Source: Candidatus Krumholzibacteriia bacterium (GTDB lineage: Bacteria; Krumholzibacteriota; Krumholzibacteriia; JAJRXK01). Taken from it: 33,401 bases of DNA. This document shows, in pieces, positions 1 to 33,401 of the stretch. Where the stretch lies: assembly GCA_035268685.1 (NCBI GenBank), contig DATFKK010000010.1:1-33401 (forward strand), given 5' to 3'. The notes below the pieces were generated by a model. The model made no database searches and had not been told where the DNA came from. It was given only the letters and a program-made list of their open reading frames with translations. The position numbers and the translations under genes were made by a program. Position 1 is the first letter of the stretch. Every line of letters starts with the position of its first letter.

Positions 1-69
1 CTGCGCCGCCGGTGCCATCAGCGCGAGCATCAGCACGGCGGCGGTCAGAGTTCGGAGTTGGATTCTCAT
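1..69 (-). CDS. Exported protein, N-terminal fragment (cut by window edge)
   Basis: Only the first 23 codons are inside the window; the rest lies to the left. They encode a start ATG, a short basic n-region (MRIQLR) and a hydrophobic stretch ending in APAAQ, which is a classic signal peptide. A purine-rich GGAG lies about 8 bases upstream of the ATG, so the start is well supported. The mature protein is not visible and no function can be given. It follows the cohesin-like gene at 227-1033 on the same strand after a gap of about 160 bases that contains a 16-base palindrome. Confidence 0.7.
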   Translation of the reverse strand, partial: MRIQLRTLTAAVLMLALMAPAAQ

Positions 70-109
70 GGTGTCTCCAGGATCCTCCCGTGAGGGGTTT
101 CGGGTTCAT

Positions 110-125
110 CGCTCCACGTGGAGCG
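110..125. repeat. 16-base perfect palindrome upstream of the partial gene
   Basis: CGCTCCACGTGGAGCG reads the same on both strands and has a CACGTG core. It sits 41-56 bases upstream of the ATG at 69, in the short gap between two minus-strand genes. It could be an operator for a dimeric regulator or part of a transcript hairpin. A second weak hairpin (GTGACC at 136-141 with GGTCAC at 151-156) lies next to it and could end transcription from 227-1033. Neither has a T-run. Confidence 0.35.
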
Positions 126-226
126 CGCACGTGATGTGACCGCCGGGAAGGGTCACGAGGTGGGAGCCTCGTTCGGAGTGTGGCGCAGGTCCGTTCGACC
201 GGATGGAACCTCCTCGGAAGTTTCGT

Positions 227-1033
227 TCAGCGAACGAGGACCAGGCGCGAGAGGGCTTCGCCGCGGGTCGTGCGCAGACGGGCGAAGTAGAGGCCGCTGC
301 CGACGGTGTTCCCCTGCGCGTCGCGCCCGTCCCAGCGGACCCGGGCGGGTCCGGCGGGGAGGCGGCGGTCGAGCAGGGTGTCGACACGGCGGCCGCTGGT
401 GTCGAAGAGCACCAGCGACACGGGTCCGGGCTCCGGCAGGTCGAAGCGGAGTTCGGTGGCCGGATTGAAGGGATTGGGCACGGCGTTCAGCTCGAGAGGG
501 CGACCGGCCGGAGGCGCGTCGGTCGTGGCGTTCACGGCGATCACCAGGAAGTCGTCGAAACGGGTCTCGACGAGTTCACCCGCGTCGTAGGCCTGGGTGC
601 CGTCCGTGAGCGAGATCACGCCCCAGCCCGACGTGTCGAGGGCACGGAAACCGAGCGTGTACGTGCGGCCGGGGCCGGTCAGGGACAGGCCGGCGCACAG
701 CACCACGTGGCTCACGCGCACGCGGCTCGAGTCGCCGTCGTCGCCGATGTTCAGGAAGCGCAGTCCGCAGGCCTCGGTGAACAGGGGACCCTCGCCGTTG
801 GCGGGCGGATCCGGGATCACGGGCTCGAAGAACGTGGAATCGAACGAGAAGATCGCGTCGTAGCCGTTGAACGGATCGCCGGACTCGGTGACCTCGACGG
901 ACACCATCACGGTGTCGCCCGTGGCGAGCGACGTGCGATCGCCCACGAGACCGAAGGTCACGTCGGCGACGGCAGGCGGCGCCGCCAGGAGGACGATCAG
1001 GAGGGCGAGAACGGTCGGGCGTCGGGGGCGCAC
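227..1033 (-). CDS. Secreted cohesin-like protein with C-terminal FlgD/T9SS-type sorting domain
   Basis: 268 residues, starting at GTG 1033 with AGGAG just upstream. A signal peptide (about residues 1-23, ending AVA) is followed by a beta-rich domain (about 24-170) with features of cohesin-like modules: an early 'tGDtvmVsVeV' strand and a 'fNGYDAIFSFD' strand. The last 85 or so residues begin with VPNPFNPATELRFDLP and end in LVLVR. They match the FlgD-Ig/type IX C-terminal module, which in Bacteroidota directs export and surface attachment. Three other proteins here carry the same tail. A surface or secreted structural role is inferred; the ligand is unknown. Confidence 0.75.
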   Translation of the reverse strand: MRPRRPTVLALLIVLLAAPPAVADVTFGLVGDRTSLATGDTVMVSVEVTESGDPFNGYDAIFSFDSTFFEPVIPDPPANGEGPLFTEACGLRFLNIGDDGDSSRVRVSHVVLCAGLSLTGPGRTYTLGFRALDTSGWGVISLTDGTQAYDAGELVETRFDDFLVIAVNATTDAPPAGRPLELNAVPNPFNPATELRFDLPEPGPVSLVLFDTSGRRVDTLLDRRLPAGPARVRWDGRDAQGNTVGSGLYFARLRTTRGEALSRLVLVR

Positions 1034-1433
1034 GACTCCTCTTCCGGTTCGGACGAAACGTCGGGACCGAGCGTATCCGTCGTTCGAATCGTAGAGCGCC
1101 GCTCAGAGGGTACGGATCGGCGCACTCGGGTGGGAGCCTCGAGTGCTCCGAGGGTGGCAGGTCGTTGCGCACCAGCGAAGCGACTAGATCCTAGACAGCT
1201 TCGGAGGCGCGCGTCAACCCGATCCGTCCGACATCACGTTCTTGTCGGGCGGAGACCGTTGGTGTTCGTGTCATCGGACCGCGTGAGTTCGAACAGAGTT
1301 CGCAAACGTGGGTTGGCTGCCTCACGTCTGTCCAACATCACGCTGAACACGGCCGGTGCGAAGAGGGGCCTGTACGCACGGTCGCCGGATTCCGCGGCGC
1401 GGCACGCGCCCAGGCACGCGTCAAGTCACGCGC
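1034..1433. other. Intergenic region with no recognisable gene
   Basis: 400 bases lie between the efflux pump's stop codon and the start of the cohesin-like gene, both on the minus strand. Open frames crossing it have no family resemblance and look like GC-driven shadows. The one interpretable signal is a sigma-70-like promoter at 1188-1217 (listed separately). Near 1395-1433 there are repeated GCACGCG-type segments but no clear terminator hairpin. Confidence 0.5.
1188..1217 (-). promoter_or_regulatory. Sigma-70-like promoter for the cohesin-like gene
   Basis: On the minus strand TTGACG (1217-1212) is followed after 18 bases by TAGGAT (1193-1188). This would start transcription near 1181 and leave a leader of about 148 bases before the GTG at 1033. 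The match to the TTGACA/TATAAT consensus is good for the -35 and fair for the -10. The -10 lies inside CTAGATCCTAG, an imperfect palindrome. Confidence 0.4.
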
Positions 1434-4400
1434 CTAGGCCCGAGCCTGCCCGCGCAACTGGTGGATCCCGATGTACGCGGTCGGGATCACCACCAGCGTG
1501 ATCAGCGTCGACACGGTCAGCCCCCCGATCACCGCGCGGGCCAGCGAAGCCTGGATCTCCCCGCCGGCACCGCCGCCGATCGCCAGCGGCAGCATGCCGA
1601 GCAGCGTGGTCAGCGTGGTCATCAGGATCGGCCGCAGGCGCAGCCGCGCCGCTTCGAGCACGGCGTCACGCACGCCCAGCTCCTGTTCACGGCGCATCAG
1701 GTTGATGTAGTCGACCAGCACGATCGCGTTGTTCACCACGATCCCGATCAACATGACGATGCCCATCAGGCTCTGCACGTTCAGCGAGGTGCCCGTCAAC
1801 AGCAGCGTGGGCACCACCCCGACCAACGCCATCGGCACCGACAACATGACGATGAGCGGATCGAGGAAGCGCTCGAACTGCGCGGCCATGACCATGTAGA
1901 TCAGGATCACGGCCATGGCGATCGACAGCAGGAAGTCGCGTCGGGCCTCCTGCTGCTCCTCGTACTCGCCGCCGTAGAGGATCGAGAAGCCCGAGGGTAG
2001 GGTCATGTCGCGCAGGCGGCCGCGCAGGTCCTCGATCACGTTGCCCAGAGCCGCGCCGCTCTCCAGGTTGGCGGTGATGTAGGTCACGCGCTGGCCATCG
2101 ACACGATCGATGTCGGTGGGACTGCGCCGGCGTTCGGTCTCGACCACGCTGGACACCGGCATGGTCTGGCCGTTCGCGCTGCGCACGGACACGTTGGCCA
2201 GATCCTGGGTGGTGAGGCGGTCCTCGGCCTGCAAGCGCACGGTGATGGGGAATTCCTCGCCGCCCTCGCGGAACACACCCGCGCGGCCGCCGCCCACGTT
2301 GGTCTGCACGATCTCGGCGATCTCGCGCACCGACATGCCCAGGTTGGCCACCTTGTCACGGTCGATGATCAGGTTCTGCTCGGGACGCCCCTCGCGTCGA
2401 CTCACGCGCGCGTCGGCGACCTCGGGGATGCCCTGCATGACCTGCACGATGTCCTTCGCGATGCGGTCGGCCAGCTCGAGGTCGTAGCCGCGCAGCTCGA
2501 GCTGGACGGCCGAGCCGTCCCCCGAACCGAACAGGCGGCGCAGCATCCACAGGCCGGACTGCGCGCGCACGCGGATGTCGGCGCCGGGGATCCGTCCCTG
2601 CACCCGACGGCGGATCTCGTCGGCGATCAGGTAGCTGTCGGTGTCGCGCTCGTCTGCGCCGAGCAGGGCGAGTTCCACCTCGGCGTCGCCGGGGCGGATC
2701 TCGATCGTCATGTTCTTCACCTGGTCCATGGGCGTGGCCTCCTGCACCAGGCGTTCGAGTTCGTGCAGGTACTCGTTGACCACGGCGATGTTCGTGCCCT
2801 GGGCCATCTCGAGCTCGACGTCGATCTCGTCGGCGTCGGTCTGTGGGGCCAGCTCCACCGGGAGCAACGGCCACAGGTAGATCGCGCCGGCGAGCAGGGC
2901 CAGGGTCAGGCCGAAGACCACGATCTTGTGGCGCACCACGTGCTGCATGCCGCCCGCGTAGGCGTTCTCCACACGGTTGAACCACGCGCCCACCCGCCGG
3001 TGCCGCACGGCCTGCGCGCCCACGGTGCCGGTGGCGCCTACGGTGAGCATGCGGCTCGACAGCATGGGCACCAGGGTCAGCGCCACGAGCAGCGAACACA
3101 GCAGCGCGAAGACCACCACCAGGGCCAGCTCGCGGAAGAGCATGCCCGAGATGGTCTGCATGAAGAGAACGGGCAGGAAGATCACCGACGTGGTGAGTGT
3201 CGACGCGATGATCGCGCCCGACACCTGTCTGGTTCCCACCAGCGCGCTCTCGTCGAGCGGTCGCCCGCGCTCGCGCTGGCGCACGATGTTCTCGAGCACC
3301 ACGATCGCGTTGTCGACGATCAGTCCGATTCCCAGCGCCAGGCCGCCGAAGCTCATCTGGTTCAGCGTGAGCCCGTTGAAGTACAGCAGTGCGAAGGTGG
3401 CGATCAGCGAGATCGGAATGGACAGGGCGATGATGAACGTGGTCGATCCGTTGCGCAGGAACACGTACAGCACCAGGATCGCGAGCAGTCCGCCCCACAG
3501 GGCCGCCTTCTGCACGTTGTCGATCGAGTTCTGGATGAAGTCGCTCTGGTCGATGATCATCATCAACTCGATGTCGTCGCGCTCGGCATTGATGCGTTGC
3601 ATCACCTCACGCGCCTCGGCGGCCACCGCCACGGTGTTCGCGCCCGACTGCTTGCGCACGCCCATGCGCACCATGGGCCGGCCGTCGATCTGCACCAGGC
3701 GCGAGACGTCCTCGTAGCCGTCGACCACCTCGGCCACGTCGCGCACGCGGATGGGCCGGCCGTCGACCATGGTGACGATGGTGTCGGCGATCTGGTCGAG
3801 CGACTGGAATTCGCCCTGCGTGCGCACGTACATGTCGCGCAGGCCCTCGCGCATGTCTCCGCCCGGCAGGGTGACGTTCTCGCGCCGCAGGGCCTCCTGC
3901 ACGTCGGCCGCGGTCAGCCGGCTCGAGGCCAGACGATCGCGCTTCAGGCGGATCTGGATCTCGCGGTACACGCCGCCCCAGATGTCCACCGAGCCGGCGC
4001 CGGGGATCTGTTCGAAGCGCTGGGCGATCTCGCGCTCGAGGATTCGCGTGAGTTCCTCCATGTCGCGCTCGGAACGCGCGCCCAGGACCACCACGGGGAA
4101 GTTGTCGGGGTCGAACTTCCACAATCGCGGCGATTCGACCTCGGGCGGCAGGTCGTCGCGGATCCGGTCGAGCGCGGCGCGGACGTCGTTGGCCGCAGCG
4201 TCGACGTTCGTCCCCTGCGTGAACTCCAGGGTCACGCGGCTGCGCCCCTCCGACGAGCCCGAACGGATCTCCTCGACGTTCGGCACACCGGCCAGGGCGT
4301 TCTCGACCTCATCGGTGATGATCCGCTCGATCTCCTCGGGGCCCACGTTCGGATAGTTTGTGGCCACGGTGAGCTGCGGGTACTCGATGGGCGGCAGCAG

Positions 4401-4505
4401 GTCGACGGGCAGGAAGCGGAAGCCCATGACGCCCAGCACGATCACGATCAGGAACACCATGGCGGTGGCGATCGGGCGGCGGACGGCGGTCTGGGTGATC
4501 TGCAT
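1434..4505 (-). CDS. RND-family efflux transporter, HAE1/AcrB-like inner membrane pump
   Basis: 1023 residues, full length for an HAE1-type RND pump. Such pumps use the proton gradient to expel hydrophobic compounds from the inner membrane and periplasm through an adaptor and an outer-membrane channel. The N-terminus (TAVRRPIATAM, then a TM helix, then FLPVDLLPPIEYPQL) is typical. Two large periplasmic loops and two sets of five TM helices follow. TM4 has GIGLIVDNAIVVLENI near residue 397: the first proton-relay Asp is kept and the second is Asn, as in many HAE1 pumps outside the AcrB group. TM10 carries VVNNAIVLVDY. GAGAGG precedes the ATG at a good distance. It starts 18 bases after the adaptor gene, so the two form an operon. 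No TolC-like gene is in the window. Substrate unknown. Confidence 0.93.
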   Translation of the reverse strand: MQITQTAVRRPIATAMVFLIVIVLGVMGFRFLPVDLLPPIEYPQLTVATNYPNVGPEEIERIITDEVENALAGVPNVEEIRSGSSEGRSRVTLEFTQGTNVDAAANDVRAALDRIRDDLPPEVESPRLWKFDPDNFPVVVLGARSERDMEELTRILEREIAQRFEQIPGAGSVDIWGGVYREIQIRLKRDRLASSRLTAADVQEALRRENVTLPGGDMREGLRDMYVRTQGEFQSLDQIADTIVTMVDGRPIRVRDVAEVVDGYEDVSRLVQIDGRPMVRMGVRKQSGANTVAVAAEAREVMQRINAERDDIELMMIIDQSDFIQNSIDNVQKAALWGGLLAILVLYVFLRNGSTTFIIALSIPISLIATFALLYFNGLTLNQMSFGGLALGIGLIVDNAIVVLENIVRQRERGRPLDESALVGTRQVSGAIIASTLTTSVIFLPVLFMQTISGMLFRELALVVVFALLCSLLVALTLVPMLSSRMLTVGATGTVGAQAVRHRRVGAWFNRVENAYAGGMQHVVRHKIVVFGLTLALLAGAIYLWPLLPVELAPQTDADEIDVELEMAQGTNIAVVNEYLHELERLVQEATPMDQVKNMTIEIRPGDAEVELALLGADERDTDSYLIADEIRRRVQGRIPGADIRVRAQSGLWMLRRLFGSGDGSAVQLELRGYDLELADRIAKDIVQVMQGIPEVADARVSRREGRPEQNLIIDRDKVANLGMSVREIAEIVQTNVGGGRAGVFREGGEEFPITVRLQAEDRLTTQDLANVSVRSANGQTMPVSSVVETERRRSPTDIDRVDGQRVTYITANLESGAALGNVIEDLRGRLRDMTLPSGFSILYGGEYEEQQEARRDFLLSIAMAVILIYMVMAAQFERFLDPLIVMLSVPMALVGVVPTLLLTGTSLNVQSLMGIVMLIGIVVNNAIVLVDYINLMRREQELGVRDAVLEAARLRLRPILMTTLTTLLGMLPLAIGGGAGGEIQASLARAVIGGLTVSTLITLVVIPTAYIGIHQLRGQARA

Positions 4506-4523
4506 CGATTCGCCTCTCCGCGC

Positions 4524-5834
4524 TCAGTCCGACGCCGTGCGCTCGATGACCTCACGCATGAGGTCCTCGCGCTGCAGGCGTTGCAGGTGTTCCACGCGCT
4601 CCCAGCGGATCGGCCGCACGCGGGCCTCGGGGCTCTCGCCGTCGAGCAGGTTCTGCCCCATGGTCACCACCCACTGGCCCGGCTCGATGCCCGGGATGGC
4701 GGCCTCCATGTGGCCCTCGGCGATCGGAGGCGTCGGGACGAACTCGAAGGCGACCGGCTCGCTCAGCGGACCGGGACGCTCGATGCCCATCTCGTCGACG
4801 GGCACCTCGCCGAAGTCGTGGCCGGTGACGTAGACGCCCACGTTGCCGGTGGTGGGGTCCTCGTACAGGGCGCTGATCGGCACCAGGGTGGCCTGCTCGC
4901 TCTCGCCGTAGTGGATGTCGACGGTCACGAACATGCCGGGCTTGAGGCGGCGATCGGCATTGGGCATGTCGATCTCGGCCTCGGTGCTGTGCGCCACCGG
5001 GTGCAGGAAGGGCGAGATGCGCGACAGGCGGGCCTCGGCCGCCGCGTCGCCCACACGGACCACCGCGCGCTGGCCCTCTTCGATGTAGGCGAGCATGCGG
5101 TCGGTCAGCATGACCTGCACGCGCACGCTGTCGAGCTGGCCGATGGTGAACACCTGCGTGTTCGGGTTCACCAGCATGCCGACCTCGACCTCGCGGCTGC
5201 CGACCACGCCGGTGATGGGGGCGCGGATCACCGTCCGGGCGAGATTCTCCGCGGCCTCCTCGGCCATCGCCAGGGCCTGTTCGACCCGGGCCTCGGCGAG
5301 GGCGACCTCGGCCTCGGCCGACGCGGCGCGGGCCTCCACGGTCTCGAGTTCGGCCTGGCTGCCGAGTTCGCGTTCGTCGAGCGAGCGGGCTCGCTCGAGG
5401 GCCGAGCGCGCCTCCCGGACCTGGGCTTCCGCGCGCTGCAACTGCGCGAGAGCGATCCGGTGGTCGGCCCGCGCCTGCTTCAGGCGCTCGCGGACGTCGG
5501 TGTCGCGGATCCGCACCAGTGGCTGCCCGGCCTCGACCTCGTCGCCGTTCTGGACGAGGACGGCGGTCACCACCCCCGTGATCTCGGGCTGGATCGACAC
5601 CTGGTTGCGGGCCTCGACCACCCCGCTCAGCCGCTGCGTCAGGGGCAGCGAGCCGTGGCGGGCCTCGACGGCCTCGACGGAGGGATACACGCGCGGCGGG
5701 GCTTCCTCGGAGGAAGTTCCATCACCACAAGCGCTTACGAAGACGAGGAGGAGGCCCAGCACGGCCCCTCGGATCGTGGACGAGATGGCGAGGTCCTTCT
5801 TGCAAAGGGGGATTGATTGTTCCAACAATGACAT
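4524..5834 (-). CDS. RND efflux periplasmic adaptor (HlyD/AcrA-type) lipoprotein
   Basis: 436 residues from the ATG at 5834. The frame stays open upstream, but there it overlaps the ATP-grasp gene and has no family resemblance. The N-terminus has a hydrophobic run ending VSAC, a lipobox with Cys36. The AcrA order follows: a lipoyl-like half (SGVVEARNQVSIQPEITG), a long Glu/Ala/Arg-rich coiled-coil hairpin (about residues 105-180), the second lipoyl half (VIRAPITGVVGSREV), then beta-barrel and membrane-proximal domains (LKPGMFVTV). It bridges the pump at 1434-4505 to an outer-membrane channel. The ribosome site before ATG 5834 is weak and the region before the hydrophobic core is long (about 22 residues), so a start further in is possible. 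It diverges from the ATP-grasp gene with a gap of 57 bases. Confidence 0.9.
   Translation of the reverse strand: MSLLEQSIPLCKKDLAISSTIRGAVLGLLLVFVSACGDGTSSEEAPPRVYPSVEAVEARHGSLPLTQRLSGVVEARNQVSIQPEITGVVTAVLVQNGDEVEAGQPLVRIRDTDVRERLKQARADHRIALAQLQRAEAQVREARSALERARSLDERELGSQAELETVEARAASAEAEVALAEARVEQALAMAEEAAENLARTVIRAPITGVVGSREVEVGMLVNPNTQVFTIGQLDSVRVQVMLTDRMLAYIEEGQRAVVRVGDAAAEARLSRISPFLHPVAHSTEAEIDMPNADRRLKPGMFVTVDIHYGESEQATLVPISALYEDPTTGNVGVYVTGHDFGEVPVDEMGIERPGPLSEPVAFEFVPTPPIAEGHMEAAIPGIEPGQWVVTMGQNLLDGESPEARVRPIRWERVEHLQRLQREDLMREVIERTASD
5816..5829. promoter_or_regulatory. Dyad at the start of the adaptor gene, possible operator
   Basis: ATTGTTCCAACAAT is a perfect inverted repeat of 6-base arms around CC. 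It falls on codons 2-7 of the adaptor gene as annotated. It is AT-rich in a GC-rich setting and lies beside the divergent intergenic region at 5835-5891, which also holds TCGAACG twice. RND pump operons are often controlled by a TetR- or MarR-type repressor binding such dyads, but no repressor gene is nearby. Confidence 0.25.
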
Positions 5835-5891
5835 CGAACGTTTCGAACGGCCACCCGGCCTGGATGCCGCCGCTCCGAGAGGACTCCGATC

Positions 5892-6770
5892 GTGCCCCGT
5901 GTCGCCTACCTGAGCATGGATCGCCTGGACGGTTTCTTCGTCTACGACGCCCTCACCCACGAGCCCCTGGCCGCGCGGGGGATCGAGGTCGAGACGATCC
6001 CGTGGCGCCGTCCGGACGTGGACTGGGATCGCTTCGACGCCGTGGTCATCCGGTCGACCTGGGACTACCAGGACGATCCGGAGGCCTTCCTCGCCTCGCT
6101 GCGGCGGATCGACGCATCGGGGGCCGAGCTGTTCAACCCGCTCGAGGCGGTGCGCTGGAACCTCGACAAACACTACCTGCGCGATCTCCGCGAGGCCGGA
6201 GTGGCCGTGGTCGACACGCGTTTCGTCACCTCTCCGGGCGAAACCGACCTCGACCGGGCCTTCCGCAGATTCGGCACGACGGAGATCGTCGTCAAACCGA
6301 CGGTGAGTGCCAACGCCGACCACACGTACCGTGTCCACGTCGACGACGCGTCCGCGATGCGGGCGGTGACCGCAGCCCTGCGCGGCCGCGACGCCATGAT
6401 CCAGCCCTTCCTGCCCGCCATCGCGACCGAAGGGGAGTTCTCGCTCTTCTACTTCGACGACGCCTACAGCCACTCGGTCCTCAAGACCCCGGTCGAGGGG
6501 GACTTCCGGGTGCAGGAGGAGCACGGTGGGCGCTTGGCCGCGGTCGAGCCCGAGCCCGCCCTGCGCGCCGCCGCCGATCGGGCACGGACCGCCCTGCCCG
6601 GCGATCTGCTCTACGCGCGCGTCGACTTCGTGCGCACCGGCGGCGGCTTCGAACTCATGGAGGCCGAGCTGATCGAGCCCTCGCTCTACTTCGAACTCGA
6701 CGAACGATCCGCCGGACGGTTCGCGGCGGCTCTCGCGCGGCGGATCGGCGGCACGTCGTCAGCGCCCTAG
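5892..6770 (+). CDS. ATP-grasp ligase, RimK/glutathione-synthetase-like (DcsG-like)
   Basis: 292 residues from ATG 5892. ATP-grasp enzymes activate a carboxylate as acyl phosphate and join it to an amine or thiol. The N-terminal pre-ATP-grasp domain (about 1-100) contains VVIRSTWDYQDD. The central part has the ATP-binding lysine segment (EIVVKPTVSANADHTYRV) and IQPFLPAIATEGEFSLFYF. The end has ARVDFVRTGGGFELMEAELIEPSLYF, where the metal-binding acidic residues sit. This matches a family of soluble ATP-grasp proteins that includes DcsG of D-cycloserine synthesis, but there are no other biosynthetic genes here, so the substrate is unknown. Its stop overlaps the stop of the convergent gene at 6767-7270 by 3 bases. 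Confidence 0.8.
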   Translation: MPRVAYLSMDRLDGFFVYDALTHEPLAARGIEVETIPWRRPDVDWDRFDAVVIRSTWDYQDDPEAFLASLRRIDASGAELFNPLEAVRWNLDKHYLRDLREAGVAVVDTRFVTSPGETDLDRAFRRFGTTEIVVKPTVSANADHTYRVHVDDASAMRAVTAALRGRDAMIQPFLPAIATEGEFSLFYFDDAYSHSVLKTPVEGDFRVQEEHGGRLAAVEPEPALRAAADRARTALPGDLLYARVDFVRTGGGFELMEAELIEPSLYFELDERSAGRFAAALARRIGGTSSAP

Positions 6771-7270
6771 AGGGTCTCGATCACCAGCCAGTTCTCGATC
6801 CGGTCCTCGATCTCGCGTTCCGGTGAGACCAGGACCAGGTCGTAGGGCCAGGCCACCCGCCAGTGATCGCCTTCGGGCAGTCGGCGGGCGTCGAACAGTA
6901 CGCGGATCTCGTCGTTCATGTCGTGCGGCTGCACTGCCGTCGACCGGATCGTGCCGTGCCACGTACGCTCGCCGATGCCTTCGATCAGTCGGGTCATCTC
7001 GTCCGCGGTCGGCACCCGCTCGGACGGTTCCAGCGTCATGTGCTCGTGGGGCTCGAGGTGGCTGCGGCTGTCGAGCACCCATTCGACGAGAACGCCGCCA
7101 CAGGTCGCCGGATCCTCGATCGTCACGTGGGGCATGCCAGCCGGTGCGACCTCCAGGGCCACGCCCTGCGGCTCGAAGGCCGGATCGCGCATCACGTGGA
7201 TCTTCAGGACGGCGTTCGGGTGCAGGTCCAGGAGCGACTCCGAGAACACGTCGTCGTACGCGCGGGACAT
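6767..7270 (-). CDS. Small soluble protein of unknown function
   Basis: 167 residues from the ATG at 7270. This start is chosen because GAGGAGGT lies 5-6 bases upstream; a longer frame to 7390 exists but has low-complexity Pro/Arg sequence and no ribosome site. No signal peptide or membrane segment is visible. The protein is acidic and mixed alpha/beta in look. It contains a His-rich patch (HLEPHEHMTLEPSE, about 73-86) that could bind metal, and its end is hydrophobic (NWLVIETL). I do not recognise the family. It is downstream of the NodB-type deacetylase gene on the same strand after 109 bases, so it may share its transcript, but the strong own ribosome site allows independent expression. 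Confidence 0.6.
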   Translation of the reverse strand: MSRAYDDVFSESLLDLHPNAVLKIHVMRDPAFEPQGVALEVAPAGMPHVTIEDPATCGGVLVEWVLDSRSHLEPHEHMTLEPSERVPTADEMTRLIEGIGERTWHGTIRSTAVQPHDMNDEIRVLFDARRLPEGDHWRVAWPYDLVLVSPEREIEDRIENWLVIETL

Positions 7271-7379
7271 GGCGGACCTCCTCTGCCTCGGGGGCGAGGG
7301 CCCGTCCGGTCGGGGCCCGGCGGGCCCGCATTCACCATTTGAACACGTTTCGAAGGCCGAGTGTGCCCGCAGCGACTGA

Positions 7380-8075
7380 TCAATTGGCATCAGGCGTCGT
7401 ATCCGCCGTCGGATCGGGCGATTCCGTCATCTGTCCCACGGTGAGGAAGCGCACGCCGTCGGCGAGCAGCTCGTCGGTGAGGCGATCGACCGCCTCGAGC
7501 GTGTTCGCCCGGCTCACGCCGTCGCGCCAGCCGCCGTCGTGGAAGATCAGGATCGCGCCGTCGGTCAGGCGCGGACGGACGCGATCGAGGATCACGTCGA
7601 CGGGAGGCTGCCGCGAGTCGCGCGGATGCACGCTGCCGATCACCGGCACGTAGCCCAGTTCGTCGAGATGGTCGAGCGTGCGGTGCGAGAACCACCCCAT
7701 GGGAGGCCGCAGGAATCGCGGCTTCTCGCCGGTGATCGCGCGGATCGCGTGCTCCGCACGCAGGACCTCGCGGCGGACCAGCCTTCGGGGCAGCAACGGC
7801 AGGGGCCAGTGGCTGTCGGTGTGGTTGGCGAGTTCGTGGCCTTCCTCGTGCGCGCGGCGCGCGATCTCGGGATGCCGTCGCACCTGGCGCCCGAGGACGA
7901 AGAACGTGGCGGGAACGTTCTTGCGGGCCAGGATGTCGAGCAGCTCCGGCGTGTTCCGCGGATTGGGCCCGTCGTCGAAGGTCAGGGCCACGCAGCCCTC
8001 GCGCTCGGGGACCGAACACAGGAACAGTTCGCTGAGGTAGCGCTGGACCGGTTCGACGTGCAGCAGCGAGGGCAT
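7380..8075 (-). CDS. NodB-type polysaccharide deacetylase (carbohydrate esterase 4)
   Basis: 231 residues. The NodB fold removes N- or O-acetyl groups from glycans using a metal held by one Asp and two His. All main motifs are present: TFDDGP (residues 32-37, with base and metal Asp), HTDSH (85-89, the two metal His), RPPMGW (123-128) and IFHDG (H179). There is no signal peptide or TM segment, so the substrate may be an intracellular or lipid-linked glycan, or export may depend on another route. The ATG shares one base with the acyltransferase stop codon (TGATG at 8073-8077), which indicates translational coupling. An acyltransferase paired with a deacetylase suggests modification of an envelope lipid or glycan; this is inference. 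Confidence 0.88.
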   Translation of the reverse strand: MPSLLHVEPVQRYLSELFLCSVPEREGCVALTFDDGPNPRNTPELLDILARKNVPATFFVLGRQVRRHPEIARRAHEEGHELANHTDSHWPLPLLPRRLVRREVLRAEHAIRAITGEKPRFLRPPMGWFSHRTLDHLDELGYVPVIGSVHPRDSRQPPVDVILDRVRPRLTDGAILIFHDGGWRDGVSRANTLEAVDRLTDELLADGVRFLTVGQMTESPDPTADTTPDAN

Positions 8076-9499
8076 CAGGCGTGTCCTTCATCTTCGTGGC
8101 GGGATTCGGCGACCGGTTCGGTGGTACGCCCGGTATGGGCCAGGTGTTCCTCGAGGGCCGCGTCCATGGCCCGGATGATCTCACGCCGCAGGTCGAGCAC
8201 CCGCTGCACCACCAGCCGCCGGGTACTCTGCAGGTAGGCCCAGCGCAGGTGGCGTCGGCGCCGGACCAGGCTGCCCACGTACCAGCGCGTGAAAATCCCC
8301 GCCGGTGGCAGACTCGCCATGAAGAGGATCTGTCCCACCGTGCCGAAGTGCTCCAGCGCGAAGGCGAACCAGGCCGCGTAGAAGGCCACGAACAGCACCG
8401 TTCCCACCAGTAGCTGCGACCAGTGGATCTTGGTGAGGTCGCGGGTGATCATCCGTGCGACGATTCCCGTCAGCTTGTACGGGATGTAGTTCCACAGGGC
8501 ACCCCATGCCGCCACCGGCAGGCCCAGGACGAACACCACCGCCAGGCGCACGGCCTCGCCGCGGAAGCTCGACGGTTCGTCGCGCACGATACGATCGGGC
8601 AGGCGGAGCCGGTCGAGTCGTCGGTGGTACTCGGCCAGCAGCTCCTTCACGTTCCAGATCACCTCGGGCCGGATCCGGTAGAAGTGATCGGTGGCCCGGG
8701 CGATCTCGCGCGACAGCTTCAGCTCGCGTTCGAAGCGGCTGTGGCCGGGGATCTCCAGTCCCTCGCGGGCGAGCAGTTCTCCCGCGTACACGCGCTCGAC
8801 CTGCCGGACCAGATCGTCCAGTTCCTGGCGCCGCACGTCGACCACCTGGTGGCGGATGCGTTCCTGCAGGCGGTCGGTCAGCGCGTGGACGGTGGGCTCG
8901 GGGTCGACGCGGTAGTCGTCGGCCACGTCGCGCACCACGATCGGCTCGCCGAAGGTCACGAGCACACGGCTGCGGAAGTTCAGGGCGCTCTGGAAGCTCA
9001 GTCCCACCGGGACGATGGTCACGCCCAGCGAGAAGTCGTGGTGGTCCTCGGTCTGCAGGGCGATCCGCACCGTTCCCGTCTTGAAGCGCTGCACGCGCCG
9101 TTCCTGCGCGCTGGTGCCCTCGGGGAAGATCCCGATGCAACCGCCGTGGGCCAGGACGTCTCGGCAGGCGGCGAAGGTCTGCTCGTTGCGGGTGCGCGCG
9201 TCCTGCACGTCGGTGGACCGGTGCACCGGGATCGCCCCTCCGCTCTCGAGCAGGAAGCGCAGGACCGGGTTCGCGAACAGCCCGCTGTGCGCCACGTAGT
9301 GCACGATCCTCCGCGAGGCGAGGCCCAGGATCATGGCGTCGGTGATCGACTGCGGATGGTTGGCGGCCAGGATCACCGGCCCCCGCGCCGGCACGTTCTC
9401 GGCCCCGACGACCTCGATCCGGCGGAAGTAGACGCCGGCGATCAGACGCGCCAGCGTGCGCAGGAAGGGATACAGGACGGGTCGACTCACACGGACCAC
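8075..9499 (-). CDS. PlsC-like lysophospholipid acyltransferase with C-terminal membrane region
   Basis: 474 residues. The first 220 or so form a PlsC/LPLAT domain that transfers acyl chains to lysophosphatidate or related lipids. The catalytic motif reads NHPQSITD (47-54): His48 and Asp54 are separated by five residues, not the usual four. This spacing is seen in a subgroup of large bacterial LPLATs (NHPNSxxD type). FPEGTS follows at 125-130, and the Gly/Pro block of motif III is present (VTIVPVGLSF). A helical, charged central part (about 220-320) leads to two or three hydrophobic segments (about 322-345, 365-385, 390-405) and a basic tail. Much longer than the usual 240-residue PlsC, so the lipid acceptor is uncertain. 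Coupled to the deacetylase gene downstream. Confidence 0.85.
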   Translation of the reverse strand: MVRVSRPVLYPFLRTLARLIAGVYFRRIEVVGAENVPARGPVILAANHPQSITDAMILGLASRRIVHYVAHSGLFANPVLRFLLESGGAIPVHRSTDVQDARTRNEQTFAACRDVLAHGGCIGIFPEGTSAQERRVQRFKTGTVRIALQTEDHHDFSLGVTIVPVGLSFQSALNFRSRVLVTFGEPIVVRDVADDYRVDPEPTVHALTDRLQERIRHQVVDVRRQELDDLVRQVERVYAGELLAREGLEIPGHSRFERELKLSREIARATDHFYRIRPEVIWNVKELLAEYHRRLDRLRLPDRIVRDEPSSFRGEAVRLAVVFVLGLPVAAWGALWNYIPYKLTGIVARMITRDLTKIHWSQLLVGTVLFVAFYAAWFAFALEHFGTVGQILFMASLPPAGIFTRWYVGSLVRRRRHLRWAYLQSTRRLVVQRVLDLRREIIRAMDAALEEHLAHTGRTTEPVAESRHEDEGHA

Positions 9500-9563
9500 C
9501 GGGCTCGCGGCATCGGAGGACGAACGCCGCGAGCATAGCAGATGTCTCGGTGCGGACCGGACC

Positions 9564-10592
9564 TCAGGGCGTGGCGGGGCGACGGATCGCGCCCAGGACG
9601 TGGCGTACCAGCAATTCGTCGAGCGTGCGGGTCATGCGTCCGCGTCCGCCGGGGCCGAGATCGGCGGTGGTCACCACCACCAGGCCGGGTTCGGGCAACA
9701 CGAAGATCCGTTGCCCGCCGTGACCCCAGGCGTAGTGCACCGGAGTCCCCGCGATGCGTCGGTACCACCAGAAGTAACCGTAGCCGAAGCCGTTCCAGTG
9801 CGAGCGTGTCCGCGGACGCCAGGCCCGTTCGACCCAGCCGGTGGGGAGCACGCGCCGTCCGTCGTACTCTCCGCGGGCCAGGTGCAGCCGCCCGAAGCGG
9901 AGCATCTGTCGCGGTGTCATCGACAGGTTGTTGCCCCCGAAGTCGTGTCCCTGGGGATCGCGGTCCCAGTGGACGCCCTGCACCCCGATCGGTCCGAACA
10001 GATGGCGGGCCGCGTACACGCTCGGTCGCACGCCGGTCGCGCGTTCGAGGATCACGCTCACCAGGTGCGAGGCACCCGTGCTGTAGCGCATCGTCGTGCC
10101 GGGTTCGAACTCCATGGGCATGCGCAGTTGACCGCGCACCCAGTCCGAGCCGGCGACCCAGGCGCCGTAGTTGTAGAAGCTCGTGGTCTCGAGTCCGCTG
10201 CGCATGGTCAGCAGGTCCTCGAGCGTGATGCGCGCGCGGGGGTCGTCCTCGAGCAGGTCGGAGTGTTCGGGGAACCACCGCGCGACGGGTGTGTCGAGCG
10301 GCGGAAGGTCGCCCCGGTCGAGCGCGATTCCCACCAGGGCGGCGAGCACGCTCTTCGACACCGACTTCACGTTCTCGACGCGGTCCGGGCCGCCGCCACG
10401 CCAGTAGCCCTCGGCCAGCACCGAGTCGCGATCGGCGATCACGATCGAGGTCAGCGGCGGATGATCGTTCCCGAAACGCAGCGCCGACGAGAAGTCGACG
10501 TGGCGTGGATCGGTCCACACGTCCACCGTGGGCGCGGCGGAAGCGGGCGCTGCGGTGAGCGCGAGCAAGAGGACGGTGGTGACGAGGCGCAA
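9564..10592 (-). CDS. Exported serine hydrolase, class C beta-lactamase/penicillin-binding-protein fold
   Basis: 342 residues from TTG 10592. No ATG or GTG lies at a suitable place, and the TTG gives an ideal signal peptide (MRLVTTVLLLALTAAPASA). Motifs of the SxxK hydrolases are in order: SVSK (S77-K80, the nucleophile and base), YST (Y170-T172, in place of YxN) and HGG (291-293, in place of KTG). This pattern is typical of the esterase EstB/'beta-lactamase-related' group, which act on D-amino acid peptides, esters or peptidoglycan fragments. True beta-lactamase action is unlikely to be its role. It acts in the periplasm or outside. It is the first gene of the minus-strand run with the acyltransferase (64 bases further on). 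Confidence 0.85.
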   Translation of the reverse strand: MRLVTTVLLLALTAAPASAAPTVDVWTDPRHVDFSSALRFGNDHPPLTSIVIADRDSVLAEGYWRGGGPDRVENVKSVSKSVLAALVGIALDRGDLPPLDTPVARWFPEHSDLLEDDPRARITLEDLLTMRSGLETTSFYNYGAWVAGSDWVRGQLRMPMEFEPGTTMRYSTGASHLVSVILERATGVRPSVYAARHLFGPIGVQGVHWDRDPQGHDFGGNNLSMTPRQMLRFGRLHLARGEYDGRRVLPTGWVERAWRPRTRSHWNGFGYGYFWWYRRIAGTPVHYAWGHGGQRIFVLPEPGLVVVTTADLGPGGRGRMTRTLDELLVRHVLGAIRRPATP

Positions 10593-10662
10593 GGTGGACG
10601 TGGGGGAGGCAGGCGAGGATTGTACGTCGTTCGCCTGCCTCCGGGTTCCCGGATGCGCTCGC

Positions 10663-11547
10663 TCAGTCGGTCTCGCCGGAGACGAGATCGGTGACGGTCC
10701 GCTCGATCGCCGACAGCTCGGTCCAGAGTTGCGACAGGGCGATGGTCCCGTCCTGGTCGATCACGAAGGCCGCGTTGGGCGCGGTACCGTAGGTGCACCA
10801 CACGGGGTTCGTGATGGGGTCGGGCGGGGCGGAGTCGATCAGCATGAGCGGATCGTTCGCCATCTGGTTGAGGATTCGCTGGGCGTGGGACCGGCGTTCG
10901 GACCAGGTGTAGGCCTGACCGACGTCGCCGTAGGCGGTGCCGGTGCCGTCGGGGAGCTCGTCGTCGGTCCAGCGGGCGTAGGGCGTGGGGTCGGGCAGGG
11001 CCGGGTGCGCCTCGATCGTGTACACGTGGACGATGTGCACGGCTTCGTCGAAGCGGCGGCCGTCGGGGAGTTCGCGCATTGCGAACTGGTCGAGCTCGGG
11101 CACGCGAGCCATGTAGATCGGTCAGGTGAAACTGCCGAGCACGAGGAGCACGGGCCGTTCGTCCAGGAGTGTGGCGAGTGAGCGTTCCTCTCCCGCCATG
11201 TCGCGGAGGGTGAAGTCGACGGCCGGCTCGCCACTCCGACGGAAGATCTGGATCTCGGCCGCGTTGCCGCGTCCGAAGTCGCGCTCGGGCCAACCGAACG
11301 ATCCCTCGGTGAGATGCGTTTCGTCGAGAAGGTTCTCGGGCCACTCGGTGGTCGGATCCTCGCTGCCCGGATCCTGCGGGTCGTCGGGCAGGGATGGGTC
11401 GTCGTCACCGCCGGGATCCTCGGTCACGGGAGGATCCGTCGTGGTCGTGTCGGGGCCCGTCGGGTCGTCACTCGAACAACCCGCGAGCCAGATCATCGAA
11501 CACAGGAGCAGGATGGCAGCGGTGCGGACGGTTGCCGCGGTGTGCAT
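10663..11547 (-). CDS. Iodothyronine-deiodinase-like selenoprotein, lipoprotein (in-frame TGA read as Sec)
   Basis: 294 residues if TGA at 11124-11122 is read as selenocysteine (Sec142). The ATG at 11547 gives a lipoprotein signal ending LAGC (Cys24), followed by an acidic Pro/Thr/Asp linker (25-70) and a thioredoxin-fold domain. The active site reads LVLGSFT-U-PIYMARVPEL. Vertebrate deiodinases have the same pattern (FGSCT-U-PPF), and later family features follow past the TGA: VYTIEAHP, the HAQRILNQM helix and YGTAPNAAFVIDQDGTI near the end. A SECIS-like hairpin follows the TGA (separate entry). Known deiodinases remove iodine from thyronines; bacterial relatives are of unknown substrate, and a peroxiredoxin-like or dehalogenating role at the membrane surface is inference. 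The upstream sigma-54 activator on the same strand, 186 bases away, may regulate it. Confidence 0.88.
11094..11109 (-). other. Bacterial SECIS-like hairpin of the deiodinase-like gene
   Basis: On the minus strand GCTCG (11109-11105) pairs with CGAGC (11098-11094) around the loop CGTGCC; an outer G-U pair can extend it to 6 bp. The loop begins 17 bases after the TGA and has G as its second base. Published rules for bacterial SECIS elements ask for an apical loop 16-37 bases from UGA, a stem of at least 4 bp and a G among the first two loop bases, so all are met. The hairpin lies inside coding sequence, as in bacterial fdhF, and would bind SelB with Sec-tRNA. Confidence 0.7.
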
Positions 11548-11733
11548 ACGGTCGGGAGCCTTTCGTTCGTCGTCTTCGTCGTCCCCATTGTTGACTACGA
11601 ACGAAACCGACCTCGACAACAGTGTGATTCGGTGAGACGACCACCCGCTCGTCCCACGAGGTCGCGAGCGCGCGATGGTGCGACGTTCCACACCGTGGTG
11701 CGTGTTCCTACGAAGGCATGAGGGAATTCCGCA

Positions 11734-12678
11734 TCATTCCTGCGCCTCGTGCTCTGCCTCGTCGAGCCGATAACGGCGGATCTTCGTCTGCAGGGTGCGT
11801 CGGCCGATTCCGAGCGCGACCGCGGCACGCGTGCGGTTGCCGCCGAAGTACCTCAGTGCGCGCGCGATCGCGACACGTTCGGCGGTTTCGAGGGTCATGA
11901 CCGTGTGGTCTCCTTGGTGGGGGGAACTCGGGAGCAGACGGTCGAGGTGCCGTGGCAGGATCACCGGTGCGTCGAACACCACCAGTCGTTCGGCGAGATT
12001 GCGGAGCTCGCGCACGTTGCCCGGCCAGTCGTGGGACAGCAGTCGCGTGATCGTGGCATCGGCCAGCGTCGGGGGTCGAACGGCCAGACGCAGAGCAGCC
12101 CGGCCGAGGAAGAAGCCGAGCAGAGCGGGAAGATCCTCCAGGTGCTCACGCAGAGGGGGGACCTCGATGGTCAGGACTTCCAGGCGATAGTAGAGATCTG
12201 CACGGAAGTGGCGCTCGGACACCCGCTCTTCGAGCGGTTGGTTGGTGGCGGCCAGCAACCGGGCACGGTTCCGTTGTGCGCGCGGCGATCCGACCCGATG
12301 GAAGGACTGGTTCTCGACGACGCGAAGGATCTTGGCCTGCAGGCCGAGATGCAGGTCTCCGATCTCGTCGAGCAGGAGCGTGCCTCCGGCCGCGGACTCG
12401 AAGAATCCTGCGTGGTCGGCGATCGCGCCGGTGAACGCGCCCCGCACGTGCCCGAAGAACTCGCTCTCCATGAGTTCGCTGGGCACGGCTGCACAGTTGG
12501 CCACGACGAAGGGTCCGGTCCGGCGGGCCGACTGGCGGTGGATGGCCCGCGCGATCAGTTCCTTGCCCGATCCCGTCTCACCGCGCACGAGGACGTTGAC
12601 GTCGGTGCGGGCTGCGTCGCGCACCTGTCGCATGACGCGGGCGAGGCCGCGATCGGCACCGATGATCTCGGGGTCCAC
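11734..12678 (-). CDS. Sigma-54-dependent transcriptional activator (AAA+ and Fis-type HTH, no receiver)
   Basis: 314 residues from GTG 12678, which has GGAG 8 bases upstream. The open frame extends to 13056, but the added 126 residues are Pro/Arg/Cys-rich without family resemblance. The AAA+ domain has Walker A GETGSGKE (33-40), the sigma-54 contact loop GAFTGA (80-85), Walker B LLLDEIGD (101-108) and the arginine segment FRADLYYRL. A short C-terminal region ends in a Fis-type helix-turn-helix (RAAVALGIGRRTLQTKIRR, about 285-303). It uses ATP hydrolysis to open sigma-54 RNA polymerase promoters. With no N-terminal receiver or sensor domain, its activity may be set by abundance or a partner protein. 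Candidate -24/-12 promoters are seen at 15359-15373 and 25887-25901; a link to this regulator is untested. Confidence 0.9.
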   Translation of the reverse strand: MDPEIIGADRGLARVMRQVRDAARTDVNVLVRGETGSGKELIARAIHRQSARRTGPFVVANCAAVPSELMESEFFGHVRGAFTGAIADHAGFFESAAGGTLLLDEIGDLHLGLQAKILRVVENQSFHRVGSPRAQRNRARLLAATNQPLEERVSERHFRADLYYRLEVLTIEVPPLREHLEDLPALLGFFLGRAALRLAVRPPTLADATITRLLSHDWPGNVRELRNLAERLVVFDAPVILPRHLDRLLPSSPHQGDHTVMTLETAERVAIARALRYFGGNRTRAAVALGIGRRTLQTKIRRYRLDEAEHEAQE

Positions 12679-13007
12679 GACACAGGCTCCGATCCGCCCC
12701 GCACGATCCGAAGAAACCCCCAGGGCGTGCCGGCGCAACGGTACGTCTGCACCACGGATCGTCGTGGTCGACCGCGCAGCAAGAACGCATCGATGCGCAG
12801 GAAGTGCGCACCGGGCCGTCACGGAGGGGGCACCGGGGAGGCGGACCCATTGTGCGCACACGACATGTGGAACGCGGCCGCGCGGGCACTCGATCGGGCA
12901 CGGCCGATGCCGTGGAGTCGGGGTCCCCGCGTCCGGTGCCGAGGGCCTCGTCTTCCACTGGTCCCAGACATCGCCGATGGTACCGGACCCCATTCGAGGA
13001 GCGCCCG

Positions 13008-14087
13008 ATGTCCACACAAGGATTCCGGATCCGCGGGATCGTTCCGGGGCGGACACGCCCGGTGCTGGCCGCGGTTCTGACGACCGTTCTCTGCTTCTTG
13101 ATCCACACCGGTGCCGATGCGTCCCTGCGCCGGTTGCACGTCGTGTGGGAGGACACCTTCGTCGACACCAGCGCCCGTGGCTGGGAGCTCGAGTCCTACA
13201 CCCGTGGCGACATGATGGTCGTCACCGACGATCCCGGCGATGCCGTCAAGGTGGCCGGCGACGGCTACTTCCTGCGAGGAGAAAGCCCGAGCCACGACAA
13301 CGGGGCCGGATTCCGTGCGACGTCGCCCACCTTCGACCAGATGGGTGTCGACATCGACGAACCCTACTCGATCCACTTCGAGTATCTCCTACCCTGGCAG
13401 GAGGCGTGCTGGACCTACGCCCTGGCTTCGAACCACGTGTCGCTGGTGGTCGCCACCTGCGACGTCGCGGCCGAACGGGGCTGGCTCGTTGCCGTCGACG
13501 AGTTGGCGGGAACGGAGGTGCCGCTGGGTCCGATCACGCTGGGTGCGTGGCACGCGATCGACGTGCTCGTCGAGCCCCGTCCCCTGCACCTGGGGGATGG
13601 CGTCGCCGACCTGACCGTTCGGGTCGACGGCGCGGTCGTGGGCCGGGTGCGGCGTCGAGAGAACATGGGATTCGATCGTCTGGTCTTCCAGGACCTGCCG
13701 GCGCGCATCGCCGACGCCACCGACCCTCCCGCGCTGTCCGGCTGCTTCGGCGGCGGCTGCTGGGACGACGTCCGTCTGTCGGTGCAGGTTCCGGCCGAAG
13801 GGTCCGAGCCCCGTGATCTGAACTTCCGCATGGAACCCAACCCCTTCAACCCCGTCACCACGCTTCGCTTCGAACTGCCGGAAGCCCTGCACGTGCGTGC
13901 GGTCGTCTATGCCCTGAACGGACGGCGCGTGGGAACGGTGTTCGAGGGATGGCTCCCCGTCGGGCCGCAGGTTCTGCCTTGGGACGGCACCGACTCCGAC
14001 GGTCGCGCGATCGCCAGCGGGACCTACTTCGTGCGGGTGCACGCCGGTGATCACGTCGTGGTCCAGCGGGCCTCCGTGGTCCGCTGA
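13008..14087 (+). CDS. Secreted beta-sandwich protein with C-terminal FlgD/T9SS-type sorting domain
   Basis: 359 residues from ATG 13008, with GAGGAG about 8 bases upstream. A basic n-region and hydrophobic core (about 13-37, ending GADA) form the signal peptide. The middle (about 40-265) looks like a concanavalin/LamG-type beta sandwich: 'WEDTFVDTSARGWEL' opens it and a late 'ADLTVRVDGAVVGRVRR' resembles strands of such domains that wrap ligands or other proteins. The last 85 or so residues (MEPNPFNPVTTLRFELP to ASVVR) are the sorting module found in three other genes here. It diverges from the sigma-54 activator with a 329-base gap. A strong hairpin follows its stop. A surface binding role is likely; the ligand is unknown. 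Confidence 0.72.
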   Translation: MSTQGFRIRGIVPGRTRPVLAAVLTTVLCFLIHTGADASLRRLHVVWEDTFVDTSARGWELESYTRGDMMVVTDDPGDAVKVAGDGYFLRGESPSHDNGAGFRATSPTFDQMGVDIDEPYSIHFEYLLPWQEACWTYALASNHVSLVVATCDVAAERGWLVAVDELAGTEVPLGPITLGAWHAIDVLVEPRPLHLGDGVADLTVRVDGAVVGRVRRRENMGFDRLVFQDLPARIADATDPPALSGCFGGGCWDDVRLSVQVPAEGSEPRDLNFRMEPNPFNPVTTLRFELPEALHVRAVVYALNGRRVGTVFEGWLPVGPQVLPWDGTDSDGRAIASGTYFVRVHAGDHVVVQRASVVR

Positions 14088-14157
14088 GAGCCGAGGCCGG
14101 CCACGAGCGGAGGTGCCCCACGCCCGACCCTGTCCACTTCGTTCGACCGCCGGTCGG

Positions 14158-14189
14158 GGCCCCGTGATGCGCGACGATCGCGGGGCCTT
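14158..14189 (+). terminator. Rho-independent-type terminator hairpin
   Basis: GGCCCCGTGAT (14158-14168) pairs with ATCGCGGGGCC (14177-14187), giving 11 bp with one G-U pair around an 8-base loop, followed by TTCT. The T-run is short but the stem is very strong. It lies between the sorted secreted protein and pheA, so it likely ends transcription of the former and separates the two. Confidence 0.6.
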
Positions 14190-14225
14190 CTCGTCCAGGG
14201 GCTGGGCGCCTGCGCGTCGGCACGG

Positions 14226-14238
14226 TACACTTCTGCGA
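14226..14238 (+). promoter_or_regulatory. -10 element placing the pheA transcript start at its ATG
   Basis: TACACT at 14226-14231 ends six bases before the ATG at 14238. A -10 box at this distance would start transcription at or next to the A of the ATG, giving a leaderless mRNA. This fits the lack of any purine-rich ribosome site in front of the gene. No good -35 is visible. Confidence 0.35.
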
Positions 14239-15338
14239 TGAACGACGACCGCGACCGCAAGACCGACCTCGGAGGCATCCGCGAACGCATCGATTCGATC
14301 GACGCGCGGATCCACGAACTGATCGCCGAACGTGCCCGTCTGGCCCAGCACGTGGGCGTGACAAAGCGCGAAGAGGGCACCGTGGCCTTCTTCCGGCCCG
14401 AGCGCGAGGCCCAGGTGCTCCGCGCCGTCGTCGAGCGCAACCGGGGACCGTTGACCGACCAGGAGATGGTCCGTCTCTTCCGCGAGATCATGTCGGCCTG
14501 TCTGTCCCAACAGGAACCGTTGAAGGTCGGATTCCTCGGCCCCGACGGCACCTTCTCGCACCAGGCCGTGCTCGAGCACTTCGGGCACTCCTGCCGCGCG
14601 TTGCCCATGGCCACGCTCGACGAGGTCTTCGGGGCGGTGCAGAGCGACGACGCCGACTTCGGAGTGGTGCCGATCGAGAACAGCGCGGCCGGCGTCGTGA
14701 GCCACACGCTCGACCTTTTCCTGGGGTCGCCGCTGAACATCTGCGGCGAGGTCCACATGCGCATCCGTCAGCATCTGATGGGTGCCATGGAACGCCTCGA
14801 CGAGATCCGGCGCATCTGCGCCCACCCGCAGTCACTGGCCCAGTGCCGGGCCTGGTTGCGGCAGCACCTTCCCGATGTCGAGCTCGAGCAGGCGAGCAGC
14901 AACGCGGCCGGGGCACGCCGCGCCCGTGACGAGAGCGGGACCGCGGCCATCGCACCGGCTGCCGCGGCCGAGATCTACGGGCTGCGTGTCCTGTTCGACT
15001 CGATCGAGGACGAGAGCGACAACACCACGCGCTTCCTCGTCGTGGGACGGGATCTTCTCGAGCCGAGCGGCGCGGATCGCACCACGCTGCTGCTGAGCGG
15101 TGCCGAGACCGACCAGAGCGGGTCGCTGCACTCGCTGCTCGAGCCCCTGGCGCGTCACGGCGTGAACATGACCCGGATCGAGTCGCGTCCCTCGCGCCGC
15201 CGGTCCTGGCACTACGTGTTCTTCCTGGATCTCGACGGTCATGCCTCGGACCCGCCGGTGGCCGCTGCCCTCGCCGAGCTCGAGGAGCGCGCCGACCTGT
15301 TCCGGGTCCTGGGCGCCTACCCCAGGGCCGTCCTCTGA
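14238..15338 (+). CDS. pheA: Bifunctional chorismate mutase / prephenate dehydratase (P-protein)
   Basis: 366 residues, the usual length. It converts chorismate to prephenate and then to phenylpyruvate, the precursor of phenylalanine, in the cytosol. Residues 11-90 are the AroQ helical chorismate mutase (IRERIDSIDARIHELIAERARLA, with FFRPEREAQVL). The dehydratase domain starts at about 95 (KVGFLGPDGTFSHQA) and has GVVPIENSAAGVV, the AHPQSLAQCRAWL helix and the catalytic TRF motif (NTTRFLVV, about 266). The C-terminal ACT domain (about 278-366) carries IESRPSRRRSWHYVFFLD, the site of phenylalanine feedback binding. It stands alone, with no other aromatic genes in the window. Confidence 0.96.
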   Translation: MNDDRDRKTDLGGIRERIDSIDARIHELIAERARLAQHVGVTKREEGTVAFFRPEREAQVLRAVVERNRGPLTDQEMVRLFREIMSACLSQQEPLKVGFLGPDGTFSHQAVLEHFGHSCRALPMATLDEVFGAVQSDDADFGVVPIENSAAGVVSHTLDLFLGSPLNICGEVHMRIRQHLMGAMERLDEIRRICAHPQSLAQCRAWLRQHLPDVELEQASSNAAGARRARDESGTAAIAPAAAAEIYGLRVLFDSIEDESDNTTRFLVVGRDLLEPSGADRTTLLLSGAETDQSGSLHSLLEPLARHGVNMTRIESRPSRRRSWHYVFFLDLDGHASDPPVAAALAELEERADLFRVLGAYPRAVL

Positions 15339-15358
15339 TCGACCGCCGGCCGTGGGCC

Positions 15359-15375
15359 TGGTGTGCGCCTTGCAA
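15359..15375 (+). promoter_or_regulatory. Sigma-54-like -24/-12 promoter upstream of the hybrid histidine kinase
   Basis: TGGTGT, five bases, then TTGCAA. GG (15360-15361) and GC (15372-15373) are exactly ten bases apart, as sigma-54 needs, and the -12 half is a perfect TTGCA. The -24 half differs from TGGCAC at three weaker positions. It lies in the 108-base gap between pheA and the kinase, placing a start site near 15385 and a leader of about 60 bases. Confidence 0.35.
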
Positions 15376-15446
15376 ACGCCTCTCTTCCGAAGTCACGATC
15401 GGTGCGCGGGCTCCCCGCACACGGGTGTACGAGCGGGATCGGCGGC

Positions 15447-17513
15447 ATGGCCCTCCATTTTCCACGGTACGATTTCACCCCCCACCGCGGCAGCATGTTC
15501 CTGCTCGCGGCGTTCGTCGCGGTGGTCGGGCTCGACCTGTCCGGTGCCCTGGGCTCCGAGTCCGGGGTCGTGTCGACCTTCGCGTCGTCGATGCTGCGTC
15601 TGGCCACCGTCGTCCTGCTCGTGCGGGGCTATCGGGGATTCCGTGACGGCCGATTCCTGTTGCTGGCCGGGGTCTTCCTGCTGGCCGGTCTCCGGCAGTT
15701 CCTCAGCGGGATGTACCGGACCGGGCTCGAGATCCCCGGCTTCGGCGCGCTCGGGCCGGAGATCCCCGGATACCTGGTGTCGATCCTCGGCCTGCTGGCC
15801 GCGGTCCATCTGGTCGAGGTGTACCGCGCCGCGCGCGAACGCGAGGAATTCCAGCGCCGCCTCGAGGTCGAGAACGAGCGCTACCGGGGGATGTTCGAGG
15901 ACAACACCGCGGTGAAGCTGCTGATCGATCCCGACGACGGTCGGATCGTCGACGCCAACGGTGCGGCGGCGGAGTTCTACGGCTGGAGTCGCGACGAACT
16001 GCTCCGCCTGCACATCCAGCAGGTCAATTGTCTGGCGCCGGCACAGGTCGAGGCCGAGATGCGGCGGGCGCGTGCATCGGGGCAGCATTGCTTCGAATTC
16101 CGCCACCGTCGGGCCGACGGCTCGATCCGCGACGTCGAGGTGCATTCGAGTCCGCTGCGTGTCGACGGGCGAGACCTGCTCTTCTCCATCGTGTTCGACG
16201 TGACGACCCGCAACGAAGCCGAGGCGGCCAACCGCCGGCTGATCGCGGCCTTCGAGGAACAGTCGCGCATGCTGGCCGCCGCTCGCACCGACGCCGACCG
16301 TGCCAACGTCAACAAGAGCGCGTTCCTGGCGAACATGAGCCACGAGATCCGGACGCCGATGACGGCGGTCCTGGGCTTCGCCGAAGCACTCGAGGATCCC
16401 GAACTCGAGGAATCGGAACGACGCGAAGCCGTCGCCACCATCCTCGACAGCGGCAACTACCTGCTCGAACTCGTCAACCAGATCCTCGACCTGGCCAAGG
16501 TCGAGTCCGGCAAGATCGAGATCGAACGGCACCCGATCGACATGGTGGCCTTCCTGCGCGGTCTGCGCGGACTGCTCGCCGGTCGCGCCCAGGACGCGGG
16601 CCTGGATCTGGACGTCGTGAGCGCCTCGCCCGTTCCGGAGCGGCTCACGGGGGACGAACTCAAGATCCGCCAGATCCTCGTCAACCTGCTGGCCAATGCG
16701 ATCAAGTTCACCGAAGACGGAGGCGTGGTCCTGCGCGTTTCCTTCGACGAGGCGACGGAGTCCGTGGTCTTCGAGGTCGAGGACACCGGCCCCGGGATGA
16801 GACCGGCGGAGCTCGAGTGCGTGTTCGAGCCCTTCGAGCAGGCGTCGAGCGGGAAGAAGGGTGGCGGAACCGGCCTGGGCCTGCCGATCTCGCGTCGTTT
16901 CGCCGAGGCCATGGGCGGAACGCTGCACGTGGACAGCACACCCGGGCAGGGATCGGTCTTCACCCTGACCCTGCCCGTGGTGCTCGAGGAGGGTGGGGAT
17001 CGGTTGGAGTCGGGCTGGACGCTGGACACCGGTCCCCCGTTGGTCGAGACGACCGATCCCGCCGACCGGACCGATCCCGCCGAGCCAGCCGTCGCCGACT
17101 CCGTCGAGGCCCACGTTCTGGTCGCCGACGACGTGGTGGCGAACCAGATGCTCGTCCGCCGTCTTCTGGAGCGTGCCGGTGCGCGGGTCGTGACGGTGAG
17201 TGACGGCCAGCAGGCGATCGACGCGGTCCGCGACGCGCATGGCCGCGACGATGGTTTCGACGTGGTCCTGATGGACGTCCAGATGCCTCGCATGGATGGC
17301 CTGGCCGCCACCGCGGTCCTCCGCGACGAGTTCCCCGCGCTGCCCGTCCTGGGTCTGACCGCGGGGGTGACCACCGCCGAGCGCGAAGCCCTCGAGGCGG
17401 CGGGAATGCGCGAGTGGTTGTCGAAACCGTTGCAGCGCGGGGAGTTGGTCGAGCGCGTGTGGTCGTGGACCACGACCGCGGACGCCTCGACCGACACGAT
17501 CGACAGCGCCTGA
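15447..17513 (+). CDS. Membrane hybrid sensor histidine kinase (4 TM, PAS, HisKA, HATPase, receiver)
   Basis: 688 residues from ATG 15447 (GTG 15363 is an alternative with no ribosome site). Four hydrophobic segments (about 15-32, 45-60, 67-83, 105-125) form a small membrane domain without a large external sensor loop. A coiled linker and a PAS domain follow (about 140-255; 'YRGMFEDNTAVKLLIDPDDG'). The HisKA box has SHEIRTPM with phospho-acceptor His299. The ATPase has N417 (N box), DTGPG and GTGLGLPIS. A linker rich in Asp/Pro/Thr leads to a receiver with Asp610 (LMDVQMP) and Lys (LSKP). It autophosphorylates and passes phosphate to its receiver, and probably to an HPt or response regulator elsewhere, since none is adjacent. 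The intramembrane or PAS-bound signal is unknown. Confidence 0.93.
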   Translation: MALHFPRYDFTPHRGSMFLLAAFVAVVGLDLSGALGSESGVVSTFASSMLRLATVVLLVRGYRGFRDGRFLLLAGVFLLAGLRQFLSGMYRTGLEIPGFGALGPEIPGYLVSILGLLAAVHLVEVYRAAREREEFQRRLEVENERYRGMFEDNTAVKLLIDPDDGRIVDANGAAAEFYGWSRDELLRLHIQQVNCLAPAQVEAEMRRARASGQHCFEFRHRRADGSIRDVEVHSSPLRVDGRDLLFSIVFDVTTRNEAEAANRRLIAAFEEQSRMLAAARTDADRANVNKSAFLANMSHEIRTPMTAVLGFAEALEDPELEESERREAVATILDSGNYLLELVNQILDLAKVESGKIEIERHPIDMVAFLRGLRGLLAGRAQDAGLDLDVVSASPVPERLTGDELKIRQILVNLLANAIKFTEDGGVVLRVSFDEATESVVFEVEDTGPGMRPAELECVFEPFEQASSGKKGGGTGLGLPISRRFAEAMGGTLHVDSTPGQGSVFTLTLPVVLEEGGDRLESGWTLDTGPPLVETTDPADRTDPAEPAVADSVEAHVLVADDVVANQMLVRRLLERAGARVVTVSDGQQAIDAVRDAHGRDDGFDVVLMDVQMPRMDGLAATAVLRDEFPALPVLGLTAGVTTAEREALEAAGMREWLSKPLQRGELVERVWSWTTTADASTDTIDSA

Positions 17514-17555
17514 GTCGACCGCGGTCCCGTCGCGGCGGAGACCACGGTTTCCGGC

Positions 17556-17561
17556 TATCCT
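17556..17561 (+). promoter_or_regulatory. Possible -10 element for the second ATP-grasp gene
   Basis: TATCCT sits 48 bases before the ATG at 17609, in the 95-base gap after the kinase gene. It would give a leader of about 40 bases. No convincing -35 is present, so the call is weak. Confidence 0.25.
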
Positions 17562-17608
17562 GGAATCCTTCCCGACCCCGGACTCCGACTTCCAGCAGGC
17601 CGTCTTCC

Positions 17609-18772
17609 ATGTTCATCCTCGACGAACCCTACGTCTCGCCGCAGCTGCGGCGTGCGGCGACCGACCTCGGTGCGCCCGTCCTCGACAATCGCTGTGCTCG
17701 GCGCGAACTGGACGGCGTCGGACTGGTGGCCGACGACGCGTTCGCGGAACACTACCTCCGTTCGGACCGGCCCCGTCTGTACACGAACTCCGAGAACTCC
17801 CTCGGATGGATCCGTGAACACCTGTCCGGAACCGACCTCCCGGCGCAGGTCGAGGCCCTGAAGGACAAGGTCCGCTTCCGCGAACTCCTGGCCGATCTCG
17901 ACCCCGACTACCGCTTCGAGCAGGTACGGCTCGAAGCGCTCGACTCCGTCGATCCCACGTGGTTCGGTGGGCCCTTCGTCGCGAAACCGGCGGTGGGCTT
18001 CTTCAGCCTGGGCGTGCAGATCGTCGAGGATCCACGCGACTGGCCCGCGGCGGCCGGCCGTCTGCGGGACGCCGGGGAGCGCTTTCGTGGGCTGTACCCC
18101 GACGCCGTGCTCGAGCTCGATCGCTTCGTGCTGGAGCAGGTGATCGAAGGCGACGAGTTCGCCGTCGACGCCTACTACGATCGCGACGGCGCGGTCACGA
18201 TCGTGAACGTGCTCGAGCATCCCTTCGCCCACGGCGCCGATGTCAGCGACCGGGTGTATCGCGTTCGCCCTGCGGTCATCGAACGCACCCACGACCTGTT
18301 CGTGGAGCACCTCGGTGAACTGGGCAGACGGGCCGGACTGCGCGACGTGCCGATCCACGTGGAGTTCCGGATCGCCGCCGACGGCACGGTGCGTCCGATC
18401 GAGGCGAATCCCATGCGCTTCGGGGGCTGGTGCGCCACCGACATCGCGACGCACGGCTGGGGACTGTGTCCCTACACCACCTTCCTGCGCGACGAACGAC
18501 CCGATTGGACGCGCCTCTGCGAGGAAGGGCAGGGCTGGACCACGGCCCTCGTGGTGGCCGACCTGCCGGCGGATCTCGATCGCACCCGTGTGACGTCGAT
18601 CGACTACGAGGCCTTCGCCGCGCGTTTCAGCCGTCCTCTGGAGCTGCGTCGTGTGGAGGACCCGAGGCATCCCGTGTTCGCCTTCCTCTTCGTCCGGGTG
18701 CGCGACGACGAACTCGACCAACTCGATGCCGTTCTCCACGCCGATCTGACCGAGTACGTCCGACTGGGCTGA
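17609..18772 (+). CDS. ATP-grasp domain protein of unknown substrate
   Basis: 387 residues from ATG 17609; the frame is open further up but overlaps the kinase stop and loses family character. The order is that of carbamoyl-phosphate-synthase-like ATP-grasp ligases: N-terminal Rossmann-like domain (1-110, with 'LYTNSENSLGWIREHL'), ATP-binding lysine segment 'FVAKPAVGFFSLGVQIV' (about 128-144), hinge 'LEQVIEGDEFAVDAYYD' (about 174-190) and the metal-site strand 'VEFRIAADGTVRPIEANPMRFGG' (about 250-272, Glu and Asn ligands). It should join an acid to an amine via acyl phosphate. No signal peptide. No biosynthetic partner is adjacent, and the other ATP-grasp gene here (5892-6770) belongs to a different subfamily. 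Confidence 0.8.
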   Translation: MFILDEPYVSPQLRRAATDLGAPVLDNRCARRELDGVGLVADDAFAEHYLRSDRPRLYTNSENSLGWIREHLSGTDLPAQVEALKDKVRFRELLADLDPDYRFEQVRLEALDSVDPTWFGGPFVAKPAVGFFSLGVQIVEDPRDWPAAAGRLRDAGERFRGLYPDAVLELDRFVLEQVIEGDEFAVDAYYDRDGAVTIVNVLEHPFAHGADVSDRVYRVRPAVIERTHDLFVEHLGELGRRAGLRDVPIHVEFRIAADGTVRPIEANPMRFGGWCATDIATHGWGLCPYTTFLRDERPDWTRLCEEGQGWTTALVVADLPADLDRTRVTSIDYEAFAARFSRPLELRRVEDPRHPVFAFLFVRVRDDELDQLDAVLHADLTEYVRLG

Positions 18773-18899
18773 TCGCCGTCGGGGATCCCCCCGGACCGCT
18801 CTGCACGATCACCCCGTGGGGGCGGGGTCCCGGTGCGTCTAGCGTTCTCGTGGCAAGAGGTGGCGGAGTTCCGCCGCCGCGACGCGTCTGCGAGGAAGC

Positions 18900-19283
18900 A
18901 TGACCATCACCGTGACCCTGGGCGAGATCGCCGTCCTCGTGATCGCTGCGGCCCTGGTGTTCGTGGCGATCGCGATCGTGCGGACGGCTTCGCGGTTGCA
19001 GACCACGCTGGCCGAGGTCGACGAGACCCTCCGCCGTCTGCGGCCGAGGACCGAGAGGGTCCTGGAGCGGACCGAGGACGAGCTGGCCCGTCTTTCGATC
19101 GTGTCGCAACGCCTGGGCAGCATCAGCCAGCACGTCGACGAGGTCACCGGCAACGCGGCCGAAACGGTGAATCCTCTGATCGACGACGTCGACCGGCTGC
19201 GGCGTTCGACCGATCACGTTCTGGCCGCCGTGAAGGGTGCCCAGGCCACGATCCATGCCTTGCGAAGGGACCGTTCGGAATGA
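18900..19283 (+). CDS. Small membrane-anchored coiled-coil protein (DUF948-like)
   Basis: 127 residues from ATG 18900, with GAGGAAG just upstream. One N-terminal TM segment (about 9-28, VLVIAAALVFVAIAIV) is followed by a long charged helix (about 30-125). The heptad-like pattern TLAEVDETLRRLRPRTERVLERTEDELARL is close to DUF948 proteins, general-stress-type membrane proteins whose job is not settled. The next gene, a YtxH protein, begins near or overlapping this stop. DUF948 and YtxH pairs are common in Bacillota and other phyla, which supports both calls. Confidence 0.75.
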   Translation: MTITVTLGEIAVLVIAAALVFVAIAIVRTASRLQTTLAEVDETLRRLRPRTERVLERTEDELARLSIVSQRLGSISQHVDEVTGNAAETVNPLIDDVDRLRRSTDHVLAAVKGAQATIHALRRDRSE

Positions 19284-19321
19284 GTGCCTCCGACCCGAAT
19301 CCCCGACCAGAGAGGACCGCC

Positions 19322-19693
19322 ATGAGCAAGGAGAACACCGCGCTCGCCTTCGTCGCCGGAGCCCTGGCCGGAGGCATCACCGCGCTCCTGTTGGCCCCGC
19401 AGAGCGGCCGGGAGACACGAGCAGTCGTGCAGGACACGGCCCGGGACTCGGTGGAGCAGGGACGCGAGAAGGTCGAGCACGCCGCGAACACCGCAGCGGA
19501 GCGGACCCGCGAGGCCGCCGAGTCGGTGGCCGATCGGACACGCCATGCGAGCGAGACCGTGGCCGAGACCGCCTCGCACGCCACCGACACCGCCCAGGAC
19601 CGTGTGGAAGCCACGCGCGAGGCCTTCGAGGCCGGTCGCGAGGCCTACGCCGAGGAACTGCGGCGCCGGCAGGAACAGGAAGCGAAGGCCTGA
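19322..19693 (+). CDS. YtxH-domain protein
   Basis: 123 residues from ATG 19322, chosen for GAGAGGA about 6 bases upstream. An in-frame ATG at 19280 overlaps the previous stop codon as ATGA and would add 14 residues, so coupling is possible. The start NTALAFVAGALAGGITALLLAPQSGRETR is the YtxH signature: a glycine-rich hydrophobic segment, then an apolar-basic turn. The remaining 90 residues are a continuous helix rich in Ala, Glu and Arg with 11-residue-like repeats (HAANTAAERTREAAESVADRT), as in LEA-like or apolipoprotein-like proteins. These are linked with envelope stress in other bacteria. Membrane association is likely; the function is not established. Confidence 0.8.
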   Translation: MSKENTALAFVAGALAGGITALLLAPQSGRETRAVVQDTARDSVEQGREKVEHAANTAAERTREAAESVADRTRHASETVAETASHATDTAQDRVEATREAFEAGREAYAEELRRRQEQEAKA

Positions 19694-19701
19694 TCGCAGT
19701 G

Positions 19702-19787
19702 ACGCGGACGGGGCGATGTCAGGGGTGCCCGTCGGGCATGCCGATCCGGGCACCCATCGACAGGGGTGACATCGTCTCCGTCCGCGT
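19702..19787. terminator. Long three-part inverted repeat between convergent genes
   Basis: Three arms pair in nested order: 19702-19710 with 19779-19787 (9 bp, ACGCGGACG), 19714-19721 with 19767-19774 (8 bp, CGATGTCA) and 19723-19730 with 19748-19755 (8 bp, GGGTGCCC). This gives 25 paired bases in an 86-base structure, with an internal loop of 3/4 bases and a one-sided bulge of about 11 bases. CAGGGGTG also occurs twice (19720-19727 and 19761-19768). It fills the 100-base gap between the YtxH gene and the GH57 gene, so a bidirectional terminator is the simplest reading. No T-run is present on either strand. Confidence 0.5.
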
Positions 19788-19793
19788 CCATTC

Positions 19794-22475
19794 CTACTTC
19801 GCCAGGATCACGCGCTGGACCTCGATCGATCCCAGCGCCGCCAGCCGGACCAGATAGACTCCACTGGCCAGAGCGCCGCCGTCGAACACCGCTCGGTGCG
19901 AGCCTTCGGCGAAGCGTCCTGCGCGCAACGTCACGACGTGGCGTCCCCGCAGATCGAACACCGCCAGATCCACGTGCGCGGCCCGTGCGAGGTCGAAACG
20001 GACTTCCGTCCTCGGATTGAACGGGTTCGGACGCGCCGTGTGCAGGGTCACCGGACCGCGGGGCGCGGCGGGAGCATCGACCGTCGTTCGTCGCACCTCG
20101 TGGAACTCTTCGAGCGTGACCGTGTCGTCGCCGTCGCCAGCCGGCGCCTGGCCGACGAGCGAGGCGCCATCGTCACTTCCGTAGCGCAACGCAGCCACGT
20201 GGAAGGCGGTGGGGACCGTCCCTCCGAACTCTGCGGCCAGATCGATCCGTGCCTCGAGCACCGACCCGCTGGTCACGTCGGCGTCCCCCTCGGCGTCGAA
20301 CCATCCGCACCAGCCGTTGCTCGCCTCCGCCCCGGCGAAGGCACTCCACCGGGGCACGGTGCCGGACTTGGCCCAGGGGGCGGCGATCGACGGCGCCGCG
20401 TCGGCACTCACCATCAGGAAGACGTCGTCGCCGCTGCCGGCCGCCGGCGTCGTCGCCAGGTAGAGCCAGTCGCCCTCGACACGCAGGTACAGGGTCTCGG
20501 TGCCGTCGACGGGGGTCGTGCGCGCGTCGAGCGTTCCGTCCATCGTGAACGGTGCTCCGGGGTCGGTGTCCCCGCTGCCGCCCCCGCCCACGGCCACGTG
20601 GTCGATCGGGCTGTCGGTCACGTTGCCGTGGGTGTCGACGGCGCGCACGGTGAGGTCGTAGAGCGTGTTCGGCGAGGCTTCCACGGTCGCGCGGTAGCGC
20701 GTGGCCCGCACGGTGGGCAGGGGATCGGTCGTCGCCGTCGGCATGGGATCGACGCTCATCGGGATCTCCTGCCACGCGCCCACGTCCGGTCCGCCGGCGT
20801 AGGTGGCGTTGTCCGGCGCATCGATCGGCAGCGTGCCGTCGAGGTCCTCGCGCACGCGCAGGATCACGCTCTGCACGTCGGCGTGGTCGTCGACCAGGGT
20901 CCAGACCTCGAAGTCGGTGGGTTGGACGACGCCCCACTCCGTCGCCCCTGGGTTGTAGGGCTCGCGCTGCGGCGCGAACACGGTCGGACCGACGCTGTCG
21001 TCGGTGCCGTCGAGGAGTGCGCCGAGTTCCTGCAGGGCGAGGTTCGCGGCGCGCGTGGGCTGCGAATCCCACACGCCGTCCAGGCTGAAGTCCCAGTACC
21101 AGTAGTCGCTGGCCTGGCCGTTCAGCAGGAAGTCCTGCGCGGCGAGCGACCGCGGATCGGTCGGCGCGACGTCGAGCGCCTGCCGCACGCGGTTGGTCGC
21201 CGCGGTGAGTACCGCCCAGCTGTTGCGGTCGGGGGACTCGCCGTCGGCGTTCGGATCGCCGAGCCACTTCGCGAACTCGGGATCGCCGTTGTCGGCGCCG
21301 CTCCAGCTTCCCGGCTCGACGTGGATCAGGTCGTCGGCCGCGGGCGGGAAGCGATCGAGGTAGTCCTGGATCGTGGTCGCCTCGAAGCGATCGGGATTGG
21401 CCAGCAACCACTGCACGAAGGCGTCGAAGTTCGCGTGGTAGTAGCTGTCGCTGCCGCCGCCGTGGTTGTCGCCGTCGTGGTGCAGCACCACGAGGATCGG
21501 ATGCGCGGAATCCGTGTTGAAGGGCTCGAGCTGCGACATCACCGCCTCGTAGTCGAGCGCGCCGAAGCCGCCGCGGCCGTCCTCGTTGCCCAGGTAGCGC
21601 GAGGTGGGCACCGCGACGATGCGCTTCACGTCGCCCGTGACCGGGTCGATGGTCTGCATCCAGTGCGGCTGGTGCCCCCAACGCGCCGACACCGGCGTCG
21701 GCGCCCACAGACCGCTCAACGACACCCAGTCGCCCGGATCCGGATTGCGCACCTCGGCCGCGTTCGGCTCGACGAGGTTGCCGCCGGAGTTCCAGGGATA
21801 ACCCTCCGCGGCGCGGTCGAAGTGCACGTTGTCCACGAGCACCCACTCGAGACCGGCGTCCACGAGTGCGCCGATCATGCGCGGGTGGACGGCGTTCTCC
21901 GGCGGGAAGATCCCGCGCGAGGCCGGAGCGCCGATCCGGTCGGCGAGGATCTGCCGGTGCCGGGCGATCTGCGCGCCCACGTCCTCGGGCGCGATCAAGG
22001 GCATGAGCGGGTGGTGCTCGCCGAAGGCCACCATGTCGATCCGCGGATTGCCGAGCGCGGTGTTCGCTGTCGACCACTGCGTCCACGACGAGGTCCACGT
22101 GGCGAACTGTCCGTAGCCCGCCGCGGCCAGGGCGTCGAGGTTGCGCACCAGCGATCCCGAGAAACTGACCTGCGCACCCAGGTGCGGCAGACCGGCGGCC
22201 ACCCCGCTCGCCACCGCGTCACCGGGCCAGGTGGTGTAGGGCCCCGTCCGCGTGAGGTGGACGTCGATCACCGAGAAGGGATAGCGCGCGTTCGCGTCGG
22301 TCTCGACCACCGTCTCACCCGGTTGGTAGATCGGCTGGTGCATGTGCCACAGGAAGGCGATGTGGATCTTCGGCGGATCCTCGGCGGTGGCCGCAGTGGG
22401 CGCGAGCAGGGCCGCGACGAGCAGCAGGGAGCACGCGGTACGCGCGGTCGGCAACGGGATCGAAGGCAGACGCAT
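19794..22475 (-). CDS. Secreted glycoside hydrolase family 57 enzyme with sorting domain
   Basis: 893 residues from ATG 22475, with GAGGG 8 bases upstream. A signal peptide (1-31) is followed by the GH57 catalytic domain (about 35-430). Conserved regions are visible: HMHQP (44-48), GEHHPLMPL (152-160), FPPENAV with the predicted nucleophile Glu193, and LHHDGDN with Asp334/Asp336, one the likely acid/base. GH57 enzymes cleave or transfer alpha-1,4 or alpha-1,6 glucans (amylase, amylopullulanase, branching enzyme). A middle region (about 500-640) and a CBM9/DOMON-like beta domain (about 650-790) follow. The last 85 residues (RPNPFNPRTEVRFDL to VILAK) are the sorting module. The nearby CBM48-like and GH97 genes support alpha-glucan as substrate. 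The exact specificity is not clear. Confidence 0.88.
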   Translation of the reverse strand: MRLPSIPLPTARTACSLLLVAALLAPTAATAEDPPKIHIAFLWHMHQPIYQPGETVVETDANARYPFSVIDVHLTRTGPYTTWPGDAVASGVAAGLPHLGAQVSFSGSLVRNLDALAAAGYGQFATWTSSWTQWSTANTALGNPRIDMVAFGEHHPLMPLIAPEDVGAQIARHRQILADRIGAPASRGIFPPENAVHPRMIGALVDAGLEWVLVDNVHFDRAAEGYPWNSGGNLVEPNAAEVRNPDPGDWVSLSGLWAPTPVSARWGHQPHWMQTIDPVTGDVKRIVAVPTSRYLGNEDGRGGFGALDYEAVMSQLEPFNTDSAHPILVVLHHDGDNHGGGSDSYYHANFDAFVQWLLANPDRFEATTIQDYLDRFPPAADDLIHVEPGSWSGADNGDPEFAKWLGDPNADGESPDRNSWAVLTAATNRVRQALDVAPTDPRSLAAQDFLLNGQASDYWYWDFSLDGVWDSQPTRAANLALQELGALLDGTDDSVGPTVFAPQREPYNPGATEWGVVQPTDFEVWTLVDDHADVQSVILRVREDLDGTLPIDAPDNATYAGGPDVGAWQEIPMSVDPMPTATTDPLPTVRATRYRATVEASPNTLYDLTVRAVDTHGNVTDSPIDHVAVGGGGSGDTDPGAPFTMDGTLDARTTPVDGTETLYLRVEGDWLYLATTPAAGSGDDVFLMVSADAAPSIAAPWAKSGTVPRWSAFAGAEASNGWCGWFDAEGDADVTSGSVLEARIDLAAEFGGTVPTAFHVAALRYGSDDGASLVGQAPAGDGDDTVTLEEFHEVRRTTVDAPAAPRGPVTLHTARPNPFNPRTEVRFDLARAAHVDLAVFDLRGRHVVTLRAGRFAEGSHRAVFDGGALASGVYLVRLAALGSIEVQRVILAK

Positions 22476-22486
22476 CGGAACCCTCG

Positions 22487-22517
22487 GGTGCGGGTGCGGG
22501 TGCGGGAGCGGGAGCGG
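22487..22517. repeat. Hexanucleotide tandem repeat upstream of the GH57 gene
   Basis: GGTGCG is repeated three times and runs into GGAGCG twice, just ahead of the GH57 ATG (12-42 bases from it on the minus strand). It falls in the leader of that gene. Slippage could vary the leader length or structure; the ribosome site itself (GAGGG) lies outside the repeat. Confidence 0.6.
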
Positions 22518-22755
22518 TCTCCGTCATGATAGCCCGAGGACCGCTGCTCCTGGGTGAGTGCTTCACAGGTTCGGAACGGTTCTGGTGTTCACCGACGGCG
22601 GCGCCGTGGCGCGCGTGCGATGCACGTCGGGACGAACGGCAGCTTCCAGTGATTGCCGGGTGTTTCCGTCGACCCGGAACCCCGGAGGTCGTCTGCTCGG
22701 TGCACGGGAGATCCGACGCGCCGCGTCGGGACCACCACGCACGAGGAGGGCCGCC

Positions 22756-23910
22756 TTGATCCGCATGCTCCATCTCATCGCGATCGTCGTCTGCACGCCG
22801 GCGGTCGCGGCCGACGTCACGCCCGATGCCACGCCCGAAGGCGTCGAACCCTTCGACGTGCGCTTCCGCGATCGCTTCGGCAACGACGGGCTGGACTTCC
22901 TCCAGACCCGTGGCGGCGCCCTCGGGCTCGACGACGCCGAGATCCAGCTCCTCGCCGAAGCGGCCGCGCAGGGAGCGACGGGCCTGCGCATGGGCAATTC
23001 GCCGGACGAGGTCCGGGTGTACCGCGACTTCGATCCCCGGCTGCGCGAGGAGAACGTGAGCGTGTACGTCCGCTACGCGGGTCGGAACCAGGCGCGCGCC
23101 TTCCTCGAGCTGGCCTACGAGGACGACACCCGCGCGCCGTTCCGGTTCGGCGTGGACGAGGACGGGACCATGGTGCTCTCGTCGCCGGACCTCGACCGCG
23201 ACGGTCCCCCGAACGTGCGCTTCGAACCCGGGTGGTACGACCTCACCGTCCACCGTCAGGGCTACCAGGTCGAGATCTACGTCGGCGAGAGGAGGCTGGC
23301 GCGGTGGCTCGACCGCGAGCCGTGGAAGCGCGTGTCGCTCGTGCGCACGGGAGCGGCCGATCGCTACGCCTGGTTCGACGACCTGCGGGTCTACACGGGG
23401 CCGCCGTGGTTCGAGGAGAACGAGCGCATCGTGGCCTCGCGTGGGGAGCGACGGATGATGGTCGGGCTCCGGGGCGTGTCGAGCTGGGACGACGCCGGCG
23501 GGCCCGAACGCCAGGAGGTGCGCAGTTTCGAACTCGAGTGGTCCGGAAACGTGTCGCCGTCGACCCGGATGGGGGTGCAGCTGGGGCGCCGCGAGATCCT
23601 GGCGTCGTCGGACGTCCTGCTGGTCGGCGGGATGTTCGAGCAGAAGGTCGTCAGCACCGATCTCTTCATCCGCGGCGAGCTCGGATTCGCCCAGAGCGGA
23701 GACGACGACGAGCCCATGGCCTGGTTCGGCGCGGCCCTGGGCTACGAGTGGCGGGTGCTGCCGCGGTTGAGCGTGGTGCCCTCGGTCGGACTGCGTCGCA
23801 TGCTGCACTCGCTGGCGACGATCGACATGGTCCCGGTGGCCCTCACCGTTCGGTACCAGTTCCTGGGACCCGTGGCCGGGTCCGACCCACCGGCGCCCGA
23901 CTCCCGATGA
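22756..23910 (+). CDS. Exported beta-sandwich protein with likely outer-membrane barrel end
   Basis: 384 residues from TTG 22756, which has GAGGAGGG five bases upstream. ATG 22765 (14 bases from that site) is the alternative. The signal peptide runs to about residue 22 (PAVAAD). The N-terminal half (about 30-215) has concanavalin-like beta patterns ('WYDLTVHRQGYQVEIYVGERRLARW', 'AWFDDLRVYTGPPW') resembling DUF1080-type glycan- or lamin-like modules. The second half alternates polar and apolar residues in short strands and ends near VALTVRYQF, a typical C-terminal aromatic of outer-membrane barrels, plus a short Pro/Asp tail. No precise family. It diverges from the GH57 gene, sharing a 280-base intergenic region, and may share a glycan role; that is inference. 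Confidence 0.65.
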   Translation: MIRMLHLIAIVVCTPAVAADVTPDATPEGVEPFDVRFRDRFGNDGLDFLQTRGGALGLDDAEIQLLAEAAAQGATGLRMGNSPDEVRVYRDFDPRLREENVSVYVRYAGRNQARAFLELAYEDDTRAPFRFGVDEDGTMVLSSPDLDRDGPPNVRFEPGWYDLTVHRQGYQVEIYVGERRLARWLDREPWKRVSLVRTGAADRYAWFDDLRVYTGPPWFEENERIVASRGERRMMVGLRGVSSWDDAGGPERQEVRSFELEWSGNVSPSTRMGVQLGRREILASSDVLLVGGMFEQKVVSTDLFIRGELGFAQSGDDDEPMAWFGAALGYEWRVLPRLSVVPSVGLRRMLHSLATIDMVPVALTVRYQFLGPVAGSDPPAPDSR

Positions 23911-23961
23911 TCGGGTCGGAGCCGGGGAGGTCGGCACTCGACCAGGCTCCCGAACGGCGAG

Positions 23962-23989
23962 CGCGTCCCGTCCCCGGCTCCGGGACGCG
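23962..23989. terminator. Hairpin between convergent genes, possible terminator
   Basis: CGCGTCCCG (23962-23970) pairs perfectly with CGGGACGCG (23981-23989) around a 10-base loop. It is in the 216-base gap between the barrel-like protein (ends 23910) and the membrane-anchored protein (ends 24127). No T-run follows on either strand. A second 6-bp GCCGGC hairpin (24086-24102) and the direct repeat GGTGGCAAG (24031-24039, 24041-24049) share this gap. Confidence 0.35.
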
Positions 23990-24126
23990 AACAGAGTCGC
24001 CGATCCGGTGGCCGGTCGGGAAGGGTCAGCGGTGGCAAGGGGTGGCAAGCAGCGCGTTCGCAGCCGTTTCAGGAGGTTTCCGGTGGCCGGCGCGAGGCCG
24101 GCGAGGGCGTGGATTCCGGAGTGGGA

Positions 24127-25641
24127 TCAGTCCTCGTCGTCGGTCTCCGGCCACGCGCCGAGGATCTCGATGTCGTCGAAGAGCACCGAATCGGGGGGAG
24201 GCGTGAGCCCCAGCTTCCTCCATTCCCGGCGCTCCCCGTCACCGAACACCACGCCGGCCTCGGGCACGGGTCGGAGATCGCGACCCAGCGGCATCTGGTA
24301 GGCATTGACCACGCGGCGGTCGACCGACGCGATGACCTTCAGCGTGAGGACGCCTCGCGCGGGGTCCCAATCGGTCTCGTGGAAAGGCCCGACGTGGAGC
24401 CGGGGCGCATCGAGGGCCCCGCGGAAGGCGGGCACGTCGGGCAGCAGGACGCGTGCGGCGGCACCTTCTCCCGCACCGTTCCATTGCACCGTCGACGCGG
24501 CGCCCTGCACGTCGGTGGGGTCGAGGACCACCAGCACCGGCCGGTTGAGGGCGTTGTCCGGGCCCCCCAGGAGCAGTTCCGGACCCCCATCGGCGTCCAG
24601 GTCGAGCACCCGGCCGTACTCCAGGCGCCCGGGATGGACGTAGCGGCCGACCTCGACGCCGTCGGCGAGCCGCAGGATCGTGGTCACGCAGGGGCTGTTC
24701 GCCTGGAAGTGGTTGAGCGCGATGCGGTCGCCGAGGTTGGAGGCCCACGAGCCGTAGTAGAGGTGGCCGGGCCAGAAGGCGAAGGCATGCACGCTGTCGG
24801 GGAGCGTGGCGTGGGTCCGGACCTCTTCGGGGTCGATCTCGAGCCGGTATCGCCACCGCTCGGTCCGGTCGACCGGATCCCAGAGCGCGGTGAAGGGCGG
24901 ATCGCGGTCCGAGGGCCGCGTGGTCAGGACGAGAGCGAATCGGTCGTCCCCGTCCGGGACCACCATCACGCGTACGAGCCGTGCTTCCGGGTACGGCAGC
25001 TCGACCGGCGGGAAGGGCGGGGGCAGGACGTGCGCGCCGTCGTCGAGATCGATCATCCGTCCCACGTGGTGCGGCGCGAGCTCATCGGCCGGCGACGGCG
25101 GCGGTGGCCAGAGGATCAGCATCACCACCAGGGACACGGTGACCAGCGCGGCGCCCACCAGCAGGCGTTGCCGGGCCCGGTGCCCGGGCGCGGGACGCTG
25201 GTCCGGCACCGCATCGGCTGCCTCCGGCGCCCCGTCGGCCGCCCACTCCAGGATCGCCCGCAGGCCCTCTCGCTGCCGCGTGCGCAGCGTGCGCGCCGAC
25301 ACGGGGTGGCCCGCCTCCATGCGCTCGGCCGTGATCGCGTCCCAGGAATGCCCCTCGATCAGGTGGATCCGGACCACTTCGAGTCCCGACAACACCTCGT
25401 CGGTGGACGGATGGGCGGGCGCGAGCTCGGCGTGGGCGCGCTCGAGCAGCGAGCGAACGCGGGTTCCGGCCAGGGTGGGCGACGGATCGCCGGCCACGGC
25501 CGCCGCGATCGGGGGGAAGGCGCTCCAGTCCTGCGCCAGCGCGGCGTCCAGCCGCCGCCGGGTCGGACGGTGGACGAGCTCGCACAAGTGCCGGAAGGCC
25601 TCGAGCGTGGTGTCGTCGATGCGCACGGAGGTGTCGGACAC
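24127..25641 (-). CDS. Membrane-anchored protein: helical N-domain, one TM, extracytoplasmic beta-propeller-like domain
   Basis: 504 residues from GTG 25641 (GTG 25626 is equally possible; neither has a clear ribosome site). Residues 1-140 are cytosolic and helical. Within them, about 84-130 ('EVVRIHLIEGHSWDAITAERM ... VSARTLRTRQREGLRAI') resembles a helix-turn-helix like sigma-70 region 4. A single TM follows at about 160-178, then a Pro-rich linker and an external domain with repeats of the FG-GAP/propeller type ('YGRVLDLDADGGPELLLGGPDNA', 'LYYGSWASNLGDRIALNHF'). The layout recalls a membrane-bound anti-sigma or transmembrane regulator that senses something outside and acts through an internal DNA-binding-like domain. 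The family is not recognised. It diverges from the gene at 26024. Confidence 0.6.
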   Translation of the reverse strand: MSDTSVRIDDTTLEAFRHLCELVHRPTRRRLDAALAQDWSAFPPIAAAVAGDPSPTLAGTRVRSLLERAHAELAPAHPSTDEVLSGLEVVRIHLIEGHSWDAITAERMEAGHPVSARTLRTRQREGLRAILEWAADGAPEAADAVPDQRPAPGHRARQRLLVGAALVTVSLVVMLILWPPPPSPADELAPHHVGRMIDLDDGAHVLPPPFPPVELPYPEARLVRVMVVPDGDDRFALVLTTRPSDRDPPFTALWDPVDRTERWRYRLEIDPEEVRTHATLPDSVHAFAFWPGHLYYGSWASNLGDRIALNHFQANSPCVTTILRLADGVEVGRYVHPGRLEYGRVLDLDADGGPELLLGGPDNALNRPVLVVLDPTDVQGAASTVQWNGAGEGAAARVLLPDVPAFRGALDAPRLHVGPFHETDWDPARGVLTLKVIASVDRRVVNAYQMPLGRDLRPVPEAGVVFGDGERREWRKLGLTPPPDSVLFDDIEILGAWPETDDED

Positions 25642-25886
25642 GAGCGTCGGTTGGGAGCCGGGCACGGGTCGATTCGTCGATGGTCGAACTTCGAGAGTCG
25701 ATCCTAGCAGCCGAGGGTGGGTTGCACACGCCGGAATGCGACGTTCCGGAACGGTTCGGGATTCGGCGAACTGCACCTTCCGGGAACTTTCGAGGGACTC
25801 GCGCGTCCCAACACCAGTACCCTCCAACCGCTTCCGTGGCGGAAGTCCAACGACTACGCCGTGGAGGCCGCCGGGCGCCGCACCCC

Positions 25887-25901
25887 TGGCACGATTCTCG
25901 C
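25887..25901 (+). promoter_or_regulatory. Sigma-54-like -24/-12 promoter for the cysteine-rich protein
   Basis: TGGCACGATTCTCGC: the -24 half TGGCAC is exact and the -12 half TCGC differs from TTGC by one base. GG (25888-25889) and GC (25900-25901) are ten bases apart as required. The start site would fall near 25913, giving a leader of about 110 bases before ATG 26024. It is the best sigma-54 match found in the window's intergenic DNA. Confidence 0.5.
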
Positions 25902-25916
25902 GGCCGTTCCGGCAGA

Positions 25917-25940
25917 TCACGAAAGCGTCCGATTTCGTGA
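25917..25940. promoter_or_regulatory. Operator-like inverted repeat at the predicted start site
   Basis: TCACGAAA (25917-25924) and TTTCGTGA (25933-25940) are perfect inverted repeats separated by eight bases. Their centres are about 16 bases (1.5 helical turns) apart; they lie just downstream of the -24/-12 element, where a repressor could block transcription. Nothing else in the window was seen with this exact sequence. Confidence 0.45.
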
Positions 25941-26023
25941 ATGCGGTGGCCCGGGGCTTCCCCTACGCTGCTGTTTCTCCGTTCACGGCCGCTCCTGCTC
26001 CCTCCCCGACGATCGAGACGTCC

Positions 26024-27817
26024 ATGAGTCTCTCGCTCCGCCGACCGGTCCACCGCTTCCACATTCCCGTCATGGGGACCGGATTCACCATCGCCACACC
26101 GCTGCGTGTGGCGAAGTACGGGATCGGGTCGGTGGTGTCGATCGTCGACGACATGCTGATCGAGCAGACGCGCGAACGGGTCTCGCGGGGCCTCGGGCGT
26201 GCCTTCCACGCGATCGGGCGCCACGAGGAGGACTCGCGGGCGCGCCGGATCACGGCCTACCTCGATCTGCTCGAGGACACGGTCCACGATCAGGTCGAAT
26301 CGCTGCGCCAGGCCGCCTTCGACGCGGGAAGCGAGATCACGCGCTACTTCGAGATGCTGCCCCCGTCGCCGCTTCGTGACCTGTACGAGCGCATGCGCTG
26401 GATGGCCGACGGACCGGACAAGCGCGCCGCGCAGGAGGCCCTGCGCGCGGAGGTCGAGCCGGGCCCGATCGACGTGAACATCATGACCAAGATCGATCGC
26501 GACCCCGTGACGGGCCGGATCGGCAGCGGTACGCCGGGATCGCAGGCCATGGCGGCACTGCGGGGTTTCGCGCTCAGCCGCGCCACGGGCTCGGTCGTCC
26601 TGTCGGCAGGTCTCAATCTGCGGCTCTTCACCTACCTGTCCGAATTCGAGGACTTCTTCCCCGACGCCGCCGGACGGCTGCGCAAGGGGATCGTGCTGAA
26701 GGTGCAGGACCTGCGCTCGGCGGCGATCCAGGGCAAGGTCCTGGCGAAGCGCGGGCTCTGGGTCTCGGAGTTCCGCGTCGAAAGTGGCCTGAACTGCGGT
26801 GGACATGCCTTCGGCGACCGCGGGCGGGTGCTCGGACCGATCCTCGAAGAGTTCCGTCGTGGCCGCGAGGCCTTGGCCGATCAGCTCCACGAACTCACCA
26901 ACCGGGCACTGCGTGCGGCGGATCGGCCCGAGTTCGTCGAGAGGCCGCCGGTTCGTGTCACCGTGCAGGGCGGCATCGGCACGGCCGAAGAGAACGACAT
27001 GCTGCACCGGGTGTACGGTGTCGACGGCACGGGCTGGGGTAGTCCCTTCCTGCTCGTTCCGGAGGTCGTGAGCATCGATCCCGAGCACGTGGCCAGGTTG
27101 ATCGTGTCCGAAGAGGACGACGTCGAACTGAGCCGCAGCTCACCGCTGGGCGTGCCCTTCTGGAGCCTGCGCAGCTCGGCGAGCGAGATCGAACGGCAGT
27201 CGAACGTCGATGGCGGCCGCCCCGGCTACACCTGCACCAAGGGCTACCTGATCTCGAACACCGACTACGCGAAGAAGGGTCTCTGCACGGCCAGCCATGC
27301 CTTCCAGAAGCGCAAGCTCGACGAGATCGACGCCTCCGGCCTCGACGCGGCGGCCCGGGCCGATGCCCGTGACGCCGTCACCGCGAAGGCCTGCCTGTGC
27401 CGCAACCTGGGTGGCGGGGCCGAGCCGCTCGACGAGAAGGGCGGCACCGTGAGCACCGCGATTTGCTGTGGGCCGAACACGCCGTACTTTTCCATGGTCG
27501 CGACCCTGAAGGAGATGGTCGACCACATCCACGGGCGTATCCATCTGCCGCTCGCCGACCACCGGCCCCACATGTTCGTCAAGGAAGTGGGACTGCACGT
27601 CGGACAGCTCGAGCAGCAGATCGACCGCGCCTGCGAAGGTCTCACGCGCATCTGCCCCGACACCTTCGCCCAGACCCGTCGGAATCTCCTGGAGGCCGTC
27701 GAGCACTACCGCGAGACGGCTCAGCACATCGCCGGCGACGGGGTCGAGGGCTTCCTCGACCAGTTGGAACAGTTGCAGGACCGGATCCACGGCCTGCGCG
27801 CGCCGGTCGCCGTCTGA
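26024..27817 (+). CDS. Conserved cysteine-rich protein, possibly a flavin-binding TIM barrel
   Basis: 597 residues from ATG 26024; the frame is open far upstream, but that part lies antisense to the neighbouring gene. No signal peptide or TM. The opening 'HIPVMGTGFTIATPLRVAKYGIGSVVSIVDD' and the later 'VTVQGGIGTAEENDML ... GWGSPFLLVPEVVSID' recall nitronate-monooxygenase/enoyl-reductase barrels, where such loops hold FMN; this is only a resemblance. Six cysteines lie close together (C404, C421, C457, C459, C481, C482), and an earlier one is in LNCGGHAFGDRG (C258). The spacing suggests Fe-S or zinc binding. The family looks conserved and uncharacterised. The C-terminus is helical. A sigma-54-like promoter and operator precede it. 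A redox enzyme is my inference; the reaction is unknown. Confidence 0.65.
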   Translation: MSLSLRRPVHRFHIPVMGTGFTIATPLRVAKYGIGSVVSIVDDMLIEQTRERVSRGLGRAFHAIGRHEEDSRARRITAYLDLLEDTVHDQVESLRQAAFDAGSEITRYFEMLPPSPLRDLYERMRWMADGPDKRAAQEALRAEVEPGPIDVNIMTKIDRDPVTGRIGSGTPGSQAMAALRGFALSRATGSVVLSAGLNLRLFTYLSEFEDFFPDAAGRLRKGIVLKVQDLRSAAIQGKVLAKRGLWVSEFRVESGLNCGGHAFGDRGRVLGPILEEFRRGREALADQLHELTNRALRAADRPEFVERPPVRVTVQGGIGTAEENDMLHRVYGVDGTGWGSPFLLVPEVVSIDPEHVARLIVSEEDDVELSRSSPLGVPFWSLRSSASEIERQSNVDGGRPGYTCTKGYLISNTDYAKKGLCTASHAFQKRKLDEIDASGLDAAARADARDAVTAKACLCRNLGGGAEPLDEKGGTVSTAICCGPNTPYFSMVATLKEMVDHIHGRIHLPLADHRPHMFVKEVGLHVGQLEQQIDRACEGLTRICPDTFAQTRRNLLEAVEHYRETAQHIAGDGVEGFLDQLEQLQDRIHGLRAPVAV

Positions 27818-27890
27818 CGCGCGACGCACCGCGAACCGAAGCGCCGGACCGATCCGGGTCCCGGTGCGAACTCCCCGTTCGAGGACGAGC

Positions 27891-28070
27891 ATGGCCCGCA
27901 GAAGCAATTACGGATTCGAGAAGCGCCAGAAGGAAAAACTGAAGCGCGAGAAGAAGCAGAAGAAGCTCGAGCGGAAGCTCGAGAAGAAGGAATCCGAGGC
28001 CAACGGCGAGGCCGGCGAAGATCCTTCGATCGCCCCGATCGATCCCGCCGACCTGGGCCTGGACGACTGA
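27891..28070 (+). CDS. Small highly charged protein
   Basis: 59 residues from ATG 27891, with GAGGACGAG directly upstream. The opening RRSNYGFEKRQKEKLKREKK is followed by a run of Lys/Glu (lysine-rich helix, about 8-38) and an acidic tail ending in DPADLGLDD. Short proteins with this start and Lys-rich helix occur in many bacteria and are unnamed; nucleic-acid or ribosome binding is a guess from charge. The gap to the previous gene is 73 bases. Its end is 31 bases from the convergent thioredoxin-like gene. Confidence 0.7.
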   Translation: MARRSNYGFEKRQKEKLKREKKQKKLERKLEKKESEANGEAGEDPSIAPIDPADLGLDD

Positions 28071-28101
28071 CCTCCGCGCCGCGTGGCGGCCGGTGCCCCC
28101 G

Positions 28102-28716
28102 TCAGCGGGTCTCGGTGCGTCGGCGCTCGGCTTCGAGCAGCCACACCAGGACCTGCTCCCACTGCCCCGACCCCTCGACACGCCCCACGATCCGATGCTC
28201 GTGGTCGAGCACGATCTTCGTGGGAAAGGTGTCGATCAGCAGGTCCACGCTGGCCTTCCACGCGCCTTCACCGCCCAGCACGGGCTCGTCGATCCCGTAG
28301 GTGTTCGCCCAGTCCACCTGCCGGGGCCGCGAGCGCGCGTCCTCGAGCACTTCGACGAACCACAATGGCGCGTCGAGCGACGCGCTCAGGAAATCCCGGA
28401 CCTCTTCGAAGTTGGCCGCGTCCTCCCGGCAGGGAGCGCACCACGTCGCGCCGACGTTCAGCACGACCGGCGTGCCCCGGAACTGCCGCAGGCTGACCTC
28501 GTCGCCGAACTGGTCGACGCCGCGCACCGGAGGCGCGAAGGAGCCGGGCAGGGCGCTCGTCTCGCGATCCTCGGCCGGTCCGTCGCAGGGTGGCCAGGAG
28601 TTCTCGGGACAGACGGAGTCGTCCGTCGTGGGCCCGGACGGGCCAGGGTCGGCGGTGCCGCCGCCGTCGCAGGCGCCGAACAGGAGCACGCAGAGCAGGA
28701 ACAGTCGTGTGGGCAT
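28102..28716 (-). CDS. TlpA/ResA-like thioredoxin-fold lipoprotein
   Basis: 204 residues from ATG 28716. A longer frame to 28767 exists, but the lipoprotein signal (MPTRLFLLCVLLFGAC, Cys16) marks this start. A Gly/Pro/Thr-rich linker with two more cysteines (C36 and C44) is followed by a thioredoxin fold: 'GTPVVLNVGATWCAPCREDA' with the C93-x-x-C96 active site, then a cis-Pro segment 'TFPTKIVLD'. The signal anchors it on the membrane facing the periplasm, where such proteins reduce or shuffle disulfides, for example in cytochrome c assembly. It diverges from the selenoprotein operon across 82 bases, so two more thioredoxin-fold genes lie just on the other side. The two linker cysteines are unusual. 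Confidence 0.88.
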   Translation of the reverse strand: MPTRLFLLCVLLFGACDGGGTADPGPSGPTTDDSVCPENSWPPCDGPAEDRETSALPGSFAPPVRGVDQFGDEVSLRQFRGTPVVLNVGATWCAPCREDAANFEEVRDFLSASLDAPLWFVEVLEDARSRPRQVDWANTYGIDEPVLGGEGAWKASVDLLIDTFPTKIVLDHEHRIVGRVEGSGQWEQVLVWLLEAERRRTETR

Positions 28717-28740
28717 GGCCGGGAACGGGGGATTCGTGTC

Positions 28741-28757
28741 ACGATCGACAATATCGT
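28741..28757. promoter_or_regulatory. Dyad in the divergent redox-gene promoter region
   Basis: ACGAT (28741-28745) and ATCGT (28753-28757) are inverted around a 7-base AT-rich spacer, in the 82-base gap between the lipoprotein (minus) and the selenoprotein operon (plus). The AT-rich stretch stands out and could hold both promoters and an operator. Short arms keep confidence low. Confidence 0.25.
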
Positions 28758-28798
28758 AATGTAGCACAACGTCCGACCCCCCGGTGGAGGCTCCGACC

Positions 28799-29599
28799 GT
28801 GGTCCGTCCCGTCCTGCTCGCTCTGCTCCTGGCGACGGGCCTCGCCGCCCCGCCCGCCGCGGCTCAGCTCGCCGTGGGCGACTCGGCCCCCGACTTCACG
28901 CTCTTCGACACCGACGGTGTCCAACGCAGCCTGAGCGACTACGGCGACAGCGTCGTCGTGCTGTTCTTCGTCGGCTGGGGCTGAGGCTTCTGCCTTTCTG
29001 CTGGCCCCGGGACGGAGGCCCTCAGCCAGTCCTTCTCCGCCGAACCCGTGCAGTTCCTCGCCCTGGACTGCTGGAACGGCACCAAGTCGCAGGCCGAGAG
29101 CTTCGTCGCGAACACGGGGATCACCTACCCCCTGCTGCGCGACGCAGGCGGCGTGACCAACGACTACGCCGGGGGTTACGACTACGTCTACGTGGTCGGC
29201 GGCGACGGGCGCGTCACCCACCGCAACCTGAGCGGCTGGAACACGAGCGAGGTGCAGACCGCGATCGAGTCCGCGCTCGACGAGCTGATCGCCACGTCGG
29301 CACCGCCCGCTCGCGAGGCCGTGCAGCTCCGCGGGCCGTGGCCGAATCCCTTCAATCCACGCACGGAGTTGCGGATCGAGATTCCGGGTGGGGGTGACGT
29401 CGTGTCGTTGTTCGTGCACGATGCCCGCGGCCGGCGCGTCCGCACGGTGCTCGACGGCATGGTGACCGACGAGGCCGCGCTCTCGGTCGTGTGGGACGGC
29501 GCCGACGACGACGGCGCCTCGGTACCGAGCGGCGTGTACCACTTCCGCCTGGTCACCGGCGCGGGTACCGACGTGCGCAAGGGAGTGTTGATCCGATGA
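28799..29599 (+). CDS. Exported thioredoxin-fold selenoprotein (U-x-x-C) with C-terminal sorting domain
   Basis: 266 residues if TGA at 28982-28984 is Sec62. GTG 28799 is chosen because GGAGG lies 8 bases upstream (GTG 28784 lacks one). The signal peptide (about 1-22) ends APPAAA. The redoxin domain (about 24-155) begins VGDSAPDFTLFDTDG and has the active site FFVGWG-U-GFC: Sec62 and Cys65 form U-x-x-C in place of the usual CxxC. The frame continues without a break for 600 bases beyond the TGA, with redoxin strands and 'YDYVYVVGGDGRVTHRNLSGW'. The end (residue 181 on: WPNPFNPRTELRIEIP to KGVLIR) is the same sorting module as in three other genes here. A SECIS-like hairpin follows the TGA. Its stop overlaps the TlpA-like ATG (ATGA). 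A surface or secreted thiol/peroxide reductase role is inferred. Confidence 0.88.
29003..29020 (+). other. Bacterial SECIS-like hairpin of the redoxin gene
   Basis: GGCCCCG (29003-29009) pairs with CGG (29013-29015) and, past a bulged A (29016), with GGCC (29017-29020), closing on the loop GGA. That is 7 bp with one bulge and G at the first loop position. The loop starts 25 bases after the TGA, inside the 16-37 base range known for bacterial SECIS elements. Confidence 0.7.
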
Positions 29600-30108
29600 G
29601 AGCCTTCGTGCTCGCGCTGATGCTGACCGTGGCGCCCTCCGCTGCGGCCGCCGAACTGGGCGAGGCCCACGACTTCCGCCTGCGGACGGTCGAGGGCTCC
29701 ATCATGACCCTCGACGACGCCCTCGCCGAGGGGCCGATCATCCTCGACTTCTGGGCCACGTGGTGTGCGCCGTGCAGGATCGCCCTGCCGCGCTGGGTGG
29801 AGTTGGCCGATCGCTACGCCGAGCACGGCGTGCGCCTGATCACCGTGAGCCAGGACGACCCGCGCAGTCAGCCGAAGATCCTTCCCTACCTGCGCAGCCA
29901 GGGCTTCGAGTTCCCCGTGCTGCTCGACGGCGACAAGCAGGTCGGGCGTCGCTACCGCGTCACGAGCCTGCCCACGACCTTCCTGATCGCGTCCGACGGA
30001 ACGATCGTCACCCACCACGTGGGCTACCGCGAGGGCGACGAACGCGAGGTCGAGGCCGACCTCCGCGAGCTGCTGGACCTGGATCCACTCGAGGAGGAAT
30101 CGCGCTGA
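29596..30108 (+). CDS. Exported TlpA-like thioredoxin
   Basis: 170 residues. ATG 29596 overlaps the selenoprotein stop as ATGA, so translation is coupled. The signal peptide ends AAAAEL (about 1-19). The thioredoxin fold has 'ILDFWATWCAPCRIALPRW' with C57-x-x-C60, 'SQDDPRSQP', and the cis-Pro segment 'TSLPTTFLIASDGTI'. It belongs to the TlpA/ResA/AhpC-TSA-like redoxins that work in the periplasm as disulfide reductants. In this operon it may reduce the selenoprotein or prepare disulfides in the outer-membrane protein that follows. Unlike its neighbour it has a normal Cys pair. Confidence 0.92.
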   Translation: MRAFVLALMLTVAPSAAAAELGEAHDFRLRTVEGSIMTLDDALAEGPIILDFWATWCAPCRIALPRWVELADRYAEHGVRLITVSQDDPRSQPKILPYLRSQGFEFPVLLDGDKQVGRRYRVTSLPTTFLIASDGTIVTHHVGYREGDEREVEADLRELLDLDPLEEESR

Positions 30109-31724
30109 AGACCGCGTGGATCGCGTTGATCGTGCTGGTCATGGCCGTTCCGGTCCGGGCCGACGAACTGCGCGTGGAGATGAGCAACCTGCTCGAACTG
30201 CAGATCGGCCGCGACTTCGCGAACGAGGACGAGGACCGGCGTCGTTTCTTCGGCCAGTTCCTGCTCGACGTCTATCCGACACGGGATCTTCGCCTTGGGC
30301 TGCGGGTGGAGCGCTTCGCCGACTCGCCGCCACCGGAGCTGTTCGGCAACCCCGTGGCCGAGTACGAGTACGATCGCCTGGCGCAGCGCTTCGTCGAGTG
30401 GTCGAGTCGTCACGCGCGCTTCCGCGTGGGCAACGGTTACGCGATCCTCGGTCACGGCCTGCTGTTCCGGGCCTTCGAACTGCCCGGCGTGGTCCGACAG
30501 ACGCAATTCCCGATCGTGTCGTACGCCGAGAGCCGCGATCTCGACGGCGTGACGCTCGACGCGTGGTACGGCCCGCTCGAGCTCACACTGCTGCACGGAA
30601 CACCGGTGATCGCTCCCGACGTCGCCCCCGAACAGCCGAACCAGGTGCGGCGCGCAGGGAGCGTCACCGGCGGCCGCGCGATGCTCGAGGTGGTCGAGGG
30701 CCTGCGCGTGGGCGGTTCGGTGCTGCACGCCGACGGTCTCGAGGCCGGACTCGCCACCTCGCGCGCCGAGGAGTTCGGCGCCGTCGAGGTCGACGTCGAC
30801 CTGCTCCGCTTCGTTCCCGGCGGCGACGACCTGCCCTTCTTCCTGCGCACGGTCGTGGAGTACGCCGGGCGTTCGTGGCAGCCCTTCGACGGCGGTCTGC
30901 GCACGGCCACCGGGGTGCCGCACGCGCTGTACTCGAACACCCAGATCGGCTGGGACACCGGCGCGCTCGGGATCGAGACCAAGGACTACCACCAGTTCCG
31001 GCTCGGCGTGAACGACCCTCCCACGCTGGTGCCCGAGTTCACGCACCGCCTCCTGAACCGCACCACGCACGTTCTCGATCCCCTCGACGAGAAGGGGCAC
31101 CAGATCACCCTGGGCCAGCGGCTGCCCGACTGGATCGGTCGCGGGTCGATCGAGGCGGTGTACGCGCAGTCGGAGGGACGTCTCGAGGTCCTCGGGGAAT
31201 ACCGCGACCCGCGCGAGTACGAGCAGTTCTTCGTGGCGCTCGAGAGTGATCCCAGCCGATCGGTGCGTGTCCGGGTGTACTTCAGCGATGGCCACGACGA
31301 GTTCGAGGGACTCGAGGAGATCCGGACCGTGGGGTTGCTGGCCTCGTCCCGTCGCCTGCCCCACGACCTGGCCGTGGAGCTCGACGTGGGCCACCAGGTC
31401 CGCGAGCGGCGCGGGGTGGGGGAAGTGGTCCGCAGCGACGACATCGCGGTGGTGGCATCGGTGTCGCGGGCCTCGCTGGGTACGGTGGGGCTCCTCTGGG
31501 AACGCACCGACGATCCTCTGTTCCTCGACGATCCTTCGCTGGCCGAGGACGAGAGCAGGGCGCGGGACTTCGTCGGAGGCACGCTGTCGTGGCGCGTTGA
31601 CCAGAACCACGACGTGCTGGCCTTCTACGGCGAACGCCGCGGCGGCGTGGCCTGCACGTCGGGGACCTGCTACTTCGTGCCGGACTTCGAGGGGCTGGAG
31701 CTGCGGGTGTTGAGCCGGTTCTAG
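30105..31724 (+). CDS. Outer-membrane beta-barrel-like protein (DUF6029-like), probable CTG start
   Basis: 539 residues. No ATG, GTG or TTG gives a sensible start with a signal: the best is CTG 30105, overlapping the TGA of the upstream gene (CTGA), with GAGGAGG 7 bases ahead. It yields a clean signal peptide, KTAWIALIVLVMAVPVRA after the initiator. TTG 30126 would lose the positive n-region. The rest is beta-rich, with many Arg/Glu/Tyr strand pairs ('LRLGLRVERFADSPP', 'RHARFRVGNGYAILGHGLLFRAFE') and a C-terminal Phe. This resembles DUF6029 outer-membrane proteins of Bacteroidota. Those are often next to thioredoxin-fold genes, as here. The C-terminus has a Cys pair (CTSGTC). Function unknown. 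Confidence 0.75.
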   Translation: MKTAWIALIVLVMAVPVRADELRVEMSNLLELQIGRDFANEDEDRRRFFGQFLLDVYPTRDLRLGLRVERFADSPPPELFGNPVAEYEYDRLAQRFVEWSSRHARFRVGNGYAILGHGLLFRAFELPGVVRQTQFPIVSYAESRDLDGVTLDAWYGPLELTLLHGTPVIAPDVAPEQPNQVRRAGSVTGGRAMLEVVEGLRVGGSVLHADGLEAGLATSRAEEFGAVEVDVDLLRFVPGGDDLPFFLRTVVEYAGRSWQPFDGGLRTATGVPHALYSNTQIGWDTGALGIETKDYHQFRLGVNDPPTLVPEFTHRLLNRTTHVLDPLDEKGHQITLGQRLPDWIGRGSIEAVYAQSEGRLEVLGEYRDPREYEQFFVALESDPSRSVRVRVYFSDGHDEFEGLEEIRTVGLLASSRRLPHDLAVELDVGHQVRERRGVGEVVRSDDIAVVASVSRASLGTVGLLWERTDDPLFLDDPSLAEDESRARDFVGGTLSWRVDQNHDVLAFYGERRGGVACTSGTCYFVPDFEGLELRVLSRF

Positions 31725-31757
31725 GTAAGACTCGGTTCCTGCGGTCGACCGCGGCCT

Positions 31758-32450
31758 TCACGGCCCGACGGTCACGGCCTCCTCACCCACCTCGACCGTC
31801 GCCCGCCGCCCCCCGAAACCGTCCGGCTCGGTCCCCGGCCCCGTGCCGGCGTCGATCCACGTGTCGCCGTCGACCACGAACTGGTAGGCGTAGGTACCCG
31901 GGGTGAGCTCGATCGTGATCTCCCACACCCCGTTGCCGTCGACGTCGTCGAGCACGTGCGTCGCGGCGTCCCAGTCGTCGAACTCACCGGCGAGCGACAC
32001 CGCGTTGACCGGGCCGGCCGGATCGAAGCGGAAGGTCACCGGCGTGCCCTGCGGCCCGGTGTCGATCGCGACCACTCCCGGGCCTCCCTCGCGGGAGCCG
32101 TAGCCCACCACCATGGGCTCGTCCTCGACGACTACGACCGAGTTCTGCCCACCGAAACCGTCGTCGGCGAACTCGAGGGCCCACTCGTCGGTGATCCATT
32201 CCGAGCCGTCGACCACGTACTTGTACTGGTGGCGACCGGGCGGCAGGTCGACCGTGACCTCCCAGACGCCGTCCACGTTCTCCATGGGGGTCGCCCCGGT
32301 GTCCCACTGGTTGAAGCTCCCGGCCAGGTTGACCGAGTTCGCGGGGGTCGGCGACCGGTAGCGGAAGGTCACCGCGGTGGCGTAGGCGGCGGTCGCGGTC
32401 AGCGCCGTCACGAGCAGGACGAGCACGGGCATGCGGATGTTCAAGGTCAT
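31758..32450 (-). CDS. Exported protein with two CBM48/AMPK-type glycogen-binding domains
   Basis: 230 residues from ATG 32450. GGAGG is only one or two bases from that ATG; the TTG at codon 3 (32444), 8 bases away, may be the real start. The signal peptide ends near AYA (about 24). Two similar domains follow (about 26-110 and 130-225), each with the E-set pattern of CBM48/AMPK beta: 'NSVNLAGSFNQWD' / 'NAVSLAGEFDDWD', then 'GVWEVTVDLPPGRHQYKYVVDG' / 'GVWEITIELTPGTYAYQFVVDG'. Tryptophans and Lys/Gln in those strands bind glucan chains in known members. It has no catalytic domain. Its neighbours, a GH97 gene just across the divergent gap and a GH57 gene, support binding starch or glycogen outside the cell. 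Confidence 0.88.
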   Translation of the reverse strand: MTLNIRMPVLVLLVTALTATAAYATAVTFRYRSPTPANSVNLAGSFNQWDTGATPMENVDGVWEVTVDLPPGRHQYKYVVDGSEWITDEWALEFADDGFGGQNSVVVVEDEPMVVGYGSREGGPGVVAIDTGPQGTPVTFRFDPAGPVNAVSLAGEFDDWDAATHVLDDVDGNGVWEITIELTPGTYAYQFVVDGDTWIDAGTGPGTEPDGFGGRRATVEVGEEAVTVGP

Positions 32451-32477
32451 GACCTCCGGCCTGGGTTCCGACCCGAC

Positions 32478-32483
32478 AGCATA
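32478..32483 (-). promoter_or_regulatory. Possible -10 element of the CBM48-like gene
   Basis: TATGCT on the minus strand, about 28 bases ahead of ATG 32450. It would start transcription near 32471. No good -35 is visible. Confidence 0.3.
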
Positions 32484-32518
32484 GACCAGCGCCGCCCGGA
32501 CGTCGCGGATGCGATTCG

Positions 32519-32547
32519 TTGCCGGGGCCGGGGCGCTCTGCTACCGT
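32519..32547 (+). promoter_or_regulatory. Sigma-70-like promoter of the GH97 gene
   Basis: TTGCCG (32519-32524), 17 bases, TACCGT (32542-32547). The optimal spacing supports it. Transcription would begin near 32554, leaving a leader of about 35 bases with GGGAGG before ATG 32589. Confidence 0.4.
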
Positions 32548-32588
32548 CGCTCGGTTCCTGCTGCACGCCGAATCCGGGAGGCCCAGGC

Positions 32589-33401
32589 ATGATCCCGACG
32601 AGCCCTCGATCGCTGATCGTCGTTCTCGCCATTCTCGCGGCCACCGCGGCCCACGCCCAGGCCCAGTTGTGGGAGGTCCGTTCGCCCGACGGGCGGATCG
32701 GGTTCCGGGTGACGCTCGACGAGCAGGGGCGCCTGTTCCACCACGTCGATCACGACGGGCGTCCTGTGATCGAACGGTCCGCCCTGGGCTTCGTCCTGAA
32801 GGACGCGCCGTCCATGGACCGCGACTTCGAACTCGTCGAACAGACCACGCGTGAGGCCACCGAGGAGTACGAGCTGCCCTGGGGTGAGGTCCGCGCGGTC
32901 TCCGACGCCTACCGCGAGATGGAGCTGGAGTTCACCCAGGGTGGGCGCACGATCGTTCTCACCGCACGCGTGTTCGACGACGGGGTCGGCTTCCGCTTCA
33001 CATGGCCCGAGCAGGACACCCTCGGTGACTTCGTGATCATGGACGAGCTCACCGAGTTCGATTTCGCGGGTGATCCCATCGCCTGGTGGATTCCGGCGTA
33101 CGCGGGCAATCGCTACGAGCACCTGTACCGGCGTCACCGCACGAGCGCGCTGGCGGCCATGCCGTCGGTGCGCGCGGTGCACACGCCGCTGACCCTCGAG
33201 GCGGACCGCGGCCTGACCGTCGCCCTGCACGAGGCGGCGCTGACGGACTACGCCTCGATGACGCTGGTGGCCGAACCGGGCGCCGTGTTCGCCTGCGACC
33301 TCGTGCCCTGGTCGGACGGCACCAAGGTGCGGGCCCGTGCGCCCTTCCGGACACCATGGCGTACGGTGCAGATCGGGACACGCCCGGACGAGCTGCTCGA
33401 G
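32589..33401 (+). CDS. Glycoside hydrolase family 97 enzyme, N-terminal part (cut by window edge)
   Basis: 271 codons are visible and the frame is open to the window end. GGGAGG lies 8 bases before ATG 32589. The signal peptide ends AHAQA (about 24). The visible part is the N-terminal beta-sandwich domain of GH97: 'WEVRSPDGRIGFRVTLDEQG', 'DDGVGFRFTWPEQD', 'WWIPAYAGNRYEHLYRR', 'VHTPLTLEADRGLTVALHEAALTDYASMTL' and 'TPWRTVQIG' are family hallmarks. The catalytic barrel with the glutamates or aspartate is beyond the edge. GH97 includes retaining alpha-galactosidases and inverting alpha-glucosidases (SusB); the C-terminal residues that tell them apart are missing. Beside a CBM48-like protein and a GH57 enzyme, alpha-glucosidase action on maltodextrins in the periplasm is the likelier choice. 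Confidence 0.92.
   Translation, partial: MIPTSPRSLIVVLAILAATAAHAQAQLWEVRSPDGRIGFRVTLDEQGRLFHHVDHDGRPVIERSALGFVLKDAPSMDRDFELVEQTTREATEEYELPWGEVRAVSDAYREMELEFTQGGRTIVLTARVFDDGVGFRFTWPEQDTLGDFVIMDELTEFDFAGDPIAWWIPAYAGNRYEHLYRRHRTSALAAMPSVRAVHTPLTLEADRGLTVALHEAALTDYASMTLVAEPGAVFACDLVPWSDGTKVRARAPFRTPWRTVQIGTRPDELLE

Follow-up and report, generated by a model that had tools for sequence, protein, structure and literature searches.

A predicted deiodinase-like selenoprotein from a lipoprotein branch of the family in a Candidatus Krumholzibacteriia genome

A 2005 study of the Sargasso Sea described bacterial deiodinase-like selenoproteins, in both selenocysteine (Sec) and Cys forms, and, as no thyroid hormone would be expected in that setting, proposed a redox role for them (PMC1088965). 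They reappeared in later surveys, including GOS (PMC2398784) and the listing in a 2026 review (PMC13188914), in agreement with an earlier note on the DNA analyzed here, which had taken such proteins to be known already from surveys. In the literature searched, these selenoproteins have been predicted for two decades and carry no assigned substrate. For the animal enzymes, the active-site and loop-anchor network of Dio3, comprising Ser167, Thr169, Sec170, Tyr197, Glu200 and His202, has been described (PMC7506546, PMC11592359), as have the roles of Dio3 His219 and Arg275 in thyroxine binding (PMC7506546). Our search for papers on selenoproteins and Krumholzibacteriota found none on the two subjects together; with the shorter name stem, one ecogenomics paper was retrieved that mentions each of them once.

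Here we describe a new member of this family, known since 2005, which belongs to a little-described lipoprotein branch. The window, that is, the whole stretch of 33,401 nucleotides that was analyzed, is contig 10 of a 4.59 Mb assembly in 202 contigs. The sequence makes it very probable that the gene encodes a deiodinase-like selenoprotein with Sec at position 142. Its features, and the adjacent genes, are as follows.

10663..11547, minus strand: predicted deiodinase-like selenoprotein gene, 294 residues with Sec142 (frame reading, paralogue, alignment)
11476..11547, minus strand: signal peptide with lipobox LAGC, Cys24 predicted to be lipidated (sequence reading; N-terminal helix of residues 2-22 in the model)
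11254..11475, minus strand: acidic, Pro-rich disordered linker and N-terminal extension, residues 25-98 (D/E/P-rich; pLDDT mostly <50)
10666..11253, minus strand: predicted thioredoxin-fold deiodinase-like domain, residues 99-294 (S139, T141, U142, Y176, E179, H181, R218, C251)
11122..11124, minus strand: in-frame TGA, predicted selenocysteine codon 142, GSFT-U-P (same TGA in the paralogue and 15 more distant homologues; Cys in the Krumholzibacteriota relative G003)
11093..11110, minus strand: SECIS-like hairpin GGCUCG-CGUGCC-CGAGCU (position and synonymous recoding; identical in the paralogue)
11734..13056, minus strand: upstream neighbour, sigma-54-dependent activator
9564..10592, minus strand: downstream neighbour, beta-lactamase-family serine hydrolase

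A search of PDB sequences with a profile of nine family members yielded, as the best matches by far, mouse Dio3 (1.2e-24) and then Dio2 (3.4e-20). The PF00837 search proposed in the earlier note gave a mixed outcome: the single sequence scored 18.7 bits, below the gathering score of 27, whereas the family profile recovered Dio3. At an E-value of 0.001, the PF00837 profile matched nothing in the source genome or in any control genome, so its silence in the source genome carries no information. The NF038285 (deiodinase_rel) model matched residues 106-270, across the Sec site, with 57.7 bits and an E-value of 1.3e-15, below its curated cut-off of 250. Because both single-sequence scores fall under the cut-offs, it is the family profile, the fold and the active site that place the protein in this family. 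In the AlphaFold2 model, the core has pLDDT values mostly of 80-97 and the linker is disordered; the top PDB fold match of this model is mouse Dio2 (9H48; E-value 2.9e-8, TM 0.71 by target length), with ResA and peroxiredoxins ranking behind it by E-value, which suggests a deiodinase-type thioredoxin fold. The residues S139, T141, U142, Y176, E179 and H181 are the counterparts of Dio3 Ser167, Thr169, Sec170, Tyr197, Glu200 and His202, so that the Ser-x-Thr-Sec-Pro site (with P143) and the Tyr-x-x-Glu-x-His network are both present. The Tyr, Glu and His of the latter are invariant over the family, and their spacing is identical in Dio2 and Dio3. Profile, fold and active-site residues together uphold the deiodinase relationship claimed in the earlier note.

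The profile search of 387 genomes detected members of the deiodinase-like family in 16. Most members have TGA at the catalytic site; Cys occurs there in two genes, and Ser and Asp in one gene each. Ten genomes besides the source have TGA at this position. The UGA of the window gene thus lies where homologues have Cys or Sec, and the alignment of homologues proposed in the earlier note showed Sec or Cys at the site in frames that read on, none of which ends there. The Cys form, GSFSCG, occurs in a Candidatus Krumholzibacteriota MAG of the same family as the source genome (G003). An alignment-based search of genome contigs gave a sole match, the Krumholzibacteriota MAG OFTM315 (JAJDAC010000058.1); a single-protein scan of the genome contigs gave no match, and no relatives were found among the viral contigs searched. 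The gene is absent from a genus mate of the source genome (G001) and is, therefore, dispensable. Elsewhere in the family, the forms in which Ser or Asp replaces the catalytic Sec retain the Y-x-x-E-x-H motif (G241 and G255; L080, L084). Two genomes carry three or more deiodinase-like genes each (G219: L079, L090, L091, L092; G085: L058, L038, L059), and in G219 two of these genes adjoin, one lacking the TGA and the other encoding GSSTUTMY.

In the phylogenetic tree, the window gene, its paralogue (see below), the Cys form of G003 and a gene of G085 (G085:C288) form one group (94/94; four rows of the full tree), and the animal deiodinase pair is placed apart from this branch. Members of the branch share extra loops and a Cys in the motif WCTYG (C251) that the other members in the alignment lack. 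In the window protein, C251 is the only non-Sec cysteine of the mature domain and hence a candidate resolving thiol.

A lipobox of the pattern [LVI][ASTVI][GAS]C can be read in both copies of the gene in the source genome (LAGC), and is less perfect in the relatives from G003 and G085. Together with the D/E/P-rich composition of the linker, it agrees with the earlier description of a lipoprotein with a long acidic linker. The lipobox makes the action at the outer face of a membrane suggested in that description plausible, and would agree just as well with an anchor that faces the periplasm.

The neighbourhood of the gene offers no functional lead: in the five genomic contexts examined, we found no common partner gene or functional theme. 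The genes in the vicinity of relatives code for an amidohydrolase, a FolE2-like protein, SelB, an ABC transporter and two-component systems. In the Krumholzibacteriota MAG, selB and the gene for the Cys-form relative meet tail to tail and directly abut (L037:4860-7646; G003:C58). Elsewhere in the window, a gene for an RND-type (AcrB family) transporter adjoins one for an HlyD/CusB-like adaptor (1434-6524), and a chorismate mutase/prephenate dehydratase gene adjoins a PAS hybrid histidine kinase gene (14238-17513).

The protein is probably an extracytoplasmic thiol-dependent reductase. After export, it would be anchored by lipidated Cys24, with the catalytic domain held on the acidic tether, as the lipobox and linker suggest. 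The Sec142 selenolate, embedded in the hydrogen-bond network Ser139-Thr141-Tyr176-Glu179-His181 known from deiodinases, would attack an electrophilic small molecule, and the oxidized selenium would be returned by a thiol, the candidates being the branch-specific Cys251 or an outside reductant. The likeliest substrate would be an organic or inorganic peroxide (or another oxidant), with a halogenated aromatic less likely; for peroxide itself, we put the chance at slightly below even. The most specific version of this scheme, a distinct lipoprotein branch whose enzymes use selenium outside the cytoplasm to reduce an environmental substrate, either by dehalogenation or as a peroxide, with the invariant Cys251 as a built-in resolving thiol, is speculative and unlikely.

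The same selenoprotein might instead catalyze reductive dehalogenation of iodinated or brominated aromatics other than thyroid hormones. In favour of this, the whole Ser-Thr-Sec/Tyr-Glu-His network of Dio2 and Dio3 is kept, with the Tyr, Glu and His unvarying among bacteria that lack thyroid hormone. However, the residues that hold thyroxine in Dio3 are lost: His219 is replaced by Ala212 (the His is kept in several other bacterial members), Arg275 by Trp275 (in an alignment extended by eye), and there is no Trp at the position of Trp207. Furthermore, no halogen-metabolism gene lies beside any member in the five genomic contexts examined, and the published proposal is of a general redox role (PMC1088965). 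We regard dehalogenation as possible, though rather unlikely; if it were the actual chemistry, removal of halogens at the deiodinase active site would be older than thyroid hormone. That the protein is an iodothyronine deiodinase proper, with thyroid hormones as substrates, is very improbable, although the animal deiodinases are its nearest solved relatives: the substrate-binding residues are missing, neither synthesis of thyroid hormone by bacteria of this phylum nor contact with it is known, and the animal pair lies apart from the branch in the tree. Lacking the thyroxine-binding pair His219 and Arg275, the window protein is, by its sequence, predicted to work like a deiodinase-fold selenoenzyme and not as an iodothyronine deiodinase.

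The reading of the protein as a selenoenzyme requires that the TGA at codon 142 be translated. Between the ATG at 11547 and the terminal TGA at 10665-10663, the sole in-frame stop is the TGA at 11124-11122 (minus strand), and a plain ORF listing breaks the gene there into two (11122-11691 and 10663-11112), as the earlier note had anticipated for standard gene calling; standard annotation would list two unrelated hypothetical proteins. The two halves share one frame, free of any other internal stop. The context of codon 142 is GSFT-U-PIYM, which the alignment places at the catalytic Sec position of the deiodinase pattern, and translation beyond the TGA gives the deiodinase features VYTIEAHP and YGTAPNAAFVIDQDG that had been named beforehand. 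The third-position GC content is 0.81 in the half before the TGA and 0.92 in the half after it.

A second copy of the gene is located on contig 200 (24646-25533, minus strand). It shares 75% identity with the window gene, and its TGA occupies the same codon, in a nearly identical context of 80 bases. In the part after the TGA, comparison of the two copies gives dN of 0.16 and dS of 0.55; this part is under purifying selection and is, therefore, translated. Over the first 30 codons after the TGA, dN is 0 and dS only 0.17, compared with 0.55-1.0 elsewhere, a pattern that an RNA signal within the coding sequence would produce, with gene conversion as an alternative cause of the low dS; the count of identical codons over a similar stretch gave a p-value of only 0.065.

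The source genome encodes the complete Sec-decoding set that the earlier note had suggested looking for: selB (335.7 bits), selA (466.2 bits) and selD (324.9 bits), all exceeding the curated cut-offs, and selC, with a tRNA-Sec of 74.2 bits, above the Rfam gathering score, which ARAGORN also reports as tRNA-SeC with anticodon TCA (UCA). Each of the seven further genomes tested also has a tRNA-Sec above the cut-off (five of these genomes carry a TGA form of the gene; the match in G109 is weak). The selD gene of the source genome (G000:C87:29957-30889; L018) contains an in-frame TGA of its own, in the context SAAG-U-AAK and followed by a SECIS-like hairpin, so that SelD itself is a predicted selenoprotein. 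TGA also serves as an ordinary stop in this genome, where it terminates both copies of the gene. We considered a changed genetic code, with TGA read as Trp throughout, and rejected it because of these terminal TGA codons, the full Sec system, and the presence of Cys, not Trp, in relatives.

Just downstream of the TGA lies a hairpin that follows the bacterial SECIS rules, as claimed earlier, with the stem GGCUCG/CGAGCU starting 11 bases after the TGA rather than the 12 originally given. The 6-base loop, CGUGCC, begins 17 bases after the TGA, within the range of about 16-37 bases, and its second base is G, in keeping with the G expected among the first two loop bases. To evaluate this hairpin, we determined how often an equal or better one occurs at the same place among synonymous recodings of the same peptide. 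For the window gene, p is 0.0085; such a hairpin is found in 15 of the 17 TGA members (the exceptions being G133 and G273), and the Fisher combined p over the TGA members is 2e-12, a value that overstates independence because the members are related. In the negative control, none of the four members with Cys, Ser or Asp showed a significant hairpin by synonymous recoding (p 0.15 to 1.0). The hairpin is modest (-7.2 kcal/mol), matched no family in an Rfam search, and a generic fold of the stretch after the TGA shows no significant stability (z -1.6 to +0.3); the case for it thus rests on position and comparison. Because the stem register shifts by one to four bases among members, no claim of column-by-column covariation is made. 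The shared TGA of the paralogue, the third-position GC content, the NCBIfam match across the TGA and the hairpin (p about 0.009) place this site beyond chance. Decoding of UGA 142 as selenocysteine by SelB and tRNA-Sec at the hairpin just downstream is strongly supported in silico and would be the first step of the mechanism outlined above.

If the TGA were instead a real stop, the product would be a truncated 141-residue protein, or the gene would be decaying and the downstream frame a relic. Standard gene callers would end the gene there, and the terminal TGA demonstrates that TGA stops are used; against this, two independent copies have the TGA, the genome encodes all of the Sec machinery, purifying selection acts on the downstream half, whose third-position GC content is high, and relatives read through or have Cys, which renders a real stop scarcely credible. 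A sequencing or assembly error that turned TGC or TGT into TGA is conceivable in a draft of 202 contigs, and its probability is close to negligible because the TGA recurs in nearly the same context in the independent paralogue, which lies on another contig and differs from the window gene at other positions, both synonymous and amino-acid changing, and is found in distant homologues as well.

Whether the deiodinase site performs peroxide or halogen chemistry outside animals could be examined cleanly with this set, which comprises two copies in one genome, a natural Cys counterpart in a related bacterium and a compact lipoprotein branch. Compared with the known bacterial deiodinase-like selenoproteins (PF00837), the window protein has in common Sec or Cys at the catalytic site, a SECIS element just downstream, the thioredoxin fold and a host in which thyroid hormone is not expected; its branch differs in being predicted lipoproteins with an acidic linker, in U-P-I-Y instead of U-P-P-[FY], in additional loops, which follow helix 1 and lie within the deiodinase-specific insertion, and in the branch-specific Cys of WCTYG. 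With the NF038285 deiodinase_rel model, the first 178 model positions are unmatched by the window protein. The peroxiredoxin/AhpC-TSA and ResA/TlpA families share the general fold, and ResA/TlpA also the extracytoplasmic thiol-redox setting, whereas the window protein lacks CxxC and has the deiodinase Y-x-x-E-x-H motif. With mouse Dio3 (4TR3) and Dio2 (9H48), it shares the fold, the Sec position and the motifs G-S-x-T-U-P and Y-x-x-E-A-H-P. Unlike the animal deiodinases, it has no equivalents of Dio3 His219, Arg275 and Trp207, a predicted lipid anchor replaces their N-terminal transmembrane helix, and its bacterial SECIS element is in frame, whereas theirs is located in the 3' UTR.
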